A program made the position numbers and the translations under genes. This document shows, one piece after another, positions 1 through 64,000 of a stretch of DNA of 64,000 nucleotides (its first letter is position 1; the number at the start of each line of letters is the position of its first letter). This DNA comes from Myxococcales bacterium (GTDB taxonomy: Bacteria > Myxococcota_A > UBA9042). The stretch covers positions 69,704-133,703 of the forward strand of contig SHZF01000006.1 of NCBI GenBank assembly GCA_009692425.1. The letters are read 5' to 3'. Below the pieces are notes generated by a model that made no database searches, was not told the DNA's origin, and worked only from the letters and a program-made list of their open reading frames with translations.

Positions 1-528
1 CGCGTCGCGCTGGTCGTTTTCGCGGTCGCGCTGGCCAGCCTGCTGGTGCTGCAGTCGCCGCTGCGGTGGGGACCGCTCGAACGGATGCGTCAGTGGTCGG
101 TGTTGCGCCCGCTCGCTGCATTGGGCCCGGCGCGGATGCTTCAGGGCATCGGCCTGCGCTTCGGCATCGTCATGATCTACCTCGCGTCCTCGATGTGGGT
201 CATGCACGCCTTCGGCATGCGCCCCGACTTCGGTCGAATGCTCGTGGCGCTGCCGGTGCTGACCATCGTGGGCACGATTCCGCTCAGCGTCAGCGGCCTC
301 GGCACGACGCAATGGGTCATGCGCACCTTGTACGCACCGTTCGTCGTCGATGGCCGCGCGCCGACCGCCGTGATCGATGCGATGTCGACCGTGCAGATCG
401 TCGGATTCATCCTGGTGCGACTGCTCATCGCGGCGCCATTCCTGCGCGGCGTGCTGGCCGAATTGCGGCAGCGTCCCGACGAGCCGCGCCACGTCGCATC
501 TGAAACGCCACAGACCTCGCGGTCCTGA
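1..528 (+). CDS. UPF0104 / LPG-synthase-TM-like membrane protein, 3' part
   Basis: The reading frame is open from the first base, so only the C-terminal part (about 175 residues) is present. It is strongly hydrophobic with at least three to four membrane segments. It carries the LPxSVSGLGTTQ-type motif that resembles the conserved PxSxxGLG region of the lysylphosphatidylglycerol synthase transmembrane family (UPF0104, PF03706). Members are inner-membrane proteins, some acting as lipid flippases. The tail is hydrophilic and ends in Ser-rich residues. The stop lies 10 bp from the stop of the convergent anti-sigma gene. Without the N-terminal half the exact subfamily cannot be given. Confidence 0.6.
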   Translation, partial: RVALVVFAVALASLLVLQSPLRWGPLERMRQWSVLRPLAALGPARMLQGIGLRFGIVMIYLASSMWVMHAFGMRPDFGRMLVALPVLTIVGTIPLSVSGLGTTQWVMRTLYAPFVVDGRAPTAVIDAMSTVQIVGFILVRLLIAAPFLRGVLAELRQRPDEPRHVASETPQTSRS

Positions 529-537
529 ATCGAACCG

Positions 538-1698
538 CTACCGGTTCGCGCCCGGAGCGATCTGCAGCAGCGCCGGCGCGCCGAGTTCGCTGACCAGTGT
601 CACGATGCGGTCGTGCTCGACGACGTGCAGCAGGTGCAGGCCCGTGTGGCGATCAAGCAGCATTCCGTGCGCCGCCGCGCCGTCGGGGGCGTGCATTTCG
701 ACGTCTGCATCCCCGGCGGAGGCCCGCGCCCGCGCAAACACCGTCAGTGGCGCTCCGAATGCGTCGTAGTGGTACAGCACGACGGGCTGCGAACCGACGA
801 CCGCGATGCGCGCGCCGAGCAAGCGAATGCCTTCACCTTCGCCGAGCGGCAGCGGACCCGCCGACGGCAGGCGCTGTGTCAAGTAGCGTTGGACGCGGCT
901 CGCCGACCCCGTCACTTCGTGCGGAACGCGCGCGGAATGCAACCGCACCATCGCCTGCAGGCTCTCGTCGGATCGCACGGCGCCGAACGGCCCGCTCTCT
1001 GCATAGGCGTTCGGATCCAGGCCACCGCGCAGCACCTCCGCCGGCGCCGCGGCGGCATGGGATGCGACGAGTTGCAGCGGATCAGCGCCGACCGGACGTC
1101 CCAGCGCAACCTCGCGGGGCACCACGATCGCTTGCGCCGCAGCCAGAGCGCGCCGTCCGCTCGCTAATCCCGCCATCGCCACCTGCGGCGAGGCCGCGTC
1201 CGGCGTGCGCACCCGCACGGTGGGTGTGCTTCCCGCCGTCGCCAGCGCGGACGGATCAGTGCCGGCCGCACGATCCGTGTTGGCCGCACGATTGAGGCCG
1301 GCCGCGTCGGTCACGGCCGCCGTGCCATCTCGTGCCGGCGCCACCCGTTGCCCGACGAGCAAGACGCCGACGACGCCCGCGGCCAGGGTCGCCGGCGCGA
1401 GCAGTCGCCGTGTCACCGTGCGGCGCTCCACCCGATCGAGGCAAGCGCGCACGCGCCTGTCGAGTCCAGCGCACGTCGCGCCCGCTGCAGGCCGTGCGCC
1501 GTCATTGGTCGCGCGCATCCCGTCCGGTGCACGCTGAAGCGTCTCGCGGACCACGGCACGGTAGGCCGCATCGCAGCCCACGGCCTGGTGGCACGGTCGG
1601 CAGTGCGCCAGGTGCGCTTCGAACTCGCCACGGTCGCGCGAGTCGAACTCCCCGTCGAGGTACGAGTACGCGAACTTTTGGACATCGTTGCAATTCAC
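538..1698 (-). CDS. Zinc-binding anti-sigma factor (ZAS type), membrane-anchored
   Basis: A 386-residue protein. The N-terminal domain contains the zinc anti-sigma signature H-x3-C-x2-C (His29, Cys33, Cys36), which in this family sequesters an ECF sigma factor on the cytoplasmic face. One membrane segment follows at about residues 99-118. A long periplasmic region of about 260 residues comes next, Ala/Arg-rich and of unknown fold. The start chosen is GTG at 1698: it overlaps the TGA of the upstream sigma gene (GTGA), which implies translational coupling and 1:1 synthesis. An upstream in-frame extension is possible but would run deep into the sigma gene and lacks family-like sequence. The inducing signal cannot be read from the sequence. 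Confidence 0.82.
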   Translation of the reverse strand: MNCNDVQKFAYSYLDGEFDSRDRGEFEAHLAHCRPCHQAVGCDAAYRAVVRETLQRAPDGMRATNDGARPAAGATCAGLDRRVRACLDRVERRTVTRRLLAPATLAAGVVGVLLVGQRVAPARDGTAAVTDAAGLNRAANTDRAAGTDPSALATAGSTPTVRVRTPDAASPQVAMAGLASGRRALAAAQAIVVPREVALGRPVGADPLQLVASHAAAAPAEVLRGGLDPNAYAESGPFGAVRSDESLQAMVRLHSARVPHEVTGSASRVQRYLTQRLPSAGPLPLGEGEGIRLLGARIAVVGSQPVVLYHYDAFGAPLTVFARARASAGDADVEMHAPDGAAAHGMLLDRHTGLHLLHVVEHDRIVTLVSELGAPALLQIAPGANR

Positions 1699-2360
1699 TG
1701 CCCGCCCCCAACTGCGGTGCGCTTGGCCCGCATGCGGAACGTCTCCAGATCGACCACGCCGGCATCGTCCTGTTCCGGTGCGTGCGCCAGGATGCCCTCT
1801 TGCAAGGCGTGGGCCCACAGTCGCTTCTGCATCGCCTTGCGCGCCCGGTACAGCCGGCTCATCACGGTCCCGACCGGACAATCGACGACATCGGCGATCT
1901 CCTTGTACGAGAAGTCATGCAGGTCGGCGAGCAGCAGCACGGTGCGGAACTCTGGCGCGAGCCCATCGAGCGCCTCCTGTACGTGGCGCGACACCATGCG
2001 GTCGAGCACCTGCGCTTCGAGCGGCCGGTAGATGCCGTTGCCGTCGTGGGCTTCGGCGATCTGGTGCTCGATCTCGGGTGCCGTGTCGGCATCGATCGGC
2101 TGTGAAGCCCGCCGCGCGCGGCGCAGGTTGAAGAAGGTGTTCGTTAGGATGCGGAAAAGCCATGCGCGGCAGTTCGTCCCCGGCTCATAGGAGTCAAACG
2201 CATTCAGGGCCTTGATGTAGGTCTCCTGCACGAGGTCATCGGCGTCTGCGCTGTCGCGGCACAGGTTCAGTGCATAGGAGTGCAGCGCAGTGAGGTGGGG
2301 CAGCGCCTCTTTTTCGAAGATTTCGCGTTTCTTGCGTTGACCCTGAAACAACCCGAGCAT
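1695..2360 (-). CDS. ECF-family RNA polymerase sigma factor
   Basis: A 221-residue sigma-70 factor with only regions 2 and 4. Region 2 (about residues 20-90) holds the core-binding stretch DADDLVQETYIKAL and an FNLRR-type -10 recognition helix. Region 4 (about 135-190) contains a helix-turn-helix with YKEIADVVDCPVGTVMSRLYRAR, typical of ECF sigma factors. The start at 2360 is supported by GGAGG 5 bp upstream. A much longer open frame extends upstream, but that part is proline/arginine-rich shadow sequence. The gene is translationally coupled to the downstream anti-sigma factor, so the pair forms a classical signal-responsive switch that most likely autoregulates. Confidence 0.92.
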   Translation of the reverse strand: MLGLFQGQRKKREIFEKEALPHLTALHSYALNLCRDSADADDLVQETYIKALNAFDSYEPGTNCRAWLFRILTNTFFNLRRARRASQPIDADTAPEIEHQIAEAHDGNGIYRPLEAQVLDRMVSRHVQEALDGLAPEFRTVLLLADLHDFSYKEIADVVDCPVGTVMSRLYRARKAMQKRLWAHALQEGILAHAPEQDDAGVVDLETFRMRAKRTAVGGGQ

Positions 2361-2673
2361 TGAGCCTCCGCGCCGGGCCGCACAAGGCCTGGTCGACATC
2401 GCGGCGTTCAACGGGGCAAGGCCTGCACCTATTCCCGACCGCCCGACAGGCAAGGTCGCCCGCGCCGTCCGCGCAAGAGGAGCGCCACTGTCCGCGCCCA
2501 CTGCCCTGCCCAAATTTACCACCCCAAGACCTTTCCGGGACGCCGAATTGGGTCCAGATGCTAGGCGAAGCAAGGGGTTGGGCGAAGACGTACTTGGGTA
2601 TGTTGAGCACCAACGCCGCCGCGACAACGCCGCAGATGGGCCCGAGGCGGCGGATCCGGGCCTGCGCCAACCC
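2361..2673. other. Intergenic region between sigma gene and tRNA cluster
   Basis: 313 bp between the divergent ECF sigma gene and the tRNA promoter. It should hold the sigma-gene promoter on the minus strand, presumably an ECF-type autoregulated one, but I cannot place it. No credible coding sequence is seen. Confidence 0.5.
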
Positions 2674-2701
2674 TTGACATCCACCGGTGCGCCCCTATCC
2701 T
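2674..2701 (+). promoter_or_regulatory. Sigma-70-type promoter of the tRNA cluster
   Basis: TTGACA at 2674-2679 and TATCCT at 2696-2701 with a 16-bp spacer. The predicted transcription start near 2708 falls just before the 5' end of tRNA-His at 2716, which fits a stable-RNA promoter. Confidence 0.7.
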
Positions 2702-2715
2702 GCCGCCCCGCCAGC

Positions 2716-2789
2716 GGTGGATGTAGCTCAGCTGGTAGAGCGCGGGATTGTGGATCCCGATGTCGCGGGTTCAAGCCCCGTCTTCCACC
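2716..2789 (+). tRNA. tRNA-His (GTG)
   Basis: Cloverleaf with acceptor arms 2717-2723 and 2782-2788, anticodon loop with GTG, T-arm GCGGG-TTCAAGC-CCCGT. An extra 5' G at position -1 (2716) opposite C73 (2789) is diagnostic of tRNA-His. CCA is not encoded. It is the first gene after the promoter. Confidence 0.95.
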
Positions 2790-2796
2790 CCCGGCC

Positions 2797-2916
2797 GGGT
2801 CGCCCGCGCGGCGTCCCGCAGCCCCGTCATCCGCCCCGACCGGGTCGCCTGCGCGGCGTCCCGCAGCCCCGTCATCCGCCCCGATCGGGTCGCCTGCGCG
2901 GCGTCCCGCAGCCCCC
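2797..2916. repeat. 45-bp imperfect tandem repeat, about 2.7 copies
   Basis: Units begin with GGGTCGCC at 2797, 2842 and 2887 and include GCGCGGCGTCCCGCAG. The copies differ at only a few positions. The array starts immediately behind tRNA-His and lies in the spacer before tRNA-Arg, so it would be part of the precursor transcript and be removed in processing. Confidence 0.85.
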
Positions 2917-3085
2917 GCCAGTATGCACGCCGACCGTTGACGCCGGCCGCGCGCTCCCGACGGGTGCCCCTGACAACGCACGCTGCCGATACAACGCACG
3001 CAAGCCAATTTGCGCGCAACGTCAGGGTTTTAGGCCGGGAAGCGGGGAGTCGCCATGCGCCCGTCCACCGACCGCACCCTGCGTC

Positions 3086-3159
3086 GCGCCTGTAGCTCAG
3101 CTGGATAGAGCATCGGACTTCGAATCCGGCGGTCGCAGGTTCGAATCCTGCCGGGCGCG
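3086..3159 (+). tRNA. tRNA-Arg (TCG)
   Basis: Acceptor stem GCGCCTG (3086-3092) pairs with CGGGCGC (3152-3158). The anticodon loop CTTCGAA gives TCG. The T-arm is GCAGG-TTCGAAT-CCTGC, discriminator G. CCA is not encoded. Confidence 0.95.
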
Positions 3160-3212
3160 CCCGTGCATCGGCATATCGCTTCGACGACCCGCTTGGCGGC
3201 GGGGCGTTGCAT

Positions 3213-3285
3213 GGCCCCTTAGCTCAACTGGCAGAGCAGCGGACTCTTAATCCGGAGGTTGATGGTTCGATTCCATCAGGGGTCA
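3213..3285 (+). tRNA. tRNA-Lys (CTT)
   Basis: Acceptor stem GGCCCCT (3213-3219) pairs with AGGGGTC (3278-3284). The anticodon loop CTCTTAA gives CTT. Standard D-arm and T-arm, discriminator A. Confidence 0.95.
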
Positions 3286-3370
3286 CCTCGATAAGGCGCC
3301 GCAGCCGCCGCCATCGCGCACACTGGCCGCTGGGCCGGGCGCGCACCGGCTGTCGGCAGTACCCCCGCCT

Positions 3371-3452
<82 letters not shown>

Positions 3453-3540
3453 CGAGTTGTTCGACAGCGGGGCGCGCCGCCCGCCGGCCCCCTTTTCTCT
3501 GCCGTGCCGGCATCCCAACCGGCAGCGCCCGCGAGACACC

Positions 3541-5037
3541 ATGGACCCCCGCATCGACCACGTCAGCCCCACCGTGCGCCGGCTGACGTTCACGGTTCCG
3601 GCTGCACGCGTCGGCCAGGCGCTCGACCGTTGTGCGCAGCGGCTCGCCAGCAAGGCGCAGGTGCGCGGGTTTCGGCCCGGCAAGGTCCCCGTCTCGCTGA
3701 TCGAGCGGATGTACGCCCCAGAACTGCGCCGCGACGCCCTGGACCTGGTCCTCGACGACGTCGTGCGCGAGGTCCTCCTGGGAGCGGCCCTCCCGGTCGC
3801 CGGGTCGCCTGAGATCGACAACCTCGGCGAACTGCGGCGGGGCAGCCCGCTCGACGTCAGTTTCACGATCGAGGTGTTTCCCGACCTGCACCTCACGGGC
3901 TGGGAGGGTGCCGCGCTCGAGTACATCTGCGTCGCCGTCGCCGAAGCCGACATCGACCAGGCACTGCAGGACCGCCGCAGCGCGAGCGGCGAGTGGGCGG
4001 CCGCGCCGGATGGAGCGCGCGACGGCGACGAGGTCGTGCTGGATTACAGCCTGCAGACCGTCGCCCAAGAACCCGGCAACACGGTGGCAGGCCTGCCGCC
4101 CGCCCGCGCCGACGAGACCGTGACCCGCAGACGCGCGGTGCTGGGCCAGCAAACGCTGCCTGCCCCCATCGAAGCCGCCGTGCGCGGCCTGCACGCCGGG
4201 GCCACGGCGGAACACACCCACGATGACGAGGGCCGCGTTCGCCGGGTGTCCGTCACGCTGCACGAAGTCGAGCGCAAGGTGCTGCCCGCGCTCGACGATG
4301 AATTCGCCAAGGACCTGTCCTTTGCAAACCTTGCGGAATTGCGTGCCGACGCGACGCGCCACCTGGAGCGCGAGGCGGAGCGGCGTACCCGCGAGAGCCG
4401 GACGCGCGCCGCGGTTGCCCACTTGCTGGCCGCCAACCCGTTCGAGGTGCCGGCTGCGGCCGTCGAACGGCTCGCCGACAGTTCGCTCATGGACATGCTC
4501 GGCGGCATGAAGAACAACCCTGACATGGTCAAGCGGATGCTGCGCGCGCTGCGGCCCACGATGCTGCCGGTGGCGACCGCCACGCTCAAGCGCAGCCTCG
4601 CGGTCGAAGCGATCGCCGATCAGCTTGCTGTCACCATTTCCGACGAGGACGTCGCCACCCATGTCGAGAACATGGTGGCCCGCGCGCCTGCGGTCCAGCG
4701 CGCCCAGGTGCGGCGCGAACTCGAAGCGGCGGACCGCGCCGGCGTGAAGGTCCGACTACGCGAGGAGCGCGCCGTCGATGCCCTCATCGCCGCCGCATCG
4801 TGGAGCGTCGTTGCCACCCAGTCGGTCGATGCCGCCCGCACCGCCGAAGCCGCTGCCCGTGCGGGTGGCGCACCGGACGCCGACGGCGCCAACGATCCAG
4901 CCGCCAACGATCCGGAGGTCGGCGCGCACGCCATGGCGGGAGCCCACGTCCACGGGCCCGATTGCGATCACGACCACGACCCTTCTCCTCACGCCGCCGC
5001 GCCTGGCCACGGGGCCGCTCCCGTCCCCGCGCCCTGA
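3541..5037 (+). CDS. tig: Trigger factor (ribosome-associated chaperone, prolyl isomerase)
   Basis: A 498-residue protein, longer than the usual 430 or so. The N-terminal ribosome-binding domain has the signature GFRPGKVP at residues 43-50, which docks on ribosomal protein L23. A weakly conserved FKBP-type PPIase domain follows at about 150-245, then a helical chaperone domain to about 440. The extra C-terminal tail is Ala/Asp-rich and ends in a His/Asp cluster ([12 protein letters not shown]), which could bind metal. The start at 3541 gives the family N-terminus; an in-frame extension to 3457 would run into the tRNA-Leu region. clpP begins 16 bp after the stop, so co-transcription with the protease genes is likely. 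Confidence 0.93.
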
Positions 5038-5053
5038 CCCGCTGGGAGCCCGC

Positions 5054-5650
5054 ATGGACCTGCGCAACCACATCATCGTCACCGAACTGACGCCCCGCGG
5101 CGAACGGCACAGCGACATCTACTCGCGCCTGCTGATGGATCGCATCGTGTTCCTCGGCCAGGAGATCAACGATCCGATCGCGAACCTCGTGATCGCGCAG
5201 CTGCTTTTCCTTGAGTCCGAAGACCCCACGAAAGACATCTCGCTCTACATCAACAGCCCGGGCGGCTACGTGAATGCCGGCCTCGCGATCTACGACACGA
5301 TGCAATACATCCAGGCCCCGATTTCGACGATCTGCATCGGCCAGGCCGCGTCGATGGCGGCGGTGTTGCTGGCGGCGGGCACGAAGGGGCGCCGGGTGGT
5401 GTTGCCGCACGCGCGCATCATGTTGCACCAGCCGCTCGGCGGGTTTCAGGGCCAGGCGACCGACATCGACATTCAGGCCCGCGAGATGCTGCACACGAAG
5501 CACGTGCTCAACGACATCGTCGCGCGCCACACCGGCCAGCCCGTCGAGCGGGTCAAGCGCGACACGGACCGCGACTTCTACCTCGGCGCAGAAGAGGCGA
5601 AGGCCTACGGCGTCATTGACCTCGTGCTGCAGCGCAGGGGCAAGGCATAG
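5054..5650 (+). CDS. clpP: ATP-dependent Clp protease proteolytic subunit
   Basis: 198 residues, the normal length. The catalytic triad is visible: Ser100 in GQAASMAA, His125 in MLHQPLGG, Asp174 in TDRDFYL. The subunits form the tetradecameric chamber that degrades substrates unfolded by ClpX. Start ATG 5054 is preceded by GGGAG at 5044-5048. It lies between tig and clpX, the standard order in many proteobacteria. Confidence 0.97.
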
Positions 5651-5740
5651 GCAAGGCTCTAGCGCCGGGCTGTCGTCTCGCTCCGCGTCCATCCGAACAG
5701 TCCGAGATTGTGTAGGAATGTCTCGACGTGACACGGGGTT

Positions 5741-5770
5741 TTGACGCAAGCCCCGCTGCGGCGGTATGCT
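5741..5770 (+). promoter_or_regulatory. Candidate sigma-70 promoter for clpX
   Basis: TTGACG at 5741-5746 and TATGCT at 5765-5770, spacer 18 bp, 48 bp before the clpX start. It suggests clpX (and perhaps lon) can be transcribed independently of tig-clpP. Confidence 0.5.
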
Positions 5771-5817
5771 GGTCGTCTGCCTGCACACCGGATGCCGTCC
5801 CAGGAGTTCTCCGCCGC

Positions 5818-7092
5818 ATGAGTGACCGCCGCCGCGACGCCTCGAACCTGTCATGCTCCTTCTGCGGCAAGTCGCAGAAAGAGGTGAAGAAGCTCATCGC
5901 CGGCCCGACCGTCTACATCTGCGACGAATGCATAGCGCTGTGCAACGACATCATCGCCGAAGAGGTCGATCGCGACGACAAGCTGCCGAACCTCGCGTCG
6001 ATCCCGAAGCCGCGCGAGCTGCGCAAGTTCCTCGACGAGTTCGTGATCGGACAGGACCGCGCCAAGAAGGTGCTGGCGGTCGCCGTCTACAATCACTACA
6101 AGCGCATCGATTTCAAGGGCGGCAAGCACCAGGACGTCGAGTTGCAGAAATCGAACATCCTGATGCTCGGCCCGACCGGCTCTGGCAAGACGCTGCTCGC
6201 GCAGACGCTGGCCAAGGTGCTCAAGGTGCCGTTCACGATCGTCGATGCGACCACGCTGACCGAAGCGGGTTATGTCGGCGAGGACGTCGAGAACATCATC
6301 GTACGCCTCATCGAAGCGGCCGATCACGACGTCGAGGCCGCCATGCGCGGCATCGTCTACATCGACGAGGTCGACAAGATCACGCGCAAGTCCGAGAACG
6401 TCAGCATCACGCGCGACGTGTCGGGCGAAGGCGTGCAGCAGGCTCTGCTCAAGATCATCGAGGGCACGGTCGCCAACGTGCCTCCCAAGGGCGGCCGCAA
6501 GCATCCGCAGCAGGAGTTCATCGCAGTCGATACGACGAACATCCTGTTCATCTGCGGTGGCGCGTTCTCTGGCCTGGACAAGGTCGTCGAGCGGCGCGTC
6601 GGCCAGAAGTCGATCGGCTTCGGTCGCGACGGTCAGGTGAGCGGCGTCGAGCGGCCCCAACCCATGCGCCCGGCGACGCACCTTTCGGCCCAGGCCAACG
6701 TGCTCGATCAGGTCCAACCCGAGGACCTGATTCGCTATGGTCTGATTCCCGAGTTCGTTGGCCGCTTGCCGGTGATCGTGGCAACGCACGAACTCGACGA
6801 GGCCGCCCTCGTTCAGGTGCTCACCGAGCCCCGCAACGCGCTCACCCGCCAGTTCCGCCGCCTGTTTGACATGGACGGCGTGGACCTGAAGTTCACCGAC
6901 GGCGCGGTGCGGGCGGCGGCGCGCAAGGCGTTGGATCGCAAGACGGGGGCGCGCGGGCTGCGGGCCATCCTCGAAGAGGCGCTGCTGGAGATCATGTACG
7001 ACGTGCCGGGCGACCCGAGCGTGCGCGAAGTGCTGATCGACGAGGACACGATCTCGACCGGCAAGCGGCCGCTCATCAGTCTCGCAGCCTGA
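5818..7092 (+). CDS. clpX: ATP-dependent Clp protease ATP-binding subunit ClpX
   Basis: 424 residues. The N-terminal zinc-binding domain carries Cys13, Cys16, Cys35 and Cys38 and serves in substrate and adaptor recognition. Walker A is GPTGSGKT at 118-125 and Walker B is in the [10 protein letters not shown] segment. The RVGQKSIGF sequence follows in the large domain; it matches the family near the ClpP-interacting loop, and I do not assign the exact IGF residue. ClpX unfolds tagged substrates and feeds them to ClpP. The start at 5818 follows AGGAG at 5802-5806. A long frame extends upstream but without family sequence. Confidence 0.97.
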
Positions 7093-7258
7093 CCGCTCCG
7101 CCGCGATGCCCGTTCGGCGGGATCGGCAAGTCTCGCCCCCGCGCGGCGCCCGCGACTCTACCCTGGTCGATTGCAGTTGCGCGCTCCGCCGGCCCGCTTA
7201 TCTTGAACCTCGCCGGTCGAGCCCCCCGCTCCGCCACCGCGCCCGAGGAGCCCGCCGC

Positions 7259-9688
<2,430 letters not shown>

Positions 9689-9711
9689 CGCTGGCGCCCG
9701 ATTCGCCTGTC

Positions 9712-11631
9712 ATGGACACCTTCGGGTTCGGCCCGCTTCCGCTGCTTGCGCTGTCGATCGGCGTGCTCGCGCTCGGGCCGTTGTCGCATGTGCTCGCCGG
9801 GCGTGCGGGCCGGGCGCTGCAGGCTCTGGACGGCTTCGTGCTGGTGTCCGTCGGCGGGCTCGTGCTGGCAGACGTGTTGCCCCACGCACTCGGCCACGGC
9901 GGCTGGCTGGTCCTGCCGATCGCGGTCTTGGGGTTGGTGGGTCCGGCCATCCTCGAGCGCGCGCTGCACCGGGCCGCGGCGCGCGTGCATACGGCGGCGC
10001 TCGTGCTCGGTCTCATGGGCCTCGTGCTGCACGCGGGCATCGACGGGCTTGCACTCGCGGGCTCGGGCGACGGGGGCTTGCGGCCCCAACTCGCGACCGC
10101 GGTCGTGCTGCACCGATTGCCGGAGGGGCTGACGATCTGGTGGCTGCTGCGGCCGGTTCACGGCCGCAAGGTCGCGCTCGGCGCGCTCGGCCTCGTGGCA
10201 GCGGCGACGGCGGTCGGGACGCTGTCGGGCATGCAGGGGCTGGCGCACGGCGGCGCGGCAGAACTGTGGCTGGTCGCACTCGAAGCGCTCGTCGGTGGGT
10301 CGCTGCTGCACGTCGTGCTGCACCGCCCCCATCCGTTGCTGGAGAGCCCGGCGCCGGGGCGCTGGCACGTGCCGGCCGCGCTTGGGGCCTTGGCCGGCGG
10401 TGCCTTGGTTGCGCTCATGCTCGCCCAGGGCGAGGGACACCACGCCGCCCCGGGCGTGCACGGCGACGTCCATGCCAGCCACCTGCCGTGGGGCGCCGGC
10501 GTGTTCTGGCGCCTCGCCGCCGACAGCGCACCCGCCCTGCTGCTTGCCTACGCCGCCGCCGGACTCGTGCAGACCTTGCTGCCCGGGTGGTCGACCCGCT
10601 GGATGCGCCAGGGCGGCACGCTCGGCCAGGGTCTGCGCGGCGTTGCGTTCGGCTTGCCGCTGCCGATCTGCTCGTGCGGCGTCGTGCCCGTGTACCGCGG
10701 CCTCGTGCTGCGTGGCGTGCCGCCCGCGGCCGCCTTCGCGTTCCTGGTGGCGACACCGGAACTGGGCCTCGACGCCGTGCTGCTGAGCCTGCCGCTGCTG
10801 GGCGGCCCGTTTGCCTTGGCGCGCGTGATCGCGGCGGCGACTGTCGCGCTTGGCGTCGGCCTGGTCATGGCGCGGCTGCTGCCAGCACCTCCTCCCGTTC
10901 AGGACATCGACGAGCAGGCGACGCCCGGCAAGGCGGCCGCTCCGGTCGGCAGCCGGGTCGTTGCCGCACTGCGGGTCGGCTTCGGTGAGGTGGTGGATCA
11001 CACGGGGCCATGGGTGCTGCTCGGCCTGGCCGTCGCAGCCGTCGCGGCGCCTCTGCTGGAAGATGCGAACCTTGCCGCCGTGCCCACGTGGGCCAGCGTG
11101 CCCCTGTTCGCCCTGATCGGGATGCCGGTCTATGTCTGTGCGTCGGGCGCGACGCCACTGGTTGCGGTGCTCGTCGCGGCGGGTGTGTCGCCGGGCGCGG
11201 GCCTCGCCTTCTTGCTCACCGGCCCCGCGACGAACGTCGCGACCTTTGGCGTGGTCGCGCGCCTCCACGGGGACCGGGCCGCGCTCGTGTTCGGCGCGAC
11301 GATGGCGGGGCTTGCGATCCTGGCGGGCTGGCTCGTCGATGTCGCGCTGCCCGGCTATCACGTCCCGGTGGCGGCCGCGGCCGACCACGGCCACGGCATC
11401 GGCACCGCGGGCTCCTGGGCCTTGGCGGTGTTTGGCGTCGCGTTGCTAGTGTCGCTGCTCCGGCAGGGACCGCGCGCGTTTGCCGGCCAAGTGCTCGCAT
11501 TCGCCAATGGGGACCCGTCCGAAGAGAACGCCGACCATTCGCACCCACACGGCGGGCACGACCACGACCATGAGCACGAGCACGAGCACGAGCACAAGCA
11601 CGGCGGGCCAGCGGCGCCGCCCAGCCCCTGA
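9712..11631 (+). CDS. ZIP-like domain fused to an ArsP/SO_0444-type permease with His-rich tail
   Basis: 639 residues with about 16 membrane segments. The N-terminal third looks like a ZIP metal transporter: HAGIDG (His107, Asp111) and HRLPEGL (His134, Glu138) match the paired metal-site helices of ZIP proteins. From about residue 260 the protein resembles the ArsP/DUF318 permease family, with the CSCGVVP motif near residue 320 and a second SGATP-containing half. The C-terminus is a His/Glu/Asp string (HDHDHEHEHEHEHKH), probably a metal-binding tail. Inferred role: metal (Zn, Cu or similar) transport across the inner membrane. It starts 23 bp after lon, so it may be a distal gene of that transcript. 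Confidence 0.7.
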   Translation: MDTFGFGPLPLLALSIGVLALGPLSHVLAGRAGRALQALDGFVLVSVGGLVLADVLPHALGHGGWLVLPIAVLGLVGPAILERALHRAAARVHTAALVLGLMGLVLHAGIDGLALAGSGDGGLRPQLATAVVLHRLPEGLTIWWLLRPVHGRKVALGALGLVAAATAVGTLSGMQGLAHGGAAELWLVALEALVGGSLLHVVLHRPHPLLESPAPGRWHVPAALGALAGGALVALMLAQGEGHHAAPGVHGDVHASHLPWGAGVFWRLAADSAPALLLAYAAAGLVQTLLPGWSTRWMRQGGTLGQGLRGVAFGLPLPICSCGVVPVYRGLVLRGVPPAAAFAFLVATPELGLDAVLLSLPLLGGPFALARVIAAATVALGVGLVMARLLPAPPPVQDIDEQATPGKAAAPVGSRVVAALRVGFGEVVDHTGPWVLLGLAVAAVAAPLLEDANLAAVPTWASVPLFALIGMPVYVCASGATPLVAVLVAAGVSPGAGLAFLLTGPATNVATFGVVARLHGDRAALVFGATMAGLAILAGWLVDVALPGYHVPVAAAADHGHGIGTAGSWALAVFGVALLVSLLRQGPRAFAGQVLAFANGDPSEENADHSHPHGGHDHDHEHEHEHEHKHGGPAAPPSP

Positions 11632-11637
11632 CGCCCG

Positions 11638-12327
11638 CTACTCCCCGCCAAACATCACGCCCAAGCTCGCCTGCCCGTGCATCCCGCCGAGGCCAACGAC
11701 GGTGCCGAAGTCGGCCAGTGAGCCAACGACGTTGAAAAGCGCCGACACCTGCGGCACGAGGCGCACGGTCTTCGACACCTTCCAGGCGTAGCCGATCGAC
11801 CCGCCGGCATAGAGCAGGTTGATGGCCCCGGCGGCCTCGGCGTAGCCCGCCATCACGAAATCGACGGCGCGCGGTGCGACGATCAACTGGCTCCCGCTGG
11901 CGAAATTCTTGCCCACGTACAGCGTGGTCGAGAGCGCCGCCGTATGCAGGTAGGCGCCTGACCCCTCGCGGTCGCCGGGGATGCCGCCGAGGTAGCCGAC
12001 CCCGGGCGCCACGGCGACGTCCCACCCCTCGGTCGGCGTGGCCGAGCGCGCGAGTTGGACCTTCACGTCGAGTTCCCAGTACGGCAACCACACGCGCGCA
12101 CCGACGTCGATCTTGTCGGTCAGGCCGTAGCGGCCGCCCACCTCGAACTGGGGCACTCGCTGCCGTTTGCCGCTGACCGAAAACAACTGCACGCCGGCTG
12201 CCATCGCGGTGGCCGTCTCGCCGCGCGACGTGGTGCGCGCCAGTTGCAAGGTCGATGATGTGCAAGCCGCCCCACCCACCAATGCGCTCGACACACAAAC
12301 CAGGACCGCCAGTGTCCGGACGTTCAT
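11638..12327 (-). CDS. Putative beta-barrel-like outer-membrane lipoprotein
   Basis: 229 residues. The N-terminus has a signal peptide ending near Cys in VGGAAC, a poor but possible lipobox. The mature part alternates polar and hydrophobic residues with many Gly and aromatic positions (GGRYGLTDKIDVGARVWLPYWELDVK), as in small outer-membrane beta-barrels. The start at 12327 has AGGAGGG upstream. It is convergent with the permease and lies 20 bp behind the YiiX-like gene, likely in the same transcript. I do not recognise a named family. Confidence 0.6.
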   Translation of the reverse strand: MNVRTLAVLVCVSSALVGGAACTSSTLQLARTTSRGETATAMAAGVQLFSVSGKRQRVPQFEVGGRYGLTDKIDVGARVWLPYWELDVKVQLARSATPTEGWDVAVAPGVGYLGGIPGDREGSGAYLHTAALSTTLYVGKNFASGSQLIVAPRAVDFVMAGYAEAAGAINLLYAGGSIGYAWKVSKTVRLVPQVSALFNVVGSLADFGTVVGLGGMHGQASLGVMFGGE

Positions 12328-12347
12328 CGGCCCTCCTATTTTCGCGT

Positions 12348-13895
12348 TCAGTCTTGGCTGATGTCCCACTTCGCCCGTTGCCACGAAGCCCGAAACGCGG
12401 CCACCGTGCCGTCGATCGCGTTCTTGGTGTCCTCGCGACCGTCGAGGAAGCCCACGAAATCGAGTTGTTGCTCCGGCTTGCCGAGCTGTTCGTCGAACAC
12501 CTTCACGATGTCCGTCGGCGGCAGCGTCAGCCGCCCCATGTACTCGCTCGGCTTCAGGTCGAGGCTACTGCCTTCGGACGCCAGCGCCTGGTAGCTCGCC
12601 CACACGACCTCGCTGCACACCAGCGTCGCCTGGGTCTGGAAGTCGAAGTCGAAGTCGTACGGCTTGCCGAGGTGCCCCCACGCCCGCTCGATCGCGCGCG
12701 CCTTTTCGAGCGCGGTCAGCCGGGGCCGCATCACGCCGATGTAGTCCGCCTGCATGCCGTGGGTGGCCGTCGAGAACTGCACGCCTTCGGAGACCGCCTC
12801 GACGATGCGCAGGGCCTCGCCTTCGTGCCCGGCCACATACTCCTTCCAGCGCGCCGCAAACGCCTTCTGCAGGTGGGCCGTGAACGGGCCGCCGTAGGCC
12901 TTGAGCACGCTGGGGTCGGCGTCGAACGCGGCGGCGAGGTCCTTGTCAGTGCCGATGTAGAGTTCCGCGTGGGGCCAAAACCCTGGCAGGCCGAGGTTCG
13001 ACAGGTACCAGTTGCGGCGCTCGACGACGAGGTCGCCGGGCTGCATCTTGGGCAGCAGCGCATCGACCTGCGCCTTGGCGATGAGTGACGCGGAGTCTTT
13101 GCGCAGCCGCGTGTCGCCCATCCACAGCGCGATGTCCGTCACCAGCGGCGAGATCACCTCGTCGAGTTCCTGGAAGACGACGGTCTCGACCGCGTCCTTC
13201 AGCACCTGGGCGCCGCGCCGCTCGTACATGGCCTGGGTCTGCTCCGCGAACGCGATCGTGCGCTGCACGGCCTCGATGAACTTGGCGTCGTCCGGCTTCT
13301 CGTCCGCCAGCATCCGCGCCGTCTGGTTGCGCAGCGAGCGCAGGCCGACTTCGAGCGCCACGGCGGTGTGCGGCAGCGCCGTCATGAGGCGCAGGCGGTC
13401 GAACTGGCCGGCAGCGGTGCCGTGCTCCGGGCTCGCCTCGTTGAGCGCCTTTTCGAAGATGGCCTTGCCCTTGATCATTTCAAGCCAGCCCAGCGAGCCG
13501 CGCACGAGCGCCGCATGGGCGGCGAATCCGACCACGAGGGTGCGAACGCGCGCGTCGATCTCGCTGTGGGACTGCCAGTGCCGCAGAAAACGCTTGCGGA
13601 AACTGCGGTAGGCATAGTCCTGGTCGAGCCACGCCGCCCACAGCTTGTAGAGTTGATCGCGCTCGTCGGCGCTGAGAAAGCCCTCGTCCTTGTGGGCGAA
13701 AAGCTGCTTGACTGCTGGGGTCTGGAACTGCTCCGCCAGGCGCTTCGTGCCGTTGAGCAGTTGGCCCATGGCCTTGGCATCACCCGGCTTGGCCAGTGGC
13801 GCGTTCGGCACGCGATCGGCACAGCTGGCGGCCAGCACGACGGCGGCGATCAGGGCGGACAAGCGCAAGGCAACCTCGCGGCGGTAAGCGACCAT
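12348..13895 (-). CDS. YiiX-like permuted NlpC/P60 (papain-fold) lipoprotein
   Basis: 515 residues. Signal peptide with lipobox-like LAASC (Cys25). Residues 40-280 are helical and unassigned. The C-terminal part matches the permuted papain-like YiiX/YaeF group: LQPGDLVVERR...WPHAELYIG carries the proposed catalytic His309, and VCSEVVWASYQ carries the nucleophile Cys427. Such proteins are thought to be amidases or thioesterases acting on cell-wall peptides or lipids. Location inferred: periplasmic, membrane-anchored. It sits between the SRAP gene and the barrel lipoprotein, all on the minus strand with short gaps. Confidence 0.72.
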   Translation of the reverse strand: MVAYRREVALRLSALIAAVVLAASCADRVPNAPLAKPGDAKAMGQLLNGTKRLAEQFQTPAVKQLFAHKDEGFLSADERDQLYKLWAAWLDQDYAYRSFRKRFLRHWQSHSEIDARVRTLVVGFAAHAALVRGSLGWLEMIKGKAIFEKALNEASPEHGTAAGQFDRLRLMTALPHTAVALEVGLRSLRNQTARMLADEKPDDAKFIEAVQRTIAFAEQTQAMYERRGAQVLKDAVETVVFQELDEVISPLVTDIALWMGDTRLRKDSASLIAKAQVDALLPKMQPGDLVVERRNWYLSNLGLPGFWPHAELYIGTDKDLAAAFDADPSVLKAYGGPFTAHLQKAFAARWKEYVAGHEGEALRIVEAVSEGVQFSTATHGMQADYIGVMRPRLTALEKARAIERAWGHLGKPYDFDFDFQTQATLVCSEVVWASYQALASEGSSLDLKPSEYMGRLTLPPTDIVKVFDEQLGKPEQQLDFVGFLDGREDTKNAIDGTVAAFRASWQRAKWDISQD

Positions 13896-13910
13896 GGTGG
13901 CCGGTCGCCG

Positions 13911-14612
13911 TCAGAACAAGCGCGGCGCCGCAGGTTCCAGGCAGCGCGGCCCCTCGTTGGCGGCGGTATTGACGTAGCGTGTCACCTCGCGGGCGGCCAT
14001 CTTGTCGGCGGCGAACGGCCGCAGCAGATTGCCGACGTCGCCGATGGACACCGGCTCCGGTTGCAGCCAACGGCCGAAGTCCGTGGGATCGACGATGACC
14101 GGCATGCGATCGTGGACCTGGGCCACCACGGCGTTCGGTTCGGTCGTGACGAGGCAACAGGTGTGCAGTGCTGCCAAGTCGCGTTCGGCCGTGGGCGTAC
14201 CGGGCGGCACCCACGTCTCCCACAGGCCAGCCAGCGCGAACGGGGCGCCCGAGCGCAGGTGGAACCAGAACGGCCGCTTGCCGTCCTTGCCCGCCGCCTG
14301 CCACTCGTAGAAGCCATCGGCCAGCACCAGGCAGCGTCGGCGCTTGAGGGCCTCGCGAAAACTCGGTTTGATCGCCACCGAGTCGGCCCGCGCATTCGCC
14401 AGCCGGTTGCCGATCGCGGGGTCATCGGCCCAGTACGGCACGAGGCCCCAGCGCAGCAGGCGGGCGCGGCGTGGGTCGGCGTTCGTGACGGCCACCAGAT
14501 CGAGGCTCGGCGCGATGTTGTAGCGCGGGCCGAGGTCTGGCGGCGGCTCGATCAGGTCGAACGCCGCCGCGAGTTCGGCCGCCGGTGTCTTCAGGGTGAA
14601 ACGTCCACACAT
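13911..14612 (-). CDS. SOS-response-associated peptidase (SRAP/HMCES, YedK type)
   Basis: 233 residues, the usual size. Starts MCGRF so that, after Met removal, Cys2 can form the thiazolidine crosslink with abasic sites in single-stranded DNA. The other active-site residues are present: Asn73 (NARADS), Glu103 (DGFYEW) and His167 (HDRMPV). The family shields abasic sites and self-reverses the crosslink. Start ATG 14612 is fixed by the need for Cys at position 2. An upstream in-frame extension to 14753 is ruled out by this. Confidence 0.93.
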   Translation of the reverse strand: MCGRFTLKTPAAELAAAFDLIEPPPDLGPRYNIAPSLDLVAVTNADPRRARLLRWGLVPYWADDPAIGNRLANARADSVAIKPSFREALKRRRCLVLADGFYEWQAAGKDGKRPFWFHLRSGAPFALAGLWETWVPPGTPTAERDLAALHTCCLVTTEPNAVVAQVHDRMPVIVDPTDFGRWLQPEPVSIGDVGNLLRPFAADKMAAREVTRYVNTAANEGPRCLEPAAPRLF

Positions 14613-15262
14613 GGCGCGCTTGCGCTCCGGGAGCGGGGGCGTTGGCGCACGCCCGCGCCGCCGCAGCGTAGGTGCTCGGCGCGGGTACGACAAGGCCGGT
14701 GTGCTGTAGCGGCACACGGGAGAATTCGTACTTGACATCAATCTTATGGCCAACGCTCCTTGCCGCCAGCGCTGAGGTGAACATGATGTCGCAGCCTGCA
14801 GCCTGCGGACCGACCGACAAGCACCCGTCGGCGCGCCAGTCTGGCTTCGGCGGCAAGCTGCACCGGTGGCAGATCCAACTCTCCAGTGCTTGCGGCGGAG
14901 ACTTCAACGTTGGCACGATGGTCGAGGAGGCCGAAGCGGGGCACGCGGATCTGGTGCAACTCGCAGCGAACGCAGTGGGGCGCGGCCAGTCGTCGCCCGC
15001 ACGCCGTGAAGAACAGCGCGCTCCCGTACAGCGCCTGCTCGATTGGTGGTGTGAAGAGCGGGCGCCCATGGCCCGGTCTGCATCGTGTCGTAGCTTCTTC
15101 AAGGGTTGCCCACGGTAGGCGGGAGCCCGCCGCCGCCTTGACCGCACCGAAGGCAAGTTCGAGGACGCCCGGCGCGCATTCTCGCTTGACGGGTTCCGAA
15201 CCGGCTCCTAGACTTTTGCCCCCTTGCGCACTCGTGCGCTCCGCTGCCGCGCCTGTGCCTCC
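14613..15262. other. Intergenic region without a recognisable gene
   Basis: 650 bp between the divergent SRAP and yceD genes. Open frames exist on both strands but have no family-like sequence, no signal peptide and no ribosome-binding site. A TTGACA at 14732-14737 has no matching -10 element. It may hold promoters for both flanking genes, or a decayed gene. Confidence 0.4.
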
Positions 15263-15841
15263 GTGCCTTTCACCCTGAAAATCGCCGACCTCGACACCGC
15301 GTCCCGCACGCTGAACGCCGAACTCGGCGCGGCGTGGTGCGAGGAACGGCTGACGGGCCTGTACCGCGCGGCGTGCGACCACGTCGATGCCGCCGCCGAC
15401 GTCACGCGAGTGGCCGACGTCGTCGAGGTCAAGGGCCGGGTGCGAGGGCGGGTCGGCTTCGACTGCAGCCGGTGCGCCGAGCCCGCCACGCTTGCCTTCG
15501 ATACGGCGTTCACGCACCACTTTGTCGGCCCCGGCAAGCTGGCCACCGGCGCCGCCGCGGGCGAAATCGACGAAGACGCCGACGCCGACGCCGACCCGGA
15601 CGTCAGCGAGCACGATGGCGTGCACATCGAACTCGAAGAGTTGTGCGTCGAGTACGCCATCCTCGCCCTGCCCGACGTGCCGTTGTGCGACGAGGAGTGC
15701 CGGGGCTTGTGCGCGCTGTGCGGCGCCAACCGCAACCGCGAAACGTGCGCGTGCCGTCCGGAGGCCGCCCACGTGCCGCCGCCCGCGACCGCGTCGCCGT
15801 GGGAACGCCTGAAGGAACTCCGCGTGGAGCCCAAAGCCTAG
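15263..15841 (+). CDS. YceD/DUF177 family protein
   Basis: 192 residues. The central DUF177 part (VEVKGRVRGRVGFDCSRCAEPATL) has the CxxC pair, and the C-terminal part has a second Cys cluster (LCDEECRGLCALCGANRN) typical of the family. An acidic Asp/Ala stretch separates them. The family is almost always encoded beside rpmF, as here, and is implicated in 23S rRNA or ribosome assembly. The start is uncertain: GTG 15263 gives the family-like N-terminus VPFTLKIADLD; an in-frame start at 15224 adds 13 basic residues. Confidence 0.85.
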   Translation: MPFTLKIADLDTASRTLNAELGAAWCEERLTGLYRAACDHVDAAADVTRVADVVEVKGRVRGRVGFDCSRCAEPATLAFDTAFTHHFVGPGKLATGAAAGEIDEDADADADPDVSEHDGVHIELEELCVEYAILALPDVPLCDEECRGLCALCGANRNRETCACRPEAAHVPPPATASPWERLKELRVEPKA

Positions 15842-15918
15842 GCCGCGCCGCGCCCCGCCCGGGACCGGGTGGAGCCCGCGCCGCGCCGCAACGACAGACC
15901 GCAAGACGAGGTGAAGCC

Positions 15919-16137
15919 ATGGCAGTTCCCAAGAAACGACAGTCGCGTGCGCGGCAGGGCAGCCGCCGCTCCCAGTGGGACGTGATCAAGGCCCCGACCT
16001 TGGGCCGCTGCCCGACGTGCCGGGAGCCGGTACGCCCCCACCACGTGTGCAAGGCGTGTGGCCAGTACCGCGGCAAGCAGGTGCTGCCCGAAGTGGCGCC
16101 GCCCGAAGCGCCGCCCGAAGCGCCGGCCGAAGTGTAG
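15919..16137 (+). CDS. rpmF: Ribosomal protein bL32
   Basis: 72 residues. The N-terminus MAVPKKRQSRARQGSRRS is the family signature. The zinc-ribbon Cys pairs CPTC and CKAC are intact. The C-terminus carries an extra Pro-Glu-Ala repeat tail after GKQVLP, which most L32 proteins lack. Start ATG 15919 follows a GAGG motif. Co-directional with yceD, 77 bp apart. Confidence 0.95.
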   Translation: MAVPKKRQSRARQGSRRSQWDVIKAPTLGRCPTCREPVRPHHVCKACGQYRGKQVLPEVAPPEAPPEAPAEV

Positions 16138-16182
16138 TTGGGTGAGACGCCCGAAGCGCCGGCTGCGGTGTAGTTGGGTGCG
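16106..16182. repeat. Short direct repeat overlapping the 3' end of rpmF
   Basis: The block CCCGAAGCGCCGGC...GTGTAGTTGGGTG is present twice, once ending rpmF (with its TAG) and once just downstream. The duplication ends the frame with the same stop context and looks like a recent slippage event that also produced the PEAP repeats in the protein tail. Confidence 0.6.
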
Positions 16183-16222
16183 CCGCCCGGGGGACCCGCC
16201 GCCGCGCGGTGGGTCGCGTGCC

Positions 16223-17455
16223 ATGCTGAAGGGTTTCCCGTTGCGTTGGCCCGGGCGGTTGGTCGCCACGGCGTGCACGATCGCTTGCATGATCGCGTGC
16301 GCGTCGCCGGCCCCGCCCATCTCTGGCAGCGGCGGCACGGGCCCGGGCGCGGACGCCGGCAGCGACAGCGCTACCGCCGCACCGAAGGCCCTCCTGTCGT
16401 TCCAGGTCAAGGACCGCGCGGTCGTATTCGGCTGGCCAGAAGACGAGTTCCTCTGGCACTGCCTCGCCTTGACGCAGTTGCGCACCGACCGCAGCAAGCC
16501 CGTCACGATGACGGCCTGTGGCAACTCCTCGGGACAGCCCACGATCACGTTTGGCGACCTTGGTGCCCCCGGCGTCGACTACGGCTGGACAGCGACTGAG
16601 GATTTTCGCGTCGGCCCCGCCACCTGGGCGCTGCGCGGCGGCTACAAGCAGTACGAGGAGAAGACAGACGTCGGCACCGGCACGCTCGAGATCGGCACGC
16701 ACTTCAACGGCCCGTGCCAGGGCAAGGACGCCACGAGCCTTGGCCTGGCCGAGCGGCACGAAACGGGCCCCGTCACGGTCGATGCGACGATCAAGGTGGG
16801 CGTTGCGGCGCGCGCCAACGCTGAGGTGATCACGCCCGAAATCTGGGTCGATTCCGTGCCGTTGCAGGGCAGCGTGGCGGCCGGCGGCACCTCGAAGCTG
16901 AAGTACACGTTCGACACGCCCGGCATGTACGTGGTCGAGGTGAACGACGTGGGCGGCGGCGCGATCCTGAACTGCGCGGTCTACGTCGGGCCTGCCGTGC
17001 CGCTCGTCGCGGTCGAGGTCGCCGGTGGCGGCGGGCTGGCGGCAGACCCGACGCCGCAGCAGTTGGCGGCGCTGCGCAAGAAACTGCTCGACCTCACCAA
17101 CCTGGAGCGCGCCAAGGTGACGCCGCCGTTGGGTCCGCTCGCCTTGCACGACAAGCTCAACGAGGTCGCGCAGTACCACTCGGGCAACATGGCTGCCGAG
17201 GGCTTCTTTGCGCACACCGACAAGAAGGGCATGGGCCCCGGCGAGCGCGCCAAGCTGTTCGGCTGGAGCGCGGGCATCGGCGAGAACATCGCGAGCAACC
17301 CCTCGGCCGAGGGCGCGCACAACGGCCTGTACTGGTCGGCCGGCCACCGCGCCAACATGCTCGGCAAGGACTGGACGCTGGTCGGCTTCGGCATCGCGAA
17401 GCAAAAGAACGGCGCGAACCTGCTGGTGACCGAAAACTTTTCCAGCGCGAAGTAG
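16223..17455 (+). CDS. CAP/SCP-domain lipoprotein
   Basis: 410 residues. Signal peptide with lipobox-like MIACAS. A low-complexity Gly/Ala linker follows, then an unassigned beta-rich domain (about 55-260). The C-terminal CAP domain (about 280-405) shows LRKKLLDLTNLERAK, the HSGNMAAEGFFAHTD and GENIASN motifs and HRANML, with the His and Glu residues of the CAP cavity. Bacterial members (YkwD-like) are secreted; their activity is unclear. Start ATG 16223 gives the best signal peptide. Confidence 0.85.
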   Translation: MLKGFPLRWPGRLVATACTIACMIACASPAPPISGSGGTGPGADAGSDSATAAPKALLSFQVKDRAVVFGWPEDEFLWHCLALTQLRTDRSKPVTMTACGNSSGQPTITFGDLGAPGVDYGWTATEDFRVGPATWALRGGYKQYEEKTDVGTGTLEIGTHFNGPCQGKDATSLGLAERHETGPVTVDATIKVGVAARANAEVITPEIWVDSVPLQGSVAAGGTSKLKYTFDTPGMYVVEVNDVGGGAILNCAVYVGPAVPLVAVEVAGGGGLAADPTPQQLAALRKKLLDLTNLERAKVTPPLGPLALHDKLNEVAQYHSGNMAAEGFFAHTDKKGMGPGERAKLFGWSAGIGENIASNPSAEGAHNGLYWSAGHRANMLGKDWTLVGFGIAKQKNGANLLVTENFSSAK

Positions 17456-17504
17456 CGACCCGGCGCTACGGTTCCGCCTGCCCGGCGTTCCCTTCACGCG
17501 CCGC

Positions 17505-17852
17505 TCATTCGTCGAGGTCGGCCCAATTCAGCCGGCTCACCACGACGGCCCCACCCAGCGCGGTTGCCGTGCCGGCCACCAGAAGCCCGGCCTGTTGCAC
17601 GGCCAGCGCTGCGTCGGCGCCTGTCGCCACCAGAGCCAGCCGCACCACGCCGAGCGCTGTCTCGACCACCGCCGACAGCCCCGGCTCGCAACTGCCCAGG
17701 CACGACGAGCGCACCAGCCTCAGGTCGATGCCTGCCGCCGCTGCCTGCCGCCGCGCCGCCGCCTGCAGCGCGCGCACCGAAGCGTGCGGCCCGGGCCCGG
17801 CGCGACACGACGTGCAGAGGTGGAGCACGACCGTGCGATCGACCTCGCCCAT
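17505..17852 (-). CDS. Small ferredoxin-like (DUF1636-type) protein
   Basis: 115 residues with CTSCR at residues 13-17 and CLGSCEPG near residue 51, the four-Cys pattern of thioredoxin-like [2Fe-2S] ferredoxins and DUF1636 metal-binding proteins. No signal peptide, so probably cytoplasmic. It lies 5 bp behind the LolA-like gene and is the last gene of a three-gene minus-strand operon. Role unknown; electron transfer or metal handling are the obvious options. Confidence 0.65.
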   Translation of the reverse strand: MGEVDRTVVLHLCTSCRAGPGPHASVRALQAAARRQAAAAGIDLRLVRSSCLGSCEPGLSAVVETALGVVRLALVATGADAALAVQQAGLLVAGTATALGGAVVVSRLNWADLDE

Positions 17853-17857
17853 TTGCG

Positions 17858-18643
17858 TCAGCGCCCCAGGCTCTCGGGCACAAAGATCGCATCTGAAAAC
17901 ACGGCCTTGTTGTCGATGTTGCGGGTTTCGACAGTCGTCGTGGAGCCGCGCACGTGGTGGCGCATCCGCAGCTTGTCCAGGGTCCAGCGCCCCTCGACAT
18001 CGCGTACCGACTCGGCCGTCAGCGTCTTGACCAGAGCGCCATCCTTGCTGCGGAATTCGACCTTGCGCGGCACGCCCTTGGCCACTTCGATCCATACGGT
18101 CACAAGGCCGTAGACTTCGTCCGGCAGGTTCGACCGCACCTCGATCTTCGCGCACCCCACGCCGCCGACGACTTCGTCGCCGAGCTTTTTCGCCTCGCCG
18201 TCGTTCAGGCTTTTCGACTCCAGATCGCCGAAGCTGAAATCGGTGCCCATGAAGTCCTGATCCTTCTGGTTGCCACCGATGCGCCGCAGTCGCTTCGTCT
18301 TGGGCAACCACAACCACTGTGCCGTGCGTCCGTCGGCTTCTTCGACCATCAGCAGTTCGACGCCGACCGAATCGGCCGGTTCGAGAAACGTCACGCGACT
18401 GCGCAGGCGGCCGTCCTTGCCGCGCTGGACCCGCGCCAACGTTCGCCACGTCTTCGACGCGCCGTTTTGCAACGTCTGCTGCAGCACGGTCGTCGACTGC
18501 CCGGACTGGAAGCCGGCGCTGTTGCGGTCGAGCGCGTCGCGCAGGATCTTGCGGGCTGCCGGGTCGTCGGCCGCATGGGTGGTTGCGCCGGCCAGGCCGA
18601 CAATGGCTGCGATGCTGGCAGCCACAACAGAGCGAGCGATCAT
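17858..18643 (-). CDS. Outer-membrane lipoprotein-sorting protein-like (LolA fold)
   Basis: 261 residues with a cleavable signal peptide (ends THA-AD). The mature part matches the LolA-like family PF17131: SRVTFLEPADSVGVELLMVEEADGRTAQWLWLPKTKRLRRI, then QDFMGTDFSFGDLES, and a C-terminal sheet. Periplasmic; related proteins often accompany RND exporters. Its ATG overlaps the TGA of the AdoMet-decarboxylase-like gene (ATGA), with GGGAGG upstream, so translation is coupled. Confidence 0.82.
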   Translation of the reverse strand: MIARSVVAASIAAIVGLAGATTHAADDPAARKILRDALDRNSAGFQSGQSTTVLQQTLQNGASKTWRTLARVQRGKDGRLRSRVTFLEPADSVGVELLMVEEADGRTAQWLWLPKTKRLRRIGGNQKDQDFMGTDFSFGDLESKSLNDGEAKKLGDEVVGGVGCAKIEVRSNLPDEVYGLVTVWIEVAKGVPRKVEFRSKDGALVKTLTAESVRDVEGRWTLDKLRMRHHVRGSTTTVETRNIDNKAVFSDAIFVPESLGR

Positions 18644-19452
18644 CCTGGACCTCCCGAGCCCGGGCGCGTGGCCAGCCAGCGCTTCGTGCGCTCGTGCTCG
18701 GGTGCCCGCTCCGTGCGCCGGGTACGATAGCCGCAACCGCGCGCGATGAGTTGCTGGGAGTGGGTGCGCGCCGGCAGCGCGTCGAGCAGCTTCGAAGCGA
18801 TCGCGTCGGCATTGAAGAACTTGCACGAAAAGATGTCGAAAAACGCGCGACCGGACCACTGCTCGATGTGGAGCGCGACGTGGCTCTCGGCGATCATCGT
18901 CATGGCCGACAGCACGGTGCCCTCGCGCGTCTTCGAGCGCAGCACGTAGGGTCGCATGATCGGCGTCATGTCGATGCGTTCGGGCAATTCGTCGAACAGG
19001 GCGAACAGGCCGTCCATGTCGTTGGGTCCGCTGTAGCCGTCGAGGTTGACGAGCAGGTGGGGGCCGAAGTCGGCCTCGGGGTGGACCGGTACGGCGTCGA
19101 AGGGCTTGGGGCGCTCCGCCGTGTGGATCTCGAAGCTGCGCGTCGGCAGGGCGACGCTGAACGCGCGCTGGGCCTCGGCGACGTCGAAGGCGCGCGGGGC
19201 GACGAGGTCGGCGAAGAAGCACTCGCGAAAGCTGAACGTGTGCAGTGTCAGGTGGCCGCCGGCGAGGAACAGGAACGCGGAGATGCCGCAATCGTCCGGT
19301 TCGACCCCGTTGTAGTACGGCAGCAGCATCGGCGGCATCGCAGGCTGCAAGCCGAGGCGATCGGGGAGTTCCTCCAGAATCTCCTGCACGAGTCGGATGT
19401 CGTCGAAGCGGGAGCGGTGGCCACCGAACCCGTCCATGGTAAAGTGCAGCAT
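18640..19452 (-). CDS. Two-domain S-adenosylmethionine decarboxylase-like protein
   Basis: 270 residues, twice the size of the usual SpeD/SpeH core. Two SpeD-like halves are visible. The first (1 to about 125) contains FLAGGHLTLHTF, where the Glu-Ser cleavage pair has become Gly65-Gly66. The second (about 128-245) keeps MIAESHVALH with Ser190 as the predicted pyruvoyl residue, and DIFSCKFFNAD. Family activity is AdoMet decarboxylation for polyamine synthesis, but recent relatives decarboxylate other substrates, so substrate is not certain. Start 19452 has GAGG 10 bp upstream. The stop overlaps the start of the LolA-like gene. Confidence 0.75.
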   Translation of the reverse strand: MLHFTMDGFGGHRSRFDDIRLVQEILEELPDRLGLQPAMPPMLLPYYNGVEPDDCGISAFLFLAGGHLTLHTFSFRECFFADLVAPRAFDVAEAQRAFSVALPTRSFEIHTAERPKPFDAVPVHPEADFGPHLLVNLDGYSGPNDMDGLFALFDELPERIDMTPIMRPYVLRSKTREGTVLSAMTMIAESHVALHIEQWSGRAFFDIFSCKFFNADAIASKLLDALPARTHSQQLIARGCGYRTRRTERAPEHERTKRWLATRPGSGGPG

Positions 19453-19507
19453 CGGGCGACGACCTCGGGGCGCCGGGGCGGACACCGGCGGTACAGGGCC
19501 GAAAAGC

Positions 19508-21058
19508 ATGGCGCAGACGCGCGTCCGATTCAACGTGGACACCCGGTGGGGCCGGGCGCTGCTCGTGGGCGCCGGGGTGCTGGTCGGCGCGCCGGGGCAC
19601 GCCCAGGAGCCGACGCTGTTCGCCGGCACGTGGAGCGCACGGCTCGGCCTCGACGTCCGGGCCGAAGACCCCGCCGAAGACGTGGCCGATCTGGGTTCCC
19701 GCCTCGATCTCGACGTGCGCCACCCCCTGGGCGACGGAATGCGCGTGCGCGTGGCCGGGCGCATGGCGTGGCGTGCGCTCGCGGGCCACGCGGGCGACGC
19801 GGTGCCCAGCCTGCGGCTGGACTGGCCGGCCTACGGACTGCGCCACGACGCGACCTTCGAGCTGCGCGAGGCCTATGTCGCCAAGGACTTCGGGCCGTGG
19901 GGGCAGTGGACGCTCGGCCGCGACGTGGCCGATTGGGGAGCGCTCGAACTGCAGAGCCCGCTGCGGTTGCTGAATCCGGTCGATTTCCGGTTCGGCTTTG
20001 CGGGCGCACTCCAGGCTGGTGGCGAGTCGGCGAGCGTGCCCGACTTCATGCTGCGCGGCGTGCGGCCCTTCGACGCCGGTACCCTCGAAGTGGTCGTGCA
20101 GCCGTTTTTCGCCCAGCACCGCTTCAGTGCCTTTGCCACGGATACGGCCGTGTTGCGCCCGGGCTTCGGCCCGCCTGAACAGGCCGCGCTGCTGCCGATC
20201 GTGCGCCGCCTCGACCTGCGGCTCGACCGTGCGCTGGGCGAGGCCGTGATCGCCCACCTCGACGCGCCGCCGCCATCGCCCGCCGCCGCATCCGTGGCGG
20301 CGCGCTTCAAGCGCAGCGTGGGGCCGGGCGACCTCGCGCTCGATGTTGTGTACGGTTGGGAACGACCGCCCATGCTCGCGTTCGACGCCGACGTCGGGCT
20401 GTTGCTTGGTGTGCTGGCGACCGCCGGCTTCGACCCCCAAAAGCAGTTCGATGCGTTCGCCGATGCCCACGTGGCGGCCGCTGTTCAGCGCGTGGTGGCC
20501 GCGAAAAAGGGCCCCGCCGACCTCGTGCGCGCGAGTTGGCAGCGCCGGTTCGTGCTCGGTGTCGAGTGGGCCGGTGCGGTCGCCGAGGGCTGGACCGTCA
20601 AGGTTGACCTCGCCCACAGCCTGCTTCTGGGCGGCGACGTCGGGCGGGTCGTCTACACCCGCGCATTCGCGCCGTTGCGCACGGCACTCAGCCAGGTCGG
20701 CCTCGGCGTAGAGTGGCAGCACGGCGATTCGATCGTGGTGCTGGCTGAGGGGCTCTACTCGTACGCCCACGATGTGCCCGACGGCACGCAGTTGTTCCTC
20801 CAGGCCCGCCACCACGCCACCGTGGGCGCCGGCGCGGTCGTGCGGTGGGGCGATCAGCAGCAGTGGACCCTGCAACTCGGCGGGCTGTGGGGCGTCAGCC
20901 TCGGCGACCTGATCCTGGCGCCACGCGTGGCGTGGGCATTCGGCGACGGCTGGACGGCCGGTGCGGGCGCGGTGATCGCGAACGGCCCGCCCGAGAGCCC
21001 CGGTGGCCTGTTCGATGCCGACGATCAGGTCGTGCTCGACGTGCAGCGCAGTTTCTGA
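19508..21058 (+). CDS. Large outer-membrane protein, probable beta-barrel
   Basis: 516 residues with signal peptide (ends GHA-Q). The mature part is a succession of amphipathic beta strands with Gly/aromatic turns (GRMAWRALAG, FELREAYVAKDFGPWGQWTLGRDVADWG) and ends in Phe, as outer-membrane barrels do. No plug domain is seen. It is divergent from the AdoMet-decarboxylase/LolA operon with only 55 bp between starts, so promoters overlap and joint regulation is likely. Transported substrate unknown. Confidence 0.65.
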   Translation: MAQTRVRFNVDTRWGRALLVGAGVLVGAPGHAQEPTLFAGTWSARLGLDVRAEDPAEDVADLGSRLDLDVRHPLGDGMRVRVAGRMAWRALAGHAGDAVPSLRLDWPAYGLRHDATFELREAYVAKDFGPWGQWTLGRDVADWGALELQSPLRLLNPVDFRFGFAGALQAGGESASVPDFMLRGVRPFDAGTLEVVVQPFFAQHRFSAFATDTAVLRPGFGPPEQAALLPIVRRLDLRLDRALGEAVIAHLDAPPPSPAAASVAARFKRSVGPGDLALDVVYGWERPPMLAFDADVGLLLGVLATAGFDPQKQFDAFADAHVAAAVQRVVAAKKGPADLVRASWQRRFVLGVEWAGAVAEGWTVKVDLAHSLLLGGDVGRVVYTRAFAPLRTALSQVGLGVEWQHGDSIVVLAEGLYSYAHDVPDGTQLFLQARHHATVGAGAVVRWGDQQQWTLQLGGLWGVSLGDLILAPRVAWAFGDGWTAGAGAVIANGPPESPGGLFDADDQVVLDVQRSF

Positions 21059-21207
21059 AGCGCATCGGCGAGCCCAATCCGTGCATGGCTGGGGCGGCGC
21101 AACCCCACGCACCAGTGTGCCGCCGCGGCAACCATCGACCCCGCAGCGAACCCTCTGCGCCCGTACGACGCCGTCACCCGGCGCCCCCACCGCGGGCAGG
21201 AGACCCC

Positions 21208-21594
21208 ATGCCGACCCCGCTCGTTTCGACCTCCTCCCGCGAAGACCTGATCGACCGCACGCTCGCCGAAGTCCTCGACCGCCCGCGCTGCGCCCGGCAC
21301 CCGCGCGCCCGCCTCGACGATGACCTCAGCTTGCTTGTCCGGATGGCCCGCCTCAGCCGCGCGGCACCCCTGCGCTGGCAGCGGGCCGTGCGCCCGCGCC
21401 GCCTCGAACTGGCGCTGTGGGTGTGGGGTGTGGCGCTGGCGGTGGCGGCCGCCGGGCTCGAAGGCGACGCGGCGGCCCTGCTCGACGTGTTGCCTGGGGT
21501 GGCCGCGGGGGCCGACGGGCGCAGCGAACTCCTCGCGGACCTGATCGAAGACGCCCGCTCCGACGCGGCGCTCTCCACGCTGATCGCCGCTTGA
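21208..21594 (+). CDS. Small protein with one hydrophobic segment, unknown
   Basis: 128 residues. Start ATG 21208 has AGGAG 5 bp upstream. The N-terminal half is charged and the segment LELALWVWGVALAVAAAGL may span the membrane. No family recognised. It ends 53 bp before the FHA-type activator, so the two may be co-transcribed. Confidence 0.55.
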   Translation: MPTPLVSTSSREDLIDRTLAEVLDRPRCARHPRARLDDDLSLLVRMARLSRAAPLRWQRAVRPRRLELALWVWGVALAVAAAGLEGDAAALLDVLPGVAAGADGRSELLADLIEDARSDAALSTLIAA

Positions 21595-21647
21595 TAGAGG
21601 GGCGATCGCTCGCAATCTCGTTGAACCGTCGACCCAAGGAGTCCGCC

Positions 21648-23036
<1,389 letters not shown>

Positions 23037-23062
23037 CCTGCACGGCTGCGTGTACTTGCCGC

Positions 23063-23091
23063 TTGTTCGGGGCGACCGGGGTGGGTATCGT
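23063..23091 (+). promoter_or_regulatory. Candidate promoter of the Cys-rich lipoprotein gene
   Basis: TTGTTC at 23063-23068 and TATCGT at 23086-23091, spacer 17 bp, ending 58 bp before the start codon. Both boxes are weak matches. Confidence 0.35.
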
Positions 23092-23148
23092 CTCGCTGTT
23101 TCCTGTGCAGTCTGACGCAGCTCGGCTCAGCCCACGCAACGAGGTTTC

Positions 23149-26100
23149 ATGAAGGCGGATTTTCGTACTTTGATCATGGTGTTGTGCCTGATCGGTTGCA
23201 GTGTCGTGACCGCATGCGCGGCCGAAGGGACCTCCGTCGATGGTGGGTTGACCGAAGGTGCGGACACCGCCAACGACGGGGCGGTGCTCGAGGCTGCTGA
23301 CGCCTCTGCTGCGCGCAAGCTCGATGGCGTCGCGCCCACGCCGGACGCGACACCGTCCGACGCCACGCCGATCGACGCAACGGCCGCAGCGGTCAGTGAC
23401 ATCGAATCCGTGCTGGATGTCGATGCTGCCGCGCCGCCAGACGCGGTCGAGCAGGCTGGCCCGGACGCATCCATGGACGTGGCCGAACTGGCCGATGGCG
23501 CCGTGGCGCCGGACGTGACGGTACCGCCGGACGTGACGGTACCGCCGGACGTGACGGTACCGCCAGACGCGACCGCTGCGCCGCTCGAGGTCGCCGCCGC
23601 GGACAGCCTGCCGGCCGACGGTGCGAACATCGACGTGCCGCCTGACGTGCCCGCGATCGACGCGAGCAAGCCAGATGGCGTGACCGACGCCCTCATCCCC
23701 GACAGCGTTCCCGACGCGACCAAGCCGGACGGAACGGGCAAGTTCTGCACGGTTGCCAGCGACTGCGACGACAAGAACGTGTGCACGGTCGACAGTTGCG
23801 ACGCGACCTTCACCTGCAAGAACGCCGGCGACCCGACCAAGAAGTGCGACGACGGCAACGCTTGCACGACGGACGCCTGCGACCCGCTCAAGGGCTGCGT
23901 AAACGGCGCGATCGGCGATGGCAAGCCCTGCGACGATGCCGACCCGTGCACCGACGCGGGCACCTGCAGCGGCACCACATGCAAGCTGGGCGCCAACCTG
24001 TGCGGGGGAGCGTGCACGGACACCAAGCTGACCTGCGGCCAGACGGACCTCGTCATGGCGGGCGACCCCGGCGCTTCGGCGGCAGTCGGCCTGTGGTCGT
24101 GTGCGGCAGGCGGCAAGGCGACCCTGGGCAAGGAGTTCAGCTTCGTGGCCCAGGCGAGTTGTGGCGGCGAGTTTGCGATGGTGGTGCGGGCGTACGGCAA
24201 CGGCACGTTCGACGCCACGCAGTCGGCCGAAGTACAGACGGCGCACCTGTACGTGGTCGATGCCGCGGGCTCCGCGCAGGCGTGCAACGGCGCGGCGAAG
24301 TGCGTCGATGCCACGATCAAGCAGCAGTCGTGCGGCACGACAGGCGTGGCGGTGATGGTGGGCTGCAAGGCGGAGTGGCTCGTCACGTTCGCGACGACGC
24401 AGTCGGGGCCGCGCCGAATCGTCGTCGACACGCTGCAACCAGGTGTCGTGACGGCGGTCGAGGCGACGCTGAAGGACTGCAAGTGCAATGCAGCGAAATG
24501 CGGCGACGGCGTGTGTGACCAGGCGGCCGAGGACTGCAAGTCGTGCGAGGGGGACTGCGGCAAGTGCGCGCAGGTGTGTGGCGACGGCCAGTGTGTGCCG
24601 CCCGAAGACGCGGCGACGTGCATCAAGGACTGCGGCAAGCCGGTCACGTGCGGCAACAAGGTGTGCGACTTCGAGAAGGGGGAGAGCCCGGAGTCGTGCC
24701 CTGACGACTGCAAGCAAGGCGGCGGCGGAACGTGCGGCAACGCGAAGTGCGAGCCACTACAGGGCGAGACGTGCATCGCGTGTCCGGCGGACTGCAAGCT
24801 GGAATGCGCCGGGTGTGGCAACGCGAAATGCGACCCGGGCGACGACAAGCTGTGCCCGAAAGACTGCGTGGCGGTCGTGCCGTGCGGCAACTTCAAGTGC
24901 GAGCCCGCCATCGGCGAGACGTGCGCGACGTGCATCCAGGATTGCAAGATGGAGTGCTCCGCGTGTGGCAACGCGAAGTGCGAGACGCCGACCGAGAACT
25001 GCACGATGTGCCCGGGGGACTGCACGATGTGCGCCAAGACGTGCGGCGACGCGAAGTGCGACGCGGCGGCGGCCGAGACGTGCGTGACCTGTCCCAAGGA
25101 CTGCCCGGTGTGTGCGCCGGTATGCGGCGACCTGAAGTGCGAGGCGGGGAGCGAGAACTGCAAGACCTGCCCGAAGGATTGCCCGACGTGTCCGCCGGAG
25201 TGCGGCGACCTGAAGTGCGACGCGCCCGGCGAGACGTGCAAGACGTGCGCCAAGGACTGCCCGGTGTGCGGCCCCGAATGCGGCGACGGCAAGTGCGAGA
25301 TGGGCGAGACGTGCGCAACGTGTTCGAAGGACTGCCCGCAGGGATGCCCGCTCGTGTGCGGCGATGGCAAGTGCGATGCGTTCGGCGGGGAGACGACGAA
25401 GACGTGTTCCATGGATTGCAAGCCACCGGTGTGCGGCGATGGCGTGTGCCAGTTCCCGGAGGAGGACCCGACGAAATGCCTGGCCGACTGCACGAAGCCA
25501 ACCTGCGGCGACGGCAAGTGCGCCCCGCAGTCGGGCGAGACCTCGGAAAACTGCAAAGAGGACTGCACGCCGCCGACCCCCAGCCCTTGCAAGGACAAGG
25601 TGGACGGCGATGCGTGCGTGGCGCCCGACGTGTGCGTGGTCGCCACGACGTGCAAGAGCGGCCAATGCCAGGGCGGGGCGCTCAAGACCTGCGACGACGG
25701 CAACGTGTGCACCGCGGACTCGTGCGCGTCTGGCAAGGGCTGCGTGAACGGGCCAGCCGGCGACGGCAAGCCTTGCGACGACACCGATGCGTGCACGGAC
25801 GTGGGCGCGTGCAACGGCACGACATGCAAGCTGGGTGCCAACCTGTGCACGGGCACATGCGTCGACACGAAGCTGGCGTGCGGCCAGACCGACCTTGTGA
25901 TGGCGCAAGACCCCGGCGCGACGCAGGGCATCGCGTCGTGGTCGTGCGCGACCGGTGGCATCAAGACCGCCGGCAAGGAGTTCAGCTTCGTGGCGCAGCC
26001 GAACTGCGGCGGCGATTTTGTGGTGGTGGTGCGTGCGTACGGCACCGGCACATTCGACCTCAAGCAGCCGGCTGAGGTACAGACGGCCCGCCTGTACGTG

Positions 26101-27423
26101 GTCGATGCGGCGGGCTCCGGGCAAGCGTGTGGTGGCGCCGCGAAGTGCGTCGATGCCACGATCAAGCAGCAGGCGTGTGGCACGACGGGCACGGCGGTCA
26201 TGGTCGGCTGCAAGGCGGAGTGGCTCGTCGCGTTCACGATGGCCCAGGCGGGGCCGCGCCGGATCGTGATCGATACGCTCCAGCCGGGCGTGGTGACCGC
26301 GGTCGAGGCGACTCTCAAGGACTGCAAGTGCAGCGCGGTCAAGTGCGGCGACGGCACCTGCACCAAGGCGGTCGAGGACTGCAAGACGTGCGAAGGGGAC
26401 TGCGGCAAATGCGCGCAGATGTGCGGCGACGGCCAGTGCGTGCCGCCCGAAGACGCGATGTCTTGTCTGAAGGACTGCCCGAAGGCCGCCACGTGCGGCA
26501 ACGGCGTGTGCGACTTCGAGAAGGGCGAGGGGCCCGGAACGTGCCCCGAGGACTGCAAGATCGGCGGCGGCTCGTGCGGCAACGCGAAGTGCGAGCCGGC
26601 GCAAGGCGAGACCTGCGCATTCTGCGCGGCCGATTGCAAGGTCCAGTGCGCGACGTGCGGCAACACGAAGTGCGACCCCGGCGAAGACAAGCTGTGCCCG
26701 AAGGACTGCGTGACGGTGGTGCCGTGCGGCAACTTCAAGTGTGAGCCCGCCATCGGCGAGACGTGCGCGACATGTGCCCAGGACTGCAAGTCGGAGTGTT
26801 CGGCTTGCGGGAACTCCAAGTGCGAGACGCCGACCGAGAATTGCACGATGTGCCCGGCGGACTGCGTCATGTGCGCCAAGACGTGCGGCGACGCGAAGTG
26901 CGACGCGGCGGCGGCCGAGACGTGCGTGACGTGTCCCAAGGACTGCCCGGTGTGCGCGCCGGTGTGCGGTGATCTGAAATGCAACGCGCAGACCGAAGAC
27001 TGCAAGACCTGTCCGAAGGACTGCCCGTCGTGCCCCGGGATCTGCGGCAACGGCAAGTGCGAGGCGCCCGGCGAGACCTGCAAGACGTGTTTGCAGGATT
27101 GCCCGATGTGCGGCCCCGAGTGCGGCGACGGCAAGTGCGAGATGGGCGAGACGTGCGCGTCGTGTTCGAAGGACTGCCAGCAGGGTTGCCCGGCCGTGTG
27201 CGGCGATGGCAAGTGCGAGTCGTTCAAGGGCGAGACCCAGAAGACGTGCAGCAAGGATTGCATTCCGGCGGTATGCGGCGACGGGAAATGCACGGCGCCC
27301 GAGAACTCCACCACATGCCTGCAGGATTGTCCGAAGTCCCAGACCTGCGGCAACGGCGCGTGCGAGTTCGACAAGGGGGAGACGCCCGAGAATTGCCCGG
27401 GAGACTGCGCCTTCCCGAAGTAG
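23149..27423 (+). CDS. Giant Cys-rich repeat lipoprotein with internal tandem duplication
   Basis: 1424 residues. Signal peptide with lipobox-like VVTAC. Residues about 30-195 are an Asp/Ala/Pro-rich linker including TVPPDV repeats. Then two similar halves follow. Each opens with an EGF-like Cys block (DGNACTTDACDP, CDDADPCTDAGTC), continues with a beta-rich domain of about 160 residues (QTDLVMA...SWSCATGG...ATLKDCKC), and closes with a dozen short knots of the form CGDGKCDxxxGETCxTCxxDC. Cys makes up a large share of the knots, so the mature protein must be stabilised by many disulfides. Expected at the cell surface. Such knots are common in Myxococcota surface proteins; function unknown. 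Confidence 0.85.
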   Translation: MKADFRTLIMVLCLIGCSVVTACAAEGTSVDGGLTEGADTANDGAVLEAADASAARKLDGVAPTPDATPSDATPIDATAAAVSDIESVLDVDAAAPPDAVEQAGPDASMDVAELADGAVAPDVTVPPDVTVPPDVTVPPDATAAPLEVAAADSLPADGANIDVPPDVPAIDASKPDGVTDALIPDSVPDATKPDGTGKFCTVASDCDDKNVCTVDSCDATFTCKNAGDPTKKCDDGNACTTDACDPLKGCVNGAIGDGKPCDDADPCTDAGTCSGTTCKLGANLCGGACTDTKLTCGQTDLVMAGDPGASAAVGLWSCAAGGKATLGKEFSFVAQASCGGEFAMVVRAYGNGTFDATQSAEVQTAHLYVVDAAGSAQACNGAAKCVDATIKQQSCGTTGVAVMVGCKAEWLVTFATTQSGPRRIVVDTLQPGVVTAVEATLKDCKCNAAKCGDGVCDQAAEDCKSCEGDCGKCAQVCGDGQCVPPEDAATCIKDCGKPVTCGNKVCDFEKGESPESCPDDCKQGGGGTCGNAKCEPLQGETCIACPADCKLECAGCGNAKCDPGDDKLCPKDCVAVVPCGNFKCEPAIGETCATCIQDCKMECSACGNAKCETPTENCTMCPGDCTMCAKTCGDAKCDAAAAETCVTCPKDCPVCAPVCGDLKCEAGSENCKTCPKDCPTCPPECGDLKCDAPGETCKTCAKDCPVCGPECGDGKCEMGETCATCSKDCPQGCPLVCGDGKCDAFGGETTKTCSMDCKPPVCGDGVCQFPEEDPTKCLADCTKPTCGDGKCAPQSGETSENCKEDCTPPTPSPCKDKVDGDACVAPDVCVVATTCKSGQCQGGALKTCDDGNVCTADSCASGKGCVNGPAGDGKPCDDTDACTDVGACNGTTCKLGANLCTGTCVDTKLACGQTDLVMAQDPGATQGIASWSCATGGIKTAGKEFSFVAQPNCGGDFVVVVRAYGTGTFDLKQPAEVQTARLYVVDAAGSGQACGGAAKCVDATIKQQACGTTGTAVMVGCKAEWLVAFTMAQAGPRRIVIDTLQPGVVTAVEATLKDCKCSAVKCGDGTCTKAVEDCKTCEGDCGKCAQMCGDGQCVPPEDAMSCLKDCPKAATCGNGVCDFEKGEGPGTCPEDCKIGGGSCGNAKCEPAQGETCAFCAADCKVQCATCGNTKCDPGEDKLCPKDCVTVVPCGNFKCEPAIGETCATCAQDCKSECSACGNSKCETPTENCTMCPADCVMCAKTCGDAKCDAAAAETCVTCPKDCPVCAPVCGDLKCNAQTEDCKTCPKDCPSCPGICGNGKCEAPGETCKTCLQDCPMCGPECGDGKCEMGETCASCSKDCQQGCPAVCGDGKCESFKGETQKTCSKDCIPAVCGDGKCTAPENSTTCLQDCPKSQTCGNGACEFDKGETPENCPGDCAFPK
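23509..23562. repeat. 18-bp in-frame tandem repeat (PDVTVP)
   Basis: Three identical copies of CCGGACGTGACGGTACCG in the linker part of the Cys-rich lipoprotein gene, followed by a diverged fourth copy. Confidence 0.9.
23846..27423. repeat. Intragenic tandem duplication of about 1.84 kb
   Basis: The segment from about 23846 to 25590 is repeated from about 25691 to the gene end with an offset of 1842-1845 bp. Example anchors: AAGCTGGGYGCCAACCTG ends at 24000 and 25845, and GTGTGCGGCGATGGCAAG starts at 25354 and 27196. Long runs are nearly identical at the nucleotide level. Confidence 0.85.
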
Positions 27424-27440
27424 GACCGCAGTGCGATTTG

Positions 27441-27512
27441 CTTTGCGGCGTCCGGCCGCGGGCCGATTGACTTTGCGGCGTCCGGCCGCGGGCCGATTGA
27501 CTTTGCGGCGTC
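27441..27512. repeat. 30-bp tandem repeat downstream of the Cys-rich gene
   Basis: Two identical copies (27441-27470 and 27471-27500) that start CTTTGCGGCG and end GGCCGATTGA, plus a partial third. Non-coding, between the lipoprotein stop and the glycosyltransferase start. Confidence 0.9.
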
Positions 27513-27590
27513 GGATGGTAGAACGCGCCCCCTCGCGCCGTCGCCCGTTCGCCGCGGACAGGTCTCCGGGGCGGCTGCCCGCCGCTCTGC

Positions 27591-30122
27591 ATGGCCCTCG
27601 ACCCGACCAGCCCTGACAGTCCGCCCGGCGCAAGGCCGAGCGTTGCCCCATTTCCGAACGTGGCGCCGTTGCCGAGCGTCGCCCTGCTGATGGACCCGGC
27701 CGACGTGCCGCTGTTCAGCCCGAGTCGCACGGATCGGCTGTGGCGCTGGGGCGTGATCGGCGCGATCTACCTGCTCTACCTGCTGAACTGCGGGTCGTTC
27801 GGCCTGTGGGACCCCTGGGAAACGCACTACGGCGAAGTCACCCGCAACATGGTCGAGACGTTCGACTGGGTGAATCCGTGGTGGGGCTACCAACGGAAGA
27901 TCGGCGCGGAACCGATCGCGGGTGAGTGGTTCTACTCCAAGCCGATCTACATCTTCTGGGCCGAATGCACGTTCGTTCGCCTGATCGGCCTGACGGACTG
28001 GGCCCTGCGCCTGCCCCAGGCCTTGCTAGGCGCGAGCATGGCGGCTGCCACGTACCTCGCGCTCGAACGCATCCTGTCGCGCACGCACGCCGTCTACGCC
28101 ACGCTCGTCGTCGCGCTTTCGCCATTCGTCTACATGGTGAGCCGCCAGGCGCAGACCGACATGCCGTTTGTCGCGACGCTGACCATCGGCATGTGGCTTG
28201 TCGCGGTCGGCTTTTTCGGCCGCCGGCAGCCGCTGACGGACCGGGGGTTCGGATTTGCGACGTTGCTGTGGCTCGGTTTTGCCCTGCTCAATCTTGGCCC
28301 GCAGTTCGCGATCATCGCGACCGACCTCTACGACCCGAGCGCGGGCGCGGCACTCGAAGGGCTGCCGGCGCTGCTCGAGCGTATCCAGCAGAACGGCGCC
28401 TGGCATGTCGCGTTCTATGCCCCGGTCGCCATGGTCATCTTGCTGTCCGTCGTCGTGCCGGTGTGGCGCCAGCGCCGCCAGCCCGTCGGCTGGGACGATG
28501 CGTTCAAGGATCGCTGGGTGCGGCGCTATTTCCTGCTCGCCGGCTACATGCTTTTCGCCCAGGCGACCTACTCCAAGGGGCTGCTCGGCTTCTTGCTGCC
28601 GAGTGCGCTGCTCGTGCTGTATTTCGCGACGACACGCACGTGGGGGTTGCTCGGCCGGGCAGAACTGGCCAGAGGCATTCCGCTTTTCTTCGTGACCGTG
28701 TCGCCCTGGTACGTCGCGATGTTCTGCCGCCACGGGATGCCCTACTACAACCGGTTCTTCATCCACGACCACTTCAACCGCGTCGGCGCGGGCGTGCACC
28801 AGATTGACACCGGCACGTTCGAGTACTTCGTGAAGTGGTTGGGTTACGGGCTGTTCCCTTGGTCGGCGCTCATCCCTGCGGCGCTCCTCGGTGTGGTGGG
28901 CTTCGTGCGGGCCGAGCGACTGGCAGCGGGCCGCGCCGATCCGGTCGCATTCGAGGCGGCGGCGGTGGGGCACGTCCGCGTGCTGGGTTTCCTGTGGTTC
29001 TTGTTCGCGTTTTTCCTGTTCACGCTGTCATCGACGCGCTTTCACCACTACATCCTGCCGGGAGTCCCTGCAATCGGTACGCTGGTGGGCCTGTGGCTCG
29101 TTGATCAGCGTCGCTCCGACCAGCTGGCGAGTCGCGTGGGTGCCGTCCTCGGACTCGGCATCTTCGTCGCCGTGCTCGCCAATCTCGTCGGCGACTACCA
29201 GAACCTGCGGAATTTGTTCACCTACAAGTACGATCGGCCGCTGCCCGAAAGCATGCCGATCGACTGGGCCGCCGCCGCGCTGTGGCCTTCGGATGCCAAC
29301 CCGATCGTGCCGTGGGCAGGATCACCGTTCGCGCGCCACGTCGGGCCGATGGTCGCGCAGGTGCTGAGCATTTCGTGGTTCCGCTGGGACACCTTCTGGC
29401 CCATCGCCGGCGGCGCGGCAGGAGCGGGACTGCTGCTGCTGGTGTGGCGTCCCCTGCGCGGCGCGGGGATGGTCGTGCTCACCGCTTCCGCAGCGCTCGT
29501 CGCGTTCTGGGCCCTCAACTGGTACATGCCGACGCTCGCGCCGCACTGGTCGCAGAAGTACCTGTTCGAGGCCTACTACGAGGACTGCTCGCTGCACCCG
29601 AATCCGCCGCTGGTCGATGAAGCGTTCACGCCGCTCGTGCGGCGCATGGGCCTCGGCTTCATTGCCGACGCGCTCGACGCCAAGCCCAAGCGCGTGTGCC
29701 GCGAAGACGTCGTGTCGTGGCTCATCACCTGGCGCGGCGAGACGTACTACTCGAACAACGAGATTCGCCCACTGAACAAGGCCACGCAATTGACGCCGTA
29801 TCTCAAGGAGATGAACCGCGGGAAGAAGTTCTACACGCTGCTCGAACGCGGGCGTACGTCGGGCTTCGAGTCCAAGCTCAAGGCAGAGTCCCGCAAGCTG
29901 CGGGACGATGGCGACGCAGGGTTTGTGGCCATCAAGGACTGGACCGTCGACTTGATTTCAAATGATTCCGCATATTTCGTGATGGCGCGCTGCACGCCGG
30001 TCGCCGACGATGGCAAGGACCCGCCTCCGTCGGCCAAGCCCCGCGGCGCCGCCCGCCCGCTGCGCGCGCTCCCGACGCTGCCGCTCCTGGACCGCGCGAG
30101 CAGTCCGAACCCGAGTTTCTGA
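27591..30122 (+). CDS. GT-C family glycosyltransferase (PMT/ArnT-like), integral membrane
   Basis: 843 residues with about 12 membrane segments. The first periplasmic loop contains LWDPWETHYGEV, the acidic motif that in ArnT/PMT-type GT-C enzymes binds the lipid-phosphate donor. The next loop WFYSKPIYIFW is also family-like. The C-terminal 250 residues form a soluble periplasmic domain rich in Lys and Arg. Inferred: transfers a sugar from a polyprenyl-phosphate donor to a lipid or protein at the periplasmic face. The start is uncertain: ATG 27591 lacks a strong ribosome-binding site, and 27690 (MDPADVPLF) would also give a full protein. Confidence 0.82.
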   Translation: MALDPTSPDSPPGARPSVAPFPNVAPLPSVALLMDPADVPLFSPSRTDRLWRWGVIGAIYLLYLLNCGSFGLWDPWETHYGEVTRNMVETFDWVNPWWGYQRKIGAEPIAGEWFYSKPIYIFWAECTFVRLIGLTDWALRLPQALLGASMAAATYLALERILSRTHAVYATLVVALSPFVYMVSRQAQTDMPFVATLTIGMWLVAVGFFGRRQPLTDRGFGFATLLWLGFALLNLGPQFAIIATDLYDPSAGAALEGLPALLERIQQNGAWHVAFYAPVAMVILLSVVVPVWRQRRQPVGWDDAFKDRWVRRYFLLAGYMLFAQATYSKGLLGFLLPSALLVLYFATTRTWGLLGRAELARGIPLFFVTVSPWYVAMFCRHGMPYYNRFFIHDHFNRVGAGVHQIDTGTFEYFVKWLGYGLFPWSALIPAALLGVVGFVRAERLAAGRADPVAFEAAAVGHVRVLGFLWFLFAFFLFTLSSTRFHHYILPGVPAIGTLVGLWLVDQRRSDQLASRVGAVLGLGIFVAVLANLVGDYQNLRNLFTYKYDRPLPESMPIDWAAAALWPSDANPIVPWAGSPFARHVGPMVAQVLSISWFRWDTFWPIAGGAAGAGLLLLVWRPLRGAGMVVLTASAALVAFWALNWYMPTLAPHWSQKYLFEAYYEDCSLHPNPPLVDEAFTPLVRRMGLGFIADALDAKPKRVCREDVVSWLITWRGETYYSNNEIRPLNKATQLTPYLKEMNRGKKFYTLLERGRTSGFESKLKAESRKLRDDGDAGFVAIKDWTVDLISNDSAYFVMARCTPVADDGKDPPPSAKPRGAARPLRALPTLPLLDRASSPNPSF

Positions 30123-30233
30123 CCGCGGGCCGCAACCGTTTCGTCGGGTCGGCGCGCGACCCTATCCAGCGAGCGTTGTCACGGCAGCGGGGGCGGGAGA
30201 TACTGCCGCACCGGGGCCGTCCCGCTGAAACCG

Positions 30234-30315
30234 GCCGGCGCGAACAGCTTGCCGGCGCGAACGTCACGCCGGCGCGAACAGTCCGCCGGCGCGAACAGCA
30301 TGGCCGGCGCGCAAC
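30234..30315. repeat. 17-bp period array of GCCGGCGCGAACA
   Basis: Five copies start at 30234, 30251, 30268, 30285 and 30303; the last is diverged. The array ends about 20 bp before the pseudokinase start and could act as an operator or be a neutral minisatellite. Confidence 0.85.
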
Positions 30316-30335
30316 GGCCCGCAGGAGCCCGCACC

Positions 30336-32018
30336 GTGGCCAGGCAGTGCCCAGCGTGCAAAGCGATGCACCCCGACGCGTTGGAGTTCTGTCCAACCGA
30401 CGGTGCCCACTTGGCCGACCCGGCCGCGCCGCAGCCCGAAGTCGCGCCCGCCTCGCTGCGCCGCGCACCCCAGCACACGGTGCTGGGCACGCCGCTCGAC
30501 CTCCACCCCGTCGGCGCATCCACCGGGGAGGAGCGGGTGGGCCAGGATGACGCGACGCGCGCCTACATGGCGATGGTCGACGATCCTCCCTTGCCGATGG
30601 CGCCGACCACGCCCGCGGCCTCGCCTGCTGCGGTGGGGCCACCCGCGCCGCCGCAGCCCCCGAGCGGCAGCCTGCGCGCGGTGGCGCGTCCGTCGCTGGC
30701 ACGCGGGCCGCGCAACACGGCAGGAATCTCTCTCGGCGTCGTCGATGCGGCCCCTGCCGAACCGGTTGCACACGGGCGGGGTTCGACGCCGACCGTGGCG
30801 CCGGTGCCGGGCCCGCCGAGTCGGTCGCCCGTTTCGGAGCCCGCGCCGACTTCTGCGCCCGCGCCCGCAGCGGCGGCACCGCCCGCGACCCCCCGCCGCC
30901 AGACGACCCTGCAGGACGCGTTCCTGACCGGTCCGTGGAACGCCGACCAGGCGGTGGCGCGCATCGCACTCGTCGCCGATGCCGTCGCCCGCCAGCACGC
31001 TGCTTCGCACGGGTTGCTCACGCCGCGCCACGTGCACTACGAGTCTTCGGCCCCCGGCGCGACACCGAGCCTGGCCGCCGCCAAGGACGTGCCTGTCGAG
31101 CCGCTCTACGCGGCCCTGTACCGTCCGCCCGAGTTGGCCGACGGACCGGGCGGCCCGCCTGCCGACGTCTACACGCTCGGGTGCTTGGTGTTCGAGGCGC
31201 TCACCGGCCGCGCGCCGTTCAAGGGCGCCAGCATCGCGGAACTGCACAAGCGCCACGCGACCGCTGCGGCTCCGGCCGTGCGCATGGTCCGGCGCGACTG
31301 CGAATTGCCGCCGTCGCTGGAGATCGAACTGCAGCGTGCACTCAAGAAGCGACCCGGCGACCGCCACGCCAGCGTGGCCGAACTGGCAGGTGCGCTGCGC
31401 GCCAGCGTCCGCGACGATGACCGACACACGATGGCCTTGAACACTGGCGACGTCGCCGCACTGCAGGCCCTGCTCTCTGGCGCGCAACCGTCCGCGCCCG
31501 CCCAGGGAGGCACCGGCCCGGCGGCAAAGGCCACCTCCGGCCCCGTGACCCGGGCCGCTGCGGGTGCGACGGCACAAGCCAATCCCCGCTCGGCGCCGGA
31601 GCCCATCCCGGTCGCGCCGCCCACCCGGAGCAACGCGGGCCTCATCGCAGCGATCGCGGGCGTCGTCGTGGTCGGAGGGGGCGTCACGGCCTGGCTTGCG
31701 CTGCGCGCCCCCGCGCCGCCGCCCGCGGCCGCCACCCTGCTCCCCGTGCCTGCGCCGGCACCTGCCCCCGCACCGCCGCCACCGGAACCTGACATCGTCG
31801 CCGCGCCGGCTGACGTGCAGGAAGCGCCAGAAGTGGAGGATACGGCGGAAGTCACCGCGGACGCCGAAGCCGAAGTCGAAGTCGAAGTCCACGCAGAGGC
31901 GCGAATGCCCGCGCGCAAGGCCGCCAAAACCGGCCCGGTCGTGCCGGCCCAAGGGTCGAAGCCCCCGGAACCTCCCAAGCCGTCGCCACCCAAGCGCGAC
32001 AGCCCCGTTACTTTCTGA
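30336..32018 (+). CDS. Zinc-ribbon pseudokinase, membrane-anchored
   Basis: 560 residues. An N-terminal zinc ribbon (CPACK...FCPTDG) is followed by a Pro/Ala-rich linker. A region at about residues 180-360 matches only the C-lobe of Hanks-type kinases: YRPPELADGPGGPPADVYTLGCLVFEALTGRAPF, then LEIELQRALKKRPGDRHAS. The glycine loop, the ATP-binding Lys, HRD and DFG are absent, so catalysis is not expected. One membrane segment lies near residue 440 (GLIAAIAGVVVVGGGVTAWLAL), followed by an acidic, Lys/Pro-rich tail. Start GTG 30336 has AGGAG 8 bp upstream. A scaffold or sensor role is inferred. Confidence 0.75.
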   Translation: MARQCPACKAMHPDALEFCPTDGAHLADPAAPQPEVAPASLRRAPQHTVLGTPLDLHPVGASTGEERVGQDDATRAYMAMVDDPPLPMAPTTPAASPAAVGPPAPPQPPSGSLRAVARPSLARGPRNTAGISLGVVDAAPAEPVAHGRGSTPTVAPVPGPPSRSPVSEPAPTSAPAPAAAAPPATPRRQTTLQDAFLTGPWNADQAVARIALVADAVARQHAASHGLLTPRHVHYESSAPGATPSLAAAKDVPVEPLYAALYRPPELADGPGGPPADVYTLGCLVFEALTGRAPFKGASIAELHKRHATAAAPAVRMVRRDCELPPSLEIELQRALKKRPGDRHASVAELAGALRASVRDDDRHTMALNTGDVAALQALLSGAQPSAPAQGGTGPAAKATSGPVTRAAAGATAQANPRSAPEPIPVAPPTRSNAGLIAAIAGVVVVGGGVTAWLALRAPAPPPAAATLLPVPAPAPAPAPPPPEPDIVAAPADVQEAPEVEDTAEVTADAEAEVEVEVHAEARMPARKAAKTGPVVPAQGSKPPEPPKPSPPKRDSPVTF

Positions 32019-32050
32019 TCGGCCCATCCCGCTTTTGATCGGCCCATCCC
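32017..32050. repeat. 14-bp direct repeat at the pseudokinase stop
   Basis: GATCGGCCCATCCC occurs at 32017-32030 (overlapping the TGA) and 32037-32050. Confidence 0.85.
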
Positions 32051-32084
32051 CCACCGCGCGCCAGCCGCGCACCCACCGGAGCCC

Positions 32085-32720
32085 ATGAGCGGCGATCCGT
32101 TTTTCAGTCTTCCTCGCTACGTCCACCCGCGGGAGTGGTTTGAGACGGTGCTGCCGTCGCTGCCGTTGCGACTGCCGCCGATCACGATTCCGCACGCCAT
32201 CACCTACCACGTGATGGGGCCGGGTGGCGGCGTATGGTCCGTGCAGTTGGTCGAAGGCCGCCTGCAGACGAAGGAGGGCTGGGCGGAGCGGACGGCCGTC
32301 CAAGTCGCGATGACGGTTCCCCACCTGCGCGAAGCGCTCACGGGAGCCCTGCGCAACCGCTTCGCCGATTCGTTGCGCGCAGCCGGGCGGCCCGTGGCGC
32401 TGCCCGACTTGACGACCCTGCCCATCGACGCTGCCCGCATGCAGGCGCTCTCGACCGTCGTCGGCACGTTGGCTGTCGATGTCGTGGATCGGAAATTCTC
32501 GGACAAGTACCGCTACGTGTTCACGTTCGGCAGTCACATGGCGGCCTTCGACACGGCATCGACGACCATCGACATCGACGCCGACGACCTCGTGCAGTTG
32601 CTGCTGGAGCGCGGCTCGCCGTGGCAGCTGCTCAAGGGACCGCGCGTCCGCATCAAGGGCGACATGGACCGGCCGGCCGAAGTGTTGCGCGCGTTGCTCG
32701 GCCGACAGGGCACCGCATGA
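32085..32720 (+). CDS. Uncharacterised protein, possibly SCP2-like lipid-binding
   Basis: 211 residues, no signal peptide or membrane segment. The middle part (VWSVQLVEGRLQTKEGWAERTAVQVAMTVPHLREALTG) and the C-terminal part (GSPWQLLKGPRVRIKGDMDRPAEVLRAL) recall SCP-2 sterol-carrier domains, but I cannot be certain. Its stop overlaps the start of the next gene (ATGA), so the two are coupled and probably work together. Confidence 0.5.
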   Translation: MSGDPFFSLPRYVHPREWFETVLPSLPLRLPPITIPHAITYHVMGPGGGVWSVQLVEGRLQTKEGWAERTAVQVAMTVPHLREALTGALRNRFADSLRAAGRPVALPDLTTLPIDAARMQALSTVVGTLAVDVVDRKFSDKYRYVFTFGSHMAAFDTASTTIDIDADDLVQLLLERGSPWQLLKGPRVRIKGDMDRPAEVLRALLGRQGTA

Positions 32721-34681
32721 CAGCGCGCGAACCCGACGACGACGATTTCGACGACGACGACTCCGACGGCGACGACCCCAACGACGCTGCCGGCGGTGCG
32801 CGGGCCAGCGCGACCGACGAGGACGACCGCTGGGAACCGCGGATCGGCCCGGCCCACGACCCCTTCGAAGACCGGCCCGATCGGCGCCGTGCGGCCCTGC
32901 GCCCGCTGCTGGGCGGCGATGACGCCCCCGGCCTCGGCGTCGCCACCCCGCGAATGCTGCAGGGCTCCGGATGGGAACGCCTGGACCTGCTGCTCGGCCT
33001 GTCGGACCCCCACGCGGCCGTGCAGGCCCTGGCGCCCGAGGAGTTCGCGCTGCTTGCGAAGGACATCGGCCTGGCCGATGCCACCGATCTGCTCGCCCTC
33101 GCCTCGCCGCGCCAGCTGCAGGCGTGCGTCGATCTCGACGGGTGGGACTCCGACGGCCTCGACCTGCCTGCCTGCTGTGACTGGCTTCTCGCCGCCCACG
33201 AGGCCGGACCGGAAGTCGCCGAACGCTTCGTCGCGGCCCAGGAAGACGGCGTCCTCGGTCTGCTGCTGCTCGGCACGATCCGGGTGATGAAGACCTCGGA
33301 ACTCGAAGACACCGACCTGCCCGACGACATGGACGTGCTCGCATCGCCTGACGGCACGTACCAGGTGTTGGTGGAGCCCGACAGCGAGTACCTGCCGGCG
33401 ATCCAGATCCTGCTCGACGCCTTGTTTCGTGCGACGCCGCGCCGGGGCCGCAACCTGCTTGAAGCACAGCGCTGGGAACTGCCGGCCCAGCTCGAAGAAG
33501 ATCTGCGGGAACTCCGCGCGACGCGGCTCGACGACATGGGCGCGGCCGAGGCGGCGGCGGCGCGAGATCTGTACGGCTACGTCGATGCCCACGCCTTGCG
33601 GCAACGCCTCCGGACGGCCCTGCGCGGCACCGGTCCGGCGCTCGACGGCGGGCTGCAACCCTACCTGCCCGATTCCGTTCCCCCGCGGCTCGGCCTCATG
33701 CTGCGCGGCACGCACGAGCCGCCGCTGTTGCAGGCTGCCATCCTCGCTTTGCCCGACGCCGAACGGTCCCGCGTGCGCGTGGCCGTGCAGCGTCTGGCGT
33801 GGCGGGTGCAGTCGGCGCGCGCGGCCAAGCCGTCCGCCGTTGACGAACTGCCGCGCTGGACCCAGCACGCGGTGCGGACCGCTGCGATGGGCCTGGAGTT
33901 CCTGTCCGACGGCGACGGCGCGTATGCGGCGCTGCTGTTGTGCCAGGTCTCGCTGCGTGACCTGTTCAGCGCGGGCCATGGTCTGGTCTTGATCGAGCGC
34001 GCGCGCGCCCGTCGCCTGCGCGACCTGTTGGGTGGTGCGGATGGCCTGGCACTGCTCGATGCAGGGGACGCGGCCCTGCTGCGCGCGATGGTCCACGGCT
34101 GGCCCGGCCGTCCAGCGTCGGACGACGACCGCATCCTGGACGGCGGCGTGCCGGCAGGCGATGGCGGTTCCGCACCGGATGCTGCCGGGCACGCGGGCGA
34201 TCCGTTGGGCTCGCTGGCCGAAGTGGCCGAGGTGCGCGCGCGCCTGCAAGGGCTCGCGGCCGTCGCGCAGTGGATGCAGCGGCTCGCGGGTGGTGACCTG
34301 CTCGCCAAGGCGCGCGAGGTGGCGCCGACGTGCATCGACGCCACCGGGGTGCGGCTGCACAACCTGTTCGCCACCGCCCTGGTGCGGGTCGTGCTGCGCG
34401 GCCGCGGCGGGTTCGAGCCGTTGCAAGCTGCAGAGCTGCGCACGTGGTTGCGCACAGCCGTGGTCGGCGAGGCGCCGCGCCGCGAGGTGCGCCCTGAGAT
34501 CCGCCAAGCCCTGCTCGCCACCGTGCTCGGGCGCCCGGACCTCAGCGACGACGATGCGGCGGCCCTGGCGACCTTCGTCACCGTGGCGCTCGACCGGGTG
34601 ACCGAGGAACTCGGCGGTCTCGACGCCGAACAAGACATCGACCTGCGGCTCGTCGGCAACGCACTGCTGCTGCGCCGCTGA
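32717..34681 (+). CDS. Uncharacterised DUF6178-like protein
   Basis: 654 residues. The first 60 are very acidic (DDDDFDDDDSDGDD). The body is soluble and helical and begins with ERLDLLLGLSDPHAAVQALAPEEFALLAKDIGLADATDLLALA. I associate this with the DUF6178 family seen in deltaproteobacteria, without a known function; the assignment is from memory and tentative. No catalytic motif is visible. Coupled to the upstream gene by a 4-bp overlap. Confidence 0.55.
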   Translation: MTAREPDDDDFDDDDSDGDDPNDAAGGARASATDEDDRWEPRIGPAHDPFEDRPDRRRAALRPLLGGDDAPGLGVATPRMLQGSGWERLDLLLGLSDPHAAVQALAPEEFALLAKDIGLADATDLLALASPRQLQACVDLDGWDSDGLDLPACCDWLLAAHEAGPEVAERFVAAQEDGVLGLLLLGTIRVMKTSELEDTDLPDDMDVLASPDGTYQVLVEPDSEYLPAIQILLDALFRATPRRGRNLLEAQRWELPAQLEEDLRELRATRLDDMGAAEAAAARDLYGYVDAHALRQRLRTALRGTGPALDGGLQPYLPDSVPPRLGLMLRGTHEPPLLQAAILALPDAERSRVRVAVQRLAWRVQSARAAKPSAVDELPRWTQHAVRTAAMGLEFLSDGDGAYAALLLCQVSLRDLFSAGHGLVLIERARARRLRDLLGGADGLALLDAGDAALLRAMVHGWPGRPASDDDRILDGGVPAGDGGSAPDAAGHAGDPLGSLAEVAEVRARLQGLAAVAQWMQRLAGGDLLAKAREVAPTCIDATGVRLHNLFATALVRVVLRGRGGFEPLQAAELRTWLRTAVVGEAPRREVRPEIRQALLATVLGRPDLSDDDAAALATFVTVALDRVTEELGGLDAEQDIDLRLVGNALLLRR

Positions 34682-34733
34682 CCCCATTTGATGGAAACTC
34701 GACGCGGCGCAGTTCCATGCCATCGTGGCTGGC

Positions 34734-35696
34734 ATGGACGCTGTGCCGCCCGCAATCCGCGCGTTCCTCGACCACATCGGCTGGGAGCGCAACCTTGCCG
34801 CACACACGTCGCGCGCCTATGCGAGTGATCTGAACGATTTTGCGACGTTCTGTGCAAACCGCGGCCAGGCGCCCGAATCCGTGGATCGCGAACTCGTGCG
34901 CGAATGGCTGATGAGCCTGCACGATCGCCTCGCGCCCAGCTCGGTCGCGCGCCGCCTGTCTGCCCTGCGCAGCCTGTACCGCTTCCTGTGCCGCACCGGT
35001 CGCTGCGCCGCCAGCCCGGTCGACGGCCTGCGCGGGCCCCGCCAGCCGCAGTCGTTGCCCCGCGTGCTCAGCGTCGACGAGATGATCGCGCTGTTGTCGC
35101 CACCACTTGATGGTCCCGACGGTGACCCGGTGTTGCAGGTTCGCGACGTCGCCATCCTCGAGATGCTGTACGGTGCCGGGCTGCGCGTCAGCGAATGCAC
35201 GGGCCTCGACCTGCAGCGCGTCCATGCCGACGAACGGCTCGTGTGGGTGCACGGCAAGGGTAGCAAGACTCGCGTCGTGCCGTTCGGGCGCAAGGCGCTG
35301 GATGCATTGACGATCTGGCTCGGCGTGCGCGGCGAACTCCTGGCGCGTGCGCGGGGCCGTGGGCGCACGGATGCCGGCACGGCTTTGTTCCTGAACTGGC
35401 GCGGCACCCGGCTCAGTGCTCGTTCGGTTGCGCGCATGCTCGAAAAGCGTTGCCTGCGTGCGGGCCTGCGCAAGACCGTGAGTCCGCACGCGCTGCGCCA
35501 CAGCTTCGCCACCCACCTCATCGACGCCGGCTCCGACATGCGCGAGGTCCAGGAACTGCTCGGCCACGCGCGCCTCAGCACGACGCAGCGCTATGCCCAC
35601 ACGTCGCTCGGCCAGCTCATGAAGGTGTACGACCGGGCCCACCCGCACGCCGTGGGTGCGGGCCGTGCGCGCGCGGCGGCACAGGAAACGTCATGA
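34734..35696 (+). CDS. Tyrosine recombinase of the XerC/XerD family
   Basis: 320 residues. N-terminal SAM-like core-binding domain (1-90) and C-terminal catalytic domain. The active-site residues are present: Arg in GAGLRVSE, Lys in GKGSKTR, HALRH, the GHARLSTTQRYAH stretch and Tyr287. The length and sequence fit chromosomal XerC/XerD, which resolve dimers at dif, rather than phage integrases. An alternative GTG start at 34725 adds three residues. The outer-membrane-like gene starts inside its stop codon (ATGA). Which of XerC or XerD it is cannot be told here. Confidence 0.9.
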   Translation: MDAVPPAIRAFLDHIGWERNLAAHTSRAYASDLNDFATFCANRGQAPESVDRELVREWLMSLHDRLAPSSVARRLSALRSLYRFLCRTGRCAASPVDGLRGPRQPQSLPRVLSVDEMIALLSPPLDGPDGDPVLQVRDVAILEMLYGAGLRVSECTGLDLQRVHADERLVWVHGKGSKTRVVPFGRKALDALTIWLGVRGELLARARGRGRTDAGTALFLNWRGTRLSARSVARMLEKRCLRAGLRKTVSPHALRHSFATHLIDAGSDMREVQELLGHARLSTTQRYAHTSLGQLMKVYDRAHPHAVGAGRARAAAQETS

Positions 35697-37108
35697 CCCA
35701 GCGACGCAACCCGGCGATACCCCTGGCCCGTGCCGTGGGCGCGCTCGGCCTCGGTCTTGGGATTCTGCTTGGGCCGCCGGCCGCTGCCCTCGAGGCCGGC
35801 ACTACGGTGCGCGGCGGTGCCGAGATGGGCCTGCAGGCTTCGGCGGCGGACGGCGCCTGGTCCGTGGCGACGCTGCAGTTTGAGGCGGCGGCTCCTGGCG
35901 TTGCCCTCGCGCTCGCGGTGCCGTTGCGCGTGGGCATCGGCACGGCGCCGCACCTGCGGCAGCGCGACTGGGACGAGCCGGGCGATTTCGCCCACATCCT
36001 GCGGCGCCTCGAACTGCGCTCCGCGTCGGAGTCAGCCCAACTGCAGGCCGGCGAACTGGCTGGCGTGACGCTCGGCCACGGAGCGCTCGTTCGTCGGTTC
36101 TACAACATGCCTTCCCCGGACCACGGCCGCCTCGGCCTGCGCGCGACCGTGCGCACCGACGATCTGCGTGCCGACGCCCTCGTCGACGACATCGTCCAGG
36201 CCGAAATCCTCGCGGCCCGGCTCGAACTGCGCCCTTGGTCTGGCCGCACGGGATTGCCGTCGCTGCGGTTGGGGTTTTCAGTGGCGGCGGACCGTGTCGC
36301 GCCCTGGATCACATCGCAGGAGCCTGGCCGCACGCTGGACGCCTCCGGTTTCGTGCAGGCGCCGCGGCTGCCCGTCGTGGCGGGTGCGCTCGATGCGGCC
36401 GTCGATTTCTGGCATGGGCCGCGCTGGCGGGCGGCGCTCGCGCTCGACCTCGGCCTCGTTGGCGGCAATGCCAAGTTGAGCACGGCTGCCGACCGCCTCG
36501 ATGCGGGGGCGAGCCTGGGACCGGTACTGCGTTGGGAAGGTGCAGGCCGCTCCGTTGAAGCGCGCGCCGATTTGCGTTGGCTGGGCGGCGCCTGGAGCCC
36601 GGGGTGGATCGACGCGGCCTACGGCATCGAACGCTTTCAGGTGCTCGATGGAGGTCCGGTCCGGTCCGCGCTGGCCGCCCGCATCGAACCCGCACGGCTG
36701 GCGCGCAAGCCCTGGGGCGCGGGCGGCAGGCTCGACGTGGTCGCGCGCGGCTGGGGTCGCGCCAGCCTCGACATCGACTGGAGCGCGAAGGATGCCGGCG
36801 CGGTCGGTGCATGGTGGGTCGGCGAAGAGCGCGCCGGACTGCAGACGCGCGCCTGGCTCGTTCGCAAGGGCCTCGCCGCAGCGCTGACGTTGGCTGATCT
36901 GGGCCCTGCGGTCGCCGGTGTAGGACTGCGCTACCGGGCGACCGGTCCCTTCTACGCGGCATTTGGCCTCAGCCGGCGCTGGCAGGAGACGATGAACGCC
37001 GCGACCGGCCCCCAAGTGCCGCACGAACCCGGAGTGGCCTCCGCTGGCGCGCGCCTCGCTGGCGTGACTGAGTGGAGCGCCACCGTCGGCTTCGACCTGC
37101 GCCGCTGA
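35693..37108 (+). CDS. Probable outer-membrane beta-barrel protein
   Basis: 471 residues with signal peptide (LGPPAAALEA). The mature part is built of alternating strands with Arg/Gly turns and ends LRR. It shares general style with the barrel at 19.5 kb but is not clearly related. No named family recognised. Its ATG overlaps the xer TGA, yet a functional link with recombination is doubtful. Confidence 0.55.
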   Translation: MTQRRNPAIPLARAVGALGLGLGILLGPPAAALEAGTTVRGGAEMGLQASAADGAWSVATLQFEAAAPGVALALAVPLRVGIGTAPHLRQRDWDEPGDFAHILRRLELRSASESAQLQAGELAGVTLGHGALVRRFYNMPSPDHGRLGLRATVRTDDLRADALVDDIVQAEILAARLELRPWSGRTGLPSLRLGFSVAADRVAPWITSQEPGRTLDASGFVQAPRLPVVAGALDAAVDFWHGPRWRAALALDLGLVGGNAKLSTAADRLDAGASLGPVLRWEGAGRSVEARADLRWLGGAWSPGWIDAAYGIERFQVLDGGPVRSALAARIEPARLARKPWGAGGRLDVVARGWGRASLDIDWSAKDAGAVGAWWVGEERAGLQTRAWLVRKGLAAALTLADLGPAVAGVGLRYRATGPFYAAFGLSRRWQETMNAATGPQVPHEPGVASAGARLAGVTEWSATVGFDLRR

Positions 37109-37153
37109 GCGCTCTGCTGCGTGCATCGCGGCGTGCGCCGGCGCGGCAAGAAC

Positions 37154-37918
37154 CTACCCTTCGTCGGCCGCAATCGCCTCGCGGAGCAATTCTGAGCCCT
37201 TGCGTACGCCTGGCACCACCTGGGCCACCCGCTGGGCGATGCGGTGTGCCGCCACGCCAGCCGCCGCTGAACCGAGCGCCGGAGCCAGATCGTGCAGACG
37301 CCGCGGGTCATCGACGACCAGCGCCAACGCAAGCACGACGTCGGCGGGCAGACCCACCTTGTCGATGGACGCGCAGGCCGAACACAGCAGTCCCGCTTCC
37401 GGGTCGGGCCAGGCCGCACCTGCCGCCGTCGAACGGTGACAGCGCGCGCACACCTGCAGGTCGGCAAGAACGCCCAAAGCGTCGAGCAGTGTCGCTTCGA
37501 TGCCGACGCGCAGCCCGCGCGCGCGCCCAGCGGTACCTTCACGCACCGCCGCGATCGCGTGGCGCAACCATGCATACAGGCGGGTGTCTTCGTGTTCCGG
37601 TTGGGCGCACTGCGCGGCGAGGTCGGTCGCATGACTCGCCAGGCACAGAGCTGTCCACGAAGGCGCATCTCCGAGACCAGGCCCCAGCGCCACCACCTCG
37701 CGTAGGTTCGGCAGCCGTCCACGCCCCGATTGCAGCATGGCGCCGACCTCGGCAAAGGGCGCCAGACCGGAAAAACGGCTCCGACTCTTGCGAGCGGCGC
37801 GCGCGATCGCGTCTACCCGACCCCGCAGTGGATGCAGCAGAACCGCGATTTCATCCGCCTCGCCATACGCTTGCAGGCGCAGGACGATGCAGGGCTGCAG
37901 GGCCTCGGTCGGCGCCAC
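37154..37918 (-). CDS. recO: DNA repair protein RecO
   Basis: 254 residues, the usual length. N-terminal OB-fold with CIVLRLQAYGEADEIAVLLHPLRGRVDAIARAARKSRSRF, which is the family signature. The zinc site is CARC...CSAC. RecO loads RecA onto SSB-coated DNA in the RecFOR pathway. Start GTG at 37918 gives the expected N-terminus. It begins 9 bp after the RodZ-like gene, so the two form an operon. Confidence 0.92.
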   Translation of the reverse strand: MAPTEALQPCIVLRLQAYGEADEIAVLLHPLRGRVDAIARAARKSRSRFSGLAPFAEVGAMLQSGRGRLPNLREVVALGPGLGDAPSWTALCLASHATDLAAQCAQPEHEDTRLYAWLRHAIAAVREGTAGRARGLRVGIEATLLDALGVLADLQVCARCHRSTAAGAAWPDPEAGLLCSACASIDKVGLPADVVLALALVVDDPRRLHDLAPALGSAAAGVAAHRIAQRVAQVVPGVRKGSELLREAIAADEG

Positions 37919-37927
37919 GTCAGGCTG

Positions 37928-38449
37928 CTAGCGCCCAGAACGAGCGCGCGGCGCGGGGGCGTTGCCCTTGATCTCGATCGGCGCGGGGACGAGCGGCCCC
38001 GACGCCGTGGCCGGTGCCACTACGGCAGAAGTCGGGCGTTGGGCGAGCGGCACCTGGCGCTTGCGGCTGACCTGCCACATGAAGATCGCCAGGATGACCG
38101 CCGTCGCCGTCAGCAAGAACGCCTGCGCCGGTGACACCGATCGCGCCCCACGGCCGTCGCCACGCAGGTAGTCCGGCAAATGCGCAACCGGGCGGACCTG
38201 CCCCTCATCGCCGCCGACGGCGATCTGCTGTTCGTAGCCTTCCAGCGCGCCGTCGGCGTCCAATTCGAGGTGACGAGCGTACAACCGTAAGAATCCGCGC
38301 ACGTACACAGGCGCGGCCAAGTCGTGGAAGCGGTCTTCCTCCAGCGCAAGCAGCACCGTGCGGGTCAGCCGCGTTGCGCGCGTGACGGCGTCGAGCGAAA
38401 GCCCCCGCGCTTCGCGTCGCTGTCGCAGGCGTGAGCCGACCGTTTGCAC
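37928..38449 (-). CDS. RodZ-like HTH membrane protein
   Basis: 173 residues. An HTH_25-type domain (about 4-65: GSRLRQRREARGLSLDAVTRAT) is followed by the YVRGFLRLYARHLELD stretch that is typical of RodZ. A linker and one membrane segment at about 108-127 come next, then a short Pro-rich periplasmic tail lacking the RodZ C-terminal domain. RodZ couples MreB to the membrane for cell shape. Start GTG 38449 is supported by GAGGAG upstream. It is shorter than E. coli RodZ. Confidence 0.82.
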   Translation of the reverse strand: MQTVGSRLRQRREARGLSLDAVTRATRLTRTVLLALEEDRFHDLAAPVYVRGFLRLYARHLELDADGALEGYEQQIAVGGDEGQVRPVAHLPDYLRGDGRGARSVSPAQAFLLTATAVILAIFMWQVSRKRQVPLAQRPTSAVVAPATASGPLVPAPIEIKGNAPAPRARSGR

Positions 38450-38725
38450 TGGGAACCAACTCCTCGTCGCTCGTCGCCTTGATCCGGCCGACCCGCGTTC
38501 GGCATCGCGATCGATCCGTTCGTCGCGCCGTCGTTGCCGCGGGTGCTCCGACGCGGCGCCGGCACAGCGGGGACCGCTGCGAGCCGGCACAGCGGGGACC
38601 GCTGCGAGCAGGCGCAGTGGCGGCGCGGCGGCGCGGTGATACACGCACGCGACCCATCTTGGCAAGGCCGAACGCAATCTCCTCGACCCCGCATGCTGCG
38701 GCGGCGATACCTGCGCTGAGTTCGG

Positions 38726-38754
38726 TTGACAGGGGCGCCGCCTGATGGTACTAC
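38726..38754 (+). promoter_or_regulatory. Candidate sigma-70 promoter upstream of the SHG-peptide gene
   Basis: TTGACA at 38726-38731 and TACTAC at 38749-38754 with a 17-bp spacer. It would give a leader of about 270 nt before the SHG-peptide start. Confidence 0.55.
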
Positions 38755-38965
38755 GAGACGGGGATCTGCCTTCCGCATTTCCAGACCCCCGGATGCGGAA
38801 CACGTCCTGCGAAAGAGGCTGAACGTTCTGCTGCGGTTCGTCGCCCCCTGTGGGTGCACCCGCGGCCTGAGTCGATGGAAGGGCTCGGGCAGTTGCGCGA
38901 TCCTCCGGGCGCTCAGTGGGCGCTTGGGGGAGCACGGTGGACGCTGGTCAGCGCACGTGGATGCC

Positions 38966-39016
38966 GGAAAGCGCACGAGCGCTTCGCAGAGCATGCTGGA
39001 AAGCGCACGAGCGCTT
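38966..39016. repeat. Two 19-bp direct repeats, each a hairpin, before the SHG-peptide gene
   Basis: GGAAAGCGCACGAGCGCTT at 38966-38984 and 38998-39016 (32-bp period). Each contains the inverted repeat AAGCGC-ACGA-GCGCTT. They sit directly upstream of the ribosome-binding site and could be an operator or two leader hairpins. Confidence 0.8.
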
Positions 39017-39032
39017 TGCACAAGGGGAGACG

Positions 39033-39341
39033 ATGAAGAAGACGCTTCCGAAGTTGAAGAAAAACGCTGCAGATTTCCTGTCGTCTGACGAGGGAACGAT
39101 CAGCGAGAAGCAGGAGGAGCGTGTCTCCACCTTTCTCGCGTTGTCGGGAGGCGACGTCCTGCCGGCGGGCGATCTGAACCTCTCGGCCGAACACTGCAGC
39201 CACGGCAGCCACGGCTCGCACGGCAGCCACGGCTCGCACGGCAGCCACGGCTCGCACGGCAGCCACGGCTCGCACGGCAGCCACGGCTCGCACGGCAGTC
39301 ACGGCTCGCACGGCAGTCACGGCTCGCACGGGTCGTGGTAG
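39033..39341 (+). CDS. Small peptide with (Ser-His-Gly)15 tail, RiPP-precursor-like or metal-binding
   Basis: 102 residues in two parts. Residues 1-55 form a leader-like region: basic start (MKKTLPKLKK), charged middle, then LALSGGDVLPAGDLNLSAEHC. Residues 56-100 are exactly 15 SHG units, and the protein ends SW. The single Cys55 stands at the border. Start ATG 39033 has AGGGGAGA upstream. No maturation enzyme, exporter or protease gene is adjacent. The layout (conserved-looking leader, a possible double-Gly site at 39-40, repetitive core) resembles ribosomally made modified peptides; a His-rich metal chaperone is the main alternative. The gene is not antisense to any known gene. Confidence 0.7.
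   Translation: MKKTLPKLKKNAADFLSSDEGTISEKQEERVSTFLALSGGDVLPAGDLNLSAEHCSHGSHGSHGSHGSHGSHGSHGSHGSHGSHGSHGSHGSHGSHGSHGSW
39198..39332. repeat. SHG-coding tandem repeat, 18-bp period at DNA level
   Basis: Fifteen codon triplets for Ser-His-Gly. The DNA alternates AGC and TCG for serine, giving an 18-bp unit CACGGCAGCCACGGCTCG. Confidence 0.95.
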
Positions 39342-39531
39342 CTCGTTCGGGATCGACCTGCGTTGCGTAGGGCCTGATCGAAGCGCGGACGGTCCGAAGC
39401 GCCGCGCGCGGGTGCCGCATCGGCTCGCGCATCGCGCTGGCGGCGTCGCGTCTTGCGCGACGCCGAATCCATCGGCCGTGTCGACACGCATCCGCGTCGG
39501 CCGCGAGCTTTGGCTACCAGGCAAAACAATA

Positions 39532-39583
39532 AGGGCGCCGGCTCAAGACCACGGGCATGTCCAGTTGTTTTCGTCGGCGCCCT
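39532..39583. repeat. 9-bp inverted repeat at the end of the small sigma gene
   Basis: AGGGCGCCG (39532-39540) and CGGCGCCCT (39575-39583) flank a 34-nt loop and overlap the sigma gene stop. A long-loop structure shared by two convergent transcripts; a terminator role is possible but the loop is unusually large. Confidence 0.5.
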
Positions 39584-40127
39584 AGACCCCCTCCGGCTCC
39601 ACGCCCATCCGCCGGCGCAAGCGCTCGATCAAGCGGTCGTGCGCCCGCGCCAGTTGGTCTGAACTGAAACGGCCCGACCGCGCTGTCTCGGCCAGGGTTG
39701 CACCGCGCCCGTAGACCTCGCGCAGCACGAGGTGTTCGGCAGTGTGCAGCGAAGGCAACTCGCGTTCGATCCCGCGCTGCAGATCGAGGCGCGTGGACGG
39801 GCTCAAACCGGGGTCAATCGGCGTGTGCGCCGCGGCTTCCCGGTACCGGGTGCGCCGGGCCAGTTCGCGCGCCTGGGTCCGCACGGCGTCCAGGGCCCGA
39901 CCGCGCATCCGGGCGAAGGCGTAGGATTCAAACGTGGTGCCGCGCGATTCGTCGTAGCGTTCGCGGCACTCGCACAGGGCCAGCGCAGCTTCGCCCGTGG
40001 CGTCACCCGCATCGAACCAACGTGGCACCCCGGCGGCGCCGGCACCCCGCGCGAATTGCAGCGGCGAGTGCCTGCCCGCTGGCGAATTCAGGTTCTGGGG
40101 CGCGAGTACGGAATGGCTGGGTTGCAT
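39582..40127 (-). CDS. Small sigma-70 family factor (FliA/sigma-28-like region 2)
   Basis: 181 residues. Residues 45-100 match sigma region 2 of group 3 factors: ERYDESRGTTFESYAFARMRGRALDAVRTQARE parallels FliA. The C-terminal part (ERELPSLHTAEHLVLREVYGRGATLAETA) could be region 4. Region 3 seems reduced. Start ATG 40127 has GGAGG 5 bp upstream. Upstream lies an AT-rich regulatory region. The regulon is unknown; no flagellar genes are near. Confidence 0.7.
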   Translation of the reverse strand: MQPSHSVLAPQNLNSPAGRHSPLQFARGAGAAGVPRWFDAGDATGEAALALCECRERYDESRGTTFESYAFARMRGRALDAVRTQARELARRTRYREAAAHTPIDPGLSPSTRLDLQRGIERELPSLHTAEHLVLREVYGRGATLAETARSGRFSSDQLARAHDRLIERLRRRMGVEPEGV

Positions 40128-40210
40128 GGGGACCTCCAGGTGGCAGCAGGGGTTGGGCAGACAGGGCAAGCAAGCGGCGCATCTCACCTGCAACGTGGGT
40201 GCCATCTGCA

Positions 40211-40268
40211 AAAAATAAGTTAAATAGCTTGCGATATTAAATCGTTATATACGATAACGTGAAATTGT
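40211..40268. promoter_or_regulatory. AT-rich divergent control region with palindrome
   Basis: A 58-bp AT-rich patch in otherwise very GC-rich DNA, between the sigma gene and the L,D-transpeptidase. It contains the palindrome CGTTAT-ATACG-ATAACG at 40243-40259, which looks like a regulator binding site. Confidence 0.55.
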
Positions 40269-40384
40269 CCTTCCCATTGGGTTGGGGGGCCGACACCCCG
40301 GGCCCGTCGAAAGATTGACGCCCGCGCCATGCCCCGCATCCTTGCGCCGCGCCTCGCGCTGCCGCCCTCGGGCTCGGAGCCCCC

Positions 40385-42316
40385 ATGCGTATCCACCGGA
40401 ATTGCCTGCTGACCCTCGCCGTGCTCGCGGCGTGCGACGCCCAACCCGAGGCGAGGCGGTCGCCGCACCCCACCCAGCCGGCTGCGGAGCCTGCCGACCC
40501 CACACCCATCCGGGTTCCGACCCTGGCGGAGATCGCGGCCCGCGTCGACAAGGCGGCGGTTGTGGCCGCGGCAGCAGAAACGGCGTTGTGGACCGGCGCG
40601 CGCAAACTGGCAGCGCCGGACGGCAAGGCATTGAGCGTCGTCCAACCGAAAGACGCAGTGCGCTTTCATGGCCGCGACGGCCAACTCGGCGACGATGGCC
40701 GCGCGCTGCTCGACTTGCTCGGCGCCCTCGGTTCGCACGGCATCGACGCGGCCGGCTTCGCCCTGCCGGCCCTCGACGGGGCGACCCACAAGGTTGCAGG
40801 CGCATTCGAATCGGAGCGTGCGGCCGTCCTTGCCCTCGAACGGACGCCGCGGGCTGCCCTGGTGGCCGCCGCCGCAGCGGCATGGGTGCGCGGGGGCGAA
40901 GGTGGCGAAGTCATCCTGGCTCGCGCCGGAGGGGACCGACTGGGGCCCCAAGGCCTCGTTGCGCTCGACCGGCACCTGGCGAGCGTGCTGGCGGCGGCGC
41001 AGACGGCGCGGTTGGCGACGGTCGCGGCAGACCTGGCATTGTGGCGCGCAGCCCTGCGCTATGTCGTGGAGTTTCGCTTCGCCGCGCCGGCGCACCCGCA
41101 CCGCTACACCACGCCTGCGGTCGTGCGTCGGCTGGCGGATCAGAACGCCGACGCGATCGGCAAGCTGCTCAAGGGTGCGGCGCGCGTGGCCGACGTCCTC
41201 GCGGCGCAATGGCCGACGCACCCTCAGTACCCGCTGTTGCGCACGGCCCTGGCCCAGTGTCGGGAGCGGGCCACCGGCGGCGGGTGGCAGGTGCTGCCCA
41301 AGCCGGCGCCCAAGGTGGCCAAGAAAGGTGAGGCGGGTCCATGGATCGCTGCCCTGCGCGAGCGGTTGGCCGCCGAGGGGTACACCACGCCGCCAGGCGA
41401 GGCCTTCGACGACGATCTGGAGAGTGCGGTCAAGGACTTCCAGGCTCGCCACCAACTGGAGCCGGACGGCGTGGTCGCCAAGTCGTTCGTGACCGAGGCC
41501 GACGTGCCGATCGAGCGCCGCTGCGACCAGATCGCGCTCGCCCTACAGCGCTACCGCGAGTCCGAAGGGCGCGACCCGGAAGACTTCTTCCTGTTCGTGT
41601 CGATTCCGTTCCAGAAATTGTGGGTGTATGAGAACGGCGCGATCGTGCGCGAACATCGCGTGATCGTCGGCAACAACGACCTCGACATCGACCAGCTCAC
41701 GCAGATGAAGGGAAAGATCAACCGCACGAAGATGTTCAGCAAGCCGCTGACGCGGGTGATCCTGGCCCCGCGCTGGTACCCGACGCAGCGGGTCATCGAA
41801 CTCGAAATCGGCAAGGAACTGATCAAAGACCCGCTGTACCTTGAGAAGCATGGCTACGTGCGCGAGATGCAGTCCGACGGCACCGAGGTCGTCTACCAAA
41901 AAGGCGGCAAGGACAACCTGCTCGGCGAGGTCAAGCTGCAGGGCCCCAACAAGCACAACATCTACCTGCACGACACGCCGTTCCGCGAACTGTTCAAGAA
42001 GCCGCGGCGGCCGTTCAGCCACGGCTGCGTGCGCACTCAGGACGCCCTCGATCTCGCCATGTACCTGCTCGAGCGCGACGACAACGCGATGAGCCGCAAG
42101 GAGGTCAAGGGCGTGCTGAAGGAGGCCGAGGAGAAGATCGTCCAGTTCAAGAAGCCGGTGCCGCTGCACATTGAGTACGTCTCGGCTGCGGTCGACGCGC
42201 AGGGGCGCGCGATGTTCGGGTGGGACGTGTACGGCTACGATCAGGCGTTCTTTGACGGACAGTTGCCGGTCGAGGAGGCCAAGGAGTACAAGGCGGGGTC
42301 GGTCAAGGGCCTGTAA
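40385..42316 (+). CDS. L,D-transpeptidase (YkuD domain) lipoprotein
   Basis: 643 residues. Signal peptide with LAAC lipobox. The N-terminal 300 residues are helical and Ala-rich as in YcbB-type enzymes. A peptidoglycan-binding domain follows (GPWIAALRERLAAEGYTTPPGEAFDDDLESAVKDFQARHQLEPDG). The YkuD catalytic domain has HDTPFRELFKKPRRPFSHGCVR with nucleophile Cys548. It makes 3-3 crosslinks in peptidoglycan or attaches proteins to it. Periplasmic. The start at 40385 fits the signal peptide. Confidence 0.93.
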   Translation: MRIHRNCLLTLAVLAACDAQPEARRSPHPTQPAAEPADPTPIRVPTLAEIAARVDKAAVVAAAAETALWTGARKLAAPDGKALSVVQPKDAVRFHGRDGQLGDDGRALLDLLGALGSHGIDAAGFALPALDGATHKVAGAFESERAAVLALERTPRAALVAAAAAAWVRGGEGGEVILARAGGDRLGPQGLVALDRHLASVLAAAQTARLATVAADLALWRAALRYVVEFRFAAPAHPHRYTTPAVVRRLADQNADAIGKLLKGAARVADVLAAQWPTHPQYPLLRTALAQCRERATGGGWQVLPKPAPKVAKKGEAGPWIAALRERLAAEGYTTPPGEAFDDDLESAVKDFQARHQLEPDGVVAKSFVTEADVPIERRCDQIALALQRYRESEGRDPEDFFLFVSIPFQKLWVYENGAIVREHRVIVGNNDLDIDQLTQMKGKINRTKMFSKPLTRVILAPRWYPTQRVIELEIGKELIKDPLYLEKHGYVREMQSDGTEVVYQKGGKDNLLGEVKLQGPNKHNIYLHDTPFRELFKKPRRPFSHGCVRTQDALDLAMYLLERDDNAMSRKEVKGVLKEAEEKIVQFKKPVPLHIEYVSAAVDAQGRAMFGWDVYGYDQAFFDGQLPVEEAKEYKAGSVKGL

Positions 42317-42335
42317 GGGCGGGAGCGAAACGATC

Positions 42336-42563
42336 ATGGACGCAGCAGGCGGGTTGCGCGAGGATCGCCAGGTCGGGAACGGCCCGAACGGCGAAGGCAG
42401 CGTCAGCTTGGCCCAAGGGCCGCGCACGGATGTTCGCATCGTAATTCTCGATGACGGCCGCGTCGTGTTCGGCGATCTGACGCCCGATCTCGCGGAAGTG
42501 GCCCGCACCCTCCAGGGCGGAATCTCGGCCAGCGTTGGCGAGGCGAGTGAGGCGACGCAGTGA
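42336..42563 (+). CDS. Small acidic protein coupled to the downstream kinase
   Basis: 75 residues. The centre (DVRIVILDDGRVVFGDLTPDLAEVARTL) looks like a small alpha-beta fold. No family recognised. It starts 20 bp after the L,D-transpeptidase and its TGA overlaps the kinase ATG (TGATG), so it is translated with both neighbours. Confidence 0.6.
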   Translation: MDAAGGLREDRQVGNGPNGEGSVSLAQGPRTDVRIVILDDGRVVFGDLTPDLAEVARTLQGGISASVGEASEATQ

Positions 42564-44560
42564 TGCGGCTTTGTCCCAAGTGCGGCAAAAAGTCACAGGA
42601 AGCGCGCTGCCCTGAGGATGGGACCGCGACGCTCGTGCTGGCCGCAAACCCCGACTCGCGGCTGACGAGCGGGACCGAGATCAACGGCCGTTACCGGGTC
42701 CTCGACATGATCGGGCAAGGTGGCTTCGGCGCCGTGTACCGCGCCACCAACATCGCGACCGATCAGGACATGGCCATCAAGCTGTTGGCCGCATCGCTGG
42801 ACTCCGACGACAGCGACATGATCCAGCGCTTCTTCGCCGAAGCCCAAGTGACTGCATCGCTCAAGCACCCGAATACAATCCGCGTGTTCGATTTCGGCCA
42901 GACCGAAGGTGGAGCGCTCTACATCGCGATGGAGCTGCTCTCGGGGCTCTCGCTGAATGAACTCCAGAAGTTGCGGATTTCGGAAGGAAAAGCGCTCACC
43001 GAAGAAGAGACGATCAACATCGGCGTGCAGGTGCTACGCAGCCTGGCCGAAGCGCACCTTGCCAACCTGGTGCACCGCGACCTCAAGCCGCACAACATCT
43101 TCTTGCACGAGGTCGAAGGCGACGACCCGGTCGTCAAGGTGCTCGACTTCGGCATTGCGAAACGGCTCGGCTCGAACATGACCGGGACCGGCAAGGCGTT
43201 CGGCACCCCCAGCTACATGAGCCCCGAGCAGGCCCAGAACAAGAAGATCGACCGGCGCTCCGACCTGTATTCGCTTGGCTGCGTGCTGTACCAGTGTGTC
43301 GCAGCCCAACCGCCATTCGATGGCGACAACCCGCTTGCGGTGTTGCTCAGCCATGTGACCGATGCGCCGCCGGACCTGCGGTCGGAGTCGGTGGTGCCCG
43401 TGAGCGAGGCGTTCGTGCGCGTCATCGAGCGTGCGCTGTCGAAGGATCCCAACGGTCGGTTTGCCACGGCCATCGAAATGCGTCAGGCGCTGGAAGCTGC
43501 GCGCGGTGGTGAGAAGGCCGAGACGCTCCGATCGACGATGTCGGTCGGGTCTGTGCGGCGTGGCGACGCCGAAGTGCCAGCCCTGACCGAGGGGTATGAC
43601 GTCGGCGAGCCAGCGCGTACGGCCGCGTACTCGCCCGCCAACACTCCCGTGCCGGGCAAGACGCCTGCCCGACCCACGGAGTCGGCGAGCCCGGACGACG
43701 CTACGCTGGCGCATTGGCCCGTCGCGCCGGCGACGCCCGCCAAGGCAGAAGCGGCGATCGTCGTACAAGAACCCGGCGCCCAGACCATGGCGTTTCTCGG
43801 CCTCGGCGCTGGCGCGACGCCTGCCGATGCGGCCGGTGCGCCCGGTGCGGCGGACGCCGAGAACGGCGGCGGGGCTGCGGCCAGCTTGGCCTCCGCCCCG
43901 CGCCGCGCCAGTCTCGGGATCGCGATCGGGGTCGGCGTGGCTGTCGTGCTCGTGTCGGCGGCCCTCGCAGTGCGCTATGGCGGCCTCGGCGGGCGGACCG
44001 GCGATGGGGCCGGCCCGCTCGAGGCCGGACCCGCGGGCGCTCCTCCGGGCTCCGCAACCGCCCCGCCGACGCAGGTCGCCGGCGCTGGCGCCAGTGACCC
44101 TGCCGCAGGCCAAGGCGCAGCGACAGCGGTCGCCGGCGCCGGATCGTTGACTGGACCCGGACCCACCGAGGGTTCCGCGGGCGCGACCGGAATCCACTCC
44201 GGCGCACCGGGGGGCGCAGCCGACCCCAACGGCGAGGTCGAGGTCAAGGTCGAGTCGACCCCGCCCGGCGCCGAGTTGCGCGTGGGCGATCGCGTGGTCG
44301 GCAACACGCCGGTGACCGTCAAGCTCACCGGCAACGTGCGCTTGGGCGGCACGCTGACGCTGCCTGGCTACCTGCCCATGCCCCTGACGTTGTCGCGCAG
44401 CGATGCAGCGATGGGAGCCAATTTCGTATTGGCGCCCGCCACCGCTGCGGCCAAGGACCCCGTGCGAGTGGCGCGACCCGCCCGGCCGACGGGGCAGAAG
44501 CCGCCACCGCCACCACCAACCGCGCCGAAGCCCAAGACCGCCTTGGAAGAAAGGCTGTAG
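42563..44560 (+). CDS. Hanks-type Ser/Thr protein kinase with zinc ribbon and PEGA domain
   Basis: 665 residues. Zinc ribbon CPKC (Cys4, Cys7, then Cys16), then a complete kinase domain (about 44-310): glycine loop GQGGFG, Lys73, HRDLKPHN with Asp173, DFG at Asp195, GTPSYMSPEQ. A Pro/Ala linker, a membrane segment near residue 460 (LGIAIGVGVAVVLVSAALAV) and an extracytoplasmic PEGA domain (VEVKVESTPPGAELRVGDRVVGNTPVTVKL) follow. Inner membrane. A likely partner of FHA-domain proteins such as the activator at 21.6 kb. GTG at 42560 is an alternative start. Confidence 0.94.
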   Translation: MRLCPKCGKKSQEARCPEDGTATLVLAANPDSRLTSGTEINGRYRVLDMIGQGGFGAVYRATNIATDQDMAIKLLAASLDSDDSDMIQRFFAEAQVTASLKHPNTIRVFDFGQTEGGALYIAMELLSGLSLNELQKLRISEGKALTEEETINIGVQVLRSLAEAHLANLVHRDLKPHNIFLHEVEGDDPVVKVLDFGIAKRLGSNMTGTGKAFGTPSYMSPEQAQNKKIDRRSDLYSLGCVLYQCVAAQPPFDGDNPLAVLLSHVTDAPPDLRSESVVPVSEAFVRVIERALSKDPNGRFATAIEMRQALEAARGGEKAETLRSTMSVGSVRRGDAEVPALTEGYDVGEPARTAAYSPANTPVPGKTPARPTESASPDDATLAHWPVAPATPAKAEAAIVVQEPGAQTMAFLGLGAGATPADAAGAPGAADAENGGGAAASLASAPRRASLGIAIGVGVAVVLVSAALAVRYGGLGGRTGDGAGPLEAGPAGAPPGSATAPPTQVAGAGASDPAAGQGAATAVAGAGSLTGPGPTEGSAGATGIHSGAPGGAADPNGEVEVKVESTPPGAELRVGDRVVGNTPVTVKLTGNVRLGGTLTLPGYLPMPLTLSRSDAAMGANFVLAPATAAAKDPVRVARPARPTGQKPPPPPPTAPKPKTALEERL

Positions 44561-44580
44561 CCGATTGCCGGGCGGCCGGG

Positions 44581-46314
44581 TCAGCGCGCCGCCACGGGGC
44601 GTTGCCCGCGAATGCGGACGAGGCACGATCCGGCGCTCGGCGTGCACGCGACCCGGGTTCCGCTCGCGGCCAACGCGCGGTCCACTGTGTGGACGGGTCG
44701 GGCGGGCAGCAACACGAGATTGGCGTCCTGCGCGTGGCCGTACGACACGCCCGCCAGCGCAGGATGGAGCACGTGCAGCACCGCACCGAGCACCGGGCCG
44801 CCGGGCCGCGCCGGGTGCAGCGTCGTCGATTCCTGGTGCCGATAGAGCAACGCAATCTCGTCCGGCCGCAGCGTCACGGGCCGCAGCGGGGCCACGGACT
44901 CGAGCACGCCGGGAATGCGACCCACCAGCGTGCGACCATCGCCCCGCTGGAGCCAGACGTCTGCCGCAAACGCCGCGACTGCCGTGATCACCAACCCAGC
45001 GACTGCCAACCGGGCAGGCAGGGTTCCCCCACCGAGGGCCAGCCCTGCTACGTCGACGAAGCCGCAGACGCCGAGCACGACCAGCAGGGGTGCGACGACC
45101 GGCAACAGGTCGAGCAGCCCCGGCAGCGGGTGACCGCAGGCGCCCGCGATCGCCAGCCACAATACGAGACTGCCGGTCACTGGCGCTTCGGCACGCGCTC
45201 GTTCGCGCACCGCGCGCACCCCGGCAGGTAGCGCAAAAACCAGCAACACGAGCGGCAAGCGCCCTGCCAGCGCGGTCCACGGCCCGATCAGCGGCAAGCC
45301 GGCGAGGAGCCCAAGGTGCGGCTCCGGGGCCGGCATGCGCAGCGCGGAGATCGTCTGCACGAACCATGGTTTGAGTCCGCCCGGTGCGGTGGCAAGGGCC
45401 AATGCCGCAAGCGCAAGCGCCACCGTGGCGAGCCACCCGACCCACAGCGGGCGCGTCTCGATACCGACCTCCTCGGGCAACCCCGGGTGCTCGGTGGGTG
45501 CGGACGGTCCCGGCCACAGTGCCAAGCCGACCGCGAGTGCGAGTGCCGCCACGGCGCCGACCGGATGCATGCACAAAAGCAGCGCGAGCGACAAGGCTCC
45601 CAGGACCACGCTGCCGCGCGGCGTCGCTGCCCACAGACCCGCGGCGATCGCGATGCCAAGTGTGCCGAGCGCAAGAAACGTCTCTGCCGACGCCACTACC
45701 AGCACGTCGCGACTCGCCGGCCACGCGACGAGGACGACCGCCGCCAACGTGGCTGCGACCGGCCCTCGTGCCCGCGCAGTGGCCACGAGGACCGCAAGCA
45801 GCACGGCACACGCCCCGATTCCTTGGGCGGCTGGCAGCGTCAGCGCGGGCCCCCAAGAGGTGCGACTGGCCAGTCCACGCAGCGCGACGCCCGGAATCCC
45901 GTCGTCGAGGGCCGAGCCCCTGGTCGCCTGGGCCGCGAGCCAGTTCGCGGCGGAAGCCGCCACGCCGAGGCCGGGCCGCAGCAGCCAGGCGGCCATCGCA
46001 GCACACCCCAGCGCAGCCAGGCCCCACCCCAGCACGGTGGCGCCGAGCGACTCCCCCATCAGCCAGGCTCTCACGCGCACCGCCAAGGGCCGTGCAGGCG
46101 GCGGCAGCGGTGCCGGGTCGGGGGCCGGCGCGGTTTCGGCCGAATCGTGCGCCGGATCGAGGGCCGGATCGGCAACGGAGTGTTCGTCAGCGTCGGCTCT
46201 GAAGTCTGTGTTGTCGGCAGTGGGCGCCGACTCGACCCCGGGCGATGACCGCGCGGCCAGTGCGGTCGCGTCGCCCGCCGGGTCTCGACTCGCCCTGGGG
46301 GTCGGATCAGCCAT
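44581..46314 (-). CDS. Polytopic membrane protein of unknown function
   Basis: 577 residues with a disordered Asp/Ala/Pro-rich N-terminus (about 75 residues), roughly eleven membrane segments, and a soluble C-terminal domain of about 120 residues. The overall topology is like GT-C-type glycosyltransferases but the acidic loop motif is not evident. It overlaps the upstream gene by 8 bp, so both are translated from one message. Confidence 0.6.
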   Translation of the reverse strand: MADPTPRASRDPAGDATALAARSSPGVESAPTADNTDFRADADEHSVADPALDPAHDSAETAPAPDPAPLPPPARPLAVRVRAWLMGESLGATVLGWGLAALGCAAMAAWLLRPGLGVAASAANWLAAQATRGSALDDGIPGVALRGLASRTSWGPALTLPAAQGIGACAVLLAVLVATARARGPVAATLAAVVLVAWPASRDVLVVASAETFLALGTLGIAIAAGLWAATPRGSVVLGALSLALLLCMHPVGAVAALALAVGLALWPGPSAPTEHPGLPEEVGIETRPLWVGWLATVALALAALALATAPGGLKPWFVQTISALRMPAPEPHLGLLAGLPLIGPWTALAGRLPLVLLVFALPAGVRAVRERARAEAPVTGSLVLWLAIAGACGHPLPGLLDLLPVVAPLLVVLGVCGFVDVAGLALGGGTLPARLAVAGLVITAVAAFAADVWLQRGDGRTLVGRIPGVLESVAPLRPVTLRPDEIALLYRHQESTTLHPARPGGPVLGAVLHVLHPALAGVSYGHAQDANLVLLPARPVHTVDRALAASGTRVACTPSAGSCLVRIRGQRPVAAR

Positions 46315-47002
46315 GGGGTCCCGCTCCCGCCGCGGCCGGGTCGGCGCGCCGACCGGTCATCAAGACCTCCACGCAGGCGTGGCGCCAGAAGTGCTCGCGT
46401 GCAGAGACCTCCACCGTAAATTCACCGCGCCCGGCGCCCGCCGCGATCGGTTGGTCGAACGATGCGACGGTGCGGCCCTCGGCGGTCGCCGCCGCCCCCA
46501 CTTCGACGCCGTCGGCCAGGACGCGCAGCTTGACCTCAGCGCCGGCGCCCACGTCGTTGAGCAGCGCGAGCCGCGCCTCGACGCGACTGCCAAACTGCTG
46601 ATTTCGTAATGTAAATATGATATTTCCCCCGCCCGGCTGGGGGTGCGCCCACACGCACTTTAGCGGCTGGCCGTTCGCGTAGCCGCCAAACGCCCCGACG
46701 AACGCCCAAGGCGAGTCACCACAAACGAAGCGGCGGTCGCCAGGGTGCCACTTGCACGGTCGCGTCGAGGAGCCGTCGCGCACCGACACGTCCGCAGCCG
46801 CCAGCGCCCGGCTCAACAGGAAGACATCGCTGGGCAGCGCCGCGTCGGGCGCAGTCGGCAGGCTCGCGAGGACGAACGCGGCCGCAGCCCACGCACCCAA
46901 CCCGATCGAGAGGCCGGTCACGCGCAACGGCGGCGGGGCCGCGTCGGTATCCACCCACGCGCCCGAATCGAAGTCTCCCACCCCATCCGGACCGGTGGCC
47001 AT
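46307..47002 (-). CDS. Membrane-anchored protein of unknown function
   Basis: About 231 residues with one membrane segment (about 28-50: LSIGLGAWAAAAFVLASLP) and an outside domain rich in beta strands (WAHPQPGGGNIIFTLRNQQFGSRVEARLALLND). No family recognised. ATG 47002 is preferred; a TTG start at 47050 would fall in the repeat element. Coupled to the polytopic membrane protein. Confidence 0.55.
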   Translation of the reverse strand: MATGPDGVGDFDSGAWVDTDAAPPPLRVTGLSIGLGAWAAAAFVLASLPTAPDAALPSDVFLLSRALAAADVSVRDGSSTRPCKWHPGDRRFVCGDSPWAFVGAFGGYANGQPLKCVWAHPQPGGGNIIFTLRNQQFGSRVEARLALLNDVGAGAEVKLRVLADGVEVGAAATAEGRTVASFDQPIAAGAGRGEFTVEVSAREHFWRHACVEVLMTGRRADPAAAGAGPHG

Positions 47003-47040
47003 CGCGTTTCCCGCCGGCCGTTGCAGGCCCAGCGCCTCGT

Positions 47041-47196
47041 CTGATACCAAATCCCTTGAATTCGGCTCGGTGCACGCTCGCCCGTGACGGCTGCGGCTGC
47101 GTTGCTCAGGCTCGAAATAGTCCTGCTATTCCTTAGCCTTCGCGCCTTGCCTCGCTCGCCGCGTTCGTCGCGAGCCCTCGATCCGATTCGGCGGGC
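47041..47196 (+). repeat. Dispersed repeat element, copy A (156 bp)
   Basis: Starts CTGATACCAAATCCCTTG and ends at GATTCGGCGGGC. The same sequence occurs in reverse orientation at 56179-56352. The main length difference is the GGCTGC hexamer run (2 copies here, 5 in the other). It begins inside the 5' region of the membrane-anchored gene. Confidence 0.9.
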
Positions 47197-48024
47197 ATTG
47201 GGATCACTAGCCCAACATGCGGCTTGGCGCAAGCGCGATGCAGCCGGGGGACACGCGAATTGGGTTGACTTCGGCATCCGGCGTGCGCAGCATGGCGCGG
47301 TTTCGGCGCTGCATCCCTTTGGTGGGCCAACGCCGTGGTCGGGCGAGTCCGAGGGACCGGACCCCCGGCTGGAGGATCGGCCGTCTGGCGCAGGCGCCCC
47401 CCATCGCGGGGCACGTCGCGCGGCGCTCCTCGACACCCAGCATGGACGCAGGTCCGCCGCGCGCGTACGTCGCGAGGTCGGACCCCGGCAATCTGCACAG
47501 GAGCGCTCCGCCTCGTCGCCCCGCGAGGCTTCGGAATCCCCGGTCCGGCCCCCGGCGCGCTGCCTGCGCCCGCGACAGTCCGCACCCATCGGCCCTGCCT
47601 CCACGAGCCCGCCTTGCGCGCGGGCCGGACGCACAGGAGATGGAGGCGCTCGCGATGGATGGCAGCGCGCCCACCCGGCGCCCCGAGACTTCCGCAGCCC
47701 GCACGCGTCGGTCGCGCCCGCAGAACTGCCGGAATCGGAAACGACGAGCCACGATGGCCTTTGCCGCCAATTCGTCATGCAACCCTGCTTCGCGCGCCGC
47801 CTCCCCCGGCTGGCGCGGTTGCGGGGCTGTCGGCTCGCCGCTCGGGCTCACGGCTCCCGCTCCGTCCTTGCTGCACCACCCGCGCCCGACACGCAGGCTG
47901 CGCGCCGACTGACGCTGCCGGGTCGGCCCCCGTGCCGCCCGCTCGTTCGCCGACCGTGGGCCCGCGCTGTCGCTTGCGCCAGTGCACACCCGCCCCGACA
48001 TGCGCGGTGGCGGCGGAGTCCAAT
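47197..48024. other. Long non-coding leader or spacer upstream of RNase E/G
   Basis: 828 bp. Frames are open in several directions, as expected at this GC content, but show no family sequence. It presumably carries the promoter and an untranslated leader of the RNase gene. Confidence 0.4.
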
Positions 48025-50952
48025 ATGACAAAGCGAATGCTGATCAGTGTCGATCGGGATGAGTCCCGCGCGGCGGTGGTCGATGACGGCCAACTCATTC
48101 ACCTGGAGATCGAGCCGGTCTCCCGCAACACCTGCAAAGGCAACCTCTACCGGGCGACGGTGGCCCGCGTGGAGCCCAGCCTCCAGTCCGCGTTCGTCGA
48201 TTTCGGCAACGACAAACAGGGCTTCTTGCCGGTCGGGGAAATCCACCCGCGCTTCAAGCCGAAGGAAGCCGACAAGCGCGCGCCGATCCAGGAAGTGCTG
48301 AAGCACAAGGCAGAGATTCTCGTCCAAGTGGTGCGCGACGAGATCGGCCAGAAGGGCGCGACGTTGTCCACGTTCGTCAGCCTGCCTGGGCGCTACCTCG
48401 TGCTGATCCCGGAGTCGGACAAGACGGGGATCTCGCGCAAGCTGTCCGACGAAGCGCGCGACCGCATCAAGAAGCTGACCGACACGATGAAGGTGCCCGA
48501 AGGCTTTGGCCTGATCGTGCGCACGGCGGGCGAGACGGCCACCGAACTGGAACTCCAGAAGGACCTGCTCTACCTGAGCCGGCAGTGGGAGGCAATCCAG
48601 AAGAAGTTCAATGAGGTCAAGGGGCCGACTCTGCTCTACGCCGAACGCAGCCTGCCGGTGCGGTTCGTGCGCGACTACTTCACCAAGGACATCGAAGAGG
48701 TCGTGATCGACGACGACGGCACGCTGCAGGAAGTGTCGGAGTTCCTGAGCGTACTGATGCCGCACGGCTTGTCGGCCGTGACGCGCTACCAAGGCGACAT
48801 GCCCCTGTTCGCGCGCTATGGCGTCGAGGGCAAGGTCGAAGACGTGTTCGCGCGCCAGGTGTTCCTCGACGGCGGCGGCTCGATCGTCATCGATCAGACC
48901 GAAGCGCTCGTCGCCATCGACGTGAACTCGGGCCGCGTCAAGGAAAAGGACATCGAGGAGACCGCACGGGCCTCCAACATCGAAGCGGCCGAGGAGATCG
49001 CGCGCCAGCTCATCTTGCGCGACCTCGGCGGCCTGATCGTCGTCGACTTCATCGACATGCGCGAGAAGAAGTACGTCAAGGAAGTCGAGCACGCGCTCAA
49101 GGAGGCGTTCAAGAACGACAAGGCACGCACGAAGATCGGCCACATCAGCGAGTTCGGTCTGCTCGAGATGAGTCGGCAGCGCATCAAGTCGTCCGTGAAC
49201 AAGGGGACCTTCGACGCCTGCGTCAACTGTTCCGGCACGGGGCGGGCGCGCGCGATGGAGTCCGTGGCGATGTCCGTCTTGCGGCGCATCTACGAGACGT
49301 GCTCGACGCGACGGGTGCGCTACGTGGTTGCCATGATGCCGGCGCAGGCCGCCCGCTACCTGCTGAACGCGCGCCGCCAGGAACTGGCAACGGTCGAAAA
49401 GCACTACCACCTCACGATCGAGGTCGTGCCCGTCGACGGGATGACGGCGTCGCAGGTGGTGCTGGAGCACCTCGAAGAAGTGCCGGCCGAGCCGGGTGCC
49501 GAGCGCGCCGACCGCCTCAAGGTGTTGCGGGTGACGCAGGAATTGGACCTCGTGCGCAACATGCTGGTGAAGCGCGAGGAAGTGCGCATCGGCCTCGAAG
49601 CCGCGCTGAAGCGCGAGGGGCGCGTCGACATCCAGGAACTCTACAAGGAAGTGAGGGCGATGACGGTCGCGGACCTCGAGCCGGCACCGTCGCGCGGGCG
49701 GGGTCGGCGCCATGGGCCGGGTGCATCGCACGCAGTCCACTCGCATGACGGCCCTCAGGTCGAATCGATGCCGGCGGGGCAGCCGACTTCGCACGCCGCC
49801 GTGGTGGGCGATGCCGTGCCGGTGCCGCGGCAGCCGCCCAAACCACGGGGGTTTGCCACCTGGTTCAAGAGCCTGTTCGGGTTGGCCGAAAGCGACGCCC
49901 ATGCCCCGGACGGGAACATCGACGGCGCCGGCGAGCCTGCTCTGCCGACACGACCGCGGCTGCCCAACGCGGTGTCGGCGCCGCACGCGCCAGTGGGCAC
50001 GGCGGGGCCGCCGTCCGGAGCCTCTCCTGGTGCGTCAGGCCGGTCGGCAGCGCCAACGGCTGCGAGCGGCGGTCGCGGGTCGGCCCCGGCGTTCGTCCCG
50101 GCAGGACCGGCGTCGAGTGCGAACGGGGCGGTGCCCCCAGGGCCCGCGCCAGGCAACGGGCGTGCGGTGGACGCCGACTTTGAAGACGGCGATGGCGGGC
50201 GTCGGCGTCGGCGTCGGCGTCGCGGCGGGCGCGGTCCGGATGGATTTGGCGCGAGCGCGAACGGACCGGAAGGCGGTTCCGGCTCGGGAGAACCGGGGTC
50301 GAGCGAGGAAGAGTCGCGGCGGAACGAAGACCACGCAGGGAGCGACGCGCGGACCAGCGACAATTCGTCGCGTGACAATTCGGCACGCATGGACTACGGC
50401 CGAACGGAGCCGGACCGCGGCGATCACGGTGCTCCGGCCTCGCGCGTGGCGGCCGCGGGCGGGGCCGTCGGCGATTCGCACGACGATCGCGACGAGCGCG
50501 GCAGCCGTCGCCGGGGTCGCCGCAACCGCTACGACGAGCGCCCGTCGGATCGGGAGTCAGGCCCGCCGACGGCTGCAACGGCCGACGCGACGGCCGCGGA
50601 CTCGCGAGCGCCTGAGGCTCCCACGACGGCCGCGGCACCCCTGCCGGACGGCTCGCATCCGGTGGCTGCCGTTGCCGCGCCGTTCCTGGATGGGCAACGG
50701 ACGGGCGACGCCGCAGAAGAACCCGCCGTCGGGCCGGTCGCAACTCCCGACGATGCGGCGCTGGCCGTGCCGGTCGAGGAGGCATCGGTCGATGTGCGCG
50801 CCCTCAAGCAGGCCATGATCGAGCAGTTGGCGTCGGAGTCGGCGGCACAGCCCGTCCAAGCCGCTGCCGGCGCGAGTGCGAACGCGCCGATCGATGCGCC
50901 GAAAACGGCGAAAAACCGCTTCGTCGTCGATCTCCGCACGGGGTCGCGGTAG
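48025..50952 (+). CDS. Ribonuclease E/G
   Basis: 975 residues. The catalytic half (1 to about 510) has the S1 domain (NLYRATVARVEPSLQSAFVDFGNDKQGFLP), the RNase_E_G core with the two metal-binding Asp residues in AIDVNSG and VVDFIDMR, and the zinc-link Cys pair CVNC. The C-terminal 400 residues are disordered, Arg/Gly/Pro/Asp-rich, and include an RRRRRRRGGR-type run that can bind RNA or form condensates. It processes rRNA and initiates mRNA decay. ATG 48025 gives the family start MTKRMLISVD. The RNase E and RNase G subtypes cannot be separated with certainty, but the long tail favours an E-like role. Confidence 0.92.
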   Translation: MTKRMLISVDRDESRAAVVDDGQLIHLEIEPVSRNTCKGNLYRATVARVEPSLQSAFVDFGNDKQGFLPVGEIHPRFKPKEADKRAPIQEVLKHKAEILVQVVRDEIGQKGATLSTFVSLPGRYLVLIPESDKTGISRKLSDEARDRIKKLTDTMKVPEGFGLIVRTAGETATELELQKDLLYLSRQWEAIQKKFNEVKGPTLLYAERSLPVRFVRDYFTKDIEEVVIDDDGTLQEVSEFLSVLMPHGLSAVTRYQGDMPLFARYGVEGKVEDVFARQVFLDGGGSIVIDQTEALVAIDVNSGRVKEKDIEETARASNIEAAEEIARQLILRDLGGLIVVDFIDMREKKYVKEVEHALKEAFKNDKARTKIGHISEFGLLEMSRQRIKSSVNKGTFDACVNCSGTGRARAMESVAMSVLRRIYETCSTRRVRYVVAMMPAQAARYLLNARRQELATVEKHYHLTIEVVPVDGMTASQVVLEHLEEVPAEPGAERADRLKVLRVTQELDLVRNMLVKREEVRIGLEAALKREGRVDIQELYKEVRAMTVADLEPAPSRGRGRRHGPGASHAVHSHDGPQVESMPAGQPTSHAAVVGDAVPVPRQPPKPRGFATWFKSLFGLAESDAHAPDGNIDGAGEPALPTRPRLPNAVSAPHAPVGTAGPPSGASPGASGRSAAPTAASGGRGSAPAFVPAGPASSANGAVPPGPAPGNGRAVDADFEDGDGGRRRRRRRRGGRGPDGFGASANGPEGGSGSGEPGSSEEESRRNEDHAGSDARTSDNSSRDNSARMDYGRTEPDRGDHGAPASRVAAAGGAVGDSHDDRDERGSRRRGRRNRYDERPSDRESGPPTAATADATAADSRAPEAPTTAAAPLPDGSHPVAAVAAPFLDGQRTGDAAEEPAVGPVATPDDAALAVPVEEASVDVRALKQAMIEQLASESAAQPVQAAAGASANAPIDAPKTAKNRFVVDLRTGSR

Positions 50953-50961
50953 CCGCCGCCG

Positions 50962-52404
50962 ATGGCCGAGGCCGCGCCGCGCGACGGGGTCGCGGCAACG
51001 TCGGGTGGCGGGCTCGTGCTCGTCGTCGATGACGATGCTTCGAATCTGGTCAGCGTCCAGAAAACGCTGCAGCGCGAGGGCTGGCACGTCGAGACGGCGC
51101 CCGACGGCCGCGCCGCGCTCCAGGTCCTGCGCCAGCGCCGGGTCGCCGTGCTCGTGACCGACCTGATGATGGCAGGCATCGACGGCATGGAACTCCTGCG
51201 CACCGTGCGGCGGTCGAGTCCGTCGACCCAAGTCGTCGTCATGACCGCGTACGGCACAGTCGAAGCGGCCGTGGCAGCGATGAAGGAGGGGGCCTACGAC
51301 TTCCTCACCAAGCCGCTGCGCCGGGCCGAGGTCGTCCGTGCCCTGGCGCGCGCCCTCGATCGCGCCGCATTGCAACAGGAAAACGACGCGTTGCGCGCCG
51401 AACTCGAGCGGGCCGGCCGCAGCCGGGCAATTGTCGGGCACAGTCCCACGATTCGCCAGGCCGTCGAACTGCTCGAACAGGTCGCGCCGGCGCGCACGAC
51501 GGTGTTGCTGCACGGGGAGTCGGGTACCGGCAAGGAAGTGTTTGCCCGGGCCCTGCACCGCCTGTCGCGGCGGCCGGGTGCCTTCGTCGCAGTGAACTGT
51601 GCCGCCATCCCCGAGGCGCTCATCGAGTCCGAGCTTTTCGGCCATGAGCGCGGGGCCTTTACCGGCGCCGTGGCGCGCACCGACGGCTGTTTCCAGCGCG
51701 CCGACGGGGGCACGTTGCTGCTCGACGAGGTCGGCGAACTGCCCATGGCGATGCAAGCCAAGCTGTTGCGCGTGCTCCAAGAGTGCGAAGTGCAACGCGT
51801 GGGCGCGGCGGCGGCCCAGTCCATCGACGTGCGCGTCGTCGCCGCCACCAACCGTGATCTCGAAGCCGAGGTGGCTGCGGGGCGGTTTCGCCCGGACCTT
51901 TTCTACCGCCTGCATGTGATCGGCATCGACCTGCCGCCCCTGCGGGCGCGGCCTGAAGATGTGCCGGCGTTGGCCTTGCACTTCCTGCAGCGCTACGCCG
52001 CGCAGAACCAGAAGACCGTGGGCGCGATCGCCGCCGATGCGATGGCGGCATTGCAATCGCACGCCTGGCCCGGCAACGTGCGCGAACTGGAGAACGCGAT
52101 CGAGCGCGCGGTCGTCCTGGCCCGCAGTGACGTGATCGGCGTGCACGATCTGCCTGACCGCATCGCGCGCCGCGACGTCACCAGCCCCGTCCTGCAATTT
52201 GCCGTGGGCACGCCACTAGAAGAGATGGAGCGGTCCGCGATCGCCGCCACATTGGAACTGACGGCGGGCGACAAGCGCAGGGCGGCCCTGCTGCTCGGCA
52301 TCGGCGTGCGCACCCTGTACCGGCGGTTGGGCGAGCGCGATGCCAGCGAGTCCGACCGCGCCAGCGGCGAACCCGACGAACCGGTTGGCGCGACGGGGGG
52401 CTGA
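50962..52404 (+). CDS. NtrC-family sigma-54 response regulator
   Basis: 480 residues. Receiver domain with the Asp pair at 23-25 and phospho-acceptor Asp67 (TDLMM), Lys in LTKPLRR; AAA+ domain with GESGTGKE, GAFTGA and GGTLLLDEVGEL; C-terminal Fis-type HTH (GDKRRAALLLGIGVRTLYRRL). It activates sigma-54 promoters after phosphorylation. No histidine kinase is adjacent, so it is an orphan in this window. It starts 10 bp after the RNase stop. Confidence 0.95.
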   Translation: MAEAAPRDGVAATSGGGLVLVVDDDASNLVSVQKTLQREGWHVETAPDGRAALQVLRQRRVAVLVTDLMMAGIDGMELLRTVRRSSPSTQVVVMTAYGTVEAAVAAMKEGAYDFLTKPLRRAEVVRALARALDRAALQQENDALRAELERAGRSRAIVGHSPTIRQAVELLEQVAPARTTVLLHGESGTGKEVFARALHRLSRRPGAFVAVNCAAIPEALIESELFGHERGAFTGAVARTDGCFQRADGGTLLLDEVGELPMAMQAKLLRVLQECEVQRVGAAAAQSIDVRVVAATNRDLEAEVAAGRFRPDLFYRLHVIGIDLPPLRARPEDVPALALHFLQRYAAQNQKTVGAIAADAMAALQSHAWPGNVRELENAIERAVVLARSDVIGVHDLPDRIARRDVTSPVLQFAVGTPLEEMERSAIAATLELTAGDKRRAALLLGIGVRTLYRRLGERDASESDRASGEPDEPVGATGG

Positions 52405-52405
52405 C

Positions 52406-53815
52406 ATGGGCGACGGGGCGGCGCAACTTTTCCAAGATCCGTTGGGGCTCCCTCTGGTCGGGGCCATCGGCGCCGCAAGCCCGGACGCGGCCGTCGCCCA
52501 CTGCGCGCTGCTGGCAGCGCTCGACTCTGCCCAGCCCGCAGCCATCGCCTGGCAGGTTGCCGACACGCTCGGAGCCGGCGCAACGGCGACCGATGTGGCG
52601 CGCACCCTGCTGGCCTGGGGTGCACGCCGGGACGCTGCCGTCTCTTCGATCGGCTGGTTGGCGGCCTGCGACGCGATCCGCATCGCGATCGAGGGGCCTG
52701 ACGCCGGCGCTCGCAGCCCGTTGGTTGCGGCGGGCGTCGCACTCGCCAGCGAATTGGCGGCCCGACCCCCGTCACGCGCGGGGAGCCCGGCGCGGCGCGA
52801 CACCGTGCTGCGGCAGGTCGCGGCCGCACCCGGCGACCTGGGCATCTTGGCCGCGGCCGCAGCGCGCCTGTGCGACCTCGACGGATTGGTGGGTGCCGAG
52901 CTTGCCGGTCAGTTGTGGGGCTGCCTCGCCACGGCGGTCGCGGACCAGCGCCCACAGCACCCGTGGAGCGGAGCGTCCGCAGGCCTGCTGGCTGGCATGG
53001 ATGCGCGCCTCCAGGCCGCGGCCGCCGCAGAAGACGAGGGCAAGGGGAGCGTGTTCGCGGAGGCGAAGTTTCGGCCTCACCTGCTCGACTCGGCTCCCGA
53101 CGTGCATCGGCGCGCGTGGTGGAAGGCGGTGGAATTCGGCGTGCCCCATGGCCTGCTCGCCGCCTCCTTGGGCCTCGCCGCCGCCGACCGCGTGCTGCGG
53201 TTCGATGCGGCGATCGACGCCGACCCGACCGCCGTCGAAGGGTGGCCGCACGCGGCGTGGCTGCTGGTCGTCGTCTCGGCCGTGCGGCGCCTGCGTCCCC
53301 TGCTTGGCGGCGCCGACTGGCTGCGACTCGCGACGTTTGCGGCCGGCCTCGTGCACGCCAACCGGGTGCTCGACGACCGCAGCCGCGTCGGGCGCGAACT
53401 GCCCGAGCCCGATCAAGTCCACGCGACGTGGGATCACGGGCCTGAGATCGCGCGCGTCGTCGCACACTTGCAGGCGGGGCGTGGCGAGCGCGCGATGGCC
53501 GCCGTACGCAGCTATCACCTGCTCGTGCTGCCCGAACAACCGCTGCTGCGGCAGGTGCTCGAAGCGGCGTGCGACGGGCTGCACACTTCGGCGCGGCACC
53601 AGGCGCTGGGCATCGCGATCCTGTCTGCCGCCGTCGATGAGACGAACGCACTGGGGCAGCACCCGCACCGCGAACGGGTGCTCTGCGCCGCCCTGCGCGC
53701 GATCGCCGCATCATGGGCCGTGCCGGGGCCGGGCACGCTGGCGTTTGCGCTGGGCGATGGGCGCCGCGGGAACAGTGGGGCGCGCTGGCGGGTTGCAGGC
53801 GACACCGGGCCGTAG
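52406..53815 (+). CDS. Uncharacterised soluble protein
   Basis: 469 residues, Ala/Leu-rich, helical, with several His residues in the middle (WPHAAWLL, LVHANRVLDDRSRVG, ATWDHG, SYHLLVLPE, EACDGLHTSARHQALG). The His and Asp pattern is consistent with a helical-bundle metalloprotein, but I recognise no family. It starts 2 bp after the NtrC-type regulator stop, so they are probably co-transcribed. Confidence 0.6.
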   Translation: MGDGAAQLFQDPLGLPLVGAIGAASPDAAVAHCALLAALDSAQPAAIAWQVADTLGAGATATDVARTLLAWGARRDAAVSSIGWLAACDAIRIAIEGPDAGARSPLVAAGVALASELAARPPSRAGSPARRDTVLRQVAAAPGDLGILAAAAARLCDLDGLVGAELAGQLWGCLATAVADQRPQHPWSGASAGLLAGMDARLQAAAAAEDEGKGSVFAEAKFRPHLLDSAPDVHRRAWWKAVEFGVPHGLLAASLGLAAADRVLRFDAAIDADPTAVEGWPHAAWLLVVVSAVRRLRPLLGGADWLRLATFAAGLVHANRVLDDRSRVGRELPEPDQVHATWDHGPEIARVVAHLQAGRGERAMAAVRSYHLLVLPEQPLLRQVLEAACDGLHTSARHQALGIAILSAAVDETNALGQHPHRERVLCAALRAIAASWAVPGPGTLAFALGDGRRGNSGARWRVAGDTGP

Positions 53816-53868
53816 CCGGGCGCGAGACCGCACTCGCGGCGTGCGGGCGGATCGGGGCAAACTCCCGC

Positions 53869-53897
53869 TTGCGGTCGCGCAGTGTCGCGCCTACACT
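53869..53897 (+). promoter_or_regulatory. Candidate promoter of the lipoprotein at 54.1 kb
   Basis: TTGCGG at 53869-53874 and TACACT at 53892-53897, spacer 17 bp, in the 302-bp gap that otherwise holds only an 11-bp repeat array. Confidence 0.45.
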
Positions 53898-53987
53898 ACT
53901 CGCCCTCGCGTGGGACCCAGTCGGCTCAAGTCCGACGCCCGCGTGCGATCCGAAAGCGCCGTCTAAACGCAGACGGCAACGGTCAGC

Positions 53988-54031
53988 CGGCACCGCAGCG
54001 GCACCGCAGCGGCACCGCAGCGGCACCACAG
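53988..54031. repeat. 11-bp tandem repeat, four copies
   Basis: CGGCACCGCAG three times and a diverged fourth copy, in the leader between the candidate promoter and the lipoprotein start. Non-coding. Confidence 0.9.
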
Positions 54032-54117
54032 GCGCGCTGCTCTACCCGCGAGGCTTTTGCCTCGCATCGCAATCGGTTGCCTCCCTCCCGGCACCGGTCG
54101 CCCGAAGGATGAACGTC

Positions 54118-56154
54118 ATGCGCCTCCGCCTCACCCCGGCCGTCGCCGTGCTGTGCGCCGCGCTGGTCGGCACCGCCGGCTGCAAAAAGAAGGAAGAAGA
54201 GAAGAAGCCCGAAGCGGCTGCGGCAGGCTCAGGAACTGCGGCGCCTGCGGAGCCGGCAATGGCGGCCGCACCCGCCGCCGCGTCGATTGCGCCCGACATC
54301 GAGCTCGCAGCCGGAGAAGGCGTCGCGGGCTGGATTTCGCTCCAGTCAATCGGCGGCCTGTTCGATGCAATCGACGCGATCGGAGGCAAGGTCGGTGCCG
54401 TGCCGCCGGGTGCCTCGCTGCGTGACGGAGCGTACGGCCAGATGGCGACGATGCTGGCGGTCGCCGGCGTGACGGGCCATGAGTGGCTGGACAAGACCAA
54501 GCCGGTGCACGTCGCGTTTCAGGACGAGGCTCCGGCCGCTCCGGCAGCCGTGCCAGCCCCCGCACCTGCGGCAGCCCCTGGTCAGCCGCCCGTCGTGGCC
54601 GCGCCCGCGCCGTTCGATCCGCAGGCGGGTGTCGCGCTCATCGTCCACGTTACCGACAAGGCCAAGGCGCTCGCGGCGATGCCCGGTGCGAAGAAGGGTG
54701 CTGACGCCGAGGGGCACGACGCCTCGATCACCGTCGAAGGCAAGACCGCCTACCTCGACTTCGTGGGCGATACCACGCTCGTGCTGACAGCCGACAAGGG
54801 GCGATTCGCCAAGGTGAAGACTTTTGTCGAGCGCCTGGACAAGGTCGAGGTTCCCGCGCTGGCGTGGATCGGCGTTTCGGTCGAGGACGTCGCCAAGACG
54901 CGCGCCGCCGAAATCGAGTCATTTATCAAATCGATCACCGACATGGGCAAGATGATGCCTGCCAACCCGGGAATGCCAAATCAGGCCGCCATCATGGCCA
55001 TGTACACCCAGATGCTGCGCAAGTGGGCGACCGAACTGACGCGCGTCGAGATGCTGATCGGTGCCGACGTCAACGCGACGAAACTCGAGGTGCGCCTGCA
55101 CGCGAAGGACGGCACCTCGCTGCACCGCCAGATGATGGCTGCCCGTGGCCGGACGTCGCGCGACATTGCGGGCCTGCTGCCAGGGAACACGTATGCCGCG
55201 ATGTCGGGCAACATCGACCCGCAGCCCGGCATCGAGACGATCGACGAGGCCATCCTGATGCTCAAGGACCTGCTCAAGCTGGAGCCGAAGGATTGGGATG
55301 CGTTCGTGGTCGACGTCAAAGGCGGCATGAAGTTGCAAGACGGCCAGTCGGCGATCGGCCTGTACCCGGACGGCGCCGCGGCGCTCGGGCTCCTCATGGC
55401 CGTCGGCACGACCGACGGCGAGACGTTGCTGCGCGTGACGAAGAAGGTGACGGCCGGCATCCTCCTCAAGCTCATTGAGCAGCAGAAGGTCGCGAAGGCG
55501 ATGGCGCCCGACAGCCCCGACGCGAAGATGCTCGCCATTGTCGAGCAGGCCTTGCGCGACCAGAAGCTCGACCCGGTGCTGCAGGCGTTCGGGCCGTTGG
55601 CGAAGGAAAAGGGCGTCACGTTGACGGTCAACACCGTCAAGGACGGCGAGGTGAGTTGCGATGTGCTCGACGTCGGCATCGACTGGACGAAGATGCCCGA
55701 CCCGGATGCGGCCAACGCCAAGGTGGTCGTCGGCGACAAGACCGCACTCGCGCTGTGTTCGGCCAAGTCGAAGGTGTCCTTTGCGATCGGCCCCGGCGCG
55801 CTGGAGCACGGCAAGCGCGCGGCCCTGGGTGCGGCGGGTGGCCTCAATGACGCCCCGATCTACAAGGCGACGACAGCTTCGGCCGCCGGTGCGGCGTGGC
55901 TCGGCTACCTGAATCCCGGCATGGGCCTGGCCGCCTTCAAGGCGCTCGGCCCGCAGGTGCCACAAGTTTCGGGCGACAAGGCCGCGCTGTTCGCCTGCCA
56001 GTCGCGCGCGAAGTCGTTCGGCTGTGGCTTGGAGGTGCCGGTCGACCTGATCGTCGCGATCAAGAACGCGGCGATGCCGGCGCCAGCCGCCATGGCCCCG
56101 CCGCCCGCGATGCCGCCGACTCCAGGTCCGACGGGCGCGCCGATTGCGCCCTGA
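54118..56154 (+). CDS. Large uncharacterised lipoprotein
   Basis: 678 residues. Signal peptide with lipobox GTAGC, followed by a Lys/Glu patch and Ala/Pro linker. The rest is soluble and repeats beta-alpha elements (VALIVHVTDKAKALAAM, ASITVEGKTAYLDFVGDTTLVLTADKGRF), resembling DUF3352-like surface proteins, but I cannot confirm that. ATG 54118 is preferred because AAGGA lies 9 bp upstream; ATG 54109 adds three residues. Confidence 0.65.
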   Translation: MRLRLTPAVAVLCAALVGTAGCKKKEEEKKPEAAAAGSGTAAPAEPAMAAAPAAASIAPDIELAAGEGVAGWISLQSIGGLFDAIDAIGGKVGAVPPGASLRDGAYGQMATMLAVAGVTGHEWLDKTKPVHVAFQDEAPAAPAAVPAPAPAAAPGQPPVVAAPAPFDPQAGVALIVHVTDKAKALAAMPGAKKGADAEGHDASITVEGKTAYLDFVGDTTLVLTADKGRFAKVKTFVERLDKVEVPALAWIGVSVEDVAKTRAAEIESFIKSITDMGKMMPANPGMPNQAAIMAMYTQMLRKWATELTRVEMLIGADVNATKLEVRLHAKDGTSLHRQMMAARGRTSRDIAGLLPGNTYAAMSGNIDPQPGIETIDEAILMLKDLLKLEPKDWDAFVVDVKGGMKLQDGQSAIGLYPDGAAALGLLMAVGTTDGETLLRVTKKVTAGILLKLIEQQKVAKAMAPDSPDAKMLAIVEQALRDQKLDPVLQAFGPLAKEKGVTLTVNTVKDGEVSCDVLDVGIDWTKMPDPDAANAKVVVGDKTALALCSAKSKVSFAIGPGALEHGKRAALGAAGGLNDAPIYKATTASAAGAAWLGYLNPGMGLAAFKALGPQVPQVSGDKAALFACQSRAKSFGCGLEVPVDLIVAIKNAAMPAPAAMAPPPAMPPTPGPTGAPIAP

Positions 56155-56503
56155 TCGCGACGACTGACTCATAGCAAAGCCCGCCGAATCGGATCGAGGG
56201 CTCGTGACGAACGCGGCGCGCGAGGCAAGGCGCGAAGGCTAAGGAATAGCAGGACTATTTCGAGCCTGAGCAACGCAGCCGCAGCCGCAGCCGCAGCCGC
56301 AGCCGTCGCGGGCGAGCGAGCACTGAGCCGAATTCAAGGGATTTGGTATCAGTCGAATCACGATACCGGGCGCGCCCGGACTGAGGCAGCGGCGGCCCGT
56401 GCAGTATGCAAAACTTCACACTTCTCGCGGCGTCAGAATTTCGCTACGCTCACACCCCCGAAACATGGCGAATCCGCAAGATCGGTGGGCGGCGGGAGCG
56501 ACG
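56155..56503. other. Intergenic region holding repeat copy B
   Basis: 349 bp. About half is the inverted repeat element. The rest (56353-56503) should carry the promoter of the VWA gene; a weak TACGCT box lies at 56445-56450. Confidence 0.5.
56179..56352 (-). repeat. Dispersed repeat element, copy B (174 bp), inverted
   Basis: Reverse complement of copy A with few substitutions. It has 18 extra bases in the GCAGCC/GGCTGC hexamer run (five copies against two). Confidence 0.9.
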
Positions 56504-58411
56504 ATGCAGGGGTGTTGGGGCTCGGTCCATTCGTGTCGCGCCGTCGCGCTTCTGGCGGCGGCAGGCGCGTTGGCGTCGGGCGCGTGCACGACGTGGGCCT
56601 ATACGCCCGCCGGTGCGGTGCCGGTCGATGGAGCCGCTGAAGTTGCGCAAACGGCCGACTCGGCGACCACCCCCACACACAGCACGATCGAGTTGGGGGG
56701 CGACGCTGCCCAGGGCGCTGGCGCCACTGACGCCCTCGCGCCCGCAGCCGACGCCGCACCTGCGCTCGACGGGCCCACGGCACTCGACGGGCCCACGGTA
56801 CTCGACGGACCCACGGCACTCGACGGGCCCACGGTACTCGACGGACCCACGGCACTCGACGGGCCCACGGTACTCGACGGGCCCTCAGTACTCGACGGGT
56901 CCGGCGCAAAGGACGCGTCCGCCGCAGACACCGCCCCACCCACCGACGCGTTCGTCGCCGTGGACTGCACGCCGGCAACGCAAGTGTGCGAAGGCGCCAA
57001 GCTCGCGACCTGCGGCCCCAAGGGCGATGGCTGGATTTTTTCGAACTGCTTCCCGGGCACCACCTGCGTGATCGATCAGGGCAAGGGCGTCTGCAAGCCG
57101 GTGTCGAACAACCTCGTCGTCATGTTCGATTCTTCGGGCTCGATGACCGCCAAGGTCAAGAAGAAGAACTCAACCGAAGACCTGTGCCAGGGCAACTTCA
57201 GCCAGTGGCCGGTTTGCGAATACGACGACAAGCAGTGGCCGCTCGGTTGCACCCGCATCGGCGTATCGAAGACCGTGTTCAAGCAGGCCCTCGCGAAGAT
57301 CGACGAACAGGTGACGCGGCTCGCGCTGTTCCGATTTCCCCAAAACGTCAACGCGCTCGGTGGCACGAACTGCTCGGCGGGAGCGTACAGTGGCAACGCT
57401 ACTCTCACGGGCGATTCGGCGGCCCAGTCGATCAAGCCGCTGGGTTCTGGCACCGACTGGTACTGGAACAGCCTGGCGGACACGCAGTGCGTGCCTTTTG
57501 CCAAGGACCTTGCCCAGGCCGTCGGCACGAAGGCCGCCATCCTCAAGTGGATGGATGGCAAGGAAGCCCAGCCGCTGGACCCCGAGTTGCGCGCCACGGG
57601 CGGCACGCCGATCGGCAAGACCGAGTTTTACATCGGCGAGTACCTGCGCAATTCCGTTGTGGTGGACGGCAAGAAGTGCGCCGTGGATGCGGACTGCGCC
57701 AACGTCAACTACCAGTGCAAGGCGAGCGAGTGCGTCGATCCGTCGCGGTCGTGCCGCGATACCGTGCTCGTGCTTTTCACCGATGGCGGCGAGGGCGACA
57801 ACAACTCCTTCTTCTCCCCGCGCGTGCAGGCCAAGCGCATGTCGATGGGGCTGGCGTGCGAGTCGAACGCCGACTGCGTGGGCGGCTCCGAGTGCAAGGC
57901 GTTCAAGCAGTGTGCGAAGCAAGGTGGCATTCCGGCCGGGGCGCCGCTCGACAAGGCGTGCGAGATCGATGCGGACTGCCAGTCTGTCACCGGAACGTGC
58001 GCATCCTTCAAGCAATGCATGCCGAAGGACTCGGTCTCCGGTTGGCGCTGCACGGCGACGAACCTGCCGTGCCTGCCGGATGCCAAGAAGGGCGAGGCCG
58101 CGTTCTGTGACCCCGGCGCCACGAACAAGGACTCGTGCGTGCGCGAACCGTACCACCTGATCACAGCGAGCGCCGCCATCAAAAGTGACAACGTGCTGCG
58201 GGCGCCCAACGGCAAGCCGTTCGGCGTGACGGTCCATGTCGTCGACATCGGCTCCATTTCGGCGACGGAGCTGGCGAACTCGATGCGGCTGGCGATGGCC
58301 GGCAGCGGCAAGCTGCTCGGGACCGACGCGAGCGATCCCGAGCAGTTCCTCGGCGCACTGGATCAGGCGTTCGATCTGAAGAACAAGAAGTTGTGCGGCG
58401 CCGACATGTGA
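56504..58411 (+). CDS. VWA-domain lipoprotein with Cys-rich inserts
   Basis: 635 residues. Signal peptide with Cys near residue 28 (ASGAC). A low-complexity linker with eight LDGP-type units follows, then a Cys pair region and a von Willebrand A domain: MIDAS motif DSSGS (MFDSSGSMTAK) and the later TDGGEGDNNS segment. Several CxxDxDC-type Cys motifs are inserted into the domain. Expected on the cell surface, binding a metal through MIDAS and a protein partner. ATG 56504 has GGGAG upstream. An alternative start lies at 56465. Confidence 0.85.
   Translation: MQGCWGSVHSCRAVALLAAAGALASGACTTWAYTPAGAVPVDGAAEVAQTADSATTPTHSTIELGGDAAQGAGATDALAPAADAAPALDGPTALDGPTVLDGPTALDGPTVLDGPTALDGPTVLDGPSVLDGSGAKDASAADTAPPTDAFVAVDCTPATQVCEGAKLATCGPKGDGWIFSNCFPGTTCVIDQGKGVCKPVSNNLVVMFDSSGSMTAKVKKKNSTEDLCQGNFSQWPVCEYDDKQWPLGCTRIGVSKTVFKQALAKIDEQVTRLALFRFPQNVNALGGTNCSAGAYSGNATLTGDSAAQSIKPLGSGTDWYWNSLADTQCVPFAKDLAQAVGTKAAILKWMDGKEAQPLDPELRATGGTPIGKTEFYIGEYLRNSVVVDGKKCAVDADCANVNYQCKASECVDPSRSCRDTVLVLFTDGGEGDNNSFFSPRVQAKRMSMGLACESNADCVGGSECKAFKQCAKQGGIPAGAPLDKACEIDADCQSVTGTCASFKQCMPKDSVSGWRCTATNLPCLPDAKKGEAAFCDPGATNKDSCVREPYHLITASAAIKSDNVLRAPNGKPFGVTVHVVDIGSISATELANSMRLAMAGSGKLLGTDASDPEQFLGALDQAFDLKNKKLCGADM
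56765..56908. repeat. 18-bp in-frame tandem repeat (LDGPTA/LDGPTV), eight units
   Basis: Unit CTCGACGGGCCCACGGCA. Ala and Val codons alternate, so a 36-bp higher-order period is visible, and the last two units are diverged. Confidence 0.9.
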
Positions 58412-58435
58412 CGCTGCCAGGCTGATCGACCGACC

Positions 58436-59386
58436 CTACCGGCGTGGCCGCGTCACCTCCTGGGCAAACGCAGCAGCGCCGAGTGCGAAGGCCTCCGCCA
58501 AGGGCGGGCTGGCGTCGAAGCGGGGCCCGGCTCCGCGGCGGCGCCCCGCTTGCCGCAGCACTTCGGCCCAGGCGGCCGCGCTCTGCATCCGCACCGCGAT
58601 CCGATCGACCCCGAGCAGGCGACCGACGGCGTCTGCGACGTGCACGAGTGAGCGCGTTGCCTCTTCGATGACCGCCTGGGCCCGGGCCTCGCCGGCCGCC
58701 GCACGCAAGGCGAGATCGCGGGCCCGGCCGGCGTCATGCAGGTCGTGGATGGGCACCTCGACCGGAGGCACGTCGCGATCTTCGGCCAGCCGTTCGAGGC
58801 CGGCGTGGCCCGCGTACACTTCCAGGCAGCCGCGGCGGCCACACGCGCACGGCGGGCCCAGCGGACCGACCGGCATGTGGGCGAGGTCGATGCCCGTCAG
58901 CGCGGCAAACGGCACACCGTGCAGCACCGCCCCCGCACTGAGCGACGCCCCGACCTCGATGGCCAGCACGCTGTCGTCGCCGCCGCCATGGGCGCGGTGT
59001 TCGGCCCACGCCAGCGCCGTGCCGCGGGCCATCGGCACGACCGGAAGCCGCGTACGCAGCGCCAGTCGTGCGGCCAATCGACGCACGGGCATGCCCGCGA
59101 TGCCGGACGCAGCGGCCAGCCCCACCCGCCCCACCGACCCGCGCGCGCGTCCACCCAACACCGCGACAGCATCCGCCAGCACCTTGGCGGCAGCGGGGCT
59201 GGCCAGATCGTCCGGCAGTTCCAGCACTTCTCGCACATCGACTACGCCCAGACCGCGCGCGCGGTCGGCGGGCAGTGGCAGGGGCCCACGCGTCGGCAGA
59301 CAGACCGTGGTGCAGCGCGCGTGCCCCGCGTCGAGTTCGATTGCCACAACAAAGCGGGGCAGCGCGTGTGCGGCCGGGCGGGCCAT
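58436..59386 (-). CDS. Degenerate ROK-family protein
   Basis: 316 residues. The zinc motif of ROK sugar kinases is clear: His170 in DLAHMPVG and CACGRRGCLE with Cys180, Cys182 and Cys187. The N-terminal phosphate loop that should read DxGGT is ELDAGHAR, and the catalytic NDxN segment is replaced by ARGTALAWAEHR. So sugar binding may remain but kinase activity is doubtful. No HTH is seen. It starts 3 bp after the asnB stop and is the last gene of a four-gene run. Confidence 0.72.
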   Translation of the reverse strand: MARPAAHALPRFVVAIELDAGHARCTTVCLPTRGPLPLPADRARGLGVVDVREVLELPDDLASPAAAKVLADAVAVLGGRARGSVGRVGLAAASGIAGMPVRRLAARLALRTRLPVVPMARGTALAWAEHRAHGGGDDSVLAIEVGASLSAGAVLHGVPFAALTGIDLAHMPVGPLGPPCACGRRGCLEVYAGHAGLERLAEDRDVPPVEVPIHDLHDAGRARDLALRAAAGEARAQAVIEEATRSLVHVADAVGRLLGVDRIAVRMQSAAAWAEVLRQAGRRRGAGPRFDASPPLAEAFALGAAAFAQEVTRPRR

Positions 59387-59389
59387 AAT

Positions 59390-61375
59390 TCAGCCTCCCA
59401 GCATCCGATCGTGCCACGTCACGAACGAAAGTAGCGCCCACAACGGCTTGCGGTGGTCGGCACGCAGCGTCACGTGCTCATCGACGAGGCGCCGCACGCC
59501 GTCGGCATGGAGCCACGGCAAGCGCCGCAGCCGGGCCGGCGCCAGCACGTCTTCGAGCCACGGCCGCAAAGGGCCACGCAGCCAGTGCGCCAGCGGTGGA
59601 CCGAAGCCCTGTTTCGGCCGCCGCGCGATCGCCGCGGGCACGAGCCGGGCCGCCAGCTTGCGCAGGATGCGCTTGGTTTGAATGCCGCGCAGCCGCGACC
59701 CACTCGGCAGCGCGCGGGCGAGCGCGACGACTTGGGGGTCGAGCAGGGGCGCGCGCACTTCGAGACTGTTGAGCATCGAGGCACGGTCGACCTTCTGTAG
59801 CACGCCGTCGCCGAGGTAGTAGCGGCCGTAGAAATCGCCCAGCGCATCGAGATCGTCGCGGCCGATGGCGCGCACGGCCTGCCAGGTGCGCTCCAGCCGC
59901 GCCAGCGTGTCGCCGTCGCCTACCGGGGCCCACGGGGCGGCGGTGGGTCGCGCCAACTCGGCCAAGACGCTGCGGTGCAACACCATGTCGAGGCGACGGG
60001 GCTCCAGGCCGCCGATCCACGCGATGTGGCGCAGTCCGCCCGCATAGCCGAGCCCGGCGGCAAAGCGTTTCAGCTTGAAGTCCAGCGCCAGATAGCCGTG
60101 GCGCGTCGGCAGCCGATCGATGGCGCGTTGCAGCCACGGTTGCGCCGCCGTGGGCAGCAGGTGATCGACCGCACGGCCGGCGGCGTGGGCGAAATACGTC
60201 GGGTAGCCGAGAAACCACTCGTCGCCACCATCGCCGCCCAGCGCCACCGTGACGTGCTCGCGCGCAAACTGGCACAACAGCGTCGTTGGCAGGATCGACG
60301 GATCGGCGAGCGGCTGATCGAGGCGCGCCAGCAGGCTCGGAGCGAGGTCGAGCGACGCGGCCGGGGCTAGCCGCCGCTCGTGGTGGCGCGTGCCGAGGTG
60401 GGCGGCGACGGTACGCGCGTGGGGCGCCTCGTCGAAATCACCGTCCTCAAACCCGATGCTGAACGTGTCGATGCCGGCGGGCCCGCGCAGTTCGGCCGCA
60501 TACGCCGCCACCACGGCACTATCGATGCCGCCGGACAGAAAGACACCGAGCGGCACGTCGCTGACCAGGCGGCGCTCCACGGCGGCCCGCACCCGGGCGT
60601 CCAGTTCATCGACCGCCGCCGCCTCGCTCAACGCCGCCAGGGTCGCCGCGGGGGGCTGCGGCGCGGCCCACGTGTGCACCGCGACATCCCAACTGCTGCC
60701 GCGCACGCTGCACAGCCAGAACGTGCCCGGCTCCAGCGTCAGAACGTCGCGGACGATCGAACGCGGGGACGCCACGTAGTCGCACACGAAAAGCGACTGC
60801 AGCCCCACCGGGTCCACGCTTCGCTCGATCGCCGGGTGCGCAAGCACGGCCGTCAGTTCCGAGCCGAACACGAGCGTGCGGCCCCCATCGGCGCGCCCGA
60901 CGAACAGCGGCTTCTTGCCGTAGCGGTCGCGGGCCAACAGCAACTGGCGCGTTCGGCCGTCCCACAATGCGAAGTCGAAAAAGCCGTTCAGGCGCTCGAA
61001 CAGGCCGACGCCCCACTGCTCCCAGCCGTGCACGAGGACTTCGGTGTCGGTACGCGTGGCGAACGTGTGCCCGAGGCCGCGCAGTTCGGCGGCCAGCGCG
61101 GCGTGATCGTACACCTCGCCGTTGAACACGATCTGGATGCTTCCGTCTTCGTTGCTGAGCGGTTGGTGGCCGCCCTCGACGTCGATGATCGACAGCCGCC
61201 GGAATGCCAGCGCGCACCCACCGCGCTCGGCCACGTCGGCGGGCGCGTCCTGCCACAGGCCCGCATCGTCGGGGCCGCGGTGGCGCAGTGCCTCGCGCAT
61301 GGCCAGGAGCACGGGCTCTGCGCCGGGTCCGAGGCGGCTTGGCAGCGTGGATACCAGCCCGGCGATCCCGCACAT
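59390..61375 (-). CDS. asnB: Asparagine synthase (glutamine-hydrolysing)
   Basis: 661 residues. N-terminal class II glutamine amidotransferase with nucleophile Cys2 (MCGIAGLV), RRLSIID and FNGEVYD. The C-terminal synthetase domain has the ATP pyrophosphatase loop SGGIDSAV. Enzymes of this subgroup make asparagine or amidate carboxylates in surface-polysaccharide or peptide pathways. The neighbouring glycosyltransferase suggests a cell-envelope role. The gene starts 3 bp after the glycosyltransferase stop. Confidence 0.92.
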   Translation of the reverse strand: MCGIAGLVSTLPSRLGPGAEPVLLAMREALRHRGPDDAGLWQDAPADVAERGGCALAFRRLSIIDVEGGHQPLSNEDGSIQIVFNGEVYDHAALAAELRGLGHTFATRTDTEVLVHGWEQWGVGLFERLNGFFDFALWDGRTRQLLLARDRYGKKPLFVGRADGGRTLVFGSELTAVLAHPAIERSVDPVGLQSLFVCDYVASPRSIVRDVLTLEPGTFWLCSVRGSSWDVAVHTWAAPQPPAATLAALSEAAAVDELDARVRAAVERRLVSDVPLGVFLSGGIDSAVVAAYAAELRGPAGIDTFSIGFEDGDFDEAPHARTVAAHLGTRHHERRLAPAASLDLAPSLLARLDQPLADPSILPTTLLCQFAREHVTVALGGDGGDEWFLGYPTYFAHAAGRAVDHLLPTAAQPWLQRAIDRLPTRHGYLALDFKLKRFAAGLGYAGGLRHIAWIGGLEPRRLDMVLHRSVLAELARPTAAPWAPVGDGDTLARLERTWQAVRAIGRDDLDALGDFYGRYYLGDGVLQKVDRASMLNSLEVRAPLLDPQVVALARALPSGSRLRGIQTKRILRKLAARLVPAAIARRPKQGFGPPLAHWLRGPLRPWLEDVLAPARLRRLPWLHADGVRRLVDEHVTLRADHRKPLWALLSFVTWHDRMLGG

Positions 61376-61378
61376 CGG

Positions 61379-62422
61379 CTATGTCGCGCGGCGCGGCGGC
61401 GGCGCCAGCAGATTGCAGCGTTCGCGCACGAAATACGTCGGCTTGGCCTGGCTCTCGTAGTACGTGCGCATGTTCAGCTCAGCGAGCAGACCGAACAGGA
61501 CGAACTGCAGAGAACTCAACAGGAAGAAGATGCCGATCTGGAACATCGGCTGGTCCTTGACGAATACGTCGAAGCCGAACTTCATCGCGAGCGTCCACGC
61601 CATGCAGGCCAGGCCGACGCCAAAGCCCCAGAACGCAAACCGGCCAAAGAAGTACAGCGGCTTGGTCGCGTACGCCACGAGAAATCGCACGGTCATGAGG
61701 TCGAGGACGACGCGAAACGTCTTGGCGAGCGTGTACTTCGACGTGCCCCACCGGCGCGCATGGTGCGTGACCGGCAGTTCGGTGATGCGGCCGCCGGCGA
61801 GGTGGGCGAACACGGGCAGAAAGCGGTGCATCTCGCCGTACAGGTGCACGTCGTGGAGCACGTCTGCGCGGATGGCCTTCAGCGTGCAGCCGTAGTCGTG
61901 GAGCTTGACACCCGTGATGCGGCCGATCAGGCGGTTCGCGATCCGCGACGGCAGAGTCTTCGTCAGCCAGGCGTCCTGTCGGTCCTTGCGCCAGCCCGCG
62001 ACGACGTCGTAGCCCTCGTCGAGCTTGGCGAGCAACATCCCGATGTCCTTGGGATCATTCTGAAGGTCCGCGTCGATGGGGCAGACGACTTCGCCCGACG
62101 CGTGCTCGAAGCCGGCCGCCATCGCCGCCGTCTGGCCGAAGTTGCGGCGGAAGCGCACGACGCGCACCCGTCCGTCGCCCGCGGCGAAGTCGCGCAAGTG
62201 GTCGAACGAGCGGTCCGAACTGCCGTCGTCGATGTAGATCAGCTCCCACGTGCGCTGCAGCCCGTCGAGCGCGGCGACGAGCGCCTGGTGCAGTGGCCCG
62301 AGCGACTCCTCTTCGTTGTAGACCGGCACCACGATCGACACGTACGGGCGGTCGGCGGGCGTCTCCCTGCCAACGGGCATCGTTGCGTCAACGGGCGCAG
62401 TCGCGGCGGCGGGCGGTGGCAT
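61379..62422 (-). CDS. Family 2 glycosyltransferase (DPM1/ArnC/GtrB-like)
   Basis: 347 residues. GT-A fold with VSIVVPVYNEEESL, the DDGSSD motif, and CPIDADLQNDP, followed by HDYGCTLKAIR and RWGTSKYTL, then two membrane segments at about 235-320. Members transfer a sugar from a nucleotide donor to polyprenyl phosphate at the inner membrane, which would supply the GT-C enzyme at 27.6 kb or similar enzymes. ATG 62422 overlaps the stop of the aldehyde dehydrogenase gene by 1 bp. Confidence 0.92.
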   Translation of the reverse strand: MPPPAAATAPVDATMPVGRETPADRPYVSIVVPVYNEEESLGPLHQALVAALDGLQRTWELIYIDDGSSDRSFDHLRDFAAGDGRVRVVRFRRNFGQTAAMAAGFEHASGEVVCPIDADLQNDPKDIGMLLAKLDEGYDVVAGWRKDRQDAWLTKTLPSRIANRLIGRITGVKLHDYGCTLKAIRADVLHDVHLYGEMHRFLPVFAHLAGGRITELPVTHHARRWGTSKYTLAKTFRVVLDLMTVRFLVAYATKPLYFFGRFAFWGFGVGLACMAWTLAMKFGFDVFVKDQPMFQIGIFFLLSSLQFVLFGLLAELNMRTYYESQAKPTYFVRERCNLLAPPPRRAT

Positions 62423-63987
62423 CACGAGGCCGCCGCTCCCGCCGCCTTGCCCAGCGCGGCCTTGAGCAGTTGGATGTCGCCCTGGACGGCCGTGCGCTGC
62501 CAGTAGCACCGCAGCCCGCGCTCGCCGCCGAGTTCTTCGCCAGCGCCCGCCTTGCCGGGACCGCCGTGCACGAGTCCGGGCAGCACGGTGCCGTGGCCGG
62601 TGCCCTGGTCGAACACGCGCGCGCTGCCCCACAAGATGCGTCCGTGCCACGGGAGCAGGCCGACCAGCACCGTTTCGGCCCACGTCGCATCGTCGGTGTA
62701 CAGCGAGCACACGAGGCCGCCACCACCCTGGGCCACGATCTCGACGACTTCTTCGGCCGCGCCCGAGCACGGCAGCAGCGCCGCGACGGGACCGAACACT
62801 TCGTGATCGTGGACGAAACCCGCGCGAGCGCCGCCGTCGATGCGGATCAGGTGTGGCGCCACGAAGTACCCGGTCGCGGGCACCTCGACGTCTGGGCCAT
62901 GGACGGCGCTGCCATGCTCGAGCAGGGCCGCAATGCCGGCGCGCACATCGCGCAACTGGGCCGCGGTCGCGAGCGGGCCGAGCGTCGTGTCGGCGTCGGC
63001 TGGGTCGCCCACGCGGGCGTCGGCCAATCTCTCGACCAGCGCGGCCTGTACCTCATCGGCCCGCGCCGCCGGCACCACGATGCGTCGCACGGCGGTGCAC
63101 TTCTGCCCGGCCTTGTGGACGATCTCACGCGCCACCTCGGCCACGAACATCAGCCAAGTGTCGCTGCCCGGCTCCACATCGGGTCCGAGCACGGCTGCAT
63201 TCAGCGAATCCGCCTCGACGTTGACCGGCACGTTGTGGCGCATGACCTGGGCATGGCTGCGGATCGCGCGCGCCGTGGCTCCCGACCCGGTGAACACGAT
63301 GACGTCTTGCGGCCCGACGTGGTCGAGCAGATCTTCGGCCGACCCCGCCAGCAGTTGGAACACGCCCGGCGGCAGCACGCCAGCCTCGCTCCACAGTTCG
63401 GCCATGCGCACGGTGACAGCGCAGGTCGCCGTGGCGGGCTTGGTAATGACCGGTACGCCGGCCAGCAGCGCACACGCAATTTTCTCGCACGGATTCCACG
63501 CTGGAAAATTGAACGCGTTGATGTGCAGCGCCACGCCCACCTTGGGCGTCCACACATGCTGGCCGAGAAAGCGCTGCGAGCGCGACAGCCGCACCTCGGG
63601 CCCGTCGAGCAGCAACCGCACGGCACCCAGTTGGCGGCCGAGGTTGGCGTAGAACGCGAGCGTGCCGGCCGCGCCGTCGATGTCGAACTTCGCATCGCCG
63701 CGCGTGGCGCCCATGTTCTGGCGCGCGATGTCGATGAGCGGATCCCGGTGCTTGTGAATAACCTGCGACAATTGCTCCAACAAGTCACCACGTTGGGAGA
63801 ACGTCATGTGCCGCAATGCCGGGCCACCGACCGACCGCGCGTGGTGCAGCGCCGCCGCCAGATCAAGGCCGCGGGCCGACACCTGGGCGATCGCAGCGCC
63901 TGTCGTGGCGTCGTACAGGGGTACGAACGGCGCTTCGCCCGCGACCCAGCGGTCCTGCAGGTAGGAGCGAAGGGTCGGCAAGGTCAT
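62422..63987 (-). CDS. PaaZ/BoxD-type aldehyde dehydrogenase
   Basis: 521 residues. It aligns along its length with the dehydrogenase half of PaaZ and with BoxD: MTFSQRGDLLEQ, HINAFNFPAWNPCEK, EADSLNAAVLGPDVEP, the catalytic Cys in AGQKCTAVRRI, HGGPGKAGAGEELGG and QRTAVQGD. PaaZ also has a hydratase domain, which is missing here, so BoxD (3,4-dehydroadipyl-CoA semialdehyde dehydrogenase) is the closer match. No box or paa genes are in the window, so the pathway is not shown. It starts at ATG 63987. Confidence 0.88.
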   Translation of the reverse strand: MTLPTLRSYLQDRWVAGEAPFVPLYDATTGAAIAQVSARGLDLAAALHHARSVGGPALRHMTFSQRGDLLEQLSQVIHKHRDPLIDIARQNMGATRGDAKFDIDGAAGTLAFYANLGRQLGAVRLLLDGPEVRLSRSQRFLGQHVWTPKVGVALHINAFNFPAWNPCEKIACALLAGVPVITKPATATCAVTVRMAELWSEAGVLPPGVFQLLAGSAEDLLDHVGPQDVIVFTGSGATARAIRSHAQVMRHNVPVNVEADSLNAAVLGPDVEPGSDTWLMFVAEVAREIVHKAGQKCTAVRRIVVPAARADEVQAALVERLADARVGDPADADTTLGPLATAAQLRDVRAGIAALLEHGSAVHGPDVEVPATGYFVAPHLIRIDGGARAGFVHDHEVFGPVAALLPCSGAAEEVVEIVAQGGGGLVCSLYTDDATWAETVLVGLLPWHGRILWGSARVFDQGTGHGTVLPGLVHGGPGKAGAGEELGGERGLRCYWQRTAVQGDIQLLKAALGKAAGAAAS

Positions 63988-64000
63988 GGGACTCCGGGTG

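Follow-up and report, generated by a model that had tools for sequence, protein, structure and literature searches.

The window, a 64,000-nt stretch of DNA analysed as a whole, carries on its forward strand an open reading frame of 102 codons whose product reads MKKTLPKLKKNAADFLSSDEGTISEKQEERVSTFLALSGGDVLPAGDLNLSAEHC(SHG)15SW (Table 1). An earlier note on this DNA had described a 55-residue leader with one terminal Cys, 15 perfect Ser-His-Gly units and a closing Ser-Trp behind a ribosome-binding site; the translation bears out each part, with C55 the single Cys of the leader, and the ribosome-binding site is found as GGGGAG. At the DNA level the array has a period of 18 with 99% matches (Tandem Repeats Finder), and two 28-nt direct repeats (93%; 38961-38988 and 38993-39020) lie just upstream of the Shine-Dalgarno sequence. 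No maturation gene adjoins hxsA4 in the window, as the note had also stated. Within the order to which the genome belongs, the neighbours of the gene encode a sigma-70 region-2 protein, an L,D-transpeptidase and often a Ser/Thr kinase, with synteny retained in most of the 15 loci examined. The hxsA4 locus at 39033-39341 is a real, conserved and selected gene.

Table 1. Features of the hxsA4 locus in the window and of the hxsB operon on contig C32 of the same genome (locus L023).
Feature	Position	Strand	Evidence or remark
hxsA4 precursor gene, 102 aa	39033-39341	+	NCBIfam NF038313, 92.3 bits, cutoff 55
Leader peptide, residues 1-55, motif LPxxKKxxxxFLSxEExxIS, HC at end	39033-39197	+	Leader alignment; motif found with adjoining HxsB in other phyla
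Repetitive core (SHG)15	39198-39332	+	Translation, codon comparison, Tandem Repeats Finder
C-terminal Ser-Trp and stop	39333-39341	+	[SQ]W near-invariant in the HxsA4 family
Shine-Dalgarno GGGGAG	39024-39029	+	GGGG in every correctly started relative inspected in the order
Promoter-like TTGACA-N17-TACTAC (TTGACA-N14-TGGTA[CG])	38726-38754	+	14/21 upstream regions, 0.001 expected; a few genomes counted twice, independent cases somewhat fewer
Predicted 5'-leader RNA hairpin, stem UUCCGCA/UGCGGAA + UCC/GGA	38771-38800	+	Folding, covariation, covariance model
rSAM-like protein without CX3CX2C motif	L023:7354-8205		Operon position 1
HxsC4/HxsC-like rSAM	L023:8444-10456		Operon position 2
HxsC-like rSAM	L023:10485-11714		Operon position 3
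HxsD	L023:11856-12374		52.6 bits, cutoff 50
HxsD-like protein	L023:12371-12604		NF038315, 63.3 bits, cutoff 41
HxsB	L023:12601-14100		502.4 bits, cutoff 370

The peptide matches the NCBIfam model NF038313, 'His-Xaa-Ser repeat protein HxsA4', over positions 2-93 of its 93. The family thus already has a name, and the note's claim that this might be the least described element in the window does not stand; the resemblance to His-Xaa-Ser peptides and to the layout of a RiPP precursor, which the note had also proposed, is upheld by the family match and by the conserved leader. The leader alone scores 18 bits against the model, so most of the 92.3 bits come from the repeat, and it is the separate evidence from leader, enzymes and relatives that carries the case. 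A Pfam collagen match over the repeat (34.5 bits) was rejected, since it arises from the G-x-x spacing of residues and takes no account of what the leader and HxsB show. NF038313 matches were found in all 22 genomes of the order, 20 of them exceeding the cutoff; the window's genome holds one HxsA4 over cutoff, and a second such gene or another leader-bearing one was not found there. A profile of the leader likewise returns one strong homologue per genome in 21 genomes of the order, with two in one of these (G002), far beyond chance. HxsA4 is a known family of uncharacterised chemistry.

The check that the note had proposed, a search of Myxococcota relatives with the leader, thus finds homologues that retain it. 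The 12 aligned leaders have in common L5, P6, F15, L16, E20, Q27, H54 and C55. The GG pair at residues 39-40, which the note had read as a possible cleavage site, exists and is replaced in many relatives; a GG-leader peptide processed by a C39 peptidase was rejected because GG before the core is not conserved. Scanning GTDB genomes with the leader profile returned mostly Myxococcota MAGs, several of which bear freshwater or groundwater sample names, together with Elusimicrobiota, Paceibacterota and a spirochaete. Outside Myxococcota, the motif F-L-[ST]-S-E-E-[GA]-K-I precedes Ser-His repeats beside HxsB and usually also HxsD, the Elusimicrobiota and Paceibacterota copies lying just downstream of HxsB. 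Such a distribution would fit a common enzyme-recognition sequence, and we infer that HxsB or HxsD binds the leader. Among these Elusimicrobiota, Paceibacterota and Spirochaetes MAGs (L223-L234) the motif reads FLSSEEGKIT, and some of the peptides have Cys-rich C-termini (HCRGGWCNPRC). In other families of the class (L213-L221) the leader runs into a hydrophobic stretch, often with an ALA-like end and possibly an export signal, which the window's order has lost.

The repeat core is constant in both composition and length across the order, where 18 of 21 intact genes comprise exactly 15 units (the others 11, 11 and 18). In the 153 pairs of 15-unit genes, the 45 repeat codons show no amino-acid change despite 7-28 synonymous codon differences, among them switches between the Ser codon families AGC and TCG that each need more than one change, which argues for purifying selection on each of Ser, His and Gly. 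Throughout the phylum, unit number ranges from 8 in a truncated gene to about 50, and the C-terminal end is almost always SW or QW. Ala or Gly can take the place of Cys in the phylum, so family members can do without the Cys. The HxsA4 of genome G090 (L196) has about 50 His-x-Ser units.

HxsA4 and HxsB co-occur. Of 379 genomes sampled from the phylum, 125 encode both and 244 neither by comparison of the two hit lists, with five HxsA4-only genomes, all of them weak HxsA4 matches, and five HxsB-only genomes (Fisher p 7e-87, a value that ignores shared ancestry). Among the 52 genomes of the class, HxsA4 was found in every HxsB-positive genome and five lacked both; the three HxsA4-only cases comprise two incomplete genomes and one marginal match. 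Outside the class, HxsA4 follows HxsB on the same strand at a distance of 76-521 nt in 56 of the 74 genomes with listed hits, and within the class the two genes adjoin in families f2 and f10. In genomes of the window's order, HxsA4 and HxsB were never found on one contig; there, the unlinked arrangement is the rule.

The note had also proposed a genome-wide look for an HxsB-type radical SAM (rSAM) enzyme and had reasoned that any enzyme would act in trans. The same genome does encode one HxsB over cutoff, in an operon on another contig of the draft assembly (C32; the precursor is on C45). This operon is conserved. Both HxsC-like rSAMs carry CX3CX2C and fall under both the HxsC and HxsC4 cutoffs; the best HxsC score is 98.6 bits against 267.9, HxsC still being the top-scoring family for that protein. 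With a single HxsA4 over cutoff and no further leader-bearing gene found in the genome, the window peptide is the sole candidate substrate found. In f10 genomes G047 and G048 and at a spirochaete locus (L233), rSAMs resembling the rS2 and/or rS3 enzymes of the C32 operon lie at one locus with HxsD, HxsB and a precursor, which ties the C32 enzymes to an HxsA4-type peptide. HxsD was rejected as an RRE because its predicted fold, beta-alpha-beta-beta-alpha, is unlike the usual leader-binding RRE fold; the weak PDB matches of its model, of which none reaches E <= 0.001, are for the most part to ferredoxin-, KH- and Pcc1-like structures. The rSAM-fold protein without CX3CX2C that heads the operon is kept across the order and is possibly a non-catalytic partner. 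Directly after hxsB lie genes for two large Cys-rich proteins (L023:14163-17366 and 17357-19627) with weak choice-of-anchor-J matches; no same-place counterparts were seen in the relatives checked.

A less expected finding is the upstream promoter together with a covarying C-loop hairpin. The promoter that the note had proposed is present, and the element is conserved in relatives, with 17 nt from TTGACA to the TA of the second box and a distance of about 170-560 nt to the start codon. A generic sigma-70 scan did not flag 38726-38754, since TACTAC is far from TATAAT. The window's copy is the sole exact occurrence in the 4.94-Mb genome, for which reason the motif was rejected as the mark of a regulon. 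Directly downstream of the element, folding predicts a hairpin with a CCCC run in its loop in 17 of 20 sequences; in the window this is a CCCCC run in the apical loop (38786-38790). The folding z-score is -3.11 in the window and near zero to -2.6 elsewhere, single-sequence energies being mostly weak. RNAalifold predicted no pairs on a MAFFT alignment of the upstream regions, probably through misalignment of stems that differ in length, and the named stem was therefore tested instead. Its six pairs are 75% paired, versus 33-57% when slid, and show 11 double-change cells versus 4.8 in shuffles (0 of 500), a covariation that rests on few pairs in related sequences; further pair types showed no excess over shuffles. 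A covariance model matched hxsA4 loci of the order only, with no element at hxsB loci or in the other families searched, and Rfam gave no credible family for the upstream RNA. In every sequence with a clear start codon the ribosome-binding site is rich in GGGG, and the C-rich loop may therefore pair with the Shine-Dalgarno sequence and so regulate translation.

Our analysis suggests, with a probability of roughly 0.8, that the gene encodes an unlinked RiPP precursor of the HxsA4 family that is recognized in trans through its leader and altered at every His-Gly-Ser unit. In favour of this reading are the HxsA4 family match, the single copy, co-occurrence with HxsB, adjacency to it in relatives, purifying selection and the upstream element; against it count the lack of an enzyme near the gene, the HxsC-like scores below cutoff, the non-RRE look of HxsD, the five HxsB genomes without detected HxsA4 and the five with the reverse pattern. 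We infer leader binding, modification chemistry, metal binding and riboregulation of hxsA4 along the following lines. Expression would start from the gene-specific promoter about 280 nt upstream, giving a transcript that opens with the C-loop hairpin. The HxsB, HxsC-like and HxsD proteins encoded on C32 would recognize the leader motif, and the rSAM enzymes would then work along the 15 units with one repeated modification, to yield a stiff, imidazole-lined rod that may bind metal.

The 15 evenly spaced His residues and one Cys would also suit an unmodified metal binder, storing or buffering Zn, Ni or Cu and grouped with HxsA by its repeat alone, and the predominance of the repeat in the family score is consistent with such a protein. 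However, HxsA4 presence and absence tracks HxsB over the 379 genomes, often with the gene directly behind hxsB, the leader motif beside HxsB is kept across phyla, and Ser and Gly vary no more than His, although plain metal binding has no need of them; we thus consider a plain metal binder improbable. A low-complexity repeat grown by slippage, with little function, is scarcely credible: the 18-nt DNA period suggests past duplication of units, but across the order the units keep both their sequence and their count although synonymous codons have diverged, AGC/TCG switches included, and the conserved leader and upstream element already contradict it.

Other explanations accept the RiPP precursor and compete only over the bond. 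HaaB and ScaB join His C2 to the C-beta of Ala at i+2, MscB joins Phe to the C-beta of Ser, and HghC and HghB target Ser, His and Gly residues of bicyclostreptin (PMC11002830), while TvgB works on a TVGG repeat one residue at a time (PMC9062424). By analogy with these precedents, we tentatively propose that the single most likely bond joins the His imidazole to the Ser beta-carbon at i+2, as a cross-link spanning three residues. The HghC/HghB and TvgB examples speak for a Ser-O/His ether, a bond from His-N to Gly-C-alpha (HghC/HghB type), or epimerisation or another single-residue change per unit, and the several rSAMs of the operon suggest more than one bond. Nothing specific opposes these chemistries, which sequence does not separate from the His-Ser cross-link; we give them about an even chance, and taken together they are likelier than that exact bond. 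The fullest version of the precursor model, a split-locus RiPP with a copy-number-locked (SHG)15, a distant multi-rSAM operon, a 15-fold His-Ser cross-linked rod and a C-loop hairpin pairing with the GGGG site, is unlikely to hold in every part.

His-Xaa-Ser systems are annotated, and the literature searched yielded no paper on their chemistry and no report of HxsB activity or biochemistry. Since the substrate is minimal, one unit repeated, and the candidate enzyme set is clear, one mass shift per repeat could be enough to read the bond. The constancy of 15 units raises the question of what sets repeat number, and the unlinked precursor with its conserved upstream hairpin that of how such a peptide finds its enzymes. 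The steady repeat count and the upstream RNA element are what most merits follow-up.

Among known systems, HxsA4 (NF038313) shares leader, repeat and C-terminal Trp with the window peptide, which is unlinked from its maturases, whereas most genomes outside the class keep hxsA4 and hxsB linked. TvgA/TvgB (PMC9062424) resembles the window system in layout, with a short precursor and a repeat that an rSAM modifies one residue at a time, but the repeat is TVGG and the chemistry yields cyclopropylglycine. The triceptide enzymes HaaB, ScaB and MscB (PMC11002830) are likewise rSAMs that bond an aromatic residue, including His, to a C-beta at i+2; the C32 HxsB, however, falls below the cutoff of every cyclophane-maturase model matched, and membership is not claimed. 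The HxsABCD system (TIGR03976-TIGR03979) has its counterpart here in HxsB and HxsD over cutoff, two HxsC-like rSAMs and His-Xaa-Ser repeats, but differs in that the HxsC-like proteins are below cutoff, an extra rSAM-like protein lacks the cysteine motif and the precursor is A4 rather than HxsA. Many genomes of the order, e.g. G003 and G006 but not the window's, also encode a second HxsB (about 53-55% identical), and at two such loci (L128, L133) one rSAM adjoins HxsB, without HxsD.
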